A stretch of DNA of 64,000 nt from Cellulophaga sp. F20128 (GTDB lineage Bacteria > Bacteroidota > Bacteroidia > Flavobacteriales > Flavobacteriaceae). The notes beneath the pieces were generated by a model, which had not been told where the DNA came from, did no database searches, and saw only the letters and a list, made by a program, of their open reading frames with translations. This document shows positions 1-64,000 of this stretch, piece after piece; position 1 is the stretch's first letter; each line of letters starts with the position of its first letter. The position numbers were made by a program, and so were the translations under genes. The DNA is taken from assembly GCF_023015805.1 (NCBI RefSeq), contig NZ_JALKBA010000004.1, positions 1-64,000 on the forward strand, given 5' to 3'.

Positions 1-567
1 TTTGTCTAAACGCTTTATGATTTTGGGATAATGTCAGTTCGAGTGATTTTGAGGTACGAAAAATTGTATCGAGAACTTTTGAAATCTAAATGCTTTATAA
101 TGGTTGACTGTTGTTGGTTGAAGGTTGATGGTTTTTAGGCAATGTCAGTTCGAGTGCTATTGAAGAATGAAATAGTGTATCGAGAACAATAATAACCTTA
201 AAGCTTCTCGATACTAATTATTTCTCCGCTAGCGCTATAAAATAATTCACTCGAAGTGACATGATGCCTAAGAAATACGCTGTACCTAGTTGTCCTCCGA
301 ACATTCGGGGCGAGTGCTATCAAAGTATGAGATAGTGTATACAGAACAATGTAAGTGCTAATGCTTCTCGATGGCCCTATTTTAGGCCTTCGACTCCGCT
401 TAGGCCTCGATTGTTCTGAATTAGTTTTTCACTTTCAACTTTAGACTATACAGTTTAAAAGAACAAATCAGAATCTTAAGATTAGTCTTTTCCTACTTCT
501 AATTATCCTTGCAAGAAACGTTCCCAATACTTCAAGTTAGCAACAAACTATTGCCTTAAAAAGCGCC
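1..567. repeat. Non-coding stretch with diverged palindromic repeats
   Basis: There is no convincing gene here. A motif of the form gtcagTTCGAGTG..., followed 25-30 bases later by gtATCGAGAAC, occurs at about 32-78 and 144-188, with a more degenerate copy at about 309-345. The middle copy folds on itself: 144-156 pairs with 248-260 (GTCAGTTCGAGTG against the complement of CACTCGAAGTGAC, one mismatch), and 177-186 pairs perfectly with 205-214. This looks like a family of dispersed palindromic intergenic elements. No transposase is nearby. The last 140 bases before the phnA-like gene show nothing clear. Confidence 0.6.
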
Positions 568-1146
568 TTATATTTTCTTTACGTATTTTGTGATGATAAC
601 AATCTGCTGCCCATCTACCTTACCTTCTATATATTCCGCATTTTCATGGTCTAAGGATACCCTGCGAACCGCTGTTCCTCTTTTAGCAATCATACTAGAC
701 CCTTTTACCGGGAGATCTTTGATTAGAACTACACTATCTCCAGCGTTCAGTATTACGCCATTACTGTCTCTGTGGATGATTTTATCTTCAGGATCTTCTC
801 CTTCGCCAGTAGCTTGTGCCCAAGCAAGGGTGTCTTCGTCCAAATACATCATATCTAGTAAATCTTGCGGCCAGCCTTCTTTTCGTAATCTACTTAGCAT
901 ACGCCATGCAATTACCTGCACAGCAGCTTGCTCACTCCACATACTGTCATTTAAACAACGCCAATGATTGACTTCTGTTTGTTCCCCATCCTCAATTTGA
1001 GTTATACATGTATTACATGCTAGTACACTTTCTTTTAATTCATCATCTTTTGATGGTTGAACCACGTAAACTGATAAGTTTTCTTCGTTGGAGCAAAGTT
1101 CACATTTGTTTTCACTTCGTTTACGTAATTCTCTTTCAATGCTCAT
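568..1146 (-). CDS. phnA: PhnA/YjdM-like zinc-ribbon protein
   Basis: This is a 192-residue cytoplasmic protein of the PhnA (YjdM) family. The N-terminus carries two CxxC pairs (C15/C18 and C44/C47), as expected for a zinc ribbon. The C-terminal 70 residues form the basic beta-rich PhnA domain, starting near the D-S-N-G-V-I-L motif and ending in KYVKKI. Family members were named from the alkylphosphonate operon, but they are not needed for C-P lyase and their biochemical role is unsettled. No phosphonate genes lie nearby, so no role in phosphonate use is implied. The protein is longer than E. coli PhnA (about 110 residues) because of a central insert of roughly 70 residues, which is common in Bacteroidota homologues. 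It stands alone, reading into the 1-567 spacer. Confidence 0.85.
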   Translation of the reverse strand: MSIERELRKRSENKCELCSNEENLSVYVVQPSKDDELKESVLACNTCITQIEDGEQTEVNHWRCLNDSMWSEQAAVQVIAWRMLSRLRKEGWPQDLLDMMYLDEDTLAWAQATGEGEDPEDKIIHRDSNGVILNAGDSVVLIKDLPVKGSSMIAKRGTAVRRVSLDHENAEYIEGKVDGQQIVIITKYVKKI

Positions 1147-1310
1147 AGCGTTTTTATATTTTATTAGAATTCAAAAATACACATAATGTTTGTGGTAGAC
1201 CAACTGTGTTTTAAAGTTATTTTTTAACTTAGCTGACAGCTATAATTTAAATAGGGATAACTATTTTTTATCCTTAAATTCGCAGTACAAACCAAACCGA
1301 TAGATTACCC

Positions 1311-1952
1311 TTGAAAGATACCTTAAAACATCGCGGTAAACGAAATCTTTTAGCAGAAACCTTAGTAAACAAAGGCATTACAGATACATCTGTATTAGAG
1401 GCAATTAAAAAAGTACCGAGACATTTGTTTCTTGATAGTAGTTTTGAGGACCACGCCTATCAAGACAAAGCATTTCCTATTGGAGCAGAGCAAACTATTT
1501 CACAGCCGTACACTGTTGCTTTTCAATCACAATTGTTAGAGATTAAACCAAATGCTGTCATTCTAGAAATAGGAACAGGTAGTGGATATCAAACGGCAGT
1601 TTTATTACAATTAGGAGCCAGGGTTTTTACCATAGAACGCCAATCTGAACTTTTTAAAAAGAATAAATTGTTTTTTCCAAAAATGGGAATTCGACCTAAA
1701 AAGGCGATTCTGGGTGATGGTTACAAAGGATACCCGGAAGAGGCTCCTTATGATGGTATTATAGTTACTGCAGGTGCACCCATTGTGCCTAAGCCTTTAT
1801 TAGCGCAGTTAAAAATAGGAGGTAGGTTGGTGATTCCAGTAGGGGTTGCTGATCAAATTATGACTCTTTTTATTCGCAAGTCTGAGAAAGAATTTGAAAA
1901 ACAAGAATTTGGTTCCTTTAAATTTGTACCCTTGTTAGAGAATAAAAACTAA
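1311..1952 (+). CDS. pcm: Protein-L-isoaspartate O-methyltransferase
   Basis: The 213-residue enzyme methylates L-isoaspartyl residues in damaged proteins using S-adenosylmethionine, starting their repair. Diagnostic stretches are QTISQPYTVA at 61-70 and the SAM-binding loop EIGTGSGYQ at 86-94, followed by an acidic/arginine stretch (IER) ending the second strand. Length fits the family (about 210). The start is TTG at 1311; no in-frame ATG precedes the conserved region. Its stop codon abuts the end of smpB on the opposite strand with no spacer, so the two transcripts must converge or overlap. Confidence 0.93.
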   Translation: MKDTLKHRGKRNLLAETLVNKGITDTSVLEAIKKVPRHLFLDSSFEDHAYQDKAFPIGAEQTISQPYTVAFQSQLLEIKPNAVILEIGTGSGYQTAVLLQLGARVFTIERQSELFKKNKLFFPKMGIRPKKAILGDGYKGYPEEAPYDGIIVTAGAPIVPKPLLAQLKIGGRLVIPVGVADQIMTLFIRKSEKEFEKQEFGSFKFVPLLENKN

Positions 1953-2426
1953 TTAGTTATTAAAACTTTTTTTAATTCTATCTAAGTCTCTTTTGTTATC
2001 CCTATCCTTAATAGAGTCTCTTTTGTCAAATAATTTTTTACCTCTAGCTAAGGCAATATTTATTTTTGCCAGTCCCCTTTCATTTAAAAAAAGGTTTAAT
2101 GGGACAATAGTTAAGCCAGAATTCTTGACTTCTTTTTCTAGCTTTTTAAGCTCACCTTTGTTGAGTAGTAATTTACGCTCTGCCTTTGGTAAATGATTGT
2201 AGTGAGACCCGTGAGAATATTCATCAATTTGCATATTAATTATAAAAAGTTCGCCTTTATAATTAAACTCACAAAAGCTTTCCGTAATTGAAGCCTTACT
2301 TTCCCGAATAGATTTTATTTCTGTGCCAGACAATACCAAACCGGCTGTATAGGTATCTATAAGTTCATATTCAAACCGTGCTCTTTTGTTTTTAATATTG
2401 ATTTTCTTCTGCATCATAGGCTGCAA
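1953..2426 (-). CDS. smpB: SsrA-binding protein SmpB
   Basis: SmpB binds tmRNA and delivers it to stalled ribosomes for trans-translation. The beta-barrel core is recognisable from the lysine-rich N-terminus ([16 protein letters not shown]), the conserved SGTEIKSIR segment, and the basic tail rich in K, R and D ([14 protein letters not shown]...), which becomes helical in the ribosome. At 157 residues it is a normal length. Translation may begin at the second or third ATG (2417 or 2414) rather than 2426, since family members usually start just before QKKINI. No tmRNA gene is present in this window. The gene converges on pcm with zero spacing. Confidence 0.95.
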
Positions 2427-2501
2427 AAATAGAATATTTTATTGCAACTTTGTAATGTTTTGAATAGCAATACAACTAATACACAAACAACGTAAAACTA
2501 T

Positions 2502-3233
2502 ATGAAGAATTTAGTGTTAGTATTACTCATAACAATGGTTTCTTGTAAGAATTCAAAGAAGGAAACTATTACAGCCCAAGCTATCATAAATAGCTCTATA
2601 AAAGCAGCTGGGGGAACACTTTATGAGACGAAAAATGTAGCCTTTGGTTTTAGAGGTTTAATGTATCAATTAGAACCAAATGAAGGGAAAAAAGTGATGA
2701 GAAGAACCACTGTAAATGATTCGTTGGTTATAGAAGATGTTGTTTCTCAGGATTTTAAACGCTACATAAATAAAACGAATGTTGTTGTCCCAGATTCTAT
2801 GGCGATAAAATATACCAATTCTATTAATTCGGTTTTCTATTTTGCACTCTTACCCTATGGTCTAAATGATGCTGCCGTTAAAAAAGAATATCTAGGAGAA
2901 GTTAGTATCAAAGGTAAGGAGTACTATAAGGTAAAGGTTACCTTTTACGAAGAAAATGGGGGAGAAGATTTTGAAGATGTCTATGTGTACTGGTTTAATA
3001 AAAACACGTATTTACCCGACTATTTAGCCTATAAATTCTATACAGATGGGGGGGGTATGCGTTTTAGAGCCGCCTATAATGAACGATATGTAAGTGGAGT
3101 GCGATTTGTAGATTATGAAAACTATACACCTAAAAGCAATGAGGTTTCTGTGATGCAATTAGATAGTTTGTACCATACAAATCAGTTGCAGTTACTTTCT
3201 AAAATTGAATTGAATACTATTAATCTGTACTAA
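2502..3233 (+). CDS. Lipoprotein of unknown function (DUF6503-like)
   Basis: The 243-residue product has a short signal peptide and a Cys lipobox at about residue 15 (TMVSC), so it should be an outer-membrane or periplasmic lipoprotein. The mature part resembles the Bacteroidota family I know as DUF6503: an N-terminal helix with A-I-I-N-S-S-I-K-A-A-G-G, then a long series of beta strands resembling LolA/LppX-type lipoprotein-binding folds, with F-x-N-K-N-T-Y-L-P-D-Y in the middle. The family assignment is from memory and uncertain; no biochemical function is known to me. The 3' end overlaps the convergent histidine-phosphatase gene by 14 bases. Confidence 0.65.
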   Translation: MKNLVLVLLITMVSCKNSKKETITAQAIINSSIKAAGGTLYETKNVAFGFRGLMYQLEPNEGKKVMRRTTVNDSLVIEDVVSQDFKRYINKTNVVVPDSMAIKYTNSINSVFYFALLPYGLNDAAVKKEYLGEVSIKGKEYYKVKVTFYEENGGEDFEDVYVYWFNKNTYLPDYLAYKFYTDGGGMRFRAAYNERYVSGVRFVDYENYTPKSNEVSVMQLDSLYHTNQLQLLSKIELNTINLY

Positions 3234-3768
3234 TATCTATATTTAATACTGTAGAGGTTGCTGTATTCCCAATAATAGTAACGGTATATAAGCTACCATT
3301 ATCACTTTCATCCATTTGAGAATACTTCTTTTCTCCTAAAACTAGATTTACAAAATCTGGGGTCGTGTTGCTATGACCAACTATTAGCACTTTTTTACCA
3401 AGATTTTCTGTTAAGAAATCCAAGGCATTAATATTTCTTGGGTCGTAATATTGAACCTTAATAGCCTTTTGAACAGAGGTAGGGGCAGCTGTCATTTTGG
3501 TGCGCTCATAGTCTGTAGAATAAATAGCATCTAAGGCAATGGGTTCAAATACTTTTGCCCAAAAAATAGACCTTCCTAAACCTTCTTGGTTTAATTCTGG
3601 ATCTGGATTTTTAGTGTCAGATTTGTCCTTTTCTGCATGTCTTATAAAATAGAATGTAGATACTGTTTCATTTCCCAGAGCTGGGTTAGAATCTTCAGTT
3701 TTGTCGTTTTTACATCCCATTAGGGCTGTAAATAGAACTACAAGAAAAATTGATTTTAAAAAATTCAT
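3220..3768 (-). CDS. Histidine-phosphatase-family lipoprotein
   Basis: The 182-residue protein belongs to the phosphoglycerate-mutase/SixA superfamily. The catalytic RHA is at residues 43-45 in FIRHAEKDKSD, and the second histidine lies in VGHSNTTPDF near residue 132. The N-terminus is a lipoprotein signal (lipobox LMGC, Cys 19), so it acts outside the cytoplasm, unlike SixA. The substrate cannot be read from sequence; secreted relatives include general acid phosphatases. Its end overlaps the convergent lipoprotein gene, and the next gene on its strand is a TetR regulator 65 bases upstream. Confidence 0.82.
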   Translation of the reverse strand: MNFLKSIFLVVLFTALMGCKNDKTEDSNPALGNETVSTFYFIRHAEKDKSDTKNPDPELNQEGLGRSIFWAKVFEPIALDAIYSTDYERTKMTAAPTSVQKAIKVQYYDPRNINALDFLTENLGKKVLIVGHSNTTPDFVNLVLGEKKYSQMDESDNGSLYTVTIIGNTATSTVLNIDISTD

Positions 3769-3833
3769 TGTATGTTTATTTTAGGCTATTATTAATAACT
3801 CACTTTCTACAAAAATAGTACGGCTTACTTACG

Positions 3834-4430
3834 TTATTTTTTAACTTCTTTATCTATTAAGTGATTTATGTAAGCTACCGTATTTAATAAATATTTTCTA
3901 TCCTGCGTTATTGTTGCCATAGCAACAGAACCTTGGAGCATAGTGTATAATTGTTTTGCAAATTGTAGCGGACTTATCGGAATTTTAAGTTCATTGTTGT
4001 TCACGCCTTTTTCTAATACATCTGCAATTTTACCCTCAATAGTACGTACCATTTCTTTAGAAGCGCTAGAGAGAATTTTGTTGTTGTATTCAGCATCTAC
4101 ACCAACATTAATAATGGGGCAACCGCCCATTTCTGCTGTAAAAAGTGCATAATTTTTATAGAAATTGGTTAAACTATAAATTTTATCCAATGAATTTCCT
4201 TCAATAGTGAGTTGTTCGTCAATTTTAGCTAGTAATTTATTCGTATTATATTCAAAGGAGGCTAATGCAATATCTTCTTTGTTTTTAAAATTACCGTATA
4301 ATGCACCCTTGGTTAGTCCTGTAGCTTTGGTGATATCACTCATACTAGTCCCAACATAGCCTTGTTTGCTAAAAATAGGCGCAGAAGTTTTAATAATGTA
4401 TTCTTTGGTTTTTTCTGCCTTTGTGGACAT
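3834..4430 (-). CDS. TetR/AcrR-family transcriptional regulator
   Basis: The 198-residue protein has an N-terminal TetR helix-turn-helix (about residues 8-55) with the typical G-Y-x-G-T-S-M-S-D-I, T-K-G-A-L-Y and NFKNKEDI segments. The C-terminal helical ligand domain resembles the TetR_C group seen next to redox or efflux genes (G-G-C-P-I-I-N-V). It probably represses genes in response to a small ligand. No divergent target gene is obvious, since clpB upstream is on the same strand and is separated by a terminator. The histidine phosphatase downstream may be co-transcribed (65-base gap). Confidence 0.85.
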   Translation of the reverse strand: MSTKAEKTKEYIIKTSAPIFSKQGYVGTSMSDITKATGLTKGALYGNFKNKEDIALASFEYNTNKLLAKIDEQLTIEGNSLDKIYSLTNFYKNYALFTAEMGGCPIINVGVDAEYNNKILSSASKEMVRTIEGKIADVLEKGVNNNELKIPISPLQFAKQLYTMLQGSVAMATITQDRKYLLNTVAYINHLIDKEVKK

Positions 4431-4482
4431 ATGCTTGGTTATTGGTTTACGAAGATATTAAATATAGAAAAAAGTTTACTAA

Positions 4483-4509
4483 AAAAAGCCCCCATTACGG
4501 AGGCTTTTT
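4483..4509 (-). terminator. Terminator after clpB
   Basis: On the minus strand, AAAAAGCCTCC pairs with GGGGGCTTTTT around a GTAAT loop (one G-T wobble), ending in a T run. It lies 21 bases past the clpB stop and before the TetR gene. Confidence 0.8.
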
Positions 4510-4530
4510 ATACAAAATTGTTAATTAGTA

Positions 4531-7119
4531 TTAATTATCGTTTCTAAACACTAATTTATCATCAAAACTGTCTAGTAAAATAATACTATCTGTTTTAATT
4601 CTTCCAGATAATATTTCTTTAGACAAATTGTTTAGGACCTCTTTTTGAATTACCCTTTTTACTGGTCGCGCACCGTATTGCGGATCATATCCTTTTTTAG
4701 CTAAAAAGGCAATGGCTTCATCGGTGGCATCTAAGGTAATTTGCTGATTGGCGACTAATTTTTTTAATCCATCCAATTGCAATCCAACTATTTTAACAAT
4801 GTCTGCCTTAGATAAAGGTGTAAACATTAGAATGTCATCAATTCTATTTAAGAATTCTGGTCTAATGCTTGCACGTAAAAGTTCTAGCACCTCTGTTTTA
4901 GCAGCTTCTGTTGCTGTATTGGCATCTTTCAGCGTTTCAAATTTTTCTTGAATTATGCTACTTCCCATATTACTCGTCATAATAATGATGGTGTTTTTAA
5001 AATCAGCAACACGACCTTTATTGTCGGTTAATCTTCCTTCATCCAATACTTGTAATAAAATATTGAAAGTGTCTGGGTGCGCTTTTTCAATTTCATCGAG
5101 TAAGATCACGGAATAGGGCCTTCTTCTAACCGCTTCAGTTAACTGTCCTCCTTCATCATAGCCTACATATCCTGGAGGTGCTCCTATTAGTCGGCTTACA
5201 GAATGACGCTCTTGGTACTCACTCATATCAATTCGTGTGAGGGCGTTTTCATCGTCAAATAAATAGGAGGCCAGAGTTTTTGCGAGTTCCGTTTTACCAA
5301 CACCAGTGGTGCCTAAAAACAGGAACGAGCCAACAGGTCTCTTTGTGTCTTGCAAACCAGACCTACTTCTTCTAATAGCATCCGAAACCGCTTGTATGGC
5401 TTCATCTTGCCCTACAACACGTTTGTGTAAAACGGCTTCTAAGTCTAGTAGCTTTTCGCGTTCGCTTTGTAACATTTTTGTTACTGGAATCCCGGTCCAT
5501 TTCGCAACAACATCTGCAATGTCTTCATAGGTCACTTCTTCTTGAATTAAAGTGCCATCATTTTGTTGGGCTGCAAGTGTGTTTTGTAGTTCTTCTAATT
5601 GCTCTTGGGCTTCCTTAATTTTTCCATAACGCAATTCGGCCACTGTTCCATAATCACCATTGCGCTCTGCACGTTCTGCTTCTACCTTATAATGTTCAAT
5701 ATCTTGTTTTAGTTGTTGTATATTATCTACAACCGATTTTTCACTTTCCCATTGGGCGAAAATTTCATTGCGCTCTTCCTTAATGTTTGCTAGGTCTATA
5801 TTTAAAATTTTTAGCTTGTCTTTGTCGTTCTCTCTTTTGATCGCTTCAATTTCAATTTCTAACTGCATAACTTTGCGGTCTAAAACGTCTAATTCTTCTG
5901 GCTTAGAGTTTATTTCCATCCGTAGTTTGGCTGCAGCTTCATCCATTAAATCAATGGCTTTATCTGGTAAAAAACGGTTGGTAATATAACGCTGCGATAA
6001 TTCAACTGCACCAATAACCGCTTCATCTTTAATACGTACTTTATGGTGAGCTTCGTATTTTTCTTTAATACCACGTAGTATAGAAATTGAATTTTCTGTA
6101 CTTGGCTCTGCCACTATTATTTTTTGAAATCTACGCTCCAAAGCTTTGTCTTTCTCAAAGTATTTTTGATATTCATCTAGCGTGGTTGCTCCAATGGCTC
6201 GCAGTTCACCACGTGCCAATGCAGGTTTTAAAATATTGGCAGCATCCATTGCGCCTTCACCACCTCCAGCTCCTACTAGGGTGTGGATTTCATCAATAAA
6301 CAGTATTATATCTCCATCAGAAGAAGTAACTTCTTTTATGACGGATTTTAATCGCTCTTCAAATTCTCCTTTGTATTTTGCACCGGCAATAAGAGCACCC
6401 ATATCTAAAGAATAGATAATTTTTCCTTTCAGGTTCTCTGGAATATCACCCTGAATGATACGATGTGCAATTCCTTCGGCAATGGCTGTTTTACCAACGC
6501 CAGGCTCACCAACCAACATAGGGTTGTTTTTTGTTCTACGCGATAAAATTTGTAAAACCCTACGGATTTCTTCATCACGCCCAATAACAGGATCTAATTT
6601 TCCTTCATCGGCCAGTTTATTTAGATTTCTTGCATATTTTTCTAAGGAATTGTAATTGTCTTCCGCACTTTGTGAGGTTACATTAGCGCCATTTCTCAAT
6701 TCAATAATAGCAGCTGTAAGGTCTTTTTCTGTTACCCCCTGATCTTTTAGAATTTGAGAGATTTTACTTTTAGACTTAAAAATGGCTAAGAATAAATGTT
6801 CAATAGAAACATATTCATCTTTCATTTTCTTAGCAACAAGAATAGCCTCATTCACGGTTTTACCTGCTTCACGAGACATCATGATATCTCCTCCAGATAC
6901 TTTAGGGAGACTGCTTAATTCTTTGTCTACAATTTGGTTGAGTAGTGCTATGTTGACATTAAGTTTCTTTAATATAAAAGGAACTACATTCTCATCAATT
7001 TCAGTAATTGCCTTGTAAATGTGTTCATTTTCTATTTGTTGATGCCCAAGTTCTTGAGCTAGTAATTGTGCACGCTGCAGAATTTCCTGAGATTTTATGG
7101 TGAAATTATTTATGTTCAT
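4531..7119 (-). CDS. clpB: ATP-dependent chaperone ClpB
   Basis: ClpB is the Hsp100 disaggregase that works with DnaK to pull proteins out of aggregates. The 862 residues show the full plan: an N-terminal Clp_N domain (1-145), first AAA+ module with Walker A GEPGVGKT at 204-211, the long middle coiled-coil (about 400-530, rich in E and K heptads), and a second AAA+ module with Walker A GTTGVGKT near 603-610, the pore stretch [10 protein letters not shown], and the C-terminal D2-small domain ([11 protein letters not shown]). Length matches the family. The start at ATG 7119 leaves about 34 bases from a predicted transcription start; a perfect 15-base inverted repeat and a -24/-12-like element lie just upstream and resemble those before dnaK. 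Confidence 0.97.
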
Positions 7120-7164
7120 ATGTCGTATATATTTTTAGGTATTGTTACTTTTACAAGCTTAAAG

Positions 7165-7205
7165 TCAACAACCTTACCAAATGGGTTTAACAGACATTTT
7201 GTCTG
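7165..7205 (-). promoter_or_regulatory. clpB upstream inverted repeat and -24/-12-like promoter
   Basis: CAGACA-TTT-TGTCTG at 7191-7205 is a perfect inverted repeat. Ten bases further towards clpB, on the minus strand, is TTGGTA-N6-TTGA (7180 down to 7165), with GG and GA 12 bases apart as in sigma-54 promoters (GG at -24, GC at -12). The GC is not conserved, so sigma-54 use is inference. The same arrangement occurs before dnaK at 42119-42159. Confidence 0.4.
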
Positions 7206-7284
7206 CTAAATAAGTTATAAGTAAGACAATTAGTCAGTTGTAAGGTAGGGTAATTAAATCGACTTAACTACAAAATTAAAGAGA

Positions 7285-7680
7285 ATGGGGATATTTACGA
7301 GTTTATTTGGAGGAAATAAAGAGGGGAATGCTAAGGAAGAAAATGAATTGCCTTGGATTGCACTTACCGATGTAGCGCAACTGAACGAGATCGCGGAAAA
7401 ATCGCAAACAAAAACTCAAATTATTTTTAAGCATTCAACATCTTGCGGTATCAGCAGAATGGTGTTAAAAATGTTTAAGGGTAGCTATAGCTTGACTAAG
7501 GAGCAGGTTGATCTATATTATTTGGATTTATTGCAATACCGAAATGTTTCCAATGAAACGGGATACAAATTTCAAGTTATGCACCAATCACCTCAATTGT
7601 TAGTCATTAAGAATGGAATTGCAGTAGGACACCAATCACATGGCGCTATTAATGAACTTAATTTAGAACAATACATCTAA
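7285..7680 (+). CDS. ytxJ: Bacillithiol-system protein YtxJ
   Basis: The 131-residue thioredoxin-like protein matches the YtxJ family, thought to be a monothiol redox protein in bacillithiol-using organisms. A single active-site Cys (C54) sits in FKHSTSCGISRMV, followed by the cis-Pro segment HQSPQLLVI and G-x-x-x-G-Q-x-S-H-G near the C-terminus. No second cysteine is present at the CxxC position, consistent with bacilliredoxin-like chemistry. It implies, but does not prove, that the organism makes bacillithiol. It is divergent from clpB across 165 bases, so it may share stress control with it, and is followed by a strong terminator. Confidence 0.85.
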   Translation: MGIFTSLFGGNKEGNAKEENELPWIALTDVAQLNEIAEKSQTKTQIIFKHSTSCGISRMVLKMFKGSYSLTKEQVDLYYLDLLQYRNVSNETGYKFQVMHQSPQLLVIKNGIAVGHQSHGAINELNLEQYI

Positions 7681-7682
7681 AG

Positions 7683-7706
7683 AAAACGCCCCAATTGGGG
7701 CGTTTT
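7683..7706. terminator. Bidirectional terminator between ytxJ and the 391-residue lipoprotein gene
   Basis: AAAACGCCCCAA/TTGGGGCGTTTT is a perfect palindrome between two converging genes, with A and T runs on each side serving both directions. Confidence 0.85.
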
Positions 7707-7713
7707 TAGTTTG

Positions 7714-8889
7714 TTATCTTGTAATTATATTTTTTAGTTTTGCCTTTAAATCTTCTCCAGCGTCATAAACCATTTGTTCGTCACTAGGAAAGGGCACTGC
7801 CCTTAACTGTACCATTGATAAAAACTCAGTGGTTAATGCTCTTTTATCGCCTTGGTAATTAGCATAGTTATGCTCAAAAACAAACTGACTTGATAATGGA
7901 TACGAATTCATTGGTTGCTGTGTGCTTAAATTAATAAGATTAACATTACCAGCAACTTGTACAGATTTGGTTTGTGTAAATTGATAAAAATTACATTTAA
8001 CAGTTTTAAATTTATCTGTTTTAACCTTATTTCCTTCTGCGTCAAGAACAGTATTCCCATCATCATCCAAGACATAGGTAAAACCATCTTTAATTTGTTT
8101 TTCTTTTATGAGTTGTTTTTCACGTATTTGTTCTGGGGAAATGTTTATTTCCGTGAAATCTACCAATAACTCATAGTCATATATAATGGAGTTCGTTGGT
8201 TTTGTATGATAAACCGTCCATATATTATTAAGACCGTATGTGTTGAAATTTAATAATTCTTCTTCTAAGCGTACTGGAATAATTTTATCAGAATTATTAA
8301 CCAAGCCCACTTTTACATAGGAAATACCTTTAGCGTGAGCTTCTTCAATTTTTATTCTACTATCCTTATAGTTTGGACTGATCTCGCTTAAATAAGCAAA
8401 ATCATCGTAAGCTTTTACATAGTCAGACTTATCAATGGCATTTACCAATAAATTTGAAGCATTGTTATATAAATATTCGGCCAATACTGTTTTTGACGCT
8501 AAAATCTTATCATCGTAATTTTTAACGGAAAATTTTGCATTCCTATTTTCATCTTCAATTCTCAATGGTAACAAAGGTTTAATCTGTTCTTGAATATTTT
8601 TAATGCTGTTGTAGGCATTATAAATGTTTTCCAAGTTAGCAGGGTTCCCTTCTTTCTTTAAAAAGGCAATATCATTTAATGTTCTATCTGTGTATTTTGC
8701 AAAAGCATCTTCTAACAATACAATATATGGCTGATTGCTCTTTTTGGATTTATTGGCTGCAATGTTTTTTACAGACGTTTGAATTACAGAAATATAATTT
8801 CCTGAATTTATAGCTTCCTGTGTTTTTTTAACCCCTCCGCAGGAAATTAAAAAAATAGTTACTGTGGTTAATAGTAGAATTTTTTTCAT
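7714..8889 (-). CDS. Lipoprotein of unknown function
   Basis: I do not recognise this 391-residue protein. It starts with a clear lipoprotein signal peptide ending in the lipobox LISC (Cys 17). The first half is mostly helical, with a repeat-like pattern (Y-I-S-V-I-Q-T..., A-Y-D-D-F-A-Y-L) reminiscent of TPR or SEL repeats; the second half is beta-rich with F-K-T-V-K-C-N-F-Y-Q-F. It is probably anchored in the outer membrane facing the periplasm. It is a stand-alone gene, 150 bases upstream of the end of the T9SS-B protein gene on the same strand. Confidence 0.6.
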   Translation of the reverse strand: MKKILLLTTVTIFLISCGGVKKTQEAINSGNYISVIQTSVKNIAANKSKKSNQPYIVLLEDAFAKYTDRTLNDIAFLKKEGNPANLENIYNAYNSIKNIQEQIKPLLPLRIEDENRNAKFSVKNYDDKILASKTVLAEYLYNNASNLLVNAIDKSDYVKAYDDFAYLSEISPNYKDSRIKIEEAHAKGISYVKVGLVNNSDKIIPVRLEEELLNFNTYGLNNIWTVYHTKPTNSIIYDYELLVDFTEINISPEQIREKQLIKEKQIKDGFTYVLDDDGNTVLDAEGNKVKTDKFKTVKCNFYQFTQTKSVQVAGNVNLINLSTQQPMNSYPLSSQFVFEHNYANYQGDKRALTTEFLSMVQLRAVPFPSDEQMVYDAGEDLKAKLKNIITR

Positions 8890-9039
8890 AACGTTTAGTT
8901 TTAATTATTCTTGTATGTTTTCAATAGTCGTGCCAACATACAAGATAGCAAACGTCATAAGCGGCTCGGTAGTATATTTTAGTAAGGTTTTTGTTTGAAT
9001 TATTTTTAACAAATAGTACTAGGTACCTTGAGAATAGTC

Positions 9040-10905
9040 CTATCTTTTTAAAGTAAAATGACCAATAATGGGTGATTTATTAGGGATACTAATTGTATAC
9101 CAATAATCGGAAGAGGGAAGCGGTTGTCCGTTGAACCTACCATCCCAGGAAAAATTGTTTCCGTTGTCTGTAGCTATTAATTTTCCAAATCTATTATACA
9201 CACTAATTGTTGAATAGGTGTAGGCTTCTATGCCGTTAAACACTAAATAATCATTTATTCCATCGCCATTGGGTGTAAAAAATAAAGGAATTTCTAAGTG
9301 AATGAATTCTTGTGTAATCGGAAAACACCCTTCAATATGTCGTACATAAACTGTATACGAGCCACCTTGAATGAAAGTGAAAACATTATCACTTTGATAA
9401 GTTATTCCATCCAATGAAAACTCAAATCCTTCTAACTCTTCAAGGGATATGATTACATTATTGTTTTTTGAAATGATTTTAGTTATCACAGGTTTTGGGT
9501 ATGCCGTGGTGTTAAAATTTTTAGTGACGCTACACCCTTCAGGGGTAGTAATGGTAACAGCATAATCACCATCATTTTCAATATAAATGTTTTCTGTGGT
9601 TTCTCCTGTGCTCCACAAGTACTGCATATTTTCAACGCCAGCGCTTAAAAGATATGGAGTGTCATTGCAAAACAAGTGAGTTTCGTCTCCTATCACGGGC
9701 ACAGGGGTAATCGTTAGGGTAACAGCGGTTCTAGTTAGACTGGTACAACCAGCCGCTATAGTTTTTGCCTCAGCATAATAGGTTCCTGGGGTCGTGGCTA
9801 AAAAAATGGGGTTGTTTTCTTGTATTGCGGTGCCCCCAGTGGCTGTAGTATACCAATCTACGGTTTGGAGGGGAAGTACTGAAACGCTTAGGGGTTGTAA
9901 GGGTTCATTGCTGCAAAGATCTACATTGCCACTACTAGAAGGTGCATTTGGTGTAGGTTCTATTATTACGGTGTATACGTTAGAAACGGTATAACAGAGT
10001 GGGTTTTGGAGGTTTACATTGTCTTCTGCAATTTTTGTACGAAAATAGGTTGTAGCAGTAATATTGGTCGCAGTGTATGTATCAGAGGTTTCTCCTACTA
10101 TATTTTGCCAATTGCTATTGTCCGTACTTTCTTGCCATTGAAATGCATGCGTATTGTAAACGGAAAAGTCTGGAGCGGCTGTTAAGGTCATTGTTGCTGG
10201 TCCGTCTATTTCACAAAGCGCAATACTTTCTTCTTGGTTTAAATTAGATGCTATACGCGTTAAATCGCCACAACTACGAAACATTATGTCATCAATACCT
10301 AGGTCATTGCCACAACCACCAGCACCATTATTAATCATTTGAAGGATTACATTTGTCTGTCCAGGAGGTGTTGTAAAGGTCAATGATCTACGGAGCCATT
10401 CTGGGCTATTTGTACCTCTAAGTTCTCCAGTATCTGCAGAAACAATCACACTATTATCTATTGCGTTTAGAATCTGAAATTTGATGTTTATTGGAATTCC
10501 ACCATTGGCACAACCTGTATTTGATGGTAATAAATTGATGAGCCAAGCCGAAAATTCATAGGTTGTGTTCTCGCATAAACCAGCTACTGTACGTTTGTAA
10601 AATTCACCGGCGGTATGACTAGCATTTACAATTAAATGTTTGCCGTTGGTATCATTAGGAGTGTGATCTTCATTGTTGTGCCAACCATACCATTCATTCT
10701 GATGGTAAATGGTATAGCTACCATCACTTGGTCTTCCCGGAACATAACTATAATTGGTGATGCCAGCAGGTAATTGAGGTCCATAGGTGGTGCCGCTGCC
10801 AAAATCTTCTAAAAATATAGGATCTCCCTTGCTACCTTCACACATGCTAAATTGGGAAAAGGAATAGTTAAAGAGTACTAAAAATAGAAGAGTTAATTTT
10901 TTCAT
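9040..10905 (-). CDS. Secreted Ig-like repeat protein with T9SS type B sorting domain
   Basis: The 621-residue protein is exported (signal peptide of about 17 residues ending FNYSFSQ). The first 200 residues form a jelly-roll-like domain (Y-H-Q-N-E-W-Y-G-W, then C-G-N-D-L-G-I-D-D-I), and the middle consists of Ig-like/PKD-type units (Y-T-A-T-N-I-T-A-T-T-Y-F..., D-G-D-Y-A-V-T-I-T). The last 80 residues are the gliding-motility-associated type B C-terminal domain, recognisable by FFTPNGDGINDYL, V-Y-N-R-F-G-K-L-I and W-D-G-R-F-N-G-Q-P-L-P. This domain sends proteins through the type IX secretion system to the surface or medium. An adhesin or matrix role is likely but unproven. Confidence 0.88.
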   Translation of the reverse strand: MKKLTLLFLVLFNYSFSQFSMCEGSKGDPIFLEDFGSGTTYGPQLPAGITNYSYVPGRPSDGSYTIYHQNEWYGWHNNEDHTPNDTNGKHLIVNASHTAGEFYKRTVAGLCENTTYEFSAWLINLLPSNTGCANGGIPINIKFQILNAIDNSVIVSADTGELRGTNSPEWLRRSLTFTTPPGQTNVILQMINNGAGGCGNDLGIDDIMFRSCGDLTRIASNLNQEESIALCEIDGPATMTLTAAPDFSVYNTHAFQWQESTDNSNWQNIVGETSDTYTATNITATTYFRTKIAEDNVNLQNPLCYTVSNVYTVIIEPTPNAPSSSGNVDLCSNEPLQPLSVSVLPLQTVDWYTTATGGTAIQENNPIFLATTPGTYYAEAKTIAAGCTSLTRTAVTLTITPVPVIGDETHLFCNDTPYLLSAGVENMQYLWSTGETTENIYIENDGDYAVTITTPEGCSVTKNFNTTAYPKPVITKIISKNNNVIISLEELEGFEFSLDGITYQSDNVFTFIQGGSYTVYVRHIEGCFPITQEFIHLEIPLFFTPNGDGINDYLVFNGIEAYTYSTISVYNRFGKLIATDNGNNFSWDGRFNGQPLPSSDYWYTISIPNKSPIIGHFTLKR

Positions 10906-10950
10906 TAATCAACAGCAATGAATCAAGTTTAAATTTGCAAGTTGATAAAT

Positions 10951-10984
10951 ATAAGAAAAATTCCTTGTCGGGAATTTTTCTTAT
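10951..10984 (-). terminator. Perfect 14-bp hairpin between two minus-strand genes
   Basis: ATAAGAAAAATTCC at 10951-10964 pairs perfectly with GGAATTTTTCTTAT at 10971-10984 around a six-base loop. It lies 196 bases past the esterase gene stop and 46 bases before the T9SS-B gene start, so it probably ends the fahA-esterase transcript. The GC content is low, so efficiency is uncertain. Confidence 0.5.
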
Positions 10985-11179
10985 CCTCCTTTGTTTCAGG
11001 GAGTGGTAAATATTGGGTATCATTTTGTGGTCATTCTCTAAATACCACGTGGTTAAGGAAAGGTGTTTTGGAGGAACTACTAGCCTTCGTTTCTTACCCC
11101 TATAGCCATCCGAACAATCCAAATTATAGGGTAGCTAATACTATTGCGCTTTAATTATGAGGTACTATATATGAATTGT

Positions 11180-12337
11180 TTAAAACAATATTTCCCCTTC
11201 TTTTAGGGTGAGTCTGGCGTAAAATACTAAGTCGTTATCCATACGCGATGCAGTTTCTTGAATTATGGATGCGCTGCGTTTTACTTTGTTATGAAAAATT
11301 TGTTTCCCTTGGTAAATAACTTTTACTTTCTTATTCAGATTAAGTAATTGATCGTTGAGATAGACATAAAGCTCGGGATTATCATTTTTTTCAACAGTGA
11401 TCGTATTTCCTGAAATTGAAACGATAGCTTCTGTATGCGATCCCTTATTGCCATTAGGAACACCTAGCCAATAGAATCTGTTGTGCAAGCGGTCGTCTTG
11501 ATGCCAAGATACCTTTTTAGGCAACGGGTTTCTGGTGAAATTCGCCATCCAAGGCATAGCTACGGTATCTTTCTTGCTCATCCAATGTGGCATTTCAGGG
11601 TAAATTTGAACATCATGGATATAATGTCCAGGTTCAATTTTTTGAACGCTATCTAATTTTGCACCCCAAGTGGCTGCATGTTCATTTCTTTGGTAAGCGC
11701 CATCTTTGCCCCCCATATAAATTGCGAAGGGAAGATTTCTTAGGCTCAATATACTTGCATCTCCGGGATGACCTGCCATCATTGCGGCTGCGGCCCAATA
11801 GTCTGCCATTCTTGGAGCAAGCTGAAAAACTCCGTCTCCCCCTGCAGAATACCCCATAATATACACCTTGTTTGGATTAACCCCTTCCATAATGATGGCA
11901 TTCTTAATGAGTTGTTCTAAAAAATCATCAATATGGTTTTCATGCCAAAGATTCCATGTATTTGTAGGCGCTCTAGGGGCAACATAAACACCTTCCTTAG
12001 GGGTGTATAAGTGTAGCTGATTTTTCCATTGCCGATCATTCATCTCTGGTCGTGTGTTTCCACCACCATGCATAGAAATGTATAGGCTTCGACCCGCTAT
12101 TGGTTTTTCACCTAATACACGATAGGTAAACCTGAGCGATTTATCCTTGATATTGATCTCTTTGTTTTTCCATTCGATAGCTGCACGTTCTTTATTGTTT
12201 TCGGTTACTTGTGCAATGGCTTTATTAGTAATAGCAACTGCATCAGTTTTTGTTATATTATTTTGGGCTTTTGTTGTTGCGAGCGACAACAAAAAAAATA
12301 GACTTAATAATCCTTTATAGCAAAGCGTATTGTGCAT
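11180..12337 (-). CDS. Secreted alpha/beta hydrolase (PHB-depolymerase/feruloyl-esterase-like)
   Basis: The 385-residue protein has a signal peptide (about residues 1-24, ending TTKA) and an alpha/beta-hydrolase fold. The oxyanion stretch is YISMHGGGNTRP around 86-97, and the nucleophile Ser 164 lies in MGYSAGGDG. A tryptophan- and histidine-rich loop follows (WHENHIDDFL). The fold resembles extracellular polyhydroxybutyrate depolymerases and feruloyl esterases; the substrate cannot be decided. A C-terminal extension of about 100 residues (from S-W-H-Q-D-D-R onward) looks like a beta domain. It follows fahA by nine bases on the same strand, so the two are probably one operon, although fahA is cytoplasmic. 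Confidence 0.78.
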   Translation of the reverse strand: MHNTLCYKGLLSLFFLLSLATTKAQNNITKTDAVAITNKAIAQVTENNKERAAIEWKNKEINIKDKSLRFTYRVLGEKPIAGRSLYISMHGGGNTRPEMNDRQWKNQLHLYTPKEGVYVAPRAPTNTWNLWHENHIDDFLEQLIKNAIIMEGVNPNKVYIMGYSAGGDGVFQLAPRMADYWAAAAMMAGHPGDASILSLRNLPFAIYMGGKDGAYQRNEHAATWGAKLDSVQKIEPGHYIHDVQIYPEMPHWMSKKDTVAMPWMANFTRNPLPKKVSWHQDDRLHNRFYWLGVPNGNKGSHTEAIVSISGNTITVEKNDNPELYVYLNDQLLNLNKKVKVIYQGKQIFHNKVKRSASIIQETASRMDNDLVFYARLTLKEGEILF

Positions 12338-12346
12338 ATCAAATAT

Positions 12347-13630
12347 TTATTTTACAGTTATTGCGGGTAATAGTTTTGTAGACACTTCGCCAAAACCAAT
12401 GCGTATGCCATCTTTACTACAATAACCTCTTAAGGTTACGGTATCGTTATCTTCAATAAACTTGCGTGTTTCTCCGTTTCCTAAGGGAACAGGTTTTGTG
12501 CCTTGCCATGATAATTCTAACATAGAGCCGTAGGAGTCTGGTGTTGGACCAGAAATGGTGCCACTACCCATCATATCGCCGCTATTTACCTTACAACCAT
12601 TAATGGTGTGATGGGTTAATTGCTGCGCCATAGTCCAGTACATGTACTTAAAATTAGACTTGGTCACCGTAGTAGGTTCCCCTGCTTCTGGAGTAATGTC
12701 TACTTCTAAATTTATATCAAAGGCTTTTGCCCCTGTTTGTTGCAAATAGGGTAGGGGTTTTGGGTTTTGGACCGGGCTTTTAGTCCTATATGGTTCCAAG
12801 GCATCTAAGGTTACAATCCAAGGAGAGATGGAAGACGCAAAATTCTTTGCAAGAAATGGACCCAATGGAACATATTCCCATTTTTGAATGTCTCTAGCAC
12901 TCCAGTCATTAAAAATGACCATTCCAAAAATATAATCTTCCGCTTCATCAATAGGAATAGGTTCTCCTAATACATTGGCATCTGTAGTTATAAAAGCAGT
13001 TTCCAATTCAAAATCTACCAGTTTGGAAGGTCCAAATACTGGTGTTTCTGCTCCTTTTGGAAAAGTTTGTCCGTTGGGCCTGTGTATTGGTGTGCCGCTT
13101 GGAATTATAGTTGAACTTCTCCCGTGGTAGCCAACAGGAATGTGCAACCAATTGGGTAAAAGTGCATTGCTAGGGTCTCTAAACATTGTACCTACATTGG
13201 TGGCGTGTTCTTTGCTTGAATAAAAATCGGTATAATCGCCAATAAGCACTGGCAATTGCATTTCAACCTCATCCATAGTAAAAAGAACTATTTTTTTATG
13301 GGCTTCATTTTGTTGAAGGCTTGTATTGCCGATTTCAAAAATTTCACCGATTCTATTGCGCACTAGGCGCCAAGTTTTTTTACCATCAGAAATAAAATCA
13401 TTCAATGAATCTTGTAAAAATATATCATCAGTAAGCGGAATACCATCAAAATACCCCAATTGGTGCAGTGCTCCTAAATCGATAGCATAATTACCGATAC
13501 GTGTACCGATGGTAATAATATCGTCCCTAGTTAAAAAAACTCCGAATGGAATATTCTGGATAGGGAAATCAGAATTTGCATCCACAGAAATCCAAGATTT
13601 TTTTGTTGGATCATTTGTTTTTATAGGCAT
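12347..13630 (-). CDS. fahA: Fumarylacetoacetase
   Basis: This enzyme hydrolyses fumarylacetoacetate to fumarate and acetoacetate, the last step of tyrosine degradation via homogentisate. At 427 residues it is full length: N-terminal SH3-like domain (1-120), then the metal-binding barrel. Visible catalytic elements are D132 in GDYTDF, H142 (SSKEHATN), YHGRSS at 168-173, the E-x-E pair E208/E210, and D242 in NDWSARD. The downstream neighbour is a secreted esterase, and no other homogentisate-pathway gene is in the window. It is divergent from glyA. Confidence 0.95.
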   Translation of the reverse strand: MPIKTNDPTKKSWISVDANSDFPIQNIPFGVFLTRDDIITIGTRIGNYAIDLGALHQLGYFDGIPLTDDIFLQDSLNDFISDGKKTWRLVRNRIGEIFEIGNTSLQQNEAHKKIVLFTMDEVEMQLPVLIGDYTDFYSSKEHATNVGTMFRDPSNALLPNWLHIPVGYHGRSSTIIPSGTPIHRPNGQTFPKGAETPVFGPSKLVDFELETAFITTDANVLGEPIPIDEAEDYIFGMVIFNDWSARDIQKWEYVPLGPFLAKNFASSISPWIVTLDALEPYRTKSPVQNPKPLPYLQQTGAKAFDINLEVDITPEAGEPTTVTKSNFKYMYWTMAQQLTHHTINGCKVNSGDMMGSGTISGPTPDSYGSMLELSWQGTKPVPLGNGETRKFIEDNDTVTLRGYCSKDGIRIGFGEVSTKLLPAITVK

Positions 13631-13736
13631 AATGTATATTGTTAATGATTATTTGATAAATTTCTTTTCAAATATATTATTTTCTTCTGATTAAAGATTC
13701 TCAATTTGTATTTTTACGCTTTACTAACGCAATAAA

Positions 13737-15014
13737 ATGAATATGCAACGCGATAACCAAATTTTTGATTTAATTAATGACGAGAAAGAGCGTCAATTAG
13801 AGGGGGTAGAATTAATAGCTTCTGAGAATTTCACCAGTCCGCAAGTTATGGAGGCATCAGGATCTGTGCTTACCAATAAATATGCAGAAGGGTATCCCGG
13901 AAAGCGTTACTACGGAGGTTGTGAAGTTGTTGATAAAGTAGAGCAATTAGCAATAGACCGAGCAAAAGAACTTTTTGGTGCTGCGTATGTAAATGTGCAA
14001 CCACATTCTGGATCGCAAGCAAATGCTTCTGTGTACCATGCTTGTTTGCAAGTTGGGGATACTATTTTGGGATTCGATTTGTCGCACGGAGGGCATTTAA
14101 CACATGGTTCTCCTGTAAATTTTTCAGGACGCTTGTACAATCCAGTTTTTTATGGTGTTGATGAAGAAACGGGAGTTTTAAATTATGATAAAATACAAGA
14201 GATAGCAACTAAAGAAAAACCAAAAATGATTATTGCTGGTGCTTCTGCTTACTCTAGAGATATAGATTTTGAACGTTTTAGAGTAATAGCAGATAGTGTT
14301 GGTGCTTTACTATTAGCCGATATTTCACATCCGGCTGGATTTATTGCTAAAGGTATTTTAAATGATCCAATGCCACATTGCCATATTGTAACAACAACTA
14401 CGCATAAAACATTACGTGGACCAAGAGGAGGAATGATTATGATGGGCGAGGATTTTGACAACCCATTTGGTATTACGCTTAAAAATGGAAAACTACGTAA
14501 AATGTCGGCTTTATTAGATCTTGCAGTTTTTCCTGGCAATCAAGGAGGACCTTTAGAGCATATTATAGCTGCCAAAGCAGTTGCTTTTGGCGAGGCCTTA
14601 ACTGATGATTATTTGCATTATATGATTCAGGTGAAAAAAAATGCAGCAGCTATGGCCGCGGCATTTGTAAAGAAAGACTATAAAATTATTTCTGGAGGTA
14701 CAGATAATCACATGATGTTAATTGACCTTAGAAACAAAAATATAACAGGGAAAGACGCGGAAAACGCTTTGGTAAAAGCAGATATTACCGCCAATAAAAA
14801 CATGGTACCTTTTGACGATAAATCTCCTTTTATAACTTCAGGCATACGTTTTGGGACTGCAGCGATTACCACTCGTGGTCTTAAAGAGGCAGACATGGAA
14901 ACAATAGTAGATTTTGTAGATTCTGTACTAAAGAATCCAGAAGATGAAAATGTTTTGGTTTCCGTTAAAGAAAAAGTAAATGCGCTTATGAAAGGTAGAG
15001 CATTGTTTAATTAA
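13737..15014 (+). CDS. glyA: Serine hydroxymethyltransferase
   Basis: GlyA converts serine and tetrahydrofolate to glycine and 5,10-methylene-THF, using pyridoxal phosphate. The 425-residue sequence has the family N-terminus ([14 protein letters not shown], then [12 protein letters not shown]), the histidine-rich active-site stretch [13 protein letters not shown], and the PLP lysine K224 in [14 protein letters not shown]. Length and order fit the family throughout. An in-frame ATG at 13743 (MQRDNQ) is an equally good start and matches many relatives. It stands alone, followed by a hairpin at 15030-15062 that overlaps the convergent gene. Confidence 0.97.
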
Positions 15015-15029
15015 TAGAAAGACACCCGA

Positions 15030-15062
15030 ATTATGGAAAACCTATTATAGGTTTTCCATAAT
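15030..15062. terminator. glyA terminator hairpin overlapping the next gene's end
   Basis: ATTATGGAAAACCT at 15030-15043 pairs perfectly with AGGTTTTCCATAAT at 15049-15062 around a five-base loop. The right arm also encodes the last residues of the convergent minus-strand gene. There is no long T run, so its strength as a terminator is uncertain. Confidence 0.55.
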
Positions 15063-15740
15063 ATCAATATGATTTACCAAGAATAAGTCCCTCTTAAAGT
15101 TGGTATTAGTATTAACGTCATAAATTACGGGGTCTTCTTCAGACTCATAATAAAGTCCCCAGAGTCTGAAATAAGATTTTTCTAGCGCATGATGGTTTGT
15201 ACTTGCATTATTTTCTTGAAATAGTGGTAAGTATATTTCTGTTGGGAGTTCTAAATTTTCAGCTACTAAATTATCCATATTTGTAAGTACGGTTGATAGT
15301 ATTTCTTCCAACTGATTTACAATACTGTTCGGTGCAATTTTACTAATTATTAATGCCGTGTCTAATAGATAAAGTGAAAACTCAGAAAGATCAATGGAGA
15401 CCGGTGAATTTCTTCTTAATTTAGAAAAGCTATTGTAAAATTGTTGAACCCTAAAAGCACTGTGATTGGTTTTTTCTTTGAGCCAATTGTGATCGTTGTA
15501 ATAGCGGATACTTTCTGCCAACCAAAAATTGGATTGAATCTCAATACCTAATTCAATAGTTCCATTGGAATGTTCTATCACTCTTAGTAATACCTTAGAA
15601 AAATAGGCTTTTTCTAATTCATTTCTAAAGATATCAAGCTGTTCTAACACCTCATTTGGGATGGTGCTTGAATAGCGTATTGTGTTAAAATTTGATGAGC
15701 TAGACATCATAATAATTCTTAGTAGGTTACTCACTAACAA
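15045..15740 (-). CDS. Conserved hypothetical cytoplasmic protein
   Basis: I do not recognise this 231-residue protein. It has no signal peptide or membrane segment after the first dozen residues and is mostly helical and acidic, with a central stretch N-F-W-L-A-E-S-I-R-Y-Y and a C-terminal W-G-L-Y-Y-E-S-E-E-D-P. The start at 15740 is uncertain: the first ten residues (MLVSNLLRII) are hydrophobic, while MSSSSNF a little later looks more natural (ATG about 15707). It lies just downstream of a two-component pair on the same strand, separated by a hairpin at 15774-15798, so a functional link to signalling is possible but unsupported. Confidence 0.55.
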   Translation of the reverse strand: MLVSNLLRIIMMSSSSNFNTIRYSSTIPNEVLEQLDIFRNELEKAYFSKVLLRVIEHSNGTIELGIEIQSNFWLAESIRYYNDHNWLKEKTNHSAFRVQQFYNSFSKLRRNSPVSIDLSEFSLYLLDTALIISKIAPNSIVNQLEEILSTVLTNMDNLVAENLELPTEIYLPLFQENNASTNHHALEKSYFRLWGLYYESEEDPVIYDVNTNTNFKRDLFLVNHIDIMENL

Positions 15741-15773
15741 AATTATGATGAATTTCTTGATTTAGATTACATG

Positions 15774-15798
15774 AAAACCTCTCTTTTCCTGAGGTTTT
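15774..15798 (-). terminator. Possible terminator after the response regulator
   Basis: AAAACCTC pairs with GAGGTTTT around a nine-base loop, 62 bases past the response-regulator stop codon. The stem is short and the T run is only four bases. Confidence 0.4.
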
Positions 15799-15859
15799 GG
15801 TGTTTTGTTAAATAATTATTGTTAAATTTTTAATTAAAACAGTATTAATATAGCTAAAA

Positions 15860-16525
15860 CTAAATAAATCCTCTTTTTTTAGCCTCGTTGATTAAGGCTA
15901 AATCATTTTCATTTTCAATATCAAAGATAAACTTTAGTTTGCGCTTTCTTGTTTCTATACTAGTAACAGAAAGATTAACAAAGTCTACCAAATCTTTTGT
16001 TTTAATACCTAGTGATAAGCGATATAGTATTTCCTTATCATCCTCGTTAATCATAATATTATTGGTCATTGTTTTTCTAAAAACATCTACCGCTGAACGA
16101 GAATAATAGGTGCTACCACTTAAAACATTATCCAGCGCCTTTTCTAAAACTTCATCAGATACTTCTGTCTTTACAATATAACCATCGGGATTTACGGTAG
16201 AAAATATGTTGCTAATTCGTAGACTATCGCTAAATGAAGACTGAAAAATGATCTTGGTTTTTGGTGAAATTTCACGTAATAATACCCCAATGTTTTCCCC
16301 TGTTTTATTCCCATCTAAATTTTCTGCATCTGGCTTTTCTATTTGAATGTCTAAAAAAGCAACATCATAAACGTTTGTTTCAATGAGTTGTTTTGCATCT
16401 AGGTATGTGCTAGCAGTAGTTAAATTAATATTGTACTTGGCAGGATTAATATCAGCAAATGTATATTTATATCCTTTTAGGATAAGTTGATGATCATCAA
16501 CAGCTAGTATATTTAGAGTTTTCAT
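15860..16525 (-). CDS. NarL/LuxR-type response regulator
   Basis: The 221-residue protein is a two-component transcription factor. The receiver domain is canonical: acidic pair D10/D11 in LAVDDHQ, phospho-acceptor D59 in AFLDIQ, a Ser at the T position (FQSSFSD), and K119 in GYIVKTE. The C-terminal region (about 150-221) is a LuxR-like helix-turn-helix with L-S-L-G-I-K-T-K-D-L-V and S-V-T-S-I-E-T-R-K-R-K-L. It follows its kinase by 12 bases, so the two are one operon and a cognate pair. The receiver has an insertion of about ten residues after D59 (I-E-K-P-D-A-E-N-L-D-G-N). Confidence 0.9.
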   Translation of the reverse strand: MKTLNILAVDDHQLILKGYKYTFADINPAKYNINLTTASTYLDAKQLIETNVYDVAFLDIQIEKPDAENLDGNKTGENIGVLLREISPKTKIIFQSSFSDSLRISNIFSTVNPDGYIVKTEVSDEVLEKALDNVLSGSTYYSRSAVDVFRKTMTNNIMINEDDKEILYRLSLGIKTKDLVDFVNLSVTSIETRKRKLKFIFDIENENDLALINEAKKRGFI

Positions 16526-16537
16526 AGGTGGGGCAAC

Positions 16538-18514
16538 TTACGCTTTGTTAGTAGTTATTATTTCACTTGAATGTAATGGAATGCTTATACTTATTTCAGT
16601 GCCTTGTCCAATTTCACTGCTGATATCTATCGTTGCATTTATTTTAGCCACTCTGGAATAAATATTTTTAAGACCAATACCTTTTTTCTTTTTGGCGACA
16701 TTAAAGCCTTCTCCATTATCAGATAAAATTACGGATAAATTGGACTCTTGTATACTAAAATTAAGAAAAATATTCTTTGCCTGTGCGTATTTGACACAAT
16801 TTTGAACTCCTTCTTGAATGATCCTGTATAGATTAATTTTTATGTCGGCGTTAAGGAGATCCCATTCTATTTTAGAATCATACGTGAGTTTTGTCTCTAT
16901 ATTAGAAGACCTTTGAGTGGTGTTGAGTAATTCTTTAATTGTACTAATGAAATTTTGTAGTTTTTCTGAAGATGCCGCGCTTAAGGTGTGAGAAATAGTT
17001 CTAATTTCTTCAGACGTTTCTTGCAACTGTTTTATAAGTTCTAGACGCTCTACAATGGTTTCTTCATCCGCTTTTTTATTGGTTGCTTTTAATATAAGAG
17101 CAATACCGGTTAGGCTTCCAATAACACCATCATGTAGTTCCTGTGATATTTTTTCTTGAACTTCTTTTCTAGCTTGTATTAGTTTGCCTTTTTGGCTTAA
17201 CATTAAATTAAAAGTTTCTAAATTTATTTGTTGTTGTTCTTGTTCAAATTTTAGTTTTTGGTTTTTCAAATACTGACTGCCAATTATAAAAACGGCAAAG
17301 GCTAGCAGTAATGCACCAATGACCAAGGAAATTAATAATTGATTCTGTTTTTCTAAGACTTGTTTTTCTCCAATTACTTCGTCTGTTTCAAATTTTATAC
17401 GTGTAAATTTTTCTTGTAAACTACGTTCTTCATTAACAAGGCTATCATTTAATACAATGTATTTGTGGGCGTAATTACTGCCGTGAGTTGGATCTACTTT
17501 TGTTAGAAGATCATAGGTTTGTAGTAATCGTTTGTTGTTTTTGTCACGAAACGAATATTCTTCAGATAGCTTTGCATGATGTAAAGATTTAATAGAATCA
17601 TTTTTGCTTAAATAAAACTCAGCCAAATTGAAATGGCTAATAGATAAACCAGAAATATCATTTAGATTATTGCGTAATTGTAAAGATTTTAAAAGGTGAA
17701 ATTCTACACTCAGAGTGTCCCCTTTTTTAAATTGTGTATAGGCTAAGTTATCCAATACTTTGGCGTAAAAACTTGGTTTTTTTTCCTTTAAACTGTCTGT
17801 TTCTAGTACTTTTTCATAAAATTTTAGGGCTTCAATATAATCTTTCTTATCCCTGTTTGCATTACCAATATTATTTAATACACTTAGGTTGTAGGTGTTT
17901 GTTGTTTTTATTTTTTTTTGATATTCTAATGCCTTTTTGTAATATTCTAATGCCCTATCAAATTCATTAAGAGCATTGGTAACGGACCCCAAATTATTAT
18001 AAGCGTAAAAAAGATCTAGTTCAGTATCATCAATCTGCTTAAATAATTCAATAGCTTTAATTGTAGAAACTTCACTACCCCGGTAATCCTTGGCTTTAGA
18101 TTGTAATAAAGCAATATAATAGAGTAAGGTACCTTCTGTTTTTGTTTCCTTAAGGTTGTGGTAAATATTCTGTGCATTTAAATAATAATAATAACTACTG
18201 TCTATTTTGGAATGCCTTGAAAAATGGTACCCTAAATCCCAATAGGCAGAGGCAAGTAAGGAAGAATCTTTAGCGATTGTAGATAATTCAATAACTTTTT
18301 TATTAGTCTCCCTAAATTGAAGCGAATCCTTTCTCAGTAATCCATTAGCGACTTTATGCAGTTGTCTTCTTTCTAAATACCCACTGTCTTCTTGTGAATC
18401 ACTGTTGGTATTAGATTTAGTTGTGTTTTTTTTGGTAGGGAGAGTGCTCTCTTTTTGCTGATTGCAAGAAAGTAAAAATAATATAACGAATAGGAATATA
18501 ATATTTTTTTTCAC
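16538..18514 (-). CDS. TPR sensor histidine kinase (NarL-system type), lipoprotein signal
   Basis: This is a membrane sensor kinase of about 658 residues. It has an N-terminal signal with a lipobox (FLLSC), a periplasmic array of tetratricopeptide repeats (A-L-E-Y-Y-K-K-A-L-E-Y and A-L-K-F-Y-E-K-V-L are typical), one membrane span (LISLVIGALLLAFAVFII), a coiled-coil, the HisKA_3 box with phospho-His about 461 in SQELHDGVIGS, and an ATPase domain with N-x-x-x-Y-A and DNGEGFNV. I place the start at GTG 18514. A longer reading from TTG 18538 would begin inside a TACCTTGC promoter -7 element. The response regulator follows 12 bases downstream. Most such kinases sense unknown signals. Confidence 0.88.
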   Translation of the reverse strand: MKKNIIFLFVILFLLSCNQQKESTLPTKKNTTKSNTNSDSQEDSGYLERRQLHKVANGLLRKDSLQFRETNKKVIELSTIAKDSSLLASAYWDLGYHFSRHSKIDSSYYYYLNAQNIYHNLKETKTEGTLLYYIALLQSKAKDYRGSEVSTIKAIELFKQIDDTELDLFYAYNNLGSVTNALNEFDRALEYYKKALEYQKKIKTTNTYNLSVLNNIGNANRDKKDYIEALKFYEKVLETDSLKEKKPSFYAKVLDNLAYTQFKKGDTLSVEFHLLKSLQLRNNLNDISGLSISHFNLAEFYLSKNDSIKSLHHAKLSEEYSFRDKNNKRLLQTYDLLTKVDPTHGSNYAHKYIVLNDSLVNEERSLQEKFTRIKFETDEVIGEKQVLEKQNQLLISLVIGALLLAFAVFIIGSQYLKNQKLKFEQEQQQINLETFNLMLSQKGKLIQARKEVQEKISQELHDGVIGSLTGIALILKATNKKADEETIVERLELIKQLQETSEEIRTISHTLSAASSEKLQNFISTIKELLNTTQRSSNIETKLTYDSKIEWDLLNADIKINLYRIIQEGVQNCVKYAQAKNIFLNFSIQESNLSVILSDNGEGFNVAKKKKGIGLKNIYSRVAKINATIDISSEIGQGTEISISIPLHSSEIITTNKA

Positions 18515-18550
18515 GTAGTAGGACTTATCTGATTGCAAGGTATAAAAAAA

Positions 18551-18573
18551 GCCTTAAATCATAGATTTAAGGC
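18551..18573 (-). terminator. Terminator after the repeat lipoprotein gene
   Basis: GCCTTAAATC pairs perfectly with GATTTAAGGC around a three-base loop and, on the minus strand, is followed by a run of seven Ts. It separates the repeat lipoprotein gene from the kinase gene, so they are not simply one transcript. Confidence 0.75.
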
Positions 18574-18596
18574 AGATTTTTTATACTATTTTATAT

Positions 18597-18965
18597 TTAA
18601 TCTACTTCACCACTACTTGGTTGTGGCTCACCAACTTCGTCGTCATCAGTTGCTACTTCTCCGTTGCTCGGTTGTGGCTCACCAACTTCGTCGTCATCAG
18701 TTGCTACTTCTCCGTTGCTCGGTTGTGGCTCACCAACTTCATCGTCGTCCGTTGCTACTTCACCACTACTTGGTTGTGGCTCACCAACTTCATCGTCGTC
18801 CGTTGCTACTTCTCCGTTACTTGGTTGTGGCTCACCAACTTCATCATCATCGGTTGCTTGAATGTTTTCAAATAATGCATCATCTGCTTCGTTACCATCT
18901 ACATTACATGAGAATAAGATTAAACTACAAATTACCATTCCCAAAATGTTACCTACTTTTTTCAT
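18597..18965 (-). CDS. Small lipoprotein built of five acidic 17-residue repeats
   Basis: The 122-residue product has a lipoprotein signal peptide (lipobox LFSC, Cys about 20), a linker of about 16 residues (N-V-D-G-N-E-A-D-D-A-L-F-E-N-I-Q), then five direct copies of A-T-D-D-D-E-V-G-E-P-Q-P-(N/S)-G-E-V running to the C-terminus. There is no folded domain. The array is acidic and proline-rich, so it should be an extended, flexible, surface-anchored stalk, perhaps metal- or polycation-binding. I recognise no family. It lies between a histidine kinase gene and a LytTR regulator gene. The reverse strand is also open over the repeats, but that is a by-product of the repeat composition. Confidence 0.75.
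   Translation of the reverse strand: MKKVGNILGMVICSLILFSCNVDGNEADDALFENIQATDDDEVGEPQPSNGEVATDDDEVGEPQPSSGEVATDDDEVGEPQPSNGEVATDDDEVGEPQPSNGEVATDDDEVGEPQPSSGEVD
18603..18857 (-). repeat. Five tandem 51-bp coding repeats with mosaic variants
   Basis: Units are 18603-18653, 18654-18704, 18705-18755, 18756-18806 and 18807-18857. Each unit has a left and a right variable block. The left blocks are of type A (ccactactt) in units 1 and 4 and type B (ccgttgctc or a close variant) in units 2, 3 and 5. The right blocks are of one type in units 1-2 and another in units 3-5. The blocks therefore assort independently, as expected from unequal exchange. Confidence 0.9.
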
Positions 18966-19106
18966 ACTTAATTTTTTTTACGGTTAAATTCATTTTTATT
19001 GCACTGCTAAAGTATATCAGCTAGCGGGAAATAGAAATACAATTATGCGTGTTTGAGTATTCTGTAGGTGTCTGATAGTAATTAAACACTTTTTGTGAGA
19101 ATTTTA

Positions 19107-19841
19107 CTAATTATGCGAGGAAATTGAATTTTTGCTCATTCTATTATTAAGTACGTCTATGTTTTCTTTATAGGATTTAGAAAAAGGGACTTGTGTATCA
19201 GTTTTTTTAAGATCACAGAGGTTTTTACCATAGTTTATTCGAGATACATAATTGCTATTTAAAATATAACTTTGATGAATCCTTGTAAAATTAGGAGGTA
19301 ATTTATTTTCAAAAGTTTTCAAGGTTTTGTAGGCACTAACCTTAGTGCCATCACTTAAGAAAAAATCCGTTGTATTGTTGTCTGCCTTTAAGTATAGAAT
19401 GTCTTTAGTGTCTATGTACCTGTAATCTTTGTATGACTGCAAACATAAAGTAGAGAGGGTTGTTTCTTTTTTTGGAACTTGTTTTCTTAATTTATAAATA
19501 GACTTTCTAATATCAAATTCATTGTAAGGTAATATCCAATAATCGAAAAAACCACATTTAATGGCTTCGTAGGCATTGTCTTTGGTCTTACTCATACCTA
19601 TAACCAGAGGAATATGATTTATGTATTGGTGCAAATCAGAAACCATTTGAAAATATTCGGTGGGCTCATTCTGTAAATCGATAAATAGAATATCTGGACT
19701 ATATTTAAGTGTGTGGTTAAGTCCATCATTTGGGTTTTCCGCGATATCTGCACATACAAAGTCATCATAAGCCTCCAAAAAATGCTGTAATTGCAAATTT
19801 GAAGTTGTGTTAGATCCTATTATGACGTATGAATAATTCAC
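19107..19841 (-). CDS. LytTR-family regulator with degenerate receiver
   Basis: The product has an N-terminal receiver-like domain (about residues 2-120) and a C-terminal LytTR DNA-binding domain (about 140-236) with Y-I-D-T-K-D-I-L-Y-L-K-A-D, the FTRIHQSYILN stretch and V-P-F-S-K-S-Y-K-E. D55 (FIDL) is retained, but the acidic pair near the N-terminus is replaced (I-I-G-S-N) and the conserved Lys is lost (I-L-P-Y-N-E-F), so phosphorylation is doubtful. I choose GTG 19841 because the receiver begins there. An ATG at 19928 would add 29 hydrophobic residues and would run through a 9-bp inverted repeat at 19891-19921. No kinase is adjacent on this strand. Confidence 0.78.
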   Translation of the reverse strand: MNYSYVIIGSNTTSNLQLQHFLEAYDDFVCADIAENPNDGLNHTLKYSPDILFIDLQNEPTEYFQMVSDLHQYINHIPLVIGMSKTKDNAYEAIKCGFFDYWILPYNEFDIRKSIYKLRKQVPKKETTLSTLCLQSYKDYRYIDTKDILYLKADNNTTDFFLSDGTKVSAYKTLKTFENKLPPNFTRIHQSYILNSNYVSRINYGKNLCDLKKTDTQVPFSKSYKENIDVLNNRMSKNSISSHN

Positions 19842-19890
19842 CCTATTTATTTGATTATAAAAATACAGATAGATTGTGAGATATAATTGC

Positions 19891-19921
19891 ACGTAAACCG
19901 CAATATTTCTGAGGTTTACGT
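19891..19921. promoter_or_regulatory. Inverted repeat ahead of the LytTR gene (possible operator)
   Basis: ACGTAAACC (19891-19899) and GGTTTACGT (19913-19921) form perfect 9-bp arms spaced by 13 bases, so the centres are 22 bases (two helical turns) apart. LytTR proteins are known to bind pairs of about 9-bp elements with 12-13-base spacers, usually direct repeats. Autoregulation is inferred, not shown. Confidence 0.4.
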
Positions 19922-19989
19922 AGTCCAATTTACAACAAACTTACTATATAATAAGTAAAAACCTACAAATATAACGGTAAAAACTTACA

Positions 19990-21510
19990 TTAATTGTTTA
20001 GCACATATTCGTGTGCACCAATATCTGGAGCATTTGTTCTATCATTTCCATGTATATCGAATGGAATTTCTTGGGCTGTTAATATTTCGGCATTGTTTAG
20101 TGCTGCAGAAGTATTTGTTAACCGAAATCCATTTTTAAATGGATTCTGAAAATTGGTAGCACCATTTAAAATGATGGAAGAATAATAAGTATCATTTTCA
20201 AAATCGTAGAATTCATTGGTCCCATCCATTGTAGCAAATTTCAGCAAACAATTGGTGAATTTAAACTGGAAAGTACTGCTAGGACTGGCTAATAATTGTA
20301 ATTCATGTGTGTTATTCCCATCTATAATACAATTAATAAAATTTGCTTCTTTAAGGGTGTTATCTTCGGTGGTTGCTAGATTGTCAATTTTTAGTGCTAC
20401 CCCTGTTCTAAATCCAGAAGCCCAATAATTTGCAATGGTATTGTGCTTAAAACTATAGGCACCACCTTTATTTAAATGAACCGAAGTATGCCCTGCATTA
20501 GCTATCACTGAATTTGAAACTTCCATTTTTGCGTGTATAGCCAATAGATTTAGTTGTTGACTGTTGTAAATCTGAGAATTTTGAAGCGTTAACGTTGGCG
20601 CTGTTAAATTGTTCATACCTTCTACGATTAATCCAATCGTAGCATTTTTTATGGTTGCATGGTTTATAGTATTGTTAATGCTTCCCTCTGCAATCCATAT
20701 TGTTCCCCATTGTCCAGGAATATTGCTGTAGGTTGGTTCTAGCCTGTCACCTTCAAAAATTACTTCCTTTTCTAATAGGGTACTACTGGCACTAACAGCA
20801 CCATTAATTAGTAATGTTCCTTCTTTTTGTACTAAAATCCCTGAATTTTCATGAAAATGCACCCGTGTTCCTGGATCCATTTGTAATGTTTTGTTTTTTG
20901 GAACAAGAGCGTAACCATAAATTACATAGGGTTTGTTATTCGTAAAATGCAGCTGCTCCTCGGTTAACTCAAATCCTTCCGAACGTATTGCTACTCCATT
21001 CGTATCACTTTCTAAAACTATTGTTTGGCTGTTGCCATTAGGGAGTAGGGCAGGGTATAGGAAAACTGCATCCTTAATTAAAGTAACCAGGGCTACACTT
21101 TGTTCGTACATCCCTGTATCAAATAAAATGGCGTCTGTATCTAAAAATTCATTATCATCAGAATCTTCGGTAATAGGTGTAATCTCAATAAAGATATAAA
21201 GGCTGTCTTTCGCAAAAAGTGGAATATTGCTAAAACTTTTTCCTGACAACCCATCAACGTTAAGTCTGTAATTACTTTTTAATCCTTTGGCTAACTTTAT
21301 GGTAGGTATTTCTACATCACTATTACTTTTGTTGTAAACTTTAAAGCCATAGGTACTACTGCTCAGAGAAGCAAAAACAGTATCTAAATAGATGGTATCC
21401 TTAGAAAAGGATAGATTGCCCGTGCTGGCTTGGTAATTAAAATCTTTGCGACAAGAACTGCCTAGGATAATGAAAATAAGTAGTGCTATATATAATAAGG
21501 AGTATTTCAT
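19990..21510 (-). CDS. Right-handed beta-helix lipoprotein
   Basis: The 506-residue protein begins with a lipoprotein signal (lipobox GSSC, Cys 20). The first 150 residues are a beta domain (S-K-D-T-I-Y-L-D-T-V-F-A, P-L-F-A-K-D-S-L-Y-I-F-I-E-I). Residues of about 200-430 form a parallel beta-helix with repeated hydrophobic/asparagine rungs (I-N-N-A-T-I-K-N-A-T-I-G-L, H-N-T-I-A-N-Y). The C-terminus ends with the choice-of-anchor-Q-like motif D-I-H-G-N-D-R-x-x-A-P-D-I-G-A-H-E-Y. It may bind or process a polysaccharide, but catalytic residues cannot be identified. Its start overlaps the stop of the upstream thioesterase gene by four bases, indicating translational coupling. Confidence 0.75.
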   Translation of the reverse strand: MKYSLLYIALLIFIILGSSCRKDFNYQASTGNLSFSKDTIYLDTVFASLSSSTYGFKVYNKSNSDVEIPTIKLAKGLKSNYRLNVDGLSGKSFSNIPLFAKDSLYIFIEITPITEDSDDNEFLDTDAILFDTGMYEQSVALVTLIKDAVFLYPALLPNGNSQTIVLESDTNGVAIRSEGFELTEEQLHFTNNKPYVIYGYALVPKNKTLQMDPGTRVHFHENSGILVQKEGTLLINGAVSASSTLLEKEVIFEGDRLEPTYSNIPGQWGTIWIAEGSINNTINHATIKNATIGLIVEGMNNLTAPTLTLQNSQIYNSQQLNLLAIHAKMEVSNSVIANAGHTSVHLNKGGAYSFKHNTIANYWASGFRTGVALKIDNLATTEDNTLKEANFINCIIDGNNTHELQLLASPSSTFQFKFTNCLLKFATMDGTNEFYDFENDTYYSSIILNGATNFQNPFKNGFRLTNTSAALNNAEILTAQEIPFDIHGNDRTNAPDIGAHEYVLNN

Positions 21511-21914
21511 AGTTTAGGGGACTCATCTAGAAACACTTTTTTTATTTCATCAGAAATTCTAATGGGACGTAAACTTTTGGCGTTTAATAAACACCATTCT
21601 GTTTTTGCGCTAACAACAAGTTTTTTATTCTTGGCATTGTGCATTTCTACGATACGTATAGATCTTGCTCCTTCAGATTTTTTAATAAAGGTCTTAATAT
21701 CTAAAACATCATGTAAAAGGGCGGCAGATTTATATTCTAAAAAGTGAGTGGTAACGACCCACATGATATTTTCTCGCATTTCTTTGGGTGCAGAAGAAAC
21801 CCAGTGCTCTTTAGAAATATCTTGTACCCATTGCAAATAACGCACATTGTTAACGTGGTTTAAGTCATCCAGGTCATCTTGGCTTACAGTAATTGTCTTT
21901 TTGTAAAACTTCAC
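21507..21914 (-). CDS. Hotdog-fold acyl-CoA thioesterase (4HBT family)
   Basis: The 135-residue protein is a single hotdog domain of the 4-hydroxybenzoyl-CoA thioesterase/FadM type. The helix-start motif D-L-N-H-V-N-N-V-R-Y-L-Q-W (D17, H20) carries the usual catalytic Asp and is followed by W-V-V-T-T-H-F-L-E-Y and the strand I-R-I-V-E-M. It should hydrolyse an acyl-CoA in the cytoplasm; the physiological substrate is unknown. It is the middle gene of a tight trio: it starts two bases after the glutaminyl cyclotransferase gene and overlaps the beta-helix lipoprotein by four bases. Confidence 0.85.
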   Translation of the reverse strand: MKFYKKTITVSQDDLDDLNHVNNVRYLQWVQDISKEHWVSSAPKEMRENIMWVVTTHFLEYKSAALLHDVLDIKTFIKKSEGARSIRIVEMHNAKNKKLVVSAKTEWCLLNAKSLRPIRISDEIKKVFLDESPKL

Positions 21915-21916
21915 AC

Positions 21917-22963
21917 TTATTTTTTAATGATTTTCACCTCAAATATTTTGTCCCAGAATTTTCCAGTTACAAAAAATGTTTCTCGGGTTGGGTTATATGC
22001 AATACCATTAAGGACATCGATATTTTCATTAGTCACATTATCTTTTAAACCATTAAAATTTATAATACCTTCTACAATACCGCTATTTGGATCAATTATA
22101 ACGGCAACATCTTGCCCGGATTGCCAGGTGTTTGCGTAAATTTTTCCATCGACATATTCCAGTTCATTAATCTTAATTAATTTTTTACTATTCGTATAGA
22201 CTTCAATAAAACTTTCCTCTACTAAGGTTTCGGCATTTAAGGTCCATATTTTTTCAGAGCCATCACTTTTCAATAAATTGAAACCATCATTACATAGTCC
22301 CCAGCCTTCTTTGCTTTTTCCATAGGTAAATTGATCTATTTCTTCTAAAGTATCAACGTTGTAAACAAAGCCAATATTGCTTTGCCACGTAAGTTGATAT
22401 ATTTTGTTGTTTAAAATTGTAATGCCTTCACCAAATTGGGTGTTTTTTAAGGAGTGTTCCTTTATAACTGTTCCCGTTTTATAATCTAGTTTTAATAATT
22501 TGGATTTTTCTAGTTTTCCGGTTCCCTCGTATAGGGTGTCTCTATAGAATTCTAAACCTTGGGTGAAATATGCTTTGTTGTGTGGGTATTCATTTATTAT
22601 TTCATAGGTGTATACTTGCGGTGCTTTGGGAGCAAAAACAATGACCTTTTTAGTGATCGTTACAGTTTCTTCTTCATACTCAATTTCAGCTGCTATAGTT
22701 TTGCTACCAACTTTAGGGATCTGTAAGGCCATTTTATTGTTAGTTACTTCTATCTCTTGTCCATCAATTGCATAGGTTACTTTACTAATAGGCTTGTTTT
22801 TTTTATTTATTAAATTGATAGTTACAATTTCATTGAGGTGTATTTTCTCACCGGCACCCTTTATTTGTAATTCAAATAGGCTAGAAGGCGATGTATTTGC
22901 TCCTCCGCACGATACTATTAAAAGGGTTAGTAGGCTGTATGTTAAAAACTTAAGTGACTTCAT
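21917..22963 (-). CDS. Glutaminyl-peptide cyclotransferase (lipoprotein)
   Basis: This matches the beta-propeller glutamine cyclotransferase family (plant papaya-type QC), which forms N-terminal pyroglutamate on exported proteins. I place the start at ATG 22963, giving a clean lipoprotein signal (M-K-S-L-K-F..., lipobox IVSC). An upstream ATG at 22987 would add eight residues. The N-terminal 110 residues are an extra Ig-like domain, followed by the propeller with Y-P-H-N-K-A-Y-F-T-Q-G-L-E, then L-Y-E-G-T-G, F-G-E-G-I-T and L-N-G-I-A-Y. Many T9SS cargo proteins have N-terminal Gln after signal cleavage, so a role in maturing exported proteins is plausible. It is first in the three-gene operon. 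Confidence 0.88.
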   Translation of the reverse strand: MKSLKFLTYSLLTLLIVSCGGANTSPSSLFELQIKGAGEKIHLNEIVTINLINKKNKPISKVTYAIDGQEIEVTNNKMALQIPKVGSKTIAAEIEYEEETVTITKKVIVFAPKAPQVYTYEIINEYPHNKAYFTQGLEFYRDTLYEGTGKLEKSKLLKLDYKTGTVIKEHSLKNTQFGEGITILNNKIYQLTWQSNIGFVYNVDTLEEIDQFTYGKSKEGWGLCNDGFNLLKSDGSEKIWTLNAETLVEESFIEVYTNSKKLIKINELEYVDGKIYANTWQSGQDVAVIIDPNSGIVEGIINFNGLKDNVTNENIDVLNGIAYNPTRETFFVTGKFWDKIFEVKIIKK

Positions 22964-23018
22964 GATTTTTATGTTGATATAAGGCAAGGTATTTAATTAA
23001 AATTAGAATGAAAAATGA

Positions 23019-23048
23019 TTGCGTCAAATTTAAAAGATTGTATATTTG
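23019..23048 (+). promoter_or_regulatory. SRP RNA promoter
   Basis: TTG at 23019-23021, then 19 bases, then TATATTTG at 23041-23048: a near-perfect Bacteroidota housekeeping promoter (TTG-N19-TAnnTTTG). The predicted start is a few bases downstream, at the 5' end of the SRP RNA. Confidence 0.65.
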
Positions 23049-23050
23049 CA

Positions 23051-23150
23051 GCTGGCAAGTCCTACACGACCAGCTCCTGTTTAATCCCCCAGGGTGGGAA
23101 CGCAGCAAGGGTACACGGTTGAGCGGTGCGATGTAGGTAGCTTGCCTTTT
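23051..23150 (+). ncRNA. ffs: Small signal recognition particle RNA (4.5S type)
   Basis: The conserved SRP tetraloop-and-bulge region is clear: GGTGGGAACGCAGCAAGG at about 23093-23110. The outer helix pairs GGCAAG (23054-23059) with CTTGCC (23141-23146), and CCTAC with GTAGG just inside. Size (about 100 nt) fits the bacterial small SRP RNA lacking the Alu domain. It binds Ffh and directs membrane and secretory proteins to the translocon. A T run of seven follows the stem and would end transcription. It sits between the glutaminyl cyclotransferase gene and an SDR gene. Confidence 0.95.
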
Positions 23151-23231
23151 TTTATACCCTAAAGTCAACACGACTTATATTTCTTTTCTCTTTTATTTAT
23201 TTGTTTATTTGCATCAGTTAATTTTTAACAT

Positions 23232-24041
23232 ATGATGCGGAAAGTTGTATTAATTACCGGAGGATCTTCTGGTATTGGAAAATCTATTGGTAGTTATTTA
23301 GCAGCAAGAGGGTTTACCGTTTACGGTACTACACGTAGCAAGGCTAAATATCCAAACTTTGATGCCTTTAACCTGGTAGAGTTAGATGTACGGAACACAG
23401 AAACTATTGCGCAAGCAATAGCTACGGTATTAAGTATTGAAGGACGTATTGATGTGTTAATTAATAATGCTGGGGTTGGAATTACAGGACCAATAGAGGA
23501 AACACCTAATGAAGAAATAGTAAATGCTTTTATGGTGAATTTTAATGGGCCTATCAGCGTTATGAAGGCAGTATTGCCTCAGATGAGAAAACAAAAGGCA
23601 GGTTTAATTATTAACATAACTTCAATTGCAGGATATATGGGATTGCCCTATAGAGGCATTTATTCTGCTAGTAAAGGAGCATTAGAATTGGTTACAGAGG
23701 CCATGCGTATGGAAGTTAAAGATTTTGGGGTGCAAATAACAACAGTGGCTCCTGGAGATTTTGCTACCAATATAGCTTCAGGGAGGTATCATGCGCCTGT
23801 CTTAGAAGATTCTGCTTATAAAAAAGCATATGGTAATTCATTAAGTATGATGGATGAACACGTTGATTCTGGTGAAGATCCCATCCAAGTAGCTGAAAAA
23901 GTATTGGCAATTATACACACTAAAAAACCTAAGGTACATTATAGGGTAGGAGCTTTTATGCAAAAATTTTCGTTGTTTTTAAAGAAAATTTTACCAGATA
24001 AAGTTTACGAAAAATTATTATTGAACCATTACAAGTTGTAA
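23232..24041 (+). CDS. Short-chain dehydrogenase/reductase
   Basis: The 269-residue classical SDR has the NAD(P)-binding TGGSSGIG motif at 9-16, NNAG at 78-81, the catalytic Ser 131 (INITSIAG), and YSASK at 144-148. It reduces or oxidises an unknown alcohol/carbonyl, probably in the cytoplasm. The C-terminal 40 residues (F-M-Q-K-F-S-L-F-L-K-K-I-L-P) form a basic amphipathic tail that might touch a membrane. ATG 23235 is an alternative start one codon later. The transaldolase gene follows 82 bases downstream; shared transcription is possible. Confidence 0.9.
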   Translation: MMRKVVLITGGSSGIGKSIGSYLAARGFTVYGTTRSKAKYPNFDAFNLVELDVRNTETIAQAIATVLSIEGRIDVLINNAGVGITGPIEETPNEEIVNAFMVNFNGPISVMKAVLPQMRKQKAGLIINITSIAGYMGLPYRGIYSASKGALELVTEAMRMEVKDFGVQITTVAPGDFATNIASGRYHAPVLEDSAYKKAYGNSLSMMDEHVDSGEDPIQVAEKVLAIIHTKKPKVHYRVGAFMQKFSLFLKKILPDKVYEKLLLNHYKL

Positions 24042-24123
24042 TTTTGTATACTCGTGTTAATTGTTGTGTAACAATTAGCATTAGGAATGAGATGTAGAAC
24101 ATAATTTTTAAAATAACAAAAGG

Positions 24124-24777
24124 ATGAAATTTTTTATTGACACAGCAAATTTGGCACAAATCAAAGAAGCACAAGAACTAGGTGTTTTGGACGGTGTAAC
24201 CACTAACCCTTCTTTAATGGCCAAAGAAGGTATTACTGGTAGAAATAATATTTTAAAACATTATGTTGACATTTGTAATATTGTTGAAGGTGATGTATCT
24301 GCTGAAGTAATTGCAACGGACTACGAGGCAATGATAAAAGAAGGTGAGGAATTAGCAGAATTACACGAACAGATCGTTGTTAAAGTACCGATGATTAAAG
24401 ACGGTATCAAAGCTATAAAATATTTCTCAGATAAAGGAATACGTACCAATTGTACTTTAGTTTTCTCTTGCGGACAAGCATTATTAGCAGCTAAGGCTGG
24501 AGCTACCTATGTATCTCCTTTTATTGGTAGATTAGACGATATTTCTACAGATGGTTTAAACTTAATTGCGGAAATTAGACATATTTATGATAACTATGCT
24601 TTTGAAACTCAAATTTTAGCTGCATCTGTTAGACATACAATGCATGTGATTGATTGCGCTAAACTAGGAGCAGATGTTATGACAGGTCCTTTGTCTTCAA
24701 TAGAAGGATTATTAAAGCACCCGTTAACAGATAGTGGCTTGGCTAAATTCTTAGAGGATTATAACAAAGGAAATTAA
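24124..24777 (+). CDS. fsa: Transaldolase/fructose-6-phosphate aldolase family protein
   Basis: The 217-residue protein is the short transaldolase type (TalC/FSA). Key features are DTANL at 6-10, TTNPSL at 26-31, the Schiff-base Lys K87 in VVKVPMI, and a conserved C-S-C-G-type stretch ([11 protein letters not shown]). Proteins of this size act either as transaldolase in the pentose-phosphate pathway or as fructose-6-phosphate aldolase; sequence alone does not separate them safely, so the symbol is provisional. It is cytoplasmic and followed by a strong terminator. Confidence 0.88.
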
Positions 24778-24793
24778 TTTTTCCACCTAATAT

Positions 24794-24833
24794 AAAAAAA
24801 CCCTTAGCTATTCATATAGCTAAGGGTTTTTTT
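24794..24833. terminator. Strong hairpin terminator after the transaldolase gene
   Basis: An 18-base perfect stem (AAAAAAACCC... against ...GGGTTTTTTT) with a TCAT loop. A and T runs on the two sides let it serve both this gene and the convergent thioredoxin-like gene. Confidence 0.9.
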
Positions 24834-24859
24834 ATATCCTTTTAATGGGTATACAGCAT

Positions 24860-26257
24860 TTAAAAGGAACTATAAATGTCTGCAAACGCATTGGTAATTG
24901 TTCCGTTTTTGGTAACAATAGCTCTATTTATTCTTCCATTAATTATTAAAGCGTTATTTATTTCTTTTAATTCTGCTGCTCTAAATTGATTTTCTGCCTG
25001 TAGCTTGTTAGAGGTAACAACGTCTTTCCATTTTTGTTCATCGGTTCGCAGGCTAATACCAATATAAGTGTATTTATTTTTTTTAGTATTGTTTAGCGTA
25101 TTCACCCGATTGATAATGTTTTTAAAATGCCTATTGTGTTCTCCCATCCAAAAGTAAAAAACAACATCTTTTTTAGTAGCGCTAATTTCTGCTAGAGATA
25201 CTTGTTTGCCATTAAAGTCAACCACCCACACAGCGGGTATTGGCATATTGGGCTGTAAGTTATTAATGCTCGTATATAAGGAGTTTATTTCTGCTAAATG
25301 TTTATTATCATTTGCAACTTCATGAAATTTTTCAATAAACGCAGTATTGTTTTTGTAGCTAACATTAGAGCGAAGTAAATATTTAAGTGCCACAAAACGA
25401 ATTAGGTTATCCTTTAAATTCTTTTCACTAACAGCACTGTCTATAAGTTTTAATTGATGCTCATTAAAGTGAAGTTGATTAACGTAATTGACACCATTTT
25501 TCTTGCAATCTTTTTTACAATTCATATAAGAAACACCGTAAAAATGTTCTTTCATAAAGTTATAGTAGGGTGCAATATAGGTAAAGTTAGGATTGTTAAA
25601 GGTTAACTCCTTTCTATAATCGTAAAAGCTTTTCGGTAATTCTTCAAAAGAATTCTTCTTATAAATTTCTCTGTGTTTAAAGGGGTAGCGTTCCTTATAC
25701 AAATAGGTAGTGTAGTCAATATTTGTTTTTGCAATGGCAACTGCATTATCGGAGAGTACAGCTTCATGCTGTAAATTATCCAGTAATTGTAATTTTATAG
25801 CATTTATAGAGTCAACTTTTGTGCTAAATTCCTCTGGATTTAACCGATATATTTTTTGAATAAAATCTCTTTCTTCATTCTCTTGAACTAAGAACATTTC
25901 CAGTAAAAAATTATTTATTTCTTGTCCAATGCCTTCAAAAACAAGAGACTCATCAAAGTCGGCTGTATTTACCCTAATTAAGAGGCTATCTCCTTTTTCT
26001 AAATATACATATTGTACTTCAGGACTGTGTCCAAAATGATATAAGCCCTCTTCAGCAGAAGCGTCTAATTCAATTACAAACCTATTGCGACTGTCTAATT
26101 TTGAAGAACAAATCTTAACGTCATCTTTATACAAGATAACACTATCATTTTTTGGGTTCACAATTTCACCTGCAAAATAGATAGAGTGGGATTTTTTTTG
26201 CTTCCCACTACAACCAATTAAAACGGTAATTGAGAGAAAGAGTAAAAATTTGTTCAT
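24860..26257 (-). CDS. Thioredoxin-like lipoprotein without active-site cysteines
   Basis: The 465-residue protein has a lipoprotein signal (lipobox IGC, Cys 16), an N-terminal beta domain, a helical middle, and a C-terminal thioredoxin-fold domain (about 345-460) arranged as in the Bacteroidota TlpA/DUF4369-type lipoproteins. In place of W-C-x-x-C there is F-Y-F-W-M-G-E-H-N-R-H-F near 368-379, with no cysteine, so it cannot act as a thiol oxidoreductase. A C-K-K-D-C-K-K motif lies in the middle region instead and could bind metal or form a disulfide. A binding or chaperone role is more likely. It stands alone and converges on the transaldolase gene. Confidence 0.7.
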   Translation of the reverse strand: MNKFLLFLSITVLIGCSGKQKKSHSIYFAGEIVNPKNDSVILYKDDVKICSSKLDSRNRFVIELDASAEEGLYHFGHSPEVQYVYLEKGDSLLIRVNTADFDESLVFEGIGQEINNFLLEMFLVQENEERDFIQKIYRLNPEEFSTKVDSINAIKLQLLDNLQHEAVLSDNAVAIAKTNIDYTTYLYKERYPFKHREIYKKNSFEELPKSFYDYRKELTFNNPNFTYIAPYYNFMKEHFYGVSYMNCKKDCKKNGVNYVNQLHFNEHQLKLIDSAVSEKNLKDNLIRFVALKYLLRSNVSYKNNTAFIEKFHEVANDNKHLAEINSLYTSINNLQPNMPIPAVWVVDFNGKQVSLAEISATKKDVVFYFWMGEHNRHFKNIINRVNTLNNTKKNKYTYIGISLRTDEQKWKDVVTSNKLQAENQFRAAELKEINNALIINGRINRAIVTKNGTITNAFADIYSSF

Positions 26258-26373
26258 ATAATTCTAGCTATCATTCCATTCAAATTTAGGAAACCTTCTA
26301 GTGTGTCCATGTTAATGTGTAGTTAAAATAACTTTACAATTAGTTAAAACACTTTTTTAATGATTGAAATGTA

Positions 26374-26405
26374 TTGGTATAAGGTGTTAAAATTCACTAT
26401 TTTTG
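26374..26405 (+). promoter_or_regulatory. Promoter of the ABC-F gene
   Basis: TTG at 26374-26376, 21 bases, then TATTTTTG at 26398-26405, followed by CA as is usual. The predicted start is about 15 bases before the ATG at 26427. Confidence 0.5.
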
Positions 26406-26426
26406 CACAAAATTTAAAATAAGACT

Positions 26427-28055
26427 ATGCTATCTGTATCTAATTTATCTGTTCAATTCGGTAAAAGAATTCTTTTTGATGATGTAAACGTAACTTTTAC
26501 TCAAGGAAATTGTTATGGTATTATTGGTGCCAATGGTGCTGGGAAATCTACCTTTTTAAAAATTCTTTCAGGGCAAATAGATGCAACCTCTGGACATGTG
26601 CACTTAGAGCCGGGTAAAAGAATGTCTATTTTAGAGCAAAACCACAATGCTTACGATGACATTTCTGTATTGGAAACTGTGGTAATGGGGAATAAACCAC
26701 TGTATACGATTAAAAAGGAAATAGATGCCTTGTATGCAGATTACGACGATAGTAATGCAGATAGAATAGGGGAGTTGCAAGTTCTTTTTGAAGAAATGGA
26801 TGGGTGGAATACCGATAGTGCTGCTGCTACCATGTTGTCTAACCTAGGAATTTCTGATGAATTTCATCATACCAATATGGGCGATTTAGATTCTAAGCTT
26901 AAGGTGCGAGTACTGTTGGCTCAAGCACTTTTTGGCAGTCCAGATGTATTAATTATGGATGAGCCAACAAACGACTTGGATTACGAGACTATCAATTGGT
27001 TGGAACGCTTTTTGGCAGGTTATGATAATACCGTTATCGTTGTATCGCATGATAGACACTTTTTAGATGCTGTATGTACTTCGATCGGTGATATTGATTT
27101 TGGAAAATTAAACGTTTATTCTGGGAATTATACATTTTGGTATGAGAGCAGTCAACTTGCCGCAAGACAAAGAGCGCAACAGAATAAGAAAGCAGAGGAT
27201 AAAGCAAAAGAATTACAAGAATTTATTATGCGTTTTAGCGCAAACGTGGCAAAGAGTAAGCAAGCAACATCTAGAAAAAAGATGCTTTCCAAATTAAAGA
27301 TAGATGACATTAAGCCATCGAGTAGAAGGTATCCAGCTATAATCTTTGAAAGAGATAGAGAAGCGGGTGATCAAATATTAAATATTGAAAATCTATCTGC
27401 AACTTCTGAAGATGGTGATTTACTATTTAAGGACGTCAACATTAATTTAGCCAAAGGCGATAAGGTTGCTATTATCTCAAAAGACTCTAGGGCAACCACT
27501 GCTTTTTATGAGATTGTAAACAATAAAAAGAAGGCTACATCTGGTGAATTTCAATGGGGAATTACAACAACACAGTCTTATTTACCAGCAGATAATTCTG
27601 AATATTTTGAGAAAGGGATCAATTTGGTAGATTGGTTACGCCAATGGGCAAAAACAGAAGAGGAAAGAGAAGAAGTTCATATTAGAGGGTTTTTGGGAAA
27701 AATGTTGTTTAGTGGTGAAGAAGGCTTAAAAAAAGCTACCGTTCTTTCTGGTGGTGAAAAGGTGAGATGTATGTTGAGTAGAATGATGATGCTAAGAGCT
27801 AATGTGGTGATGTTAGATGAGCCCACAAACCACTTGGATCTAGAAAGTATTACTGCTTTTAATAATTCACTTAAAAACTTTAAGGGTACTGTATTGTTTA
27901 CGACACATGATCACGAGTTTGCGAATACAGTGGCCAATAGAATTATTGAGTTAACACCAAACGGAAGCATAGATAGGTATATCACTTTTGATGAATATAT
28001 GTCTGATAAAAGTATCAAGGAACAACGCCAAAAATTATATGGTTCAGAAGTTTAA
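26427..28055 (+). CDS. ybiT: ABC-F family ATPase (YbiT type)
   Basis: The 542-residue protein has two ABC ATPase domains and no membrane segment, so it is a ribosome-associated ABC-F factor. Walker A1 is GANGAGKST at 34-42, Walker B1 MDEPTNDLD, and the second domain has LSGGEKVR and LDEPTNHLD. The first signature is degenerate (L-D-S-K-L-K-V-R instead of LSGGQ), and the Walker A of the second domain (S-K-D-S-R-A-T-T) is also altered; both are known in the YbiT branch. The inter-domain linker is basic. ABC-F proteins rescue or regulate translating ribosomes; some give antibiotic resistance, but this branch is housekeeping. It has its own promoter. Confidence 0.85.
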   Translation: MLSVSNLSVQFGKRILFDDVNVTFTQGNCYGIIGANGAGKSTFLKILSGQIDATSGHVHLEPGKRMSILEQNHNAYDDISVLETVVMGNKPLYTIKKEIDALYADYDDSNADRIGELQVLFEEMDGWNTDSAAATMLSNLGISDEFHHTNMGDLDSKLKVRVLLAQALFGSPDVLIMDEPTNDLDYETINWLERFLAGYDNTVIVVSHDRHFLDAVCTSIGDIDFGKLNVYSGNYTFWYESSQLAARQRAQQNKKAEDKAKELQEFIMRFSANVAKSKQATSRKKMLSKLKIDDIKPSSRRYPAIIFERDREAGDQILNIENLSATSEDGDLLFKDVNINLAKGDKVAIISKDSRATTAFYEIVNNKKKATSGEFQWGITTTQSYLPADNSEYFEKGINLVDWLRQWAKTEEEREEVHIRGFLGKMLFSGEEGLKKATVLSGGEKVRCMLSRMMMLRANVVMLDEPTNHLDLESITAFNNSLKNFKGTVLFTTHDHEFANTVANRIIELTPNGSIDRYITFDEYMSDKSIKEQRQKLYGSEV

Positions 28056-28172
28056 TTGTTAAATTTCAAACAAAAGGTTTATTTTCTCTTGTTTAATTTC
28101 GTGATTATTGTATATTGTCGATAAATCAATGCATTTCATCGAAAAAATAACAATAATTTACGAAGGATATCT

Positions 28173-28727
28173 ATGAAATCCCCCTCATTATACCTACTTA
28201 TTGTGCTGTTTAGTTGTGGAACCTTAAGCGCACAAGAACAAAAGAAAACGACCAAGAATCAGGGAATGAACCCTAATTTTTCAATAGTTGAAAACACACA
28301 AGAATCTACAACTCACACAACGCTCTTAGCGGCTATGAAGGGTGCAGGTCTGGAAGATTTGTTGCGTAATGATGGACCCTTTACGGTATTTGCGCCTTCT
28401 GATAAGGCCTTTGGTAAAATTTCTTCTGCAAAGATAACAGAGCTTCTCAAGAGTGAAAATAAAAAGCAATTAAGCACTTTATTAACGTATCATATTATTG
28501 CAGGTAAAATTTCTGCTTCTAAGATTTTAAAGGCCATGTGCAACGGTAGCGGAAAAGCTTCTTATACCACTGTTCAAGGGAATAAATTAATAGCCACAAT
28601 GAATGGTACTGATATTATACTAACCGATTCTTTGGGGAATTCAGCTAAAATTATTGGTGCAGATGCAGAACAATGCAATGGGGTTATGCATATTATTGAC
28701 TCCGTAATTTTACCCAAACAAATTTAA
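28173..28727 (+). CDS. Secreted fasciclin-domain protein
   Basis: The 184-residue protein has a signal peptide (about 20 residues, ending TLSA-Q) and one fasciclin (FAS1) domain. H1 and H2 boxes are visible as G-P-F-T-V-F-A-P-S-D-K-A-F and N-G-V-M-H-I-I-D-S-V-I-L-P. Fasciclin domains mediate weak protein or polysaccharide adhesion outside the cell. A lone cysteine lies in the presumed signal peptide (FSCGT) and could make it a lipoprotein. Its end overlaps the convergent pheT by four bases. Confidence 0.88.
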   Translation: MKSPSLYLLIVLFSCGTLSAQEQKKTTKNQGMNPNFSIVENTQESTTHTTLLAAMKGAGLEDLLRNDGPFTVFAPSDKAFGKISSAKITELLKSENKKQLSTLLTYHIIAGKISASKILKAMCNGSGKASYTTVQGNKLIATMNGTDIILTDSLGNSAKIIGADAEQCNGVMHIIDSVILPKQI

Positions 28728-31150
28728 CGTAATTCTGCTCCCAATTTAGTTTCGTAATTGCTTCTTAATTTAGCCATTATCTTGTCTATCTGCTTGTCCT
28801 TAAGTGTGTTGTTTTCATCAGCTAAGGTGAAACTTACTGCGTAAGATTTTTTGCCTTCCGCTAAATTTTTCCCTGTAAAAACATCAAATAGACTCACTTC
28901 TTTTAGTAATTTTTTCTCCGTTTCAAATGCAATATCATACAGCTCCTTAAATGTAGTTTTGTTGTTTAGTAACAATGCAAAATCTCTTTTAACCGTTGGA
29001 TACTTAGAAATCTCTTTAAAGACTATGGCGTTTTCTGCAGCTAATTGAATTACAGTTTCCCAATTAAAATCTGCATATAAAACTTCTTGTTTTATATCAA
29101 AGTCATTCGTTATGGATGATTGTACTATCCCAAAATCAACAATAGTTTGTTTGCCAACTTTTAAAGATAAGCCTTCTTGAAAAATAGTATTATTTAAAGG
29201 GGCAGAAGTAGTCTTATCGATACCAAGTCGACTTAAAATATTCTCAATAGAAGATTTTAAGTAAAAGAATTCTGATTTATTTGGTTTTAGCAACCAATTG
29301 GCATCCTCTTGCTGTCCTGTTACAAAGAGAGACAAGTGTTTGTCTTCCTTTTTTTCTTCTGAATACTGGTGATATGTTTTTCCAAACTCGAAAAACTTCA
29401 GATTTAATTTTTTCCTGTTAATGTTGTGCGATATGGCTTCTAGACCACCAAATAACATAGATTGTCTCAAGACAGATAAATCTGAACTAAGCGGATTTAT
29501 GATCTTAACAGAGTGTTCGTCTTTAATGTTTTCTGAATAGTTGTTATACGCTATAGTCGTTAGGCTATTGGCCATTATTTCGAAAAAGCCTTGGCTTGCT
29601 AAATGGTTACCAATGACATTTTGTAACTTATAATCCTCAAATTTGGACGTTGTGGCTATGGACGCGTTTAACTTTGTAGAGAAGTTAATGTTATTGTAGC
29701 CATATACCCGTAATATCTCCTCTATGACATCTACCTGCCGTTTTACATCTATACGGTAAAACGGAATAGCTAATCCCATTCCCGATTCAGATACATTTTT
29801 AACTTTGATGTCTAAGGATGTTAATATAGATTTAATAGTTTCTCCAGATATGTTCTGCCCTATAAGTTTGTTTATTTTTTCATAGGTTAAGAATACCTCA
29901 TGATCTTCCACCTTTTTAGGATAAATATCAACGATGTCAGATGTGATATCACCACCCGTAATTTCTCGGATAAGAGAAGCGGCTCGGCGCAATGCAAATT
30001 CTACATTTTGGATATCAATACCTCTTTCAAACCTAAAGGAGGCATCGGTGTTTATTCCGTGTCTTTTCGCTGTTTTACGAATTGATACGGGATTAAAGTA
30101 GGCGCTTTCTAAGAAAATAGCTGTGGTATTTTCAGTAACACCAGAGCTTATTCCGCCATATACACCTGCAATGCATAATGGTTTGTCTTCATCACAGATC
30201 ATTAGGTCTTCTGCATGAATTTCTCTTTCTACACCGTCTAAGGTTGTAAATTTTGTTCCTTCAGCAATCGTTTTTACTTCAATTTTATTGCCTTTAATTT
30301 TATTGGCATCAAAAGCATGTAGAGGTTGCCCTAATTCATGCAATACATAATTGGTAACATCTACAACATTGTTAAGTGGTGTAAGTCCTATAGAGCGCAA
30401 TCTGTTCTTTAGCCAGTCCGGAGATTCCTGTACAATAATGTTGCTTATTGTTAGGCCGCAATATCTCGGTGCTGATTCATTATTTTTAACATCTACCGTA
30501 ATTTTTAGCGATCTATTTTCAACATTGAAATTGGTAACCGGTGGTGTAATTAATTCCTTTTTAATTTCCTGCTGTATTAAACCTGCTCTCAAATCTCTGG
30601 CTACACCAAAATGGCTCATAGCATCTGCGCGATTGGGTGTAAGTCCAATTTCAAAAATAAAATCATTTTCAATTTCAAATACGTCGGCACAAGGAGTTCC
30701 CGGAGTTAAATCTTGGTCTAGAATCATAATACCATCGTGGTTAGTTCCTAGTCCTAGTTCGTCTTCAGCACAAATCATCCCATAGCTTTCTTCGCCACGA
30801 ATTTTCCCTTTCTTAATTTTCCAGGCCTCACCATCCTCTGTATAAAGTGTTGTGCCAATAGTTGCAACAGGTACTTTTTGTCCTTCAGCAACATTTGGTG
30901 CGCCACATACTATTTGTAAAGGTGTAGTTGTTCCAATATCAACGGTGGTTATTTTAAGTTTATCTGCATTAGGATGTTTTTCACAATTTAATACGTGACC
31001 AACAACGATACCTTTTAATCCACCTGTAATGGTTTCGAAGGCAGTAATTCCCTCTACTTCCAAACCTAAATCTGTTAGTAGTTCCCCTGTCTTGTTTGGG
31101 TCCCAATCAATATTTAAAAACTGTTTTAACCAGTTGTATGATATTTTCAT
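28724..31150 (-). CDS. pheT: Phenylalanyl-tRNA synthetase beta chain
   Basis: PheT pairs with PheS (not in this window) to charge tRNA-Phe. The 808 residues show the normal order: N-terminal tRNA-binding OB domain (about 40-150, with H-P-N-A-D-K-L), B3/B4 editing domain (about 210-380), B5 domain (about 405-475), the synthetase-like core (G-Y-N-N-I-N-F and E-F-G-K-T-Y), and the C-terminal ferredoxin-like anticodon-binding domain (K-Y-P-T-V-K-R-D-F-A and Y-A-V-S-F-T-L). Length matches the family. It stands alone; the gap to leuB is about 300 bases. Confidence 0.97.
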   Translation of the reverse strand: MKISYNWLKQFLNIDWDPNKTGELLTDLGLEVEGITAFETITGGLKGIVVGHVLNCEKHPNADKLKITTVDIGTTTPLQIVCGAPNVAEGQKVPVATIGTTLYTEDGEAWKIKKGKIRGEESYGMICAEDELGLGTNHDGIMILDQDLTPGTPCADVFEIENDFIFEIGLTPNRADAMSHFGVARDLRAGLIQQEIKKELITPPVTNFNVENRSLKITVDVKNNESAPRYCGLTISNIIVQESPDWLKNRLRSIGLTPLNNVVDVTNYVLHELGQPLHAFDANKIKGNKIEVKTIAEGTKFTTLDGVEREIHAEDLMICDEDKPLCIAGVYGGISSGVTENTTAIFLESAYFNPVSIRKTAKRHGINTDASFRFERGIDIQNVEFALRRAASLIREITGGDITSDIVDIYPKKVEDHEVFLTYEKINKLIGQNISGETIKSILTSLDIKVKNVSESGMGLAIPFYRIDVKRQVDVIEEILRVYGYNNINFSTKLNASIATTSKFEDYKLQNVIGNHLASQGFFEIMANSLTTIAYNNYSENIKDEHSVKIINPLSSDLSVLRQSMLFGGLEAISHNINRKKLNLKFFEFGKTYHQYSEEKKEDKHLSLFVTGQQEDANWLLKPNKSEFFYLKSSIENILSRLGIDKTTSAPLNNTIFQEGLSLKVGKQTIVDFGIVQSSITNDFDIKQEVLYADFNWETVIQLAAENAIVFKEISKYPTVKRDFALLLNNKTTFKELYDIAFETEKKLLKEVSLFDVFTGKNLAEGKKSYAVSFTLADENNTLKDKQIDKIMAKLRSNYETKLGAELR

Positions 31151-31453
31151 TCTTGAAATTTAAGACGCCAAAGATAGAACAATGAACATAGAGTTTCAAC
31201 AGATATTTTAATCAATTTATAAATGATTTGTGAAGCCCAAGACCGAGTTTGGTGTTGGAGTTAGGAAATAGCTGGTAATTCATTCAAATATTTAAGGAAT
31301 AGTGGTAGGGGGTAACACCTTTTCTGTGCAACGGCTGTTGGGTGAAGTAATTTTTGTTGCAACTGTTTTAAAACACTTTCTTTTACTTTGCAGCCCGTAA
31401 AATTAAAACAATTAAAATGGGCAATATCTATTTATGTTTAAAGTACATAACTC
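31151..31453. other. Spacer with an orphan plus-strand promoter
   Basis: This 303-base gap between pheT and leuB holds no confident gene. A promoter-like TTG (31354-31356) followed by TTACTTTGCA around 31383-31392 points to the plus strand. About 25 bases further, ATG at 31417 opens a 14-codon frame (M-G-N-I-Y-L-C-L-K-Y-I-T-L-K) that ends at 31461, just over the end of leuB. It may be a relic of a lost gene or a small RNA promoter. Nothing else stands out. Confidence 0.4.
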
Positions 31454-32572
31454 TTAAATAATAGTAGATTTTCCTAAGCCAATATTTTCATCATTTAGAT
31501 TTAAAAATTCATCGGTATCTACAATACTATTTGCAATATAGTCGCCAACATAATTGGTTCCAAAATTACTTTTAGGATTTAAATCTGGAGTTACCACCTT
31601 ATTATTTATTGCGTTTTCTACAGCTAAATGAATGGCTTGTGCCTCTTCATCTAAACCAAAATGTTCTAAAAGCATAGCGGCTGACAATATGGATGCGATT
31701 GGGTTGGCTATATTTTTACCAGCTGCCTGTGGATAAGATCCGTGAATAGGTTCAAACATCGCTTTGTCTGCCCCAATAGATGCAGAGGCTAGCAGCCCTA
31801 TAGATCCACCAATAACGCTGGCTTCATCAGAAATAATATCCCCAAACATGTTGCTTGTTAGGATAACATCAAATTGAGAAGGATTTAAAATCATTTGCAT
31901 AGCGGCATTATCTATAAATAGAAAATTTAAAGCAACTTCAGGGTAACTTGCACTAATTCGGGTTACTACTTTTCGCCATAATCTAGAGGACTCTAAGACA
32001 TTGGCTTTATCAATTAACGTTAGCTTCCCGCTTCTACTTTTTGCGGCCTTAAAAGCTAAGTGGGTAATTCTACTAATTTCTTTTTCAGAATATTCGCAGA
32101 GATCGGAAGCCACTGTGCCGTCTTCACTTAATTTCTTTTCTCCAAAATAAATTCCGCCTGTTAACTCTCTGTAAATGATAAAATCAACCCCAGAGATAAT
32201 TTCTTTTTTTAATGGAGATCTGTCTATTAAACTTTGATAGACGCGAACGGGTCTTATGTTGCTAAAAAGCCCTAATTCTTTTCTAAGCTTAAGCAGGCCC
32301 TGTTCAGGTCTTACTTTAGCACTAGGGTCGTTATCATATTTTGGAGAACCGATGGCACCGAAAAGGATGGCATCTGAATTTTTACAGATGGCTAAAGTGC
32401 TATCTGGTAATGAATCTCCGGTTTTTTCAATAGCATGTGCCCCAACAATGGCAGCTGTGTATGTAAAATGATGATTAAAAGTTACCTCTACAGATTGAAG
32501 GCACTTTACAGCTTGAGCTAGAACTTCTGGTCCAACACCATCACCACCAAGAAGGGCTATTTTTAAGTTCAT
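31454..32572 (-). CDS. leuB: 3-isopropylmalate dehydrogenase
   Basis: LeuB oxidatively decarboxylates 3-isopropylmalate in leucine synthesis, using NAD+. The 372 residues carry the N-terminal GGDGVGPEV, the R-E-L-T-G-G-I-Y-F-G substrate loop, D-K-A-N-V-L, the acidic metal site N-M-F-G-D-I-I-S-D-E, and E-P-I-H-G-S followed by I-A-N-P-I-A-S, which selects NAD. Length is about 10 residues longer than usual at the C-terminus. Its start codon abuts the end of leuA (no spacer), so the two are co-transcribed. leuC and leuD are not in the window. Confidence 0.95.
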   Translation of the reverse strand: MNLKIALLGGDGVGPEVLAQAVKCLQSVEVTFNHHFTYTAAIVGAHAIEKTGDSLPDSTLAICKNSDAILFGAIGSPKYDNDPSAKVRPEQGLLKLRKELGLFSNIRPVRVYQSLIDRSPLKKEIISGVDFIIYRELTGGIYFGEKKLSEDGTVASDLCEYSEKEISRITHLAFKAAKSRSGKLTLIDKANVLESSRLWRKVVTRISASYPEVALNFLFIDNAAMQMILNPSQFDVILTSNMFGDIISDEASVIGGSIGLLASASIGADKAMFEPIHGSYPQAAGKNIANPIASILSAAMLLEHFGLDEEAQAIHLAVENAINNKVVTPDLNPKSNFGTNYVGDYIANSIVDTDEFLNLNDENIGLGKSTII

Positions 32573-33745
32573 TTATGCTGTTATTTCAATTTTAATACCG
32601 CAAACATTGATAATTTCATGGATGTCTTCATCTACAATTTCTTTTTTCCTGTCAGCAAAATTTAAAAACTCTTTGTAAACAATATCCAGCTGTACTTTGG
32701 TAAGTTCATAGCCTATATTTTTTGATCTATAAGCCAATGCAGCTCTACCGCTTCTGGCTGTAAGGACAATAGAAGACTCATTTACACCTACATCAGCAGG
32801 ATCAATTATTTCGTAAGTCTCACGATTTTTAATAACACCATCTTGGTGTATGCCAGAGCTATGCGCAAAAGCATTAGAGCCAACAATAGCTTTGTTTGGT
32901 TGTACCGGCATTCCCATTTTACTAGAAACCATTAAGCTGGTATCGTATAATAATTTGCTATTGATATCGGTATCTAAATTAAGGTTAGGGTGCTGTCTTA
33001 ATATCATCACCACCTCTTCTAGAGAAGTGTTGCCAGCGCGTTCTCCAATACCATTTATGGTACATTCAATTTGTCTTGCACCATTAATTACACCTGCAAT
33101 AGAGTTTGCTGTGGCTAACCCTAAATCATTGTGGCAATGACAAGATAAAACGGCTTTTTCTATGCCGCTTACATTTTCATATAAATATTTTATTTTTGCG
33201 CCGTATTCATCGGGCAAGCAATACCCCGTAGTATCTGGGATGTTCAATACTGTTGCACCTGCTTTTACTACTGCCGAGCATATTTTGGCTAAAAATTCGT
33301 TATCTGTTCTTCCTGCATCCTCCGCATAAAATTCCACATCCTCTACAAATGTCTTTGCATAAGTAACAGCAGCAACCGCTCTTTCTATAATGAGTTCTCT
33401 ATTAGAGTTGAATTTATGCTTTATATGTGAGTCCGAAGTACCAATACCCGTGTGTATTCGAGGTCTTTTTGCATATTTTAATGCTTCTGCGGCAACTTCT
33501 ATATCTTTTTTTACTGCCCTTGTTAGTCCGCAAACCGTGGCGTTCTTTATTAATTTTGAAATTTGCATAACAGAATTAAAATCACCAGGACTAGAGATTG
33601 GGAAGCCTGCTTCAATAACATCAACGCCCAAAAGATCTAAGCGTTCGGCTATGATTAGTTTTTGTTCTACATCTAATTTACAGCCTGGAACCTGTTCACC
33701 ATCTCTTAATGTGGTATCGAAAATTTGAACTTTATCTTTACTCAT
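32573..33745 (-). CDS. leuA: 2-isopropylmalate synthase-type enzyme lacking the regulatory domain
   Basis: This protein belongs to the HMGL-like acyltransferases that condense acetyl-CoA with a 2-oxo acid. It has DTTLRDGEQ at 10-18, the metal ligands H203/H205 in SCHCHND, and the G-N-T-S-L-E-E motif. At 390 residues it has the catalytic barrel and linkers but no C-terminal LeuA dimer/allosteric domain (standard LeuA is 500 or more), so leucine feedback through that domain is impossible. Coupling to leuB supports isopropylmalate synthase, but homocitrate- or citramalate-type specificity cannot be excluded. A promoter-like element precedes it. Confidence 0.82.
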
Positions 33746-33795
33746 TTTATTTGTCTAATTTTGGGATGCTATACGAATATATAGTCTACTATTGT

Positions 33796-33826
33796 TAAAC
33801 TTAGGATTAAGAAAAAGCATTTACAA
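33796..33826 (-). promoter_or_regulatory. Putative leuA promoter
   Basis: On the minus strand, TTG (33826 to 33824), 20 bases, then TAAGTTTA (33803 to 33796). It matches TTG-N20-TAnnTTTG in all but the last base. No T-box or leader peptide was seen. Confidence 0.35.
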
Positions 33827-33891
33827 CGTTTAAGCAGTTTTTGACTATGTTAAAATGCTTAAAATCAAATATTTAAATTCATTTTTTTACG

Positions 33892-35436
33892 ATGACAACT
33901 CAGCATAAAGATGCCTTATTTGTATTGGTTAAGTCACTTTCAAAATCAGAAAAACGTCAATTTAAATTGTACGTTGGTCGATTGGGGGTGAATACTGATG
34001 CCAAATTTTTAGCACTTTTCAATCTTTTAGATAAAACAAAAACCTATAGTGAAAGAATTATTTTAGATAGTGGCATTGTTAAAAAAGCCCAACTGTCTAA
34101 TTTAAAAGCGCATTTGTACAAACAGATTTTGGTTAGTTTGCGATTAAACCCCGTAAATCAGAATATTCGTGTGCAAATACGAGAACAGCTAGATTTTGCA
34201 ACCATTTTATACCACAAAGGCTTGTACAAGCAAAGTTTAAAAATTCTAGACAAGGTTAAAACATTAGCTATAGAAAATGAAGAGAAGAATATAGCGTATG
34301 AAATTGTTGAGCTCGAAAAAATAATTGAAACCCAATACATTACACGGAGTATCCCCGATAGGGCCGATGAATTGGCGATTCAGGCCAAAGAACTTTCTGC
34401 ACATAATGTAATGACAAGTAAACTGAGTAATTTGTCTTTGCAATTGTACGGAATGATGCTGAAAGTAGGTTATGTGCGCAGTGATGAAGATTTAAAGAAA
34501 GTGCGTACTTACTTTAATGATCATTTGCCTATTTACAATATTGAAGATTTAGGTTTTCGAGAAAAATTGTGGTTGTATAAAGCCTATTTGTGGTACAGTT
34601 TTTTAACGCAAGATTTCTTGTCATGCTATAAATATGCTAACAAATGGGTAGATCTTTTTTATGAAAATAAGGAAATGATCTACCTGAATCCAGTTTTCTT
34701 TTTAAAGGGAAATAATTATTTGTTAGAATCTTTATTTTACGTAAAATACAACTCTCAGTTTAAATCTAACTTACTGAAGTTAGAAAACATGATAGAGAGT
34801 AAAAACTTTCCTAAGAATGACAATATAGCTTCTCTAGCCTTTATCTATTTAAATTCAAACAAACTAAACCTACATTTTTTAGAAGGTACTTTTAAAAAGG
34901 GATTGTATTTGGTTCGGATTGTAGAATATGGTATAAATAAACACAAAGATAGGATAGACGAACATCATATCATGTTGTTATATTATAAGTGTGCTTGTTT
35001 ATATTTTGGTGTGGGAGATAATAAAACTTGTATTCAATACCTAAAGAAAATTATAAATAATAAGAATTTAAAAATGCGAGAAGACCTAATGTGTTTTGCA
35101 CGTGTTCTAAGTCTTGTTGCTCATTATGAAGCTGGAATGGATTACCATCTAGAGGTACAGCTTAAAAGCACTTATAAGTTCTTAATAAAGATGAACGACC
35201 TCCACGAAGTGCAGAAAGAAATGATTAAGTTTTTAAGAAACCTAAGAGATATTTATCCTACGGACCTGCATAATGAATTTAAAAAATTACATACAGAACT
35301 GAAGAAATATGAAAATCACCCTTATGAGAAAAGAGCATTTTTATATTTGGATATTATTTCCTGGTTAGAAAGTCATTTACAAGGTAAACCGGTAGGGGAG
35401 ATCGTCCGCGAAAAAGCAATGAAACTCAGTCGCTAG
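33892..35436 (+). CDS. TPR-like cytoplasmic protein, conserved in Bacteroidota
   Basis: I recognise this 514-residue protein only as a conserved hypothetical of Flavobacteriaceae. It has no signal peptide or membrane span. It is almost wholly helical and resembles degenerate tetratricopeptide repeats (for example L-Y-K-Q-S-L-K-I-L-D-K-V-K-T-L and L-L-Y-Y-K-C-A-C-L-Y-F-G). The N-terminus (K-S-L-S-K-S-E-K-R-Q-F-K-L-Y) is basic and well ordered. A scaffolding role is a guess. It is monocistronic and divergent from leuAB. Confidence 0.7.
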   Translation: MTTQHKDALFVLVKSLSKSEKRQFKLYVGRLGVNTDAKFLALFNLLDKTKTYSERIILDSGIVKKAQLSNLKAHLYKQILVSLRLNPVNQNIRVQIREQLDFATILYHKGLYKQSLKILDKVKTLAIENEEKNIAYEIVELEKIIETQYITRSIPDRADELAIQAKELSAHNVMTSKLSNLSLQLYGMMLKVGYVRSDEDLKKVRTYFNDHLPIYNIEDLGFREKLWLYKAYLWYSFLTQDFLSCYKYANKWVDLFYENKEMIYLNPVFFLKGNNYLLESLFYVKYNSQFKSNLLKLENMIESKNFPKNDNIASLAFIYLNSNKLNLHFLEGTFKKGLYLVRIVEYGINKHKDRIDEHHIMLLYYKCACLYFGVGDNKTCIQYLKKIINNKNLKMREDLMCFARVLSLVAHYEAGMDYHLEVQLKSTYKFLIKMNDLHEVQKEMIKFLRNLRDIYPTDLHNEFKKLHTELKKYENHPYEKRAFLYLDIISWLESHLQGKPVGEIVREKAMKLSR

Positions 35437-35737
35437 ACTTGGGAGATCTATTCGGATTTAATTGAGAATTGAAAAATAGGGTTGTATGGGGGCATTAGGG
35501 CAACTCATATACCTCAAGTCCTTGATAGTGATTGCAAAAGAATGTACTTCTGGAATAACATTACGTAATAGGTTACCATAAACTGACTTACGCGTACAGC
35601 AATTACTTCAATGTCCTTTTTTATCGGTTTCGTAATAGGTATCCATAGAATTATAGGATCTACTGGAAGAAAACAAATACGAATAAAGTATTAGTAGATT
35701 TTTTATTTGGATTTGTTTTATCTAAACGTTGTGAAAA
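35437..35737. other. Spacer with an imperfect hairpin only
   Basis: This 301-base gap has no convincing gene. Its right part (about 35667-35721) contains an imperfect inverted repeat (AAAACAAATACG... against ...GGATTTGTTTTA) that could end transcripts from either side. A 31-codon open frame starting near 35487 has no recognisable product. Confidence 0.4.
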
Positions 35738-36436
35738 TTACAAACAGGCATCCCATACAGGATCTTTAGGTAGGGGAGCTATTAGTTCTAAGGGCTCCTT
35801 TTTCACTGGATGAATAAAGGAGAGTTTCCGAGCATGTAAGTGTATGCCTCCATCTTTATTACTTCGGTCAAATCCATATTTTAAATCGCCTTTTATAGGG
35901 CACCCTATAGCCGTTAATTGGGATCTAATTTGATGATGTCTTCCGGTTTTTAAATCAATTTCTAGCAAAAAGTAAGAATCTAATTTCTTTAAGAGGGTAT
36001 ACTCTAGAATGGCTTGCTTGCTATCTGGGACTTCATTGATATGTGCGTAAGATTTATTTTGTTTGGGATTTCGCTTCAGCCAATGGGTTAGTGTCTCTTT
36101 GGTATTTTTTGGTTTTTGTTTTACAATGGCCCAATAGGTCTTTTTAGCGTCTTTCTCCGCAAATAATTTATTTAAACGAGGTAGGGCTTTCGAGGTTTTG
36201 GCAAAAACAACAATACCGGTTGTAGGCCGATCTAATCTATGGGCAACACCTAAGTATACATTGCCGGGTTTATTGTATTTTTCTTTGATATAAGCTTTAA
36301 CAATATCGCTGAGTGGGGCATCTCCTGTTTTATCTCCTTGAACAATATCACCCACTCGTTTATTTATAGCAATTAGGTGGTTGTCTTCAAACAAAACTTG
36401 AAGATTTTTTGGGGTTGAAATTTCTTTAATAGACAA
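35738..36436 (-). CDS. RluA-family pseudouridine synthase
   Basis: The 232-residue enzyme isomerises uridine to pseudouridine in rRNA or tRNA. The catalytic stretch is HRLDRPTTG at 66-74 with the nucleophile D69; L-K-T-G-R-H-H-Q-I-R follows near 163-172, and L-H-A-R-K-L-S-F near the end. It lacks the N-terminal S4 domain, so it is like the short RluA or TruC types. The exact target base cannot be assigned. It lies 353 bases downstream of panB on the same strand, with a non-coding gap between, so operon membership is unlikely. Confidence 0.9.
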   Translation of the reverse strand: MSIKEISTPKNLQVLFEDNHLIAINKRVGDIVQGDKTGDAPLSDIVKAYIKEKYNKPGNVYLGVAHRLDRPTTGIVVFAKTSKALPRLNKLFAEKDAKKTYWAIVKQKPKNTKETLTHWLKRNPKQNKSYAHINEVPDSKQAILEYTLLKKLDSYFLLEIDLKTGRHHQIRSQLTAIGCPIKGDLKYGFDRSNKDGGIHLHARKLSFIHPVKKEPLELIAPLPKDPVWDACL

Positions 36437-36789
36437 ATTAAATATTTTGATTGTTAGATAGTTGGATTTTTTCTAATCTAAATTAATTTAAATGTAGATT
36501 TAAACTTTGAGTTTCAATTTCATACAAGGAACCAATGGCTATTTCTAAGAATCTTCCAAAATCTTTATTGGATTTTCTGGAACAGCTTTCAGAAATATTG
36601 GAAGGAACAGAAACGGATGCCCTTCTTAGCTGATTTGTTAAACCATACTTTTCCGAATCAGGAAAGCTATTGGTGATTCTCTAAATGTCTGCACAAAATT
36701 CCCTACTTAATTACCATATTTGAAGGACTTTGTATCTATGCATATATCTATAAATCTAATTCATCGAACAATCCATATGGCTAAATTGA
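36437..36789. other. Spacer with a possible decayed reading frame
   Basis: The 353-base gap between the pseudouridine synthase and panB has no intact gene. On the plus strand ATG 36535 opens 32 codons (M-A-I-S-K-N-L-P-K-S-L-L-D-F-L-E...) to TGA at 36631-36633, and the same frame reads on for 16 codons past the stop. The composition is protein-like, so it may be a gene remnant, but I recognise no family. Confidence 0.35.
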
Positions 36790-37608
36790 CTAATACTGTT
36801 CTTCTTCATTAGGGAAATCCCTAGTTTTCACATCGGTTACATATTGTGATATGGCTTTTCCCATTTCTTCATAAAGATTCATATACCTTCTTAAAAATCG
36901 AGGATTAAATTCTTTTGTCATTCCCAACAGGTCGTGTATTACTAAAACTTGTCCGTCTACGTCACCGCCAGCTCCAATTCCAATTACAGGGATCGTTAAG
37001 CTTTCGGCTACTTCCTTTGCTAATTTTGCAGGAATTTTCTCCAAGACTATGGCAAAACAGCCTAATTTTTGTAACAATAAAGCATCTTGTTTTAATTTTT
37101 CTGCTTCTTCATCTTCTTTGGCTCTAACTGTATATGTGCCAAATTTGTAAATAGATTGTGGTGTTAATCCTAAGTGTCCCATAACAGGAATACCCGCATT
37201 CAAAATTCTTTTAACAGAATCTTTTATTTCTAAGCCTCCCTCAACTTTAATGGCGTGAGCTCCACTTTCTTTCATTATACGTATAGCAGAACGTAAGGCC
37301 TCCTTTGGATCGCTTTGATAGCTCCCAAAAGGAATATCAACAACTACTAAGGACCTTGAGATTGCTCTAATTACTGAAGATGCATGGTATATCATTTGAT
37401 CTAAGGTAATAGGAAGTGTTGTTTCATGACCAGCCATTACATTACTAGCAGAATCACCAACCAAAATTACATCGATATTGGCATCGTCTATCACCTTTGC
37501 CATAGAATAATCATATGCGGTTAGCATAGAGATACGCTCTCCGTTTCTTTTCATTTCTACGAGCGACTTAACAGTTACTCTTTTGTATTCTTTTTTGGCA
37601 GCTGACAT
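36790..37608 (-). CDS. panB: 3-methyl-2-oxobutanoate hydroxymethyltransferase
   Basis: PanB makes ketopantoate from 2-oxoisovalerate and 5,10-methylene-THF, the first committed step to pantothenate and CoA. The 272-residue TIM-barrel shows T-A-Y-D-Y-S near 30, the metal site [10 protein letters not shown] at 51-60 (GDSLGMV-like in most relatives), D-I-P-F-G-S-Y, K-V-E-G-G-L-E, and G-I-G-A-G near the end. Length is normal. panC and panD are not nearby. It appears monocistronic. Confidence 0.95.
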
Positions 37609-37707
37609 TTTAGTTTGTTTTGGTGCGATAAAATTAGGGAAAAAGATTAAGAGTATAAATCTTTATCTCGCTAAAAGAAATTCCATTAATTATGAAAAAT
37701 AACTATA

Positions 37708-38160
37708 ATGAAAATATATCCGTTTTTATTGATAGTTGTGACTTGTATGGGTGTTTTTGCACAAAATGAAGCTGCTGACGTACAAAAAACTATAGAAACT
37801 TTTTTTGAAGGGTTTCATAAACAAGACTCAATTCTGATTAAAAGTACCATCGCTAACACAATGGTATTGCAAACAATCGGCACAGATAAAGAGAACAAAA
37901 CGGTTGTTAGAACCAAGGAATTCCGTGCTTTTTTAGAAAGCATTGCCAGTATTCCACAAACATCTTCTTTTGAAGAAAAAATTAAGAGTTACACCATTAA
38001 AATTGATGGGCCTACGACAAATGTATGGTCAACCTATGAGTTTTGGTACAATGGCGAGTTTAGTCACTGTGGTGTTAATTCTTTCCAGTTATTTAAGGAG
38101 GGTGGTGTGTGGAAAATTATATACCTTACTAATACGCGAAGAAAAATTGGATGCATTTAA
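37708..38160 (+). CDS. Secreted NTF2-like (SnoaL-type) protein
   Basis: The 150-residue product has a signal peptide (about 18 residues, ending VFA-Q) and a single NTF2-like cone fold: V-x-x-T-I-E-T-F-F-E-G-F-H-K-Q-D at the start, then F-R-A-F-L-E-S-I, and V-N-S-F-Q-L-F-K-E-G-G-V-W-K-I at the end. Such domains bind small molecules or, rarely, catalyse isomerisation; the ligand is unknown. It lies alone, divergent from panB and convergent with a small membrane protein gene. Confidence 0.78.
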   Translation: MKIYPFLLIVVTCMGVFAQNEAADVQKTIETFFEGFHKQDSILIKSTIANTMVLQTIGTDKENKTVVRTKEFRAFLESIASIPQTSSFEEKIKSYTIKIDGPTTNVWSTYEFWYNGEFSHCGVNSFQLFKEGGVWKIIYLTNTRRKIGCI

Positions 38161-38167
38161 ATAAACG

Positions 38168-38653
38168 CTAGTTTATATTACCCTTATCCATTTGCTCTTT
38201 TAACTCACCTTTGAGTGCTAGTTGTTGTTCTATTTTAGCTTGTGTTGGTTTTAAGCTAATAAAGTATACAATACAAAGTAGGGCAAGGCCCAAATAGAAC
38301 AAATTTCCTTTTAACAAAGCAATCATAATACAGACAAAGGCTGCACCTTCCGTAAAAGCAAATTTAATTAGGATGGCAGATTGGTATGTTGTTAAACGTT
38401 GTCGCAATGATTTTTTTCCGAGAATAGCGCTTATTTTCTTCCGAAAAAGGAAATTACCAAGGTAGATACTTGCCAATGCAAGGGTTGGGGTAATAATAAA
38501 AAACAAATCATTTGTAGGAAGGATAAAAACCCAATCTGTAAATTGAAAATAAGCAATGGCAGAGAATACCAATAAACCGCCAATAAATGCAATATGTATA
38601 ATGGTTATGGTTTGTAAAAAACTTTTAAAAGTTAATTCATTGCGATCTGCCAT
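38168..38653 (-). CDS. Small membrane protein, four predicted spans
   Basis: The 161-residue protein has about four hydrophobic segments (around 14-34, 44-66, 92-112 and 118-135) separated by short basic loops (R-K-K-I-S-A-I-L-G-K-K-S-L-R-Q-R) and a charged C-terminal tail. I recognise no family beyond 'flavobacterial conserved membrane protein'. It starts 12 bases after the CocE-type hydrolase gene, which itself follows sdaA by 27 bases, so it is likely the last gene of that operon. Confidence 0.65.
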   Translation of the reverse strand: MADRNELTFKSFLQTITIIHIAFIGGLLVFSAIAYFQFTDWVFILPTNDLFFIITPTLALASIYLGNFLFRKKISAILGKKSLRQRLTTYQSAILIKFAFTEGAAFVCIMIALLKGNLFYLGLALLCIVYFISLKPTQAKIEQQLALKGELKEQMDKGNIN

Positions 38654-38665
38654 TGCTTGTTTTTT

Positions 38666-40534
38666 TTATTTTGTTATTGCCTCAAGGAGTGCTTCTTCTC
38701 CATTAACAATAGGAAGTGTTAACTTTGTTTTGTTGGTATCTATAGTTAGTTCCGTACCTGGTTTAGGCAATAGTGTGAACTCACTATCACTAGAAAAAAT
38801 CAACAGACCTATTTGTTGTCCGGCTGGAATTATTTGATCATCTGGTTGTAATTCAAAAGTTACTTCATAAAACTTACCAGGTTTCAATGGTTTACTTTTT
38901 GTTATCGACTTATGGTTTTGAGGATCGGCCCATCCGCGTGTGATAATGTTTTCTGTGATTTTGGCATCACCCTCCGTATTCCATGGTAAAGAAACCAACC
39001 AAACAGATAGGTTGGCGGCTGGTTTACTACTTGCTAGTTTAATTGTAATTTCGGCAGTTCCAGAAATATGAACATCTTTCGTTAGGGTTGGGGTTACATA
39101 CAACAGCCTATGTTCAGAACTATGTGCTTGTGCCAATTCTGAACCAGAAAAATTATAATCGTCTTGGAGTGTTTCTGTGGATTTGTTCTTGATTTCTTTA
39201 GCTGTCAATTGCCCAATATTTGGCGCTCCATTTTGCAGATGTAGTACCACCGGTTGGGCTTTTGGATTGGGATATTCATCATAAGCAGTAGGATTGTCTC
39301 TTTCGTCATCTTCTCGTACAATCCATGCTTTTTTGTCCTTTTCCACCCCATTTTCAATTCCGTGTAGGTAATGGGTAAACCATCTGTTCATTAGGGTCAT
39401 TGGTGGTGGACCTCCATGGCCATTTTGATGGTAATAAATTTGTGTCGGTAGGCCTTTTTCACTTGCAGCCTTATATATTCTATAACTGTGTTCTGGCATT
39501 ACATTCCAATCATTAAAACCGTGCGACATTAACAAGGCGGCTTTCATAGGTTTCATTTGGTTTAGGTAATCACGACCGGCCCAAAATTCATTGAAATCAC
39601 CGGTTAATCTGTCCATCCCATTCACCATTTCTGTATCTCTAACAACTGCATTGTTATGAGCGCGTTTACTTTGGTCACCGCTATGAATAAAATCATACAA
39701 TACATCTATATCTTCTCCCAAATAGCCGCCAGGACTTCTTACCAACCCATTGGAACGGTAATAATGGTAATACGATGTATTGGGTGCAATAGGAATTATA
39801 GCTTCCAGGCCTTCTACGCCTGTTGTCGCTGCGGCCAATGGGATGGTTCCGTTGTATGAAGTCCCTGTCATCCCTACTTTTCCAGTAGACCAAAAGGCTT
39901 CAACTTTATCCGAGCCTGTTGGAGATGTAAATCCTTTACCACGACCACAAAGCCAATCGATAACCGCTTTTGGAGCTAAGGATTCATTGGCGCCGCCAAC
40001 TGTTGGTGCTCCTTGAGAAAACCCAGTTCCAGGAGAGGAGGAGTGCACTACGATATACCCTCTTGGGACCCATTTTTTAATATGTGAGTTCGAGATAATT
40101 GGTCGCTCTCCTCTGCGAACAACTTCTACATGCGTACGTGGCCTAGGGGCTGCTGCCCCTAATTCATGTTTAACATCCCAAAAAAGCCCATCAGCATTCC
40201 CAGCTGTACCAGCAAAATAAGGGCTAGAAACGTAAATAACAGGAAGTTTTAAGCCTTCTGTATTTGTTTGTTCTGGTCTTGTTACGGCAACATGAACGCG
40301 GTCTAATTTGCCATCACCATCAGTATCAAAGCTGGTTTCTACAAAAAGATCGTGACGTATCCATTTTTCTGAATCATTAAATCCTGCTACTATTTGTGCT
40401 TCTCCATCTTTAAAAATGGGAATGGACTTTTCATTTTGTGCATAACTTCCAATAGCAAGTAAAAAAATACATAGGGAGCTTACTATTTTTAAGGAGGGTA
40501 CTACTTTTAATTTTGCACTAATTCTGTTTTTCAT
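38666..40534 (-). CDS. CocE/NonD family hydrolase (Xaa-Pro dipeptidyl-peptidase-like)
   Basis: The 622-residue secreted protein (signal peptide of about 32 residues, ending GSYAQ) has the X-Pro dipeptidyl-peptidase S15 fold. Nucleophile S226 lies in GMTGTSYNG; the acidic and His residues of the triad come later (N-H of Y-H-Q-N-G-H-G-G-P-P fits the His). The C-terminal jelly-roll (about 430-600) matches PepX_C. It should cleave Xaa-Pro dipeptides or hydrolyse an acyl group outside the cell; CocE-like acylase activity cannot be ruled out. It follows sdaA by 27 bases. Confidence 0.88.
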   Translation of the reverse strand: MKNRISAKLKVVPSLKIVSSLCIFLLAIGSYAQNEKSIPIFKDGEAQIVAGFNDSEKWIRHDLFVETSFDTDGDGKLDRVHVAVTRPEQTNTEGLKLPVIYVSSPYFAGTAGNADGLFWDVKHELGAAAPRPRTHVEVVRRGERPIISNSHIKKWVPRGYIVVHSSSPGTGFSQGAPTVGGANESLAPKAVIDWLCGRGKGFTSPTGSDKVEAFWSTGKVGMTGTSYNGTIPLAAATTGVEGLEAIIPIAPNTSYYHYYRSNGLVRSPGGYLGEDIDVLYDFIHSGDQSKRAHNNAVVRDTEMVNGMDRLTGDFNEFWAGRDYLNQMKPMKAALLMSHGFNDWNVMPEHSYRIYKAASEKGLPTQIYYHQNGHGGPPPMTLMNRWFTHYLHGIENGVEKDKKAWIVREDDERDNPTAYDEYPNPKAQPVVLHLQNGAPNIGQLTAKEIKNKSTETLQDDYNFSGSELAQAHSSEHRLLYVTPTLTKDVHISGTAEITIKLASSKPAANLSVWLVSLPWNTEGDAKITENIITRGWADPQNHKSITKSKPLKPGKFYEVTFELQPDDQIIPAGQQIGLLIFSSDSEFTLLPKPGTELTIDTNKTKLTLPIVNGEEALLEAITK

Positions 40535-40561
40535 AATGGTAATTTTAATATAGATCTACTT

Positions 40562-41986
40562 TTAACAATCACTGAGGAATACACCAATGGCAAGTCCGCC
40601 AGTTGATGTTTCTTTGTACTTAGAATTCATATCCTTTGCAGTTTCCCACATCGTATTAATTACTTTGTCTAGAGGCACTTTTACATTTTTTGGATCGGTA
40701 TCTAGCGCTAGTTCAGCCGCGCTAATAGCTTTAATGGCACCAAATGAATTTCGTTCAATACATGGTATTTGTACCAAACCACCTATTGGGTCACAGGTTA
40801 ATCCAAGATGGTGTTCCATAGCTATTTCAGCTGCAATCAACACCTGTTCTGCTGTGCCTCCAAGTAATTCTGTTAGAGCCCCTGCTGCCATAGCTGATGA
40901 CACCCCTATTTCTGCCTGACAACCACCCATTGCCGCAGAGATTGTTGCCCCTTTTTTAAAGAGACTGCCAATTTCGCCGGCTACTAATAAGAATTTTTTT
41001 ATGTCTTTAAAATCAGCCGAATGATTTTCTATGACCATATAATACATTAGTACCGCAGGAATAACACCTGCACTTCCATTGGTAGGAGCGGTGACAACAC
41101 GGCCTAATGATGCGTTTACTTCGTTTACGCTTAGGGCAAAACAACTTACCCATTTTAAAATTTGTCTAAATTTAACCTCTGTTTTCCGAATGGTTTCCAA
41201 CCATTCTTGAGGAGAATTATAGGAAAAATCTCCAATTAATTTTTCATGAATATCAAAGGCACGCCTATGCACATTTAAACCGCCTGGTAATGTGCCTTGG
41301 GTATGACAGCCAATATGCATACATTCTAGCATTGTTTCCCATATGGCCTTTAGTTGGGTGTCTATTTCCTCATGACTTCGTAAAGACAATTCATTTTCCA
41401 AGACAATTTCAGAAATGGATTTATTTTCTGTTGTGCAGTGTTCCAATAGAATACGGCCTGAATCTGTCGGAAATGGAAAGGTTTTAAATACTTGAATATT
41501 TTCTTTTGCATTTACACGTTCTTCTGTAACCACAAAGCCACCTCCAATGGAATAAAAAGTTTCTTCATAACAAGTATTGTCTTGTAAGGTGGCAGAAAAT
41601 TTAATTCCGTTTGCATGGAAGGGTAAGGATGTTTTTAAAAAAATAATATTTTCAGTAGGAATATAAGGTATTGCATGATTTCCTAGGAGGAAAAGTGTTT
41701 TATTTTGTTTGATACCATCTATAATAGTACCGATGTTTTCTACCTGCATAGTAACGGGGTCTTCCCCAGAAAGACCTAGCATTACTGCAACATCGGTTGC
41801 GTGGCCTTTCCCTGTTAACGAAAGAGAACCATATAACTCGGTTTGTATTGTTTTTATACTGCTAATTGGGTGTGTTTGTTGTAATTCTAGCAAAAAACGC
41901 TGGGCAGCTCGCCATGGGCCAAGGGTGTGTGAGCTCGATGGTCCAACACCAATTTTAAGCATATCAAAAATACTAATACATTCCAT
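40562..41986 (-). CDS. sdaA: L-serine ammonia-lyase (iron-sulfur, single chain)
   Basis: The enzyme deaminates L-serine to pyruvate and ammonia through a [4Fe-4S] cluster. The 474 residues join the beta part (N-terminal, [13 protein letters not shown]) and the alpha part ([12 protein letters not shown]). Cysteines suited to the cluster are in MGGCQAEIG and in [12 protein letters not shown] near the end. This is the E. coli SdaA-like type rather than the two-chain Gram-positive type. It is the first gene of an operon with a secreted peptidase and a small membrane protein. Confidence 0.95.
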
Positions 41987-42118
41987 GTACGAAAACGTTA
42001 TATTAAAAGAGACAAAGATACATTTTGGAATGGTATTTTATAATTTTTTGCGGGATTAGTTTTAGATGTCAGTTTCTAGTTTTATTGGATATCTACAGAA
42101 AAATATAGAAATATCAAC

Positions 42119-42159
42119 TGCCACCTTGTCATATTTTGTACCCTTGGCATATTGTTTGT
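42119..42159 (+). promoter_or_regulatory. dnaK upstream repeat and sigma-54-like promoter
   Basis: TGCCA-CCT-TGTCA at 42119-42131 is an imperfect inverted repeat. Twelve bases on, TTGGCA (42144-42149), N6, TTGT (42156-42159) matches the sigma-54 -24/-12 pattern with GG and GT 12 bases apart (consensus GC). The predicted start, about 42171, leaves 41 bases to the ATG. The layout matches that before clpB. Confidence 0.5.
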
Positions 42160-42211
42160 CATTTCACAGTAAAACAAAAAACAAAAAGTTAATTTATTTA
42201 AGTAATATAAT

Positions 42212-44119
42212 ATGAGTAAAATTATTGGTATAGATTTAGGAACAACCAACTCTTGTGTTTCTGTAATGGAGGGTAACGAAGCGGTTGTAATTCCAAACGC
42301 AGAAGGTAAGAGAACAACGCCATCTGTAATTGCATTTGTAGAAGGTGGTGAAATTAAAGTTGGTGACCCTGCAAAAAGACAGGCCGTTACTAATCCTACT
42401 AAAACCATATATTCTATAAAACGTTTTATGGGTAATAAGTATTCGGAGTCTAGTAAAGAGGCTAAAAGAGTACCTTATAAGGTTGTAAAAGGAGATAACG
42501 ATACACCTAGAGTTGATATAGATGGTCGTTTATACTCGCCACAAGAACTATCTGCAATGATTCTTCAAAAAATGAAGAAAACCGCAGAAGATTATCTTGG
42601 GCAAGATGTAACTAGAGCTGTAATTACAGTTCCAGCATACTTTAATGATGCACAAAGACAAGCTACAAAAGAAGCTGGTGAAATTGCAGGACTTACAGTA
42701 GAACGTATTATAAATGAGCCTACCGCTGCATCTTTAGCTTACGGTATGGATAAAAAAGATACGGATCAAAAAATAGTAGTATTTGATTTTGGTGGTGGTA
42801 CGCATGATGTATCTATCTTAGAATTAGGTGATGGTGTTTTTGAAGTATTAGCTACAGATGGGGATACTCATTTAGGTGGTGATGATGTTGATCAAAAAAT
42901 CATTGATTGGTTGGCTGATGAATTTAAAAGTGAAGAAAGTATAGATTTGCGTGATGATGCTATGGCATTACAACGTTTACGTGAAGCTGCTGAAAAAGCG
43001 AAGATAGAATTATCTTCTTCAGCAACAACTGAAATTAACTTGCCATATGTAACAGCTACGGCTTCTGGTCCTAAGCACTTGGTTCGTTCACTTACATTGG
43101 CGAAGTTTAACCAATTGATTGACGATTTAGTTAAAAGAACAATAGAGCCATGTCAGACTGCTTTAAAAGCAGCAGGATTGTCTAAGAGCGATATTGATGA
43201 GATTATTTTGGTAGGTGGTTCTACAAGAATACCAGCAGTACAGGAAGCTGTAGAGAAATTCTTCGGTAAAAAACCATCCAAAGGTGTAAACCCTGATGAA
43301 GTTGTAGCTGTAGGTGCTGCAATTCAAGGTGGTGTATTAACCGGTGATGTAAAAGATGTATTGTTATTAGATGTTACGCCATTATCTTTAGGTATTGAAA
43401 CTATGGGTGGGGTAATGACAAAGTTGATCGAATCAAATACAACGATTCCAACTAAGAAATCGCAAGTATTCTCAACGGCAGCAGACAATCAGCCATCAGT
43501 GGAAATTCATGTTTTACAAGGTGAAAGACCAATGGCAGCGGATAACAAAAATATTGGACGTTTTCATTTAGATGGTATTCCACCAGCACAAAGAGGAACA
43601 CCACAAATTGAAGTAACTTTTGATATTGATGCTAATGGTATTATTAAAGTATCTGCAACGGATAAGGCTACAAACAAATCGCAGGATATTAGAATTGAAG
43701 CTTCATCTGGATTAACAGAAGAAGAAATCAAGAAAATGAAGGCAGAAGCAGAAGCGAATGCTGAATCTGATAAAAAAGCGAAAGAAACTGCTGATAAGTT
43801 GAATGAGGCTGACGGAATGATTTTCCAAACCGAAAAACAACTTAAAGAATTTGGTGATAAGATTTCTGATGATAAGAAAAAGCCAGTTGAAGAGGCTTTA
43901 GAGGAATTGAAGAAAGCTTATGAAACTAAAGATTTAGCAGTAATCACTCCAGCTTTAGACAAGATTAATGAAGCTTGGAAAGTAGCTTCAGAAGAAATGT
44001 ACAAGGCACAAGCCGATGCAGCCCAGGCAGATCCATCTGCAAATGGTGAAGCAGCAGCTGGTGATACCGCTAAAGAAGGTGATGATGTAGAAGATGTAGA
44101 TTTTGAAGAAGTAAAATAA
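42212..44119 (+). CDS. dnaK: Chaperone DnaK (Hsp70)
   Basis: DnaK is the general Hsp70 chaperone; it works with DnaJ, GrpE and ClpB. The 635-residue protein has [16 protein letters not shown] at 5-20, the phosphate-2 motif [11 protein letters not shown] (most relatives have T-F-D-V-S), [18 protein letters not shown], the linker [11 protein letters not shown], and ends with E-D-V-D-F-E-E-V-K, the usual C-terminus. Length is normal. It is not followed by dnaJ; a terminator ends the transcript. The upstream element is described separately. Confidence 0.98.
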
Positions 44120-44139
44120 GACTTCCTTATAAGAATGAT

Positions 44140-44175
44140 AAAATCCCATTGAAAATTAATTTTCAATGGGATTTT
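44140..44175. terminator. Terminator between dnaK and the convergent phosphoesterase gene
   Basis: A perfect 36-base palindrome (AAAATCCCATTGAAAATT and its complement) with no unpaired loop beyond the AATT turn, ending in T runs. It can serve both directions. Confidence 0.9.
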
Positions 44176-44193
44176 TCTTTGGTATAGATACCC

Positions 44194-45087
44194 TTATTTA
44201 ATTTTTAGCCTTCTGGATTTTTCCCGACCATAGCCGGTAATAAAAATGGAATCCTTGGTAATGGTCGCTGTGGAAAATGCCGTACTCTTTTCTGTGTCTA
44301 CCATTCCTTTAAAGGTTAAGTGATGAACTCCGTTTTTTTCTTCATAAGCTCCATGATGGTTGTGACCATTGAAGTAGAATTTTACTTGCTCGTAGTTATC
44401 AATTAACTGTAATAGCTGTTTGTAATTCCAAAGATTATGAACTTCCCCTTCTTTTACAGCAGGAAAGTGGCAATAAAAGCCAACCTTTTCATTTTGAACA
44501 ACGGCTATTTCTAATTCTTCTTTTACCCAATTTAACTGGGCTAAACTAATACCGCCATTCCAAGTTTGTAAATTAGGAATTTTTTTATCCTTGAGTTCAT
44601 TAAAAAGGGAGTCGGTTTGTTGTCTTTTTTTATCCGAAATAGCACCGTAAAAACTAAGGTCATTTCCATCTAGGACAATAAAACGCCAGTTATTTTTTAA
44701 AAAACTATAATACCTACTTTTTAACCCCATTTTTCCTGGTACCAATTTCTTTAAAGAATCGGCAACACTAAAGTCGTGATTTCCTAAAACCTGTTGTTTT
44801 TTAGAGGTAAGCCTATTCCAAATGGGAAGTACACTATCAAAACTTTCATAATCACGGTCAATAAAATCTCCTAAGTGAATGGTGTACGCCAATTCTTTGG
44901 TGTTTAATGTATCAACGGCAGTTTTAAGTTTTGCTAGGGATCCCGTATAAAACCGGGTATTTGAAGCATCACAATTGCAGTATTGACAATCGGCTATTAT
45001 GCCTATTTCAAAGGCTGTTTCAATGTTCTTTTTGGTGTTTGTTTTACATCCAATACAGAGCAAAATAAGAAGTATTATGTTTTTCAT
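44194..45087 (-). CDS. ADPRM-like metallophosphoesterase lipoprotein
   Basis: The 297-residue protein follows the Mn-dependent ADP-ribose/CDP-alcohol diphosphatase (ADPRM) family in detail. It has the metal motif I-A-D-C-Q-Y (D33, Q35), GDFIDR at 73-78, GNHD at 102-105, Y-Y-S-F then F-I-V-L-D-G-N-D, N-G-G-I-S-L-A-Q-L, and G-H-N-H-H-G followed by H-H-L-T-F-K-G-M near 242-260. The family hydrolyses ADP-ribose, CDP-choline or cyclic ADP-ribose; the substrate here is unproven. Unlike animal members it begins with a lipoprotein signal (lipobox CIGC, Cys 14), so it works outside the cytoplasm. It stands alone, convergent with dnaK. Confidence 0.85.
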   Translation of the reverse strand: MKNIILLILLCIGCKTNTKKNIETAFEIGIIADCQYCNCDASNTRFYTGSLAKLKTAVDTLNTKELAYTIHLGDFIDRDYESFDSVLPIWNRLTSKKQQVLGNHDFSVADSLKKLVPGKMGLKSRYYSFLKNNWRFIVLDGNDLSFYGAISDKKRQQTDSLFNELKDKKIPNLQTWNGGISLAQLNWVKEELEIAVVQNEKVGFYCHFPAVKEGEVHNLWNYKQLLQLIDNYEQVKFYFNGHNHHGAYEEKNGVHHLTFKGMVDTEKSTAFSTATITKDSIFITGYGREKSRRLKIK

Positions 45088-45113
45088 TTTTAATTTTGTT
45101 TAACGATACAATA

Positions 45114-45186
45114 TTGTTGTACCAATGTATTTTTATGTAATTTTGGGATGTATTTTGTTCCCTATAAATATAATACCCTAATTTTG
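45114..45186 (+). promoter_or_regulatory. Two tandem Bacteroidota-type promoters
   Basis: Upstream copy: TTG 45114-45116 (or 45117-45119), N18-21, TAATTTTG 45138-45145. Downstream copy: TTG 45155-45157, N21, TAATTTTG 45179-45186. The second lies only four bases before the ATG at 45191, so a transcript from it would be essentially leaderless. Confidence 0.5.
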
Positions 45187-45190
45187 TAGT

Positions 45191-46129
45191 ATGATAAAAA
45201 ACAGACATTTTTTCTATACCTTTTGCTATATCTTAATTTTTGCTTTGCCTGTTTCTTTGGTAGGCCAGGAACCACATATTCTCACTGTTTCAGATTTTGA
45301 TTTAATAGGAAATGTAAAAAAGTGTACCGTAATTACAAATTATGGGAAAGAAGAATTTAATTTTAATGCTGAAGGTCAACTTACTAAGTCTGTTACCCGT
45401 TATACTGATGAAGATTATAGTATAACCTACTATAAGTATAGCGGCAATGAGATTTTAGAAAAGCGTTTAGAAAATTACAGAGAAGGTGTGTTCGATAAAA
45501 GTACATCCATAGCGCACTTTTATGCAATTGACACCACGGGGAACAAACGGATTACTGAAAAGATCATTACCTACGGGAAAAGGTTTTTAGATCAATATGA
45601 ATATAGGTACGACTCTATCAATAGACTGGTTAATATAAAACGTATTAATGATGAGGAAATAGATGAAACCGCAATTGTTTATGAAGAAAAGACAGATGAA
45701 ACATTGCAATCCTATGTCTTTAATGGGTTGCTTGTAAAGTCTATTCGGACGTATTTAAAGAAAAACCAAGCGAAGGAAAAATTAAAATACATCCTTACAA
45801 AAGAATTTTCTAAAGGCAGTCCTATAAAGGCAGAAGAGCTTGTCTATAGGGAAGATGGCACTTTGTTTTCTAAAGAATATTTTGGAACAGACGAATATGA
45901 CACCAAGTTTATTTCCGATAAGAAGGAATTTTACACCTATAGGGAAGACAAAGCTGTTGTTGATAAGATACAGGTGAAAACTAAAAAAAATAGTTATGAG
46001 GTTTCCTATTTGCATCAGTTTGATGGAGACCATGGCAACTGGATAAAACAAGTGATTTCTCCAGATAACACCTATACAACTAGAAAAATAGAATATTATC
46101 CATCCCAAGAAAAACCATTAGAAGAGTAA
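45191..46129 (+). CDS. Secreted protein of unknown function
   Basis: I recognise no named family. The 312-residue protein has a signal peptide (about 25 residues, ending SLVGQ) and a body of repeating short beta strands with a Y-x-Y pattern (Y-T-D-E-D-Y-S-I-T-Y-Y-K-Y, E-Y-R-Y-D-S-I-N-R-L-V-N-I), resembling the Y-D repeats of RHS/YD-like proteins, although shorter. It is probably periplasmic or surface-exposed. The start at ATG 45191 is the only one that preserves the signal peptide. Confidence 0.65.
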   Translation: MIKNRHFFYTFCYILIFALPVSLVGQEPHILTVSDFDLIGNVKKCTVITNYGKEEFNFNAEGQLTKSVTRYTDEDYSITYYKYSGNEILEKRLENYREGVFDKSTSIAHFYAIDTTGNKRITEKIITYGKRFLDQYEYRYDSINRLVNIKRINDEEIDETAIVYEEKTDETLQSYVFNGLLVKSIRTYLKKNQAKEKLKYILTKEFSKGSPIKAEELVYREDGTLFSKEYFGTDEYDTKFISDKKEFYTYREDKAVVDKIQVKTKKNSYEVSYLHQFDGDHGNWIKQVISPDNTYTTRKIEYYPSQEKPLEE

Positions 46130-46133
46130 GTAC

Positions 46134-46700
46134 TTAGGTGTTAAAATGACTTTCTTTAAGACTACTCCATTCTTCTTTTAGAATACCATAACAACAAGAA
46201 CTCCTTCTAAAATTATTTTTGGTTGTGACATTTTTTCTTAGAACCCCTTCTAAAGTGGCGCCTAATTTTTCAATTGCCTTTCTAGATTTTATATTTCTTT
46301 CGTCGATTCTAAATTCTACCTTTTCAAAATTGAGTTCTTCAAAAACATAACGCAACATTAGAAACTTCATACTGTGGTTTAAGCCCGTGCCTTGGGTTTC
46401 TGTTGAGATCCATGTCCATCCTATATGCAAAACCTTGTTTTTTAAATCAATGTTTCCAAATCGGGTAGATCCAACATAGGTATTGATGCGTTTGTCATAG
46501 ATAATAAAAGCAACTGCATTTTTGTCTAGTAGTGCACTCGTTAGATAGGCTTTTAGATTTTCTAAAGTAGATACATCGCTTGAGCTGTATTGGTATAAAT
46601 CTATTTGTTGCGCTATTGGCCAAAGCTCTTTATAATGCGCTATTTGTAGCCGTTCAAGTTTTAAAAAATCGTTCTCTAATAGTTTTATATTTTCAATCAT
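46134..46700 (-). CDS. GNAT-family N-acetyltransferase (RimJ/RimL-like)
   Basis: The 188-residue protein has the GNAT fold: an N-terminal L-x-x-L-x-x-x-H-Y-K-E-L, the strand F-I-I-Y-D-K-R, G-S-T-R-F-G-N-I-D, W-T-W-I-S-T-E-T-Q-G-T-G-L-N for the acetyl-CoA site, and R-K-A-I-E-K-L-G-A-T-L-E-G. This is the RimJ/RimL/YdaF type, which acetylates ribosomal-protein N-termini or small amines. The target is unknown. It overlaps the end of the esterase gene by four bases, so they are co-translated; the two may act on related small molecules, but there is no direct evidence. Confidence 0.85.
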   Translation of the reverse strand: MIENIKLLENDFLKLERLQIAHYKELWPIAQQIDLYQYSSSDVSTLENLKAYLTSALLDKNAVAFIIYDKRINTYVGSTRFGNIDLKNKVLHIGWTWISTETQGTGLNHSMKFLMLRYVFEELNFEKVEFRIDERNIKSRKAIEKLGATLEGVLRKNVTTKNNFRRSSCCYGILKEEWSSLKESHFNT

Positions 46701-47371
46701 TCCACAAGAGCGTTTATGATTTTTTTTTGTACTTCATGTCCGCCTTCAAAGGTGATAAAACGAGTTGCTTCTCCTATTATGCTTGTAACTCGTTCTTTTT
46801 CAATAGCCCTTCTTTTTTCATCTAAATATTCATCGTTTTCCCCAACGATTACAGTGGTTTTGGTATTGTTATCCTTTAAGAATAAAAAATCTTCTGTGGT
46901 TAGCTCGTTAGGAATAGTGCCTGCATATAACACAAACTGCTGGCATTTTATTTTTTGTTTAGCCAACCATCGCGAAACTATAGATACACCCTGTGAATAC
47001 CCCATAATAATTAGGTTGTGTTTTGAAGGGATGTTTTCCTGAACGCAAACTGAATTTAAATAGGTGATGATATTATCTATTTCATTCCGTGTATTTTCTC
47101 GAGTTAGCCAACTAGCGCCAATATGCGTGTATTTGTCATTTAGATAATATTTTGAAGGCGCCTGTGGTGCAATAATATAATTTTCATTTGCTGGTAAATC
47201 CTTAAAGTACCGCAAGAAAAACCGACTTAAATAACCTATTCCGTGACAAACAATCCAAACATTTTTAGTTTCTGAAGTTAAGGTGTTTAAGGTAGAATAG
47301 GAGTTGGTGGTTGTATAAGTAACTTGTTTTTCAGTGGGTTGCATACCGTACGTTTGTAGAATAAAAATCAA
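46697..47371 (-). CDS. Phospholipase/carboxylesterase-type alpha/beta hydrolase
   Basis: The 224-residue protein is a cytoplasmic alpha/beta hydrolase of the carboxylesterase type (YpfH-like). The nucleophile Ser is in I-M-G-Y-S-Q-G-V near 137, the Asp comes in the V-I-V-G-E-N-D-E stretch, and the His in E-G-G-H-E-V. The N-terminal oxyanion region (V-C-H-G-I-G-Y-L) is present. Translation may start at ATG 47344, not 47371. It overlaps the GNAT gene by four bases and is divergent from the menaquinone cluster. It could conceivably stand in for MenH, but the motif pattern is that of a general esterase. Confidence 0.78.
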   Translation of the reverse strand: MIFILQTYGMQPTEKQVTYTTTNSYSTLNTLTSETKNVWIVCHGIGYLSRFFLRYFKDLPANENYIIAPQAPSKYYLNDKYTHIGASWLTRENTRNEIDNIITYLNSVCVQENIPSKHNLIIMGYSQGVSIVSRWLAKQKIKCQQFVLYAGTIPNELTTEDFLFLKDNNTKTTVIVGENDEYLDEKRRAIEKERVTSIIGEATRFITFEGGHEVQKKIINALVE

Positions 47372-47427
47372 AAGTGAAAGTTATACTATTAGTTGTAAAT
47401 GGATTGATTAATTTTACAAAAAATTGA

Positions 47428-47856
47428 ATGATGAACGAAATTCAGGAAAAAATACTTCGTATTTGTAATGAAAACTCCAAGAACACCTTAATGGAAACTT
47501 TGGATATAGAGTATATAGAAGTAGGTGAAAATTTTTTAGTTGGGAAAATGCCTGTAACTTCAAAAGTGCACCAGCCAGATGGTGTTTTACACGGTGGAGC
47601 CACAGCTGCATTAGCGGAAAGTATTGGTAGTGCAGCTTCTTATGTTTTTTTAGATGGACAAAAATTTTTTGTACGTGGTTTAGAAATTACCGCCAATCAT
47701 GTAAAGAGTGTAAGAGACGGTAATGTGTTTGCAAAAGCTACAATTATACACAAAGGAAGAACAACGCAACTTTGGGAAATTAAAATTACAAATGATGAAG
47801 GGGCGTTAGTTTCCTTATGTAAATTAACAACCATTTCCCTGCCAAGAGATAAATAA
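47428..47856 (+). CDS. menI: Hotdog thioesterase, probably DHNA-CoA thioesterase MenI
   Basis: The 142-residue protein has the PaaI/YdiI hotdog fold: H-Q-P-D-G-V-L-H-G-G at 48-57, then A-T-A-A-L-A-E-S-I-G-S with catalytic E64, and V-R-G-L-E-I-T-A-N-H. E. coli YdiI (MenI), which removes CoA from 1,4-dihydroxy-2-naphthoyl-CoA, has nearly the same core. Its position, three bases before menF and upstream of menD, supports that role. The reading frame starts with two ATGs; either could be used. Confidence 0.85.
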   Translation: MMNEIQEKILRICNENSKNTLMETLDIEYIEVGENFLVGKMPVTSKVHQPDGVLHGGATAALAESIGSAASYVFLDGQKFFVRGLEITANHVKSVRDGNVFAKATIIHKGRTTQLWEIKITNDEGALVSLCKLTTISLPRDK

Positions 47857-47859
47857 GGA

Positions 47860-48969
47860 ATGAAGCATTTTTTTGAGCAGTTAAAATCTCAGTTGGTTGA
47901 TAAAAAACCATTTGTAGCCTATAGAAAGCCGAACGACTTTGTTGTTAAAGCTGTTTTGCAAAATAGCGATGATTTACATTATACATGGGATTACAAAGAA
48001 ACAGGTTTTGTTTTTGCACCTTTTAACGCTAAAAATGATACCGTCTTAATTCCTTTGGATACGCTTTTAACCGCTCCCTATACACCCGAGGGAAATTCCA
48101 ATGAGAATACGGCTCTTCCACTGAATACTTTCGCCACACCAATAGCGAAAGAATTTCATACCAAGTTAGTTACCAGTGCCATTACGAATCTTGCAAAAGG
48201 AAAACTACAGAAAGTCGTTGTTTCCCGTAAAATTGAAGTTGGATGTTCTAAAAAATCCCTGCCCATGTTTAAAGCTATGTTGGATAAATACCCAACAGCT
48301 TTTTGTTATTTATGGTACCATCCCAAGGTAGGGATGTGGTTGGGTGCAACGCCAGAGGTTTTGTTAAAAACGGAAAACCAAAGAATAGAAACCTCCTCCT
48401 TGGCAGGCACACAAGTTTGGACAAAGGATGAAGTGCCGGAGTGGAAGAGTAAAGAGAAGTATGAACAAAAAGTAGTTACGGATTTTATAGTAAATGCCTT
48501 AGAAAATAAAGTATCTAATTTAAAGTTATCTACGGTTACCTCCATAAAGGCTGGTAATTTATGGCATTTAAGAACTAGAATAACAGGTCTAATGTCCAAT
48601 AACTTAAAAGAAATTTTACTGGCATTACATCCTACTCCAGCAACTTGCGGGTTGCCAAAAAAGGAAGCTCAAGCGTTTATTTTAAAAAATGAAAATTACG
48701 ATAGAACTTTTTATACAGGCTTTTTAGGTGAACTCAATTATTCAGAAGAAAACCATAGGGCTAACGCAAGGCGCAACATAGAGAATAGAGCATATACGGT
48801 TAACAAGAAGACTACAAACATTTATGCCAACTTGCGTTGTGCAGAATTAAAAGAGAACAAGGCCTTTGTGTATGTGGGAGGGGGAATAACAATTGACTCA
48901 AATCCAGAAAAAGAATGGGAAGAAACAGTGGCAAAAAGTGAAACCATACTACGGATTATATTAAAATAA
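47860..48969 (+). CDS. menF: Isochorismate synthase
   Basis: This enzyme converts chorismate to isochorismate, the first menaquinone step. The 369-residue protein is a chorismate-binding domain with K-V-V-V-S-R-K, then L-W-Y-H-P-K-V-G-M-W-L-G-A-T-P-E, E-K-Y-E-Q-K-V-V-T, H-P-T-P-A-T-C-G-L-P, Y-T-G-F-L-G and A-R-R-N-I-E. A partner MenD lies 63 bases downstream. An EntC (siderophore) role is excluded in practice by the menaquinone setting. Three bases separate it from the MenI gene. Confidence 0.93.
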   Translation: MKHFFEQLKSQLVDKKPFVAYRKPNDFVVKAVLQNSDDLHYTWDYKETGFVFAPFNAKNDTVLIPLDTLLTAPYTPEGNSNENTALPLNTFATPIAKEFHTKLVTSAITNLAKGKLQKVVVSRKIEVGCSKKSLPMFKAMLDKYPTAFCYLWYHPKVGMWLGATPEVLLKTENQRIETSSLAGTQVWTKDEVPEWKSKEKYEQKVVTDFIVNALENKVSNLKLSTVTSIKAGNLWHLRTRITGLMSNNLKEILLALHPTPATCGLPKKEAQAFILKNENYDRTFYTGFLGELNYSEENHRANARRNIENRAYTVNKKTTNIYANLRCAELKENKAFVYVGGGITIDSNPEKEWEETVAKSETILRIILK

Positions 48970-49032
48970 TTGGGTAAAGAAATCTTTCCGATGTATTTTT
49001 GATACTACAATAAATATAAACCTCATTTAAAT

Positions 49033-50793
49033 TTGAAATATTCCAATATACCAACTGCTCAATCTGTTGTTTTACATTGCAAAGAAAAGGGTATTAAAGA
49101 TATAGTTATTTCGCCGGGTTCAAGAAATGCTCCACTTACAATTGGCTTTACAGAGGATCCATATTTTAAATGTTATAGCATTGTTGACGAACGTTGCGCT
49201 GCTTTTTTTGCCCTGGGAATTGCTCAGAATACAGGGAAGGGTGTTGCTGTGCTTTGCACTTCGGGGAGTGCATTGCTCAATTATTACCCTGCAGTTGCCG
49301 AAGCGTTTTACAGTGATATTCCACTTCTTGTAATTTCGGCAGATAGACCAAAGTACAGCATAGATATCGGTGACGGACAAACCATTCGTCAACAGGGAGT
49401 TTTTAAAAATCATATTGGTTATGAAGCAAATCTGAAGCAAGACGTTTCACATGCAACCCAGACTATTCAAAAGTTTGCCAATTCATTATTGTCTACTCAA
49501 ATGCATATAGAGGCGCAACAAGCCAGCATTGACGCACACAATAGCCTTGTCCTTCAGAAAGGTATTGATTATGCCTTAGAAGAGCGTACTCCCGTTCATA
49601 TTAACGTTCCCTTAGAAGAACCTTTGTACACTACCCAGGAACAAGCCTATGTGTTTCCGGAGTTAAAGAAGAAAAGTAAAGATTCTGGAACAGTACCATG
49701 CCTGGGGTTAGAGGAATTTAGTTCAATTTGGAACAAGTCCAATAAGAAAATGATTTTGGTAGGGGTAAACAAGCCAGATGCTTTGGAGCAACAATTTTTG
49801 GAGAAAATAGCAGAAGACGATTCTGTCCTTGTTTTTACAGAGACTACTTCCAATATACATCATGTTAAATTTTTCAATAGTATAGATAGCATTTTAGCAC
49901 CTATTGAAAAATCAGTGAACAAAGAGGCTCTGTTTAGTGACTTGCAACCTGATATTTTAGTAACTTTCGGTGGCTTGGTTGTTTCAAAAAAAATTAAAAG
50001 TTTTTTACGTAATTACCAACCAAAGCATCATTGGCACATAGACGCTACAAAGGCTAATGATACATTTTTCTGTCTAACGCATCATTTTAAATGTAATGTT
50101 AACGCTTTTTTTAATACATTTTTAAAAGAAACAAAGTCAATTAAAAGTTCGTACCGCAACTATTGGTCAGCTGTAAAATTAGGGTATGAGAAAAAGCGAG
50201 CCGCGTATGTAAAGGAGATTCCCTTTTCAGACATGTACGCTTTTTCTAAGCTATTGCCAAGTATCCCAGAAGGGTATCAATTGCATTTATCGAACAGTTC
50301 TACGGTTCGTTATGCACAATTATTTCCGCTTAAAAGTGGTGTAAAGGTGTTTTGTAATCGAGGTACCAGTGGTATAGACGGAAGTACATCTACAGCCATA
50401 GGGGCATCTATATACAATACAGAACCAACCCTATTAATTACAGGAGATTTAAGCTTTTTATATGACAGTAACGCCTTGTGGAACAATTATGTAAATTCTA
50501 ATTTTAGGATTGTAGTGCTAAATAATAGTGGAGGTGGCATTTTTAGAATACTTCCTGGGCAAGAGGAGACAGAAAACTATCAGACTTATTTTGAAACAAC
50601 GCACAATTTAGAGATTTCCAATTTATGTGCTATGTATGGTATGGAATATAGGTTAGCCGAAGATGAAAATACCCTAAATACACAATTAGAAAGTTTTTAC
50701 GAAAATTCTCAGATGCCTAGGTTATTGGAAATAAAAACACCGCGAATTATAAACAATAAAATTTTGCTTAGTTATTTTGATTTTATATCTTAG
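49033..50793 (+). CDS. menD: SEPHCHC synthase MenD
   Basis: MenD uses thiamine diphosphate to join isochorismate and 2-oxoglutarate into 2-succinyl-5-enolpyruvyl-6-hydroxy-3-cyclohexene-1-carboxylate. The 586-residue protein has V-I-S-P-G-S-R-N-A-P-L-T near 25-36, the catalytic E53 (V-D-E-R-C-A-A-F-F-A), and the ThDP site G-D-L-S-F-L-Y-D-S-N-A-L near 472. Start is TTG 49033 (MKYSNIP). The gap to menF is 63 bases. Length is typical (about 560-590). Confidence 0.96.
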   Translation: MKYSNIPTAQSVVLHCKEKGIKDIVISPGSRNAPLTIGFTEDPYFKCYSIVDERCAAFFALGIAQNTGKGVAVLCTSGSALLNYYPAVAEAFYSDIPLLVISADRPKYSIDIGDGQTIRQQGVFKNHIGYEANLKQDVSHATQTIQKFANSLLSTQMHIEAQQASIDAHNSLVLQKGIDYALEERTPVHINVPLEEPLYTTQEQAYVFPELKKKSKDSGTVPCLGLEEFSSIWNKSNKKMILVGVNKPDALEQQFLEKIAEDDSVLVFTETTSNIHHVKFFNSIDSILAPIEKSVNKEALFSDLQPDILVTFGGLVVSKKIKSFLRNYQPKHHWHIDATKANDTFFCLTHHFKCNVNAFFNTFLKETKSIKSSYRNYWSAVKLGYEKKRAAYVKEIPFSDMYAFSKLLPSIPEGYQLHLSNSSTVRYAQLFPLKSGVKVFCNRGTSGIDGSTSTAIGASIYNTEPTLLITGDLSFLYDSNALWNNYVNSNFRIVVLNNSGGGIFRILPGQEETENYQTYFETTHNLEISNLCAMYGMEYRLAEDENTLNTQLESFYENSQMPRLLEIKTPRIINNKILLSYFDFIS

Positions 50794-50834
50794 AAGCATT
50801 ATTAACATTAACTATCAATTACAAAACTAAAATT

Positions 50835-51176
50835 ATGAGCCAAAGAGACGATTTAATTGCAAAATATGCAGCTGACATAAAAGATAAATTTGGAGAGTCT
50901 GCAAATATGGATTTATTAACGAAAGTTACTATTGGTTTAGGCCCTTCAATTTATAACAAAGATTCTTCATTGGTATCTGGTTCTGATGAAAAAGAATTAG
51001 AAACAGTAAAGAAGAATTTTTTACTTAAAAAATTAGGAATGAGCGATAGCCCAAAACTAATGGAAGGCGTTAAAAAGGTTATGGATGCTTATGGTTCATC
51101 AAATAAAAATAAACATAGAGCTGTTGTTTATTATAAATTAACGCAACACTTTGGAAAAGAGTCTGTATACAAATAG
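50835..51176 (+). CDS. DUF2853 family protein
   Basis: The 113-residue protein matches the DUF2853 family, found widely in Bacteroidota and Proteobacteria: a helical protein with A-D-I-K-D-K-F-G-E near 13-21, T-K-V-T-I-G-L-G-P-S-I-Y near 28-39 and a C-terminal V-V-Y-Y-K-L-T-Q-H. No function is known. It follows menD by 41 bases and ends before a terminator, so it is probably the last gene of the menI-menF-menD transcript. Confidence 0.85.
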   Translation: MSQRDDLIAKYAADIKDKFGESANMDLLTKVTIGLGPSIYNKDSSLVSGSDEKELETVKKNFLLKKLGMSDSPKLMEGVKKVMDAYGSSNKNKHRAVVYYKLTQHFGKESVYK

Positions 51177-51196
51177 AATCTTTCATAAGAAAAATA

Positions 51197-51232
51197 AAAA
51201 AGAGGCTGCCTTAACTAGGGTAGCCTCTTTTT
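51197..51232 (+). terminator. Terminator after the DUF2853 gene
   Basis: AAAAAGAGGCTGCC pairs with GGTAGCCTCTTTTT (one G-T wobble) around eight bases, with a run of eight or more Ts. Confidence 0.9.
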
Positions 51233-51265
51233 TTTACTGTATTTTTGTGCTTTATAATTAAAAAA

Positions 51266-52093
51266 ATGGAATTAGGTAAGTATAATACATTAGAAATATT
51301 AAGAGATACTAGCGTCGGCTTATTTTTGGGCGATGTAGAAGGTAATGATGTCTTGTTGCCAAATAAGTATGTGCCTGAGAATTTTGAAATAGGAGATATG
51401 TTAACTGTTTTCTGCTATTTAGATTATGATGAAAGACCAGTTGCAACAACCTTAAAACCATATATTGTACGAGATGATTTTCATTTGTTAAGGGTAGCTG
51501 AGGTTAATAACTTTGGTGCTTTTATGGAGTGGGGTTTAGAAAAGCATTTGTTGGTTCCATTTAGAGAGCAACGTACCAAAATGGTAGATGGGCAATGGTA
51601 TATTGTATTTTGTTATTTGGACGAAAAAACAGATCGTTTGGTGGCCTCTAATAAGTTAGATAGGTTCTTGGATAATGAAGAATTAACAGTGGATAATAAT
51701 GATGAGGTAAACCTTATTTTTACACGGAAAACAGATCTAGGTTGGGAGGTAATCATAAATAATTTGCACAAGGGACTTGTATATGCTAATGAAGTATTTA
51801 AGGAAGTTTCTATTGGAGATAAGCAAATTGGATATATTAAGAATATTAGACCAGACAATAAAATAGATGTTTCTTTACAACCTTTAGGCTTCTTAAGCTT
51901 GGAGCCCAATGCTAATCTTATCTACGATGAGTTAAAATTAGCTGGTGGATATTTAGATCTTCATGATAAGTCGAATCCGGAGGACATTAAAGCCAAGCTA
52001 AAAATAAGTAAAAAAGCCTTTAAAAAAGGAGTAGGAACATTGTATAGGGAACGTAAAATTGAAATCAAGGATGATGGCATTTATTTAATTTAA
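51266..52093 (+). CDS. cvfB: S1-like RNA-binding protein of the CvfB family
   Basis: The protein has S1-like beta-barrels at about residues 1-60, 65-130 and 135-205 (V-N-N-F-G-A-F-M-E-W-G and K-I-D-V-S-L are S1 hallmarks), then a C-terminal winged helix, as in CvfB. It is expected to bind RNA or DNA. The start is set at ATG 51266: an earlier ATG at 51245 falls inside a TATTTTTG promoter -7 element (51240-51247), and transcription would begin near 51254. It is 275 residues from that start. It lies between menD/DUF2853 and the SPOR/menA pair. Confidence 0.88.
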   Translation: MELGKYNTLEILRDTSVGLFLGDVEGNDVLLPNKYVPENFEIGDMLTVFCYLDYDERPVATTLKPYIVRDDFHLLRVAEVNNFGAFMEWGLEKHLLVPFREQRTKMVDGQWYIVFCYLDEKTDRLVASNKLDRFLDNEELTVDNNDEVNLIFTRKTDLGWEVIINNLHKGLVYANEVFKEVSIGDKQIGYIKNIRPDNKIDVSLQPLGFLSLEPNANLIYDELKLAGGYLDLHDKSNPEDIKAKLKISKKAFKKGVGTLYRERKIEIKDDGIYLI

Positions 52094-52234
52094 AGCGTTG
52101 ATTATTCTTTTTTTAAAAGGGAAGTAATTTATTAGAGAATATTCCCTTTGTATCGTTTTTTTTTAGTATAAAAAAGTTTACATTGCACTCTATTCCTTAA
52201 CTGAGTATTATAATGCCTCCTAAAATATAAGATT

Positions 52235-52840
52235 ATGCCATTTATAGAAGAATCAGATCTCTTAGAACTTCATAAAGATATTGATAAAGCTCAGCAAATG
52301 AATGAGCGTTTATTGGATCAGGTGAAAATAAAGAACAAGGAATTAAAAAATAAAAAAACACAACGTAATATTTTAGGTTTAATAACGGGGGTTTTCTTAT
52401 TGGGGACCATTGCATTGACTTCGTTCACTTTAGGGTTAAGTAAATCCAAAGCATTTGACTCAAGTACGAACACTAATTTACTGGTTTCTATAGATAGCTT
52501 AGATGTAATTAAGTCGCGTATCAATAATTTAAAGGAACAAAATCAGGAATTAAGTTTAGTTAGTGAGTTTTATTTGGCAAAGAGTATTTTAAATAAAGAG
52601 AAAATATATTCTGTTCAGATTAAAACTTTTGTAGATAACAATATTACCTTGTCATCTGAATCTCTCGCAAATACGCTATTTGTTAAAAACAATCCATTTT
52701 ATTCCTATTCTATAGGTAATTTTGAAACCATAGAAGAAGCTAGATCATTTAGGTATCAATTGGTTAAAATGGGCTTTGATGATGCCTTTGTTGCCTCTTA
52801 TCAAGATGGTAAACGTATACAAATAGAAGATCCTTATTAA
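52235..52840 (+). CDS. Single-span membrane protein with C-terminal SPOR-like domain
   Basis: The 201-residue protein has a charged cytoplasmic helix (about 1-45, coiled-coil-like), one membrane span (I-L-G-L-I-T-G-V-F-L-L-G-T-I-A-L-T-S-F near 46-66), and a periplasmic C-terminal SPOR-like domain (about 122-195: I-Y-S-V-Q-I-K-T-F, Y-S-I-G-N-F-E-T-I-E-E-A, Q-L-V-K-M-G-F-D-D-A-F-V). SPOR domains bind denuded septal peptidoglycan. It is two bases ahead of menA and probably shares its mRNA, an arrangement I believe recurs in related genomes. Confidence 0.78.
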   Translation: MPFIEESDLLELHKDIDKAQQMNERLLDQVKIKNKELKNKKTQRNILGLITGVFLLGTIALTSFTLGLSKSKAFDSSTNTNLLVSIDSLDVIKSRINNLKEQNQELSLVSEFYLAKSILNKEKIYSVQIKTFVDNNITLSSESLANTLFVKNNPFYSYSIGNFETIEEARSFRYQLVKMGFDDAFVASYQDGKRIQIEDPY

Positions 52841-52842
52841 GA

Positions 52843-53748
52843 ATGAAGTTAAAAGCTTGGATTAACGCTGCCAGGTTAAGAACACTGCCTTTATCTATTT
52901 CTGGAATTATAGTTGGCTTTGCGCTGGCGTCTAGGTTAGGGTTTGCGAATAGTTGTGTTTTTATTCTTGCCTTATGCACCACAATAGCATTACAAGTTAC
53001 CTCTAATTTTGCGAATGATTATGGAGACGGTGTTAAGGGAACAGACAATGATGCTAGAATAGGACCTAAAAGGGCATACCAAAGCGGAATTCTAACGAGA
53101 AAAGAGCTGAAGAAGGGGATTGTACTTTCAATACTAGTTTGTTTGTTGCTTGTACTATTGTTAATTTTCTATGCCTTTGGCACCAACAATCTACTCCATA
53201 TTTTATTATTTTTAAGCCTAGGTGTTTTTTCTATTTGGGCAGCAATTAAATATACTGTAGGTAAATCTGCCTATGGCTACAAGGGTTTGGGAGATATTTT
53301 TGTCTTTGTGTTTTTTGGATTAATCAGCGTTGTAGGATCTCTGTTTTTGTTTACAAAACAACTTACTATTTTAGCTGTTTTGCCAGCGGTTACTGTAGGT
53401 TTACTTAGTGTAGCCGTGCTAAACCTAAATAACTTAAGGGATATAGAGTCTGATAGATCCTCTGGAAAGAACACCATTATCGTAAAAATGGGTTTTGCAA
53501 ATGGTAAAAAATATCATTATTTATTATTGTTTTTCAGCTTGGTTAGTACTCTTGTTTATACAAGTTTTAACTACCAAAATGGCTATAGTTTTATTTGGTT
53601 ATTGGCTTATATACCCGTAGTATTACATGTAAAACGAATTTTAAAAATTAAAAATTCAACTTCGGTAGATCCAGAGTTAAAAGTAGTAGCCTTAAGCACA
53701 TTTTTATTTGCTATTTTCTTTTATTTTAGTTTTAATAATTTTTCGTAA
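52843..53748 (+). CDS. menA: 1,4-dihydroxy-2-naphthoate polyprenyltransferase
   Basis: MenA attaches the isoprenoid chain to DHNA at the membrane. The 301-residue UbiA-family protein has about eight spans and two Asp motifs: N-F-A-N-D-Y-G-D-G near 57-65 (followed by G-T-D-N-D-A) and N-N-L-R-D-I-E-S-D near 196-204. Length is normal. It starts two bases after the SPOR gene stop. A response regulator follows 36 bases downstream. Confidence 0.94.
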   Translation: MKLKAWINAARLRTLPLSISGIIVGFALASRLGFANSCVFILALCTTIALQVTSNFANDYGDGVKGTDNDARIGPKRAYQSGILTRKELKKGIVLSILVCLLLVLLLIFYAFGTNNLLHILLFLSLGVFSIWAAIKYTVGKSAYGYKGLGDIFVFVFFGLISVVGSLFLFTKQLTILAVLPAVTVGLLSVAVLNLNNLRDIESDRSSGKNTIIVKMGFANGKKYHYLLLFFSLVSTLVYTSFNYQNGYSFIWLLAYIPVVLHVKRILKIKNSTSVDPELKVVALSTFLFAIFFYFSFNNFS

Positions 53749-53784
53749 TTTAGCGTATATTAAGTCCATCCTAAAACCAACAAA

Positions 53785-54531
53785 TTGGAAAAACCCATCA
53801 AAATACTAATAGTAGAAGACAACGTAATCATAGCGGATGATATGCAATCTATGCTAGAAGAAATAGGCTATGAAATAGTCGGTAATGTAATTGTTTACGA
53901 GCAAGCGGAGGAAGTTTTAAGAACTACCGATGTAGATTTGGTTCTTATAGACATTATTTTAGCTTCAGATAAGACAGGTATAGATTTAGGAAAGCATATT
54001 AGAAAGAACTATAACATTCCATTTATATTTGTAACCTCTAACTCTGATAGAGCAACGGTTGAAAAAGCTAAAGTTGTAAAACCAAATGGTTATTTGGTAA
54101 AACCTTTTGAACAACAGGATTTATACACTTCGATAGAAATTGCCTTATCTAATTTTAATTATTTAGATAAGCAAGGTCTTTCTGAAGATGATGTAGAAGC
54201 ACCTATGGCTAGTTCGGTGTTAAAGGATTCCATATTTGTGAAGAAGCAGCATTTGTACTACAGAATTAACTTTACAGACATTCAATTTATTAAGGCAGAC
54301 AATGTTTATTTAGAGGTAAATACGGTGGATAAAAAGTACCTTGTAAGATCTCCTTTAAAAGATTATTTGGAGAAGCTCCCTAGAGATAAGTTTTACAGAG
54401 CTCATAAATCATATATTGTTAATGTGGACCATATTGGCGCTGTTAATTCTAAGGACGTGATGATCAACAATAAATTAATTCCAATTTCTAAAGAATTTAA
54501 AGAATTTATTATTTCATCCATGAATTCATAA
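53785..54531 (+). CDS. LytTR-family response regulator
   Basis: The 248-residue protein has a canonical receiver (E11/D12 in IVEDN, phospho-acceptor D56 in VLIDI, T84 in FVTSN, K106 in VKPFE) and a LytTR DNA-binding domain (about 150-246). The latter shows the same F-Y-R-A-H-K-S-Y-I-V-N and I-P-I-S-K-E-F-K-E elements as other family members. Start is TTG 53785. It is next to a HisKA_2 sensor kinase gene, 450 bases downstream, and so is likely its partner. Signals and targets are unknown. Confidence 0.9.
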   Translation: MEKPIKILIVEDNVIIADDMQSMLEEIGYEIVGNVIVYEQAEEVLRTTDVDLVLIDIILASDKTGIDLGKHIRKNYNIPFIFVTSNSDRATVEKAKVVKPNGYLVKPFEQQDLYTSIEIALSNFNYLDKQGLSEDDVEAPMASSVLKDSIFVKKQHLYYRINFTDIQFIKADNVYLEVNTVDKKYLVRSPLKDYLEKLPRDKFYRAHKSYIVNVDHIGAVNSKDVMINNKLIPISKEFKEFIISSMNS

Positions 54532-54557
54532 ACACCGGTCTAATTACACAACTTTTA

Positions 54558-54591
54558 ATGCCTTGCCCTGCTTTATTTGGGGGCAAGGCAT
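54558..54591 (+). terminator. Terminator after the LytTR gene
   Basis: ATGCCTTGCCC pairs perfectly with GGGCAAGGCAT around a 12-base loop, then five Ts. Confidence 0.8.
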
Positions 54592-54728
54592 TTTTACATA
54601 TACAGATAGAAGGGCTTTACATCGTTTTTGTTGAGTTTGGCAACATTTATTTTATGGATTTGGGACTATGATCTATTTTAGAGGTATAATAAGAATTAAA
54701 TTTTTTCATTTTCATATAGTGTTCTCGT

Positions 54729-54769
54729 AACAAAACCCTCTGCAAGTATAACTTTCAAAGGGTTTTGTT
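54729..54769 (+). terminator. Second hairpin in the same spacer
   Basis: AACAAAACCCT pairs with AGGGTTTTGTT around a 19-base loop. With no gene between it and the first terminator, it may end a small RNA. Confidence 0.45.
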
Positions 54770-54792
54770 TATTTGGTTCAATTTTAATTCTT

Positions 54793-54826
54793 ATATTTTA
54801 ATTCTAAAAAACAAGAATTAAAATAT
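54793..54826. repeat. Perfect AT-rich inverted repeat upstream of the kinase gene
   Basis: ATATTTTAATTCT and AGAATTAAAATAT, 13 bases each, spaced by eight. It lies 155 bases before the kinase ATG and could be an operator or a weak hairpin. Confidence 0.4.
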
Positions 54827-54981
54827 ATAATTATCAATAAAATCATAACTTGCCCCTAGATTTAAGTGATACGATAAAAGGAATGCTTCTTTAGTTTAAA
54901 TTTTAAGTCAATAGACTATAGCGTAGACTACTTTTACAAGATTAATAGCACAATTGCGAAAAGAATAGGGAATAAAATTAT

Positions 54982-56973
54982 ATGAAAAATAAACTTCATT
55001 TCATTTTGGGTAATTTAAGAAACAAGATGTTCTATAAAATTTTTGTTGTGGTTTTTCTCATAACAGCCAACAATGTTAATGCACAAGATATAGTTCTTCA
55101 AGAAAGTGCGTTGGATAGTTTTGTTAAAATACCCACTGCAGAAGAGAAGTTTGAATACTTTTTTAAAACCTCCAATAGGTACAAAGAAAATTCAAACTTT
55201 GAATGGTTAAAAAACATTGACTCTATGATTGTTAAAGCAAAGTCGTCACAAGACAATGTTTCTATACAATACTATAAACTGCTTAAGGCCAATATTTATC
55301 AAGATTTTGTAGAATACGACAAAAGTATCGCAATTACAAACGAGCTTTATATCGAAAAGAAGGAATTGGATGATACGCTTAAAAGTACATTGTTGGATAT
55401 AATGGATGAAAATTATTCACAATTAAAATTATATGAAAAACAAATAGATATTCGGAAAGAGAAAAAGGAACTTGGCTTAACAAGTAATGTTTCTTTTTAT
55501 GATATTTATGCAGATCAAGGCCTTTACCAAAAAGCTAGAAGTGAATATATTCATGAAAAGAATAATTCTATAAATGAACAAGATTATTACGGTCAAGCAT
55601 TATACAATAATAATATTGGTAATTTCTTGCGACTAGATAAATCTATTCAGGTGGCCATAGAGCAATATACCGTTGCAAGGAAATACATTAACACCTATTT
55701 GGATACAATTACAAGACCCAAAACTCAAGATGAATTAATTAAAGGCATACTCTTATTGGGGATTATTGAAGGAAATATTGGTAAAAGTTATATGATCCTA
55801 AAAAGATATGAAGATGCTATATCACTTCTTGATTCTAGCCTGGTCAAAATAAAAAAGTACAATGTTGGTAAATATTCTCAGGATGCCGTAGAAAATTCTT
55901 TGGACCTCGCCAATTGTCATCTACAGATAGGTAACTTTGATGAAGTGATAAAGCTCATCGGTAATGATTTTAGAACTGTAAAGGCATCAAACACCTTACG
56001 TAAAAATCAACTTTTAGCCGTTTATTATGAAAAAAAAGGTGATTTCGAAACTGCCAATTTTTATCTTAAAAAGAATGAAAGATTCAATGATTCTATAAAG
56101 GTTAATGAGACATTAATTAAGCAACAGCAAATAGCTACAGTATTTGAAAAAGAGTTAGAAAATTCTGAAGGTATGCTTGATGAAAAACTTATTGAACTAG
56201 AAAATGCTAGGGTAGAGGGTCAGGCAAAAGATGAGCGAATGAGCTTAATTTTAATATCCTTAATTTTTACTTTGTTAGGTTTAGGTGGACTTGTATTTGC
56301 TTATATTAAAAGTATTAATAACCAGAGAGTTATTACAAAACAGAACCTTATAATAGAGAGCCAATTAACAGAAAAAGATTCCTTATTAAAAGAGATTCAC
56401 CACCGGGTAAAAAACAATCTTCAAATGGTTTCTAGTTTATTAAGTTTACAAACTAAGAATACCAAAAGTAAAGCAGCTATTATGGCCTTAGAAGAGGGTA
56501 AGAGTAGGGTTAAGGCTATGGCGTTAATTCATCAAAAACTGTATCAGAATGATGACCTTTCTGTTATTGAAATGCAAGGGTATATTGAAAGTTTGGTCAA
56601 TAGTGTGCAATCCGTGTTTAAAAAGGGAGGTCATAATATAACAATTACCATAGATGCTGAGGCGGTTGAATTGGATATTGATAGAGCCATTCCTTTTGGA
56701 TTAATTCTAAATGAATTAGTATCCAATTCTTTTAAGTATGCTTTTCCAGATAATGATGACGATGGGAAAATTTACATTCATTTGAGAAATACAGAAACTG
56801 GCGGTTTTTTTGAATATACGGACAATGGTGTTGGTTTACCCGATGACACCGACGAAAGAACCAATTCTTCAATGGGCATACGTTTAATGAATCGTTTGGT
56901 TAATCAATTACAATCCACATTAAATATAGATAAAACTACGGAAGGAGTTCGTTTTTGGTTCAATTTTAAATAA
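54982..56973 (+). CDS. TPR sensor histidine kinase, HisKA_2 type
   Basis: The 663-residue protein has a signal peptide (clearest if translation starts at ATG 55027, giving M-F-Y-K-I-F-V-V-V-F...N-V-N-A-Q), about six degenerate TPRs in the periplasm, one span near 419-441, a coiled-coil, the HisKA_2 box L-L-K-E-I-H-H-R-V-K-N-N-L-Q with phospho-His about 473, and an ATPase domain with N-E-L-V-S-N-S-F-K-Y-A and D-N-G-V-G-L. It resembles the kinase class that pairs with LytTR-like regulators. It lies beside one, in the middle of the menaquinone cluster. Confidence 0.88.
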   Translation: MKNKLHFILGNLRNKMFYKIFVVVFLITANNVNAQDIVLQESALDSFVKIPTAEEKFEYFFKTSNRYKENSNFEWLKNIDSMIVKAKSSQDNVSIQYYKLLKANIYQDFVEYDKSIAITNELYIEKKELDDTLKSTLLDIMDENYSQLKLYEKQIDIRKEKKELGLTSNVSFYDIYADQGLYQKARSEYIHEKNNSINEQDYYGQALYNNNIGNFLRLDKSIQVAIEQYTVARKYINTYLDTITRPKTQDELIKGILLLGIIEGNIGKSYMILKRYEDAISLLDSSLVKIKKYNVGKYSQDAVENSLDLANCHLQIGNFDEVIKLIGNDFRTVKASNTLRKNQLLAVYYEKKGDFETANFYLKKNERFNDSIKVNETLIKQQQIATVFEKELENSEGMLDEKLIELENARVEGQAKDERMSLILISLIFTLLGLGGLVFAYIKSINNQRVITKQNLIIESQLTEKDSLLKEIHHRVKNNLQMVSSLLSLQTKNTKSKAAIMALEEGKSRVKAMALIHQKLYQNDDLSVIEMQGYIESLVNSVQSVFKKGGHNITITIDAEAVELDIDRAIPFGLILNELVSNSFKYAFPDNDDDGKIYIHLRNTETGGFFEYTDNGVGLPDDTDERTNSSMGIRLMNRLVNQLQSTLNIDKTTEGVRFWFNFK

Positions 56974-56995
56974 ATTTGAATTAAAACAACTTATT

Positions 56996-57676
56996 ATGAA
57001 AATTACATTTCTTGGTCACGCTTCATTACTGTTAGAAATCAATGATAAAGTTATCTTAGTGGATCCATTTATTTCTGGTAATCCAAAAAATAATGGTAAA
57101 ATTGACAAAGACACTTTGCATCCTGACTACATTTTAATTACCCACGCCCATCAAGACCATGTTTTAGATGTAGAAGACATTGCGAAAAGGACAAAGGCAA
57201 CCATTGTTAGTAATTATGAAATCGCAACTCATTATGAAAATAAAGGACTTACAGTGCACCCAATGAATCACGGGGGCAGCTGGGCATTCGATTTTGGAGT
57301 GGTGAAATACGTAAATGCAATTCATACCTCTACTTTTGCCGATGGTTCAAATGGTGGTGTCCCTGGTGGTTTTGTACTTTCCACAAAAGAGAAAAGTATC
57401 TATATAGCAGGGGATACGGCGCTGACAATGGATATGAAATTGATTCCTATGTTTGCAAAATTAGATTTGGCAATTTTACCTATTGGCGATAATTTTACAA
57501 TGGGTGTTGACGATGCTATTATAGCCTCTAATTTTGTAGCCTGTGATACGGTATTGGGGTATCATTTTGATACTTTTGGATTTATAGAGATTGATCATAA
57601 ACTTGCCATACAAAAATTTAAAGCTGCTGGAAAACAATTACACCTCTTAGATTTTGGTGCAACTATTACCGTATAA
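56996..57676 (+). CDS. UPF0173-type metal-dependent hydrolase
   Basis: The 226-residue metallo-beta-lactamase-fold protein has T-H-A-H-Q-D-H near 49-55 (H50, H52, D54, H55), then N-H-G-G-S near 96-100, A-G-D-T-A near 143-147, and a final H in L-G-Y-H-F-D-T. It is an UPF0173/YtkL-like hydrolase; no substrate has been shown to my knowledge. It starts 22 bases after the kinase stop and 12 before menC, so it belongs to the same transcript as menC. Confidence 0.82.
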   Translation: MKITFLGHASLLLEINDKVILVDPFISGNPKNNGKIDKDTLHPDYILITHAHQDHVLDVEDIAKRTKATIVSNYEIATHYENKGLTVHPMNHGGSWAFDFGVVKYVNAIHTSTFADGSNGGVPGGFVLSTKEKSIYIAGDTALTMDMKLIPMFAKLDLAILPIGDNFTMGVDDAIIASNFVACDTVLGYHFDTFGFIEIDHKLAIQKFKAAGKQLHLLDFGATITV

Positions 57677-57688
57677 TTGAGTGGCTAA

Positions 57689-58738
57689 ATGAAAGCATTC
57701 TACAAAAAACATATTTTAACCTTTAAAAAGCCTAGTGGTACCTCTAGAGGGATACTTACTAAAAAAGAAACCTGGTTTATTATTTTACAAAAAAATAACA
57801 AATGGGGCATAGGAGAGTGCGGTATTTTAAGAAGTTTAAGCGTAGACGATGTTCCTGATTATGAAGAAAAAATAAAATGGACTTGTAACAATATTCATTT
57901 AGGTCTTGATTTATTATTAGAAAAATTAACAGCCTATCCAAGCATTCAATTTGGATTGGAACAAGCCTTTTTATCCGTTGATGCTGAAAATCCGTTTTTA
58001 TTATTCGAGAATGATTTTTCATTAAGAGAGGCAGGCATTCCAATAAACGGACTAATTTGGATGGGAGAAGAATCTTTCATGCATCAACAAATACAGCAAA
58101 AATTAAAAGAAGGGTTTCGCTGTATTAAACTTAAAATTGGCGCTATCGATTTTAAAAAGGAAATAGCGCTATTAAAGTCGATTAGAAAAATATATACCCA
58201 AGATGAAATAGAGCTCCGGGTAGATGCAAATGGAGCATTTACTGCAGTTGCCTTGGGAAAATTAAAAATACTATCTCGTTTAGATTTACATTCTATAGAA
58301 CAACCTATTCAACCAGGACGTTGGGAACAAATGCAAGGTTTGTGTAATGCAACACCTTTACCCATAGCCTTAGACGAAGAATTAATTGGTGTTTTTACTA
58401 TAACAAAAAAAGAAGAACTACTACAAACTATACAACCTCAATATATTATTTTAAAACCGAGTTTAGTCGGTGGGTTTAAAGGCTGCGAAGAATGGATAGC
58501 TTTGGCAGAAAAATACAATATAGGTTGGTGGGTTACAAGTGCATTAGAAAGCAATATAGGGCTTAATGCAATAGCACAATGGACGTATGGTTTGCAAAGT
58601 AAAATGCCACAAGGATTGGGAACAGGAGGGTTATACACCAATAATTTTGAGAGTCCGTTAGTGGTTGAAAAAGGAAAAATTTATTATCATAAAAATAAAA
58701 ATTGGAGACCCAATTTAATAGAAGAATTATGTACATAG
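57689..58738 (+). CDS. menC: o-Succinylbenzoate synthase
   Basis: MenC dehydrates SHCHC to o-succinylbenzoate. The 349-residue enolase-superfamily protein has the N-terminal cap domain, C-I-K-L-K-I-G (K-x-K near 147-149), L-R-V-D-A-N-G-A-F with a metal Asp, the later Glu in S-I-E-Q-P-I and Asp in A-L-D-E-E-L, and I-L-K-P-S-L-V-G-G with the second catalytic Lys. It lies 12 bases after the hydrolase gene. Its last 10 bases overlap the CPBP gene. Confidence 0.93.
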   Translation: MKAFYKKHILTFKKPSGTSRGILTKKETWFIILQKNNKWGIGECGILRSLSVDDVPDYEEKIKWTCNNIHLGLDLLLEKLTAYPSIQFGLEQAFLSVDAENPFLLFENDFSLREAGIPINGLIWMGEESFMHQQIQQKLKEGFRCIKLKIGAIDFKKEIALLKSIRKIYTQDEIELRVDANGAFTAVALGKLKILSRLDLHSIEQPIQPGRWEQMQGLCNATPLPIALDEELIGVFTITKKEELLQTIQPQYIILKPSLVGGFKGCEEWIALAEKYNIGWWVTSALESNIGLNAIAQWTYGLQSKMPQGLGTGGLYTNNFESPLVVEKGKIYYHKNKNWRPNLIEELCT

Positions 58739-59667
58739 AACAAGGGTATAAAAGAAAAACAAAAGGATTATGGCTGTATTTTGTCCTTCCCATAGGATTT
58801 ATTGCCTTAATGGTATTCAACTATATAGCGGTAAAAAACTCCCCTATAAATGTAGATGATATGATGAATCGGTTAATTGACCAATGGGGAAGAAACACCG
58901 TTTTTGCCATGAACTTAATTCCATTGGCTGTGGGGTGTTTTGTTGTGCTGGGGTGGACTAAATTAATTCAGCGGCAATCCATAACCTCCATAACTACTTC
59001 TAGGAAAAAGATTGATTTTAAAAGAATAGGATTTTCATTTGCACTTTGGGGTATCTTAACAATAACTTTATTTGCAATTGGCTATGCGCTTTCTCCGGCT
59101 GATTTTGTATTCAATTTTAGGCCTTTGCCCTTTGTTATATTGGCTATAATAAGCATCCTATTTATTCCCTTGCAAACTAGTTTTGAAGAGTACTTATTTC
59201 GTGGTCAAATGATGCAAGGATTAGGACTTCTTGCGGGCAACAGGCTTGTTCCCCTTACAATTACTTCTGTTTTATTTGGAGTTATGCATATGGCAAACCC
59301 CGAAGTAGGAACATTGGGTTATGGTATTATGGTGTACTATATTGGTACCGGTTTATTTCTAGGAATTATTACCTTAATGGACGAAGGCTTAGAGTTGGCT
59401 TTGGGTTTTCATGCGGCTAATAATTTAATTGGAGCCTTATTGGTAACAGCAGATTGGACCGTTTTTCAGACCGATTCTATATTTCTGGATGTAAGTAAGC
59501 CAGAGTTAGGTTGGGATATTTTTGTACCGATTTTAATCGTTTATCCCGCTTTATTATTTCTATTTGCGAAAAAATACAACTGGACCAATTGGAAAGAACG
59601 ATTAACAGGCAAAGTATTGCCCAAAGAACAGATACAGGAAGAACAACGTACCGATGCTGCATTTTAG
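58729..59667 (+). CDS. CPBP-family intramembrane metalloprotease
   Basis: The product has about eight spans and the CPBP motifs: E-E-Y-L-F-R (E153, E154, R158), H-M-A-N-P-E (H187) and H-A-A-N-N (H228). CPBP proteins are Rce1-like intramembrane proteases, some involved in peptide or bacteriocin self-protection. The start is set at ATG 58729; an in-frame ATG at 58702 lies deep in menC and would add nine hydrophilic residues. Ends overlap menC (10 bases) and menE (14 bases), so the three are one operon. Confidence 0.85.
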   Translation: MYIEQGYKRKTKGLWLYFVLPIGFIALMVFNYIAVKNSPINVDDMMNRLIDQWGRNTVFAMNLIPLAVGCFVVLGWTKLIQRQSITSITTSRKKIDFKRIGFSFALWGILTITLFAIGYALSPADFVFNFRPLPFVILAIISILFIPLQTSFEEYLFRGQMMQGLGLLAGNRLVPLTITSVLFGVMHMANPEVGTLGYGIMVYYIGTGLFLGIITLMDEGLELALGFHAANNLIGALLVTADWTVFQTDSIFLDVSKPELGWDIFVPILIVYPALLFLFAKKYNWTNWKERLTGKVLPKEQIQEEQRTDAAF

Positions 59668-60715
59668 TCAATTACATCCTGGTTTTAAATTAAACGGAAG
59701 AGCTTATACGTATCAAAGTTTAATTGAATTTGCCGTTGTCTTAGCTGAAAGAGAAAATTATGAAAAGGCGATAGGGTTATTTTTACTAGAATGGCTTTCT
59801 AAAGATTCTACGGTTTTAGTGCATACTTCGGGCTCTACAGGAGCTCCAAAACCTATTGTTTTAAAAAAGGAACATATGGTGAATTCTGCTATGGCCACAG
59901 CTTCTTTTTTTGAGTTAAAGCAAGGTGATACTGCCCTTTTGTGCTTGCCAGCAAACTATATTGCGGGTAAAATGATGTTGGTAAGAGCTCTAGTTTTAGG
60001 GCTTAATTTAGATTATGTCGATCCCAGTTCCACTCCTTTAGAAAAAACAACCTGCAATTACAATTTCTGCGCTATGATACCGCTGCAGGTACATGCATCC
60101 CTATCGAAATTAAATCAAGTAAAAAAGCTTATCATTGGTGGCGCTGCCGTTTCTTCAGATTTAAAAAGTAAGTTATTAAATATAGGTACTAGGGTGTATG
60201 AAACTTACGGGATGACAGAAACCATAACGCATATTGCAGTACAAGAAATTAATGCACCTATGTCAAGTTTTAAAGCACTACCCAATATTACTTTATCTGT
60301 AGATACGCGTAATTGTTTAGTAATATATGCGCCAAAAATTTCTACTCAGTTCATTACAACCAATGATGTGGTAACCTTAGTTTCTGAGACAGAATTTAAG
60401 TGGTTGGGGAGGTACGATACAATTATAAATTCTGGAGGAATTAAGTTAAATCCCGAGCAAATAGAAGCTAAATTATCAGATTTTATTCAGGATCCTTTTT
60501 TTGTATCCAGTCTACCAGATCCTATATTAGAAAACAAATTAATTCTAGTGATTGAAGGTTCTAAACCCAAAGAGGAACTTCACAGCAAATTGAAAAACGC
60601 TTCTGTATTTTCTACCTATGAAGTCCCTAAAGAAATCTATTTTCTTCCTGAGTTTGTTCGCACAGACACGGGTAAAATTAACCGTTACAAAACGGTAGCA
60701 TTGCTAAAATTATAA
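59654..60715 (+). CDS. menE: o-Succinylbenzoate-CoA ligase (short form)
   Basis: MenE activates o-succinylbenzoate with ATP and CoA. The 353-residue AMP-binding protein has H-T-S-G-S-T-G-A-P-K-P at 57-67, Y-E-T-Y-G-M-T-E-T, W-L-G-R-Y-D and the C-terminal catalytic K in D-T-G-K-I-N-R near 344. It lacks the first 100-130 residues of E. coli or B. subtilis MenE; this short form is, I believe, usual in Bacteroidota. It overlaps the CPBP gene by 14 bases and the convergent MFS gene by six. Confidence 0.9.
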   Translation: MLHFSQLHPGFKLNGRAYTYQSLIEFAVVLAERENYEKAIGLFLLEWLSKDSTVLVHTSGSTGAPKPIVLKKEHMVNSAMATASFFELKQGDTALLCLPANYIAGKMMLVRALVLGLNLDYVDPSSTPLEKTTCNYNFCAMIPLQVHASLSKLNQVKKLIIGGAAVSSDLKSKLLNIGTRVYETYGMTETITHIAVQEINAPMSSFKALPNITLSVDTRNCLVIYAPKISTQFITTNDVVTLVSETEFKWLGRYDTIINSGGIKLNPEQIEAKLSDFIQDPFFVSSLPDPILENKLILVIEGSKPKEELHSKLKNASVFSTYEVPKEIYFLPEFVRTDTGKINRYKTVALLKL

Positions 60716-61990
60716 ACTTTTGTTTCTTATTTGTATCCTATAAAAAACTACAGAAGCGAGTAATCCGATAAGTGAAAAGAAAGTCAACATTATAAATACA
60801 TGTTGGTGTCCTAATTCCCCTGGAGAATTATCTAATAAATACCCCATTAAAGGACCCGCAAAAATATCAGGTGTATAACCTACTAATGAAATAAGGCCTA
60901 CGGCTGTACCAGTTACCAAAAGTGGGATATGCCCTTCTTGCATTGTAGCAAAGTAAAGAGACCGTACCGCATAAACACCAGAAACAGTGATTAAGACAGA
61001 CAGAAGAAATAAAACCGTAGTATTTGGTGTAATAACTCCAGAAACAAAAAATAAAGCACCTAGGATGCTTAGAGCAAAACTAATAATCAGCCAAAGTGTT
61101 GTTTTACTTTTATCTGCTATAAAACCTATTGCAATACCTATAGCAGGTCTAATAAAAAGCAGCAAGGTTCCTATTTGTGCCGAACTTACTTCGTTGTAAA
61201 GCATAACTTCTTTAGCATAGAGTGAAAAAACATCGGTAATTTTATAACCAACATAGGCACACAAAATAATAACCATTAATAACCAAACAGCTGGAATTTT
61301 TAAAACTGCTTTAATTTGGTTTAGGGATATTTTTTGCAACTGTATTTCTTCCTCTTTTATGCTATCTGATTTTAGAAAAAACCAGACAAAAATTCCAATA
61401 CAGACCATAATAGTAGAAGTCGCCCAAACAATATAATTAAATGCTTCAGTTCTGTTGCCTAGACTCGCAGTTTCAATTTCCCCAACAATAAAGAACGAAA
61501 AAATAAGTACTCCCAATGCTCCAAATGATGCTCCTACCAAACCACGACCACCATCTAAAAAGCCAAAAGCCTTGCCTTGGGATTTTTTTCCTCCCCAAAC
61601 TCTGGTCGCTTTTATCATGGGTGCCCAAAACAAAAATATGGTTGTAAATCCCCAATATCCATATAATATTTTAAGAACAAAATAACTAGGATGAGCAGCA
61701 AAAACAATTCCGCCAAGCGCTGTAGAAAATAGAGCAGTGGCTATCAGTTTTCTGGGAGGGAACCTATCTGCAATGGGTCCGCCAAAAAGGTAAGACACCA
61801 TGGCAACAAAACCATACACTGCAAAACAGGTCCCTAGTTCTAAATTTGTCAGGTTAAATACCTCTAAAACTGTTGGTCTAAAAACCCTAGCCAATACAAA
61901 AGGGAGTATAAATACAGCCTCTCCTGATAAGATTAGGAGGAATAAGTAACGCCAATTGTGTTTTGCTTTAGAGTCGATAAATAATTTTAT
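60710..61990 (-). CDS. MFS transporter with atypical start
   Basis: This is a 12-span major facilitator protein of the type with two six-helix halves (L-F-G-G-P-I-A-D-R-F-P-P-R-K near 70-85, a loop rich in K/S/D/E in the middle). It probably moves a small organic anion. A start at TTG 61894 would give 394 residues but remove the first helix. The frame continues upstream through K-L-F-I-D-S-K-A-K-H-N-W-R-Y-L-F, ending at the stop of the carboxylase gene 18 bases from an ATA at 61990. With no ATG, GTG or TTG in that stretch, ATA is the best full-length start. The substrate is unknown. It follows the carboxylase and may share its transcript. Confidence 0.72.
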   Translation of the reverse strand: MKLFIDSKAKHNWRYLFLLILSGEAVFILPFVLARVFRPTVLEVFNLTNLELGTCFAVYGFVAMVSYLFGGPIADRFPPRKLIATALFSTALGGIVFAAHPSYFVLKILYGYWGFTTIFLFWAPMIKATRVWGGKKSQGKAFGFLDGGRGLVGASFGALGVLIFSFFIVGEIETASLGNRTEAFNYIVWATSTIMVCIGIFVWFFLKSDSIKEEEIQLQKISLNQIKAVLKIPAVWLLMVIILCAYVGYKITDVFSLYAKEVMLYNEVSSAQIGTLLLFIRPAIGIAIGFIADKSKTTLWLIISFALSILGALFFVSGVITPNTTVLFLLSVLITVSGVYAVRSLYFATMQEGHIPLLVTGTAVGLISLVGYTPDIFAGPLMGYLLDNSPGELGHQHVFIMLTFFSLIGLLASVVFYRIQIRNKSL

Positions 61991-62008
61991 TTTGGAGGTC
62001 CTTAGATT

Positions 62009-63637
62009 TTAAACTTGGATCACCCCCAAATTAAAAGGTTTTTCAATAGGAGCATGATTGGCAGCTTCTATACCCATAGCAATCCATTTCCGGGTATCTA
62101 GAGGATCTATTACGCCATCGGTCCAAATACGTGAAGCAGCATAATACGGAGATATTTGTGCATCGTATCTCGCTTTTACCTTATCAAATAACTCTTTTTC
62201 TTTCTTTTCGTCTATTTCTTCTCCTTTTTTTAATAAAGATGCTTTTTCAATTTGCATTAAAACTTTGGCTGCAGAATTGCCGCTCATAACTGCAAGTTCG
62301 GCACTGGGCCAGGCGGCAATTAACCTTGGATCATAAGCCTTACCGCACATGGCGTAGTTTCCGGCTCCATAACTATTGCCAATGACAATAGTAAACTTTG
62401 GAACAACAGAATTACTAACAGCGTTAACCATTTTAGCGCCATCTTTAATGATACCTCCGTGTTCACTTTTACTACCCACCATAAACCCAGTTACATCTTG
62501 TAAAAAGACAAGCGGAATTTTCTTTTGATTGCAATTGGCTATAAAACGTGTAGCCTTATCTGCGCTATCATTGTATATAACGCCACCAAACTGCATTTCT
62601 CCCTTTTGAGTTTTTACTAATTTGCGTTGGTTTGCTACAATACCCACGGCCCAACCATTAATACGGGCATAACCCGTCAGTATTGTTTTTCCGTAACCTT
62701 CTTTGTATTGTTCATATTCAGAGTCGTCTACCAAACGCTTAATAATTTCAAGCATATCATACTGGTCACTTCTCGATTTGGGTAAAATACCATAGATGTC
62801 TTGTGGATTTTCTTTGGGCTTTTTGGCTTCAACTCTATTAAATCCAGCTTTATCAAAATCTCCAATCTTACTGACAATATTTTTTATTTTATCCAAAGCA
62901 TCGGCATCGTCTTTCGCTTTATAATCGGTAACCCCAGAAATTTCACAATGTGTTGTTGCACCGCCTAAAGTTTCGTTGTCTATAATTTCACCAATCGCTG
63001 CTTTCACCAAATAACTTCCAGCTAGAAAAATACTTCCTGTTTTATCAACAATTAAGGCTTCATCACTCATAATGGGCAAATAGGCTCCACCAGCAACGCA
63101 GCTTCCCATGACCGCAGCAATTTGTGTAATTCCCATACTACTCATCACCGCATTATTTCTAAAAATACGACCAAAATGTTCCTTGTCAGGAAAAATTTCA
63201 TCCTGCAGTGGCAGGTAAACACCAGCACTATCTACGAGGTAAATTATAGGTAATCTATTTTCAATGGCAATTTCTTGGGCCCTCAAATTCTTTTTTCCGG
63301 TGATTGGAAACCAGGCACCGGCTTTAACGGTAGCATCGTTGGCGACAACAATACATTGTCTGCCTTGAACATATCCCATTTTTATCACAACACCTCCGGA
63401 GGGGCAACCCCCGTGTTCAGCGTACATACCATCGCCCGCAAAGGCTCCAATTTCAATAGAATCCGTATTGGCATCTAACAAATAGGCAATGCGTTCTCTA
63501 GCCGTCATTTTGCCTTTGGCGTGTTGTTTTTCAATTTTACTTTTACCACCTCCTAACTTTACCTGTGCCAGTCTTCGTTTTAAATCTGATAAAAGGAGTT
63601 TGTTGTGATCTTCGTTTTTATTGAATTTTATGTCCAT
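62009..63637 (-). CDS. Acyl-CoA carboxylase beta chain (carboxyltransferase)
   Basis: The 542-residue protein has both carboxyltransferase halves. The N-terminal half shows K-M-T-A-R-E-R-I, G-A-F-A-G-D-G-M-Y and V-V-A-N-D-A-T-V-K-A-G-A-W, and the second shows A-V-M-G-S-C-V-A-G-G-A-Y-L-P and G-N-S-Y-G-A-G-N-Y-A-M. It best fits methylcrotonyl-CoA/geranyl-CoA carboxylase beta, used in leucine or isoprenoid breakdown, although propionyl-CoA specificity is possible. The biotin-bearing alpha chain is not in the window. Stop at 62009 lies 18 bases from the presumed MFS start. Confidence 0.9.
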   Translation of the reverse strand: MDIKFNKNEDHNKLLLSDLKRRLAQVKLGGGKSKIEKQHAKGKMTARERIAYLLDANTDSIEIGAFAGDGMYAEHGGCPSGGVVIKMGYVQGRQCIVVANDATVKAGAWFPITGKKNLRAQEIAIENRLPIIYLVDSAGVYLPLQDEIFPDKEHFGRIFRNNAVMSSMGITQIAAVMGSCVAGGAYLPIMSDEALIVDKTGSIFLAGSYLVKAAIGEIIDNETLGGATTHCEISGVTDYKAKDDADALDKIKNIVSKIGDFDKAGFNRVEAKKPKENPQDIYGILPKSRSDQYDMLEIIKRLVDDSEYEQYKEGYGKTILTGYARINGWAVGIVANQRKLVKTQKGEMQFGGVIYNDSADKATRFIANCNQKKIPLVFLQDVTGFMVGSKSEHGGIIKDGAKMVNAVSNSVVPKFTIVIGNSYGAGNYAMCGKAYDPRLIAAWPSAELAVMSGNSAAKVLMQIEKASLLKKGEEIDEKKEKELFDKVKARYDAQISPYYAASRIWTDGVIDPLDTRKWIAMGIEAANHAPIEKPFNLGVIQV

Positions 63638-63728
63638 TCGTGTGATATTTCATTTGAGTATAAAGATAAGCTGAATAATATATATGAGATTCATTAACTT
63701 TGATAAAATTAGAACTAAGAGAAATAAA

Positions 63729-64000
63729 ATGACACAAAAAATACGTTGGGGAATAGTGGGCTTGGGAAATATAGCAGAAAAATTTGCTCAGGACCTAAGT
63801 GTAGTCAAGGATACAGAATTGGTATCTGTAGCCTCCCGAAGTAGGGAGAAGGCTGAAAAATTTGCATCGAAATACAATGTAAAAAATGCGTATGATAGTT
63901 ATACCAGTTTGTTTCATTGTACCGAAGTGGATGTTATTTATATTGCCACTCCACATACCTTACACGCTGAGTTAAGTATTGAAGCTATGAGTTGTGGTAA
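63729..64000 (+). CDS. Gfo/Idh/MocA-family oxidoreductase (5' part)
   Basis: Only the first 90 codons are present; the gene runs off the window. The N-terminus is a Rossmann NAD(P) site: R-W-G-I-V-G-L-G-N-I-A near 6-16, E-L-V-S-V-A-S-R-S near 31-39, and D-V-I-Y-I-A-T-P-H near 69-77. It resembles glucose-fructose or inositol dehydrogenase-type proteins. It is divergent from the carboxylase across 91 bases. Confidence 0.9.
   Translation, partial: MTQKIRWGIVGLGNIAEKFAQDLSVVKDTELVSVASRSREKAEKFASKYNVKNAYDSYTSLFHCTEVDVIYIATPHTLHAELSIEAMSCG

Follow-up and report, generated by a model that had tools for sequence, protein, structure and literature searches.

Peptide signaling through TPR receptors is known from Bacillota, where the RRNPP/RRNPPA systems (Rap-Phr, NprR-NprX, PlcR-PapR, AimR-AimP) place a short gene for an exported precursor next to the gene of a TPR receptor, which is cytoplasmic and acts on the imported peptide. 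Published accounts describe Rap-Phr and its kin as a Sec-exported propeptide of 50–120 residues beside a TPR receptor, with a signal that is typically located at the C-terminus, with both the signal peptidase I and the signal peptidase II route in use, and with a duplicated signal in some precursors (PMC9765709, PMC5199041, PMC11343458). The same accounts report that a conserved Asn of Rap holds the main chain of the pheromone (PMC11343458) and liken multi-copy bacterial precursors to those of fungal mating pheromones (PMC5199041).

The locus analyzed here, found in a 64,000-nucleotide stretch of Cellulophaga DNA (hereafter the window), likewise contains a short gene for an exported protein adjoining the gene of a TPR protein. 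The TPR superhelix that characterizes the RRNPP/RRNPPA receptors is matched by a structural model, with a putative peptide pocket. The host belongs to Bacteroidota and not to Bacillota, the units comprise 11–42 residues across lineages as opposed to the penta- or hexapeptides of Rap-Phr, and the role of receptor would fall to a membrane histidine kinase whose TPR region is predicted outside the cytoplasm, so that no import of the peptide would be needed. Because this receptor is a membrane kinase rather than a cytoplasmic protein, we do not file the system as a member of RRNPP. As in the fungal mating pheromone precursors, the duplication of the putative signal is intragenic, within one precursor; the fungal systems are eukaryotic, use a G-protein-coupled receptor and have dedicated processing enzymes, whereas the small protein has no identified processing site. 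In the Gram-positive two-component systems agr and ComX-ComP, a hypervariable exported peptide is encoded beside a histidine kinase; a partner enzyme modifies or cyclizes this peptide, and membrane helices sense it. In contrast, the sensor here is a TPR domain, and the neighboring genes scanned against Pfam and NCBIfam gave no match to a peptide-modifying or cyclizing enzyme. The kinase is one of the TPR-containing sensor histidine kinases of Bacteroidota, and we found no description in the open-access literature of a short exported repeat protein as their partner. On balance, we lean toward the small gene encoding an exported peptide precursor that would bind, as ligand (signal), the adjacent downstream TPR histidine kinase. 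The system would probably work like Rap-Phr signaling, with a membrane kinase as the receptor.

The small lipoprotein gene and its relatives in Cellulophaga

The gene is located on the minus strand (18597..18965) and encodes a 122-aa product with a signal peptide (residues 1–19; 18909..18965) followed by the lipobox Cys20, a 17-residue linker (residues 21–37, NVDGNEADDALFENIQA; 18855..18905) and five tail units. The signal peptide and the lipobox cysteine (...ILFSC20) point to a bacterial lipoprotein, lipidation being predicted from the lipobox, of which S19 and C20 are invariant across 16 aligned rows (window included). The linker contains the family motif D-D-A-L-[FY]-E; D29 is invariant and Y32 nearly invariant in the 16 rows, with an F at the latter position in the window.

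All five units are exactly 17 residues long (spacing 17, 17, 17, 17) and follow the consensus TDDDEVGEPQPS[N/S]GEV[A/D]. Unit 1 (TDDDEVGEPQPSNGEVA) lies at 18804..18854, unit 2 at 18753..18803, unit 3 at 18702..18752, unit 4 at 18651..18701 and unit 5, whose last residue is Asp instead of Ala, at 18600..18650, all on the minus strand. Tandem Repeats Finder returned an array at 18602-18858 (period 51, 5.0 copies, 90% matches) and thus agrees with the open reading frame on the lipoprotein of five 17-residue units that had been described in the initial annotation. The independent assortment of two variable blocks between units, claimed there as well, is borne out by the codons: block 1 (codons 1–4) and block 2 (codons 11–14) occur in three states each, and units 2–5 display all four combinations of two states per block, a four-gamete pattern. 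Repetition itself seems to have created the other open frames across the array. The units are devoid of Lys and Arg, which excludes a shared basic cleavage site. The window protein has no match in Pfam or NCBIfam, nor did any of ten relatives score above a cut-off in these collections; seven of the ten have sub-threshold matches to the PG1828 family lipoprotein of NCBIfam (NF050142; at most 19.3 bits against a cut-off of 50), covering their first 28–31 residues, while the window protein is unmatched.

The minus-strand gene order is LytTR-type regulator (19107..19928), lipoprotein gene, TPR sensor histidine kinase (16538..18538, with the start perhaps at a GTG at 18514), response regulator (15860..16525) and a conserved 231-aa protein (15045..15740) without a Pfam or NCBIfam match. 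The LytTR gene and the response regulator gene, the latter encoding the probable partner of the kinase, were assigned by domain matches and relatives; the kinase, our proposed receptor, by domains, alignment and a structural model. These domain matches agree with the reported position of the small gene between a histidine kinase gene and a LytTR gene. An intrinsic-terminator-like hairpin with a U-run is situated between the lipoprotein and kinase genes (18551..18573, minus strand; z -6.9). A like hairpin is present in 61 of the 73 small gene-kinase intervals of the window and its relatives versus 1.3% of shuffled intervals, the shuffles preserving base composition only, and such a hairpin after the small gene would allow more precursor than receptor to be produced. 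The flavobacterial promoter motif TAnnTTTG gained no support upstream of the small gene, where it occurs in 10 of 72 cases against 8% in shuffles of the same kind. A similar string (TACTTTAGCA or TACTTTGGCA) is found at most about 60 bases upstream in three of five examples (window, L080, L103).

Within the genus, the small protein was matched in 16 of 18 genomes (E ≤ 1), and 20 stretches around the matches were taken; the weak short matches L022–L027 were set aside. The gene order of the window is kept in the 13 genomes that cover the locus whole or in two pieces; glyA comes next in 11 of them, and G014 is cut at a contig end. The number of repeats, initially suggested to vary between strains, differs among species: the five Cellulophaga genomes with a whole array contain six (G012), five (window and G005), four (G004) and three (G008) units, and since both genome collections searched hold one genome per species, these copy numbers compare species. 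The arrays of G006, from the same repeat-bearing clade, are interrupted by contig ends. DNA identity of the units is 80–91% within and 58–89% between species. The protein of G014 is 70% identical to the window protein over residues 1–44 and continues with the 11-residue unit TDNDQIKPVGF, where the contig breaks off; the same unit is found in L079, also at a contig end. The draft assemblies L032, L033, L034 and L079 break inside the repeat arrays; short-read copy numbers may therefore be too low, and some such genes may miss annotation.

Eight other Cellulophaga genomes encode a 49- to 56-residue protein with a single tail at the same locus, and this tail is of the Cys-x-x-Cys type in seven of the eight. 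Five short paralogues elsewhere in the Cellulophaga genomes accompany other TPR kinases; three are immediate neighbors and two stand at a distance of about 1.1 kb. Among the paralogous loci, the small gene is separated from the kinase by about 1.1 kb in L041, L047 and L181, with an opposite-strand gene between them in L181.

Pairing with TPR kinases across Flavobacteriaceae

A profile of 16 small proteins was run on 299 Flavobacteriaceae genomes, with 230 matching at E ≤ 0.01; many of the weak hits belong to other lipoproteins. A same-strand TPR kinase gene directly adjoins the small gene in 29 of the best 30 loci, two of which (L048, L049) contain sequences used to build the profile; the exception is at a contig end. 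For comparison, 20 mid-score and 20 weak-score matches were picked by hand outside the locus set. Sixteen of the mid-score matches are kinase-adjacent, one has a kinase 1.08 kb off and three (L189, L195, L200) have none within about 3 kb, versus a single kinase-adjacent case among the 20 weak ones.

The pairing was also viewed in reverse by a kinase-only scan of the family genomes, of which the best 80 of 366 loci were used. Since the 128 filtered loci had partly been chosen by the small gene, the following locus counts refer to these 80 kinase-selected loci; the two locus sets have several organisms in common and are thus two views rather than independent samples. The 80 loci contain 89 kinase ORFs, 72 with a small exported ORF upstream, 12 without and five near a contig end. 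Counted by locus, the small ORF is present in 71 of 80, that of L137 looking mis-picked. Four of the loci without one are at a contig edge (L079, L132, L141, L156), and in L078 the array is cut by the contig end. The others are L090, whose first kinase is at a contig edge, one unread locus, and L154 and L155, with no ORF directly upstream that passes the filter. This filter is a simple signal-peptide heuristic with a few wrong picks (L137 and the first entry of L153), and it selected an ORF before the kinase in 70 of 76 cases versus 24 of 416 before seven neighbor genes. At the level of the phylum, the kinase profile at E ≤ 1e-60 matched 20 of 198 genomes, and 19 of these, counting that of the window, belong to Flavobacteriaceae. 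The kinase frame was located in 13 of the 23 loci of this search, all 13 with a small exported candidate upstream. The pairing across the family strongly supports the role of sensor partner, one of three suggested in the initial annotation.

Several loci deviate in their organization. L155 carries a tandem pair of similar genes for short exported proteins, located about 285 and 515 bases ahead of the kinase frame, a case of whole-gene duplication and not of an intragenic repeat. In L090, L095, L097 and L124, two to three TPR kinases follow one another, preceded by no more than one small exported gene, the later kinases having no small ORF of their own; in L095, an array of five 13-residue units precedes the first kinase. 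L204, L213 and L219 share one gene neighborhood around a short lipoprotein (near position 3000) with a D-x-LYD-like motif and no TPR kinase near it.

The wider neighborhood is conserved too. LytTR is present at 61 of the 80 loci, and the complete set of LytTR, kinase, response regulator, 231-aa protein and glyA at 56, spanning Maribacter and Zobellia to Muriicola; no LytTR match was obtained in the five paralogous Cellulophaga loci fetched. The 231-aa protein, of no known family, adjoins the response regulator in 62 of the 80 loci.

The kinase exceeds the curated cut-offs for TPR_12, HisKA_3 and HATPase_c and consists of a signal/lipobox-like N-terminus, the TPR region, one membrane helix and the HisKA_3/HATPase part, a layout that predicts the TPR domain outside the cytoplasm. 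The sensor was modeled (351 residues, 64 sequences, comprising 63 of 83 listed sensor stretches and the window) with a pLDDT of 93.8 and a pTM of 0.89, as 15 TPR-like helices followed by a long last helix. Foldseek ranked designed TPRs and LGN/Pins complexes at the top, and the first 50 entries also include O-GlcNAc transferase, kinesin light chain and Rap with or without pheromone (6t46, 8rsv), the Rap entries having a TM by query of about 0.5–0.65. The sensor profile matches 143 PDB sequences, among them NprR (4gpk, 6.4e-11) and RapF (4i9c, 5.2e-10); the likeness is therefore to TPRs in general, and TPR domains bind many things.

Over six repeats, the mean entropy is 2.63 bits at groove positions, 1.95 at other helix-A positions and 2.16 at other helix-B positions (groove against other positions, Mann-Whitney p 0.001 and 0.009), with the groove positions (2, 5, 9, 12 and 13) and the repeat registers set by hand on the TPR numbering that we take to apply. 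Asn178 (position 5), Asn179 and Asn220 (both position 6) are nevertheless conserved in 59, 61 and 59 of the 64 sequences, respectively. They are on helix A of the repeats and may correspond to N226 of Rap; an Asn at repeat position 6 is common in ordinary TPRs. In all 24 hand-chosen pairs examined, conservation is lower in the TPR region than in the kinase domain, which is usual for sensors and not in itself proof. Charge matching of tail and sensor was considered and dropped, as the two charges are uncorrelated (rho -0.09, p 0.43, n 73).

The same pairing would also suit a tethered accessory or inhibitor, i.e., an anchored lipoprotein that influences the kinase in cis by co-sensing the state of the envelope, and we regard this as possible but rather unlikely. 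Comparable to other lipoprotein sensors of envelope stress, such a protein would sense lipoprotein transport, cations or redox, its repeats would set valency or reach, and no signal would leave the cell. A lipobox is present in 41 of the 72 upstream small ORFs at the kinase-selected loci, the kinase has a lipobox-like Cys of its own near the N-terminus (invariant in 13 rows), and the Cys-x-x-Cys tails found at the same locus elsewhere would suit a redox or metal sensor. However, 31 of the 72 ORFs contain no lipobox by pattern, or 28 after three doubtful rows are dropped (the mis-picks L137 and first of L153, and L123, whose Cys was missed). The anchor is therefore not essential to the family, although the window protein does have one. 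Moreover, related species can differ in the entire unit (11 versus 17 residues), while the copies within an array stay alike, and a single conserved stimulus leaves both unexplained.

Repeated amplification of the tail and selection on its copies

The sequences of the repeated units are unrelated between lineages. In Zobellia, a 14-residue unit occurs in 5, 6, 7 and 10 copies, with one copy in Z. uliginosa DSM 2061; strain D16 and Lentiprolixibacter contain three copies of 13 residues, Flavobacterium ASW18X four of about 14, Maribacter thermophilus and MMG018 three of 41–42, and another Maribacter five of 13. Glycine-rich units of 13–17 residues are present in 3–5 copies in Flavobacterium, and units of about 11–12 residues in five copies in Dokdonia. 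G049 has six 15-residue units of the Cys type, and G460 and G120 have five of 13 residues each. In our reading of the sequences, many lineages share a core T-[DE]-[GD]-[DE] running to a basic residue, to which C-x-x-C would be the equivalent elsewhere. The tails of L038–L046, L098–L144 and L161 show C-x-x-C where others have T-x-x-D, some as CxxCH. The C-x-x-C tails could be a disulfide or metal-dependent form of the same tail.

This variety bears on the surface stalk and the metal sink that were initially suggested. A non-signaling role of this kind, with the adjacency to the kinase due to chance or the small gene being a target of the kinase, would fit the strongly acidic, proline-containing tail of the window protein, yet it is very unlikely: the pairing with a kinase recurs at both syntenic and paralogous loci, in many relatives the same locus encodes a single short tail and no stalk, and tails in other genera are glycine-rich or contain Cys. 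As a main role, both were rejected.

Amplification is concentrated in the small gene. Eighteen of the 21 in-frame arrays (period of 27 or more, 2.4 copies or more) are located in small genes, which represent 1.39% of the 1,085,190 bp of the 80 loci and the window, and two of the other three belong to the same small gene, truncated by the end of a contig. In a tree built from 104 kinase rows (100 different; 8 of the 30 family loci included, chosen by hand), the distribution of multi-copy and single-copy states needs nine changes, of which at least seven are forced by starred branches, the labels (23 multi, 69 single, 12 unlabelled; two-copy L059 as multi) having been set by hand and the tree being of a quick kind with a long-branch warning that includes L149. 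These counts alone do not separate gains from losses; it is the unrelated unit sequences of the different lineages that argue for several separate gains of the multi-copy state. L149 also contains, at L149:1-3454, an array with a 228-bp period and about 15 copies, upstream of the Dokdonia pair and unrelated to the small gene.

Between the copies of one array, pooled over 19 arrays, pS is 0.36 and pN 0.03, which gives a pN/pS of 0.08 (L059, L078, L079, L149, L161, L174, L192 and L198 were left out). Ratios of single arrays range from 0 to 0.42 (maximum in L143), and one array is without any difference; in the window array, pS is 0.46 and pN 0.03. The copies have thus diverged at synonymous sites and still encode a near-identical protein, which indicates selection on each copy: they are not simply fresh duplicates, and the protein sequence matters. 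Together with the conserved N-terminus of the relatives, the mostly synonymous differences also support that the frame is translated, a point on which the initial annotation had made its reading depend. Its proposal of unequal exchange or slippage holds in part: the mosaic blocks and the change of copy number between species fit such a process, but recent slippage alone is insufficient at the pS and pN of the window array. A neutral disordered tail that slips freely as a mutational by-product, for which the tolerance of disordered tails to length change and the exchange between units seen in the mosaic blocks could be cited, is most improbable given the low pN/pS over the 19 arrays, even at its single-array maximum, and the near-absence of arrays from neighboring genes.

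Proposed signaling and its meaning for the family

In the ligand reading that we favor, the signal peptide and the lipobox would export the precursor from the cytoplasm and anchor it. The tail core (TDDDEVGEPQPSNGEVA here, often TDGDD...R[DG] in relatives) would be read outside the membrane by the concave TPR groove, and the bound core would change the output of the kinase, in either direction, by way of the response regulator encoded next to it. A molecule with five copies of the core may raise the local dose or the valency of the ligand, whether released by a protease or displayed on the tether; diffusion of a released form and any role between cells are steps that we infer. The terminator-like hairpin would let the precursor exceed its receptor.

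Extended to the whole family, the reading becomes one of peptide communication in Bacteroidota, with exported, often multi-copy and fast-diverging pheromones that would each be read by an adjacent membrane TPR kinase. We put this forward tentatively, as a possibility short of an expectation. If it is true, the tail sequence would separate strains or species into signaling groups, and a change of signal would involve all copies of an array together. The copies within one gene are near-identical while the sequence, length and number of the units turn over between related species. Should the repeated tail be read by the kinase, the Flavobacteriaceae of marine and freshwater habitats would possess genetically encoded peptide signals of their own, recognizable from sequence, which would offer many testable ligand-receptor pairs and a clean case of a repeated peptide and its receptor changing together.
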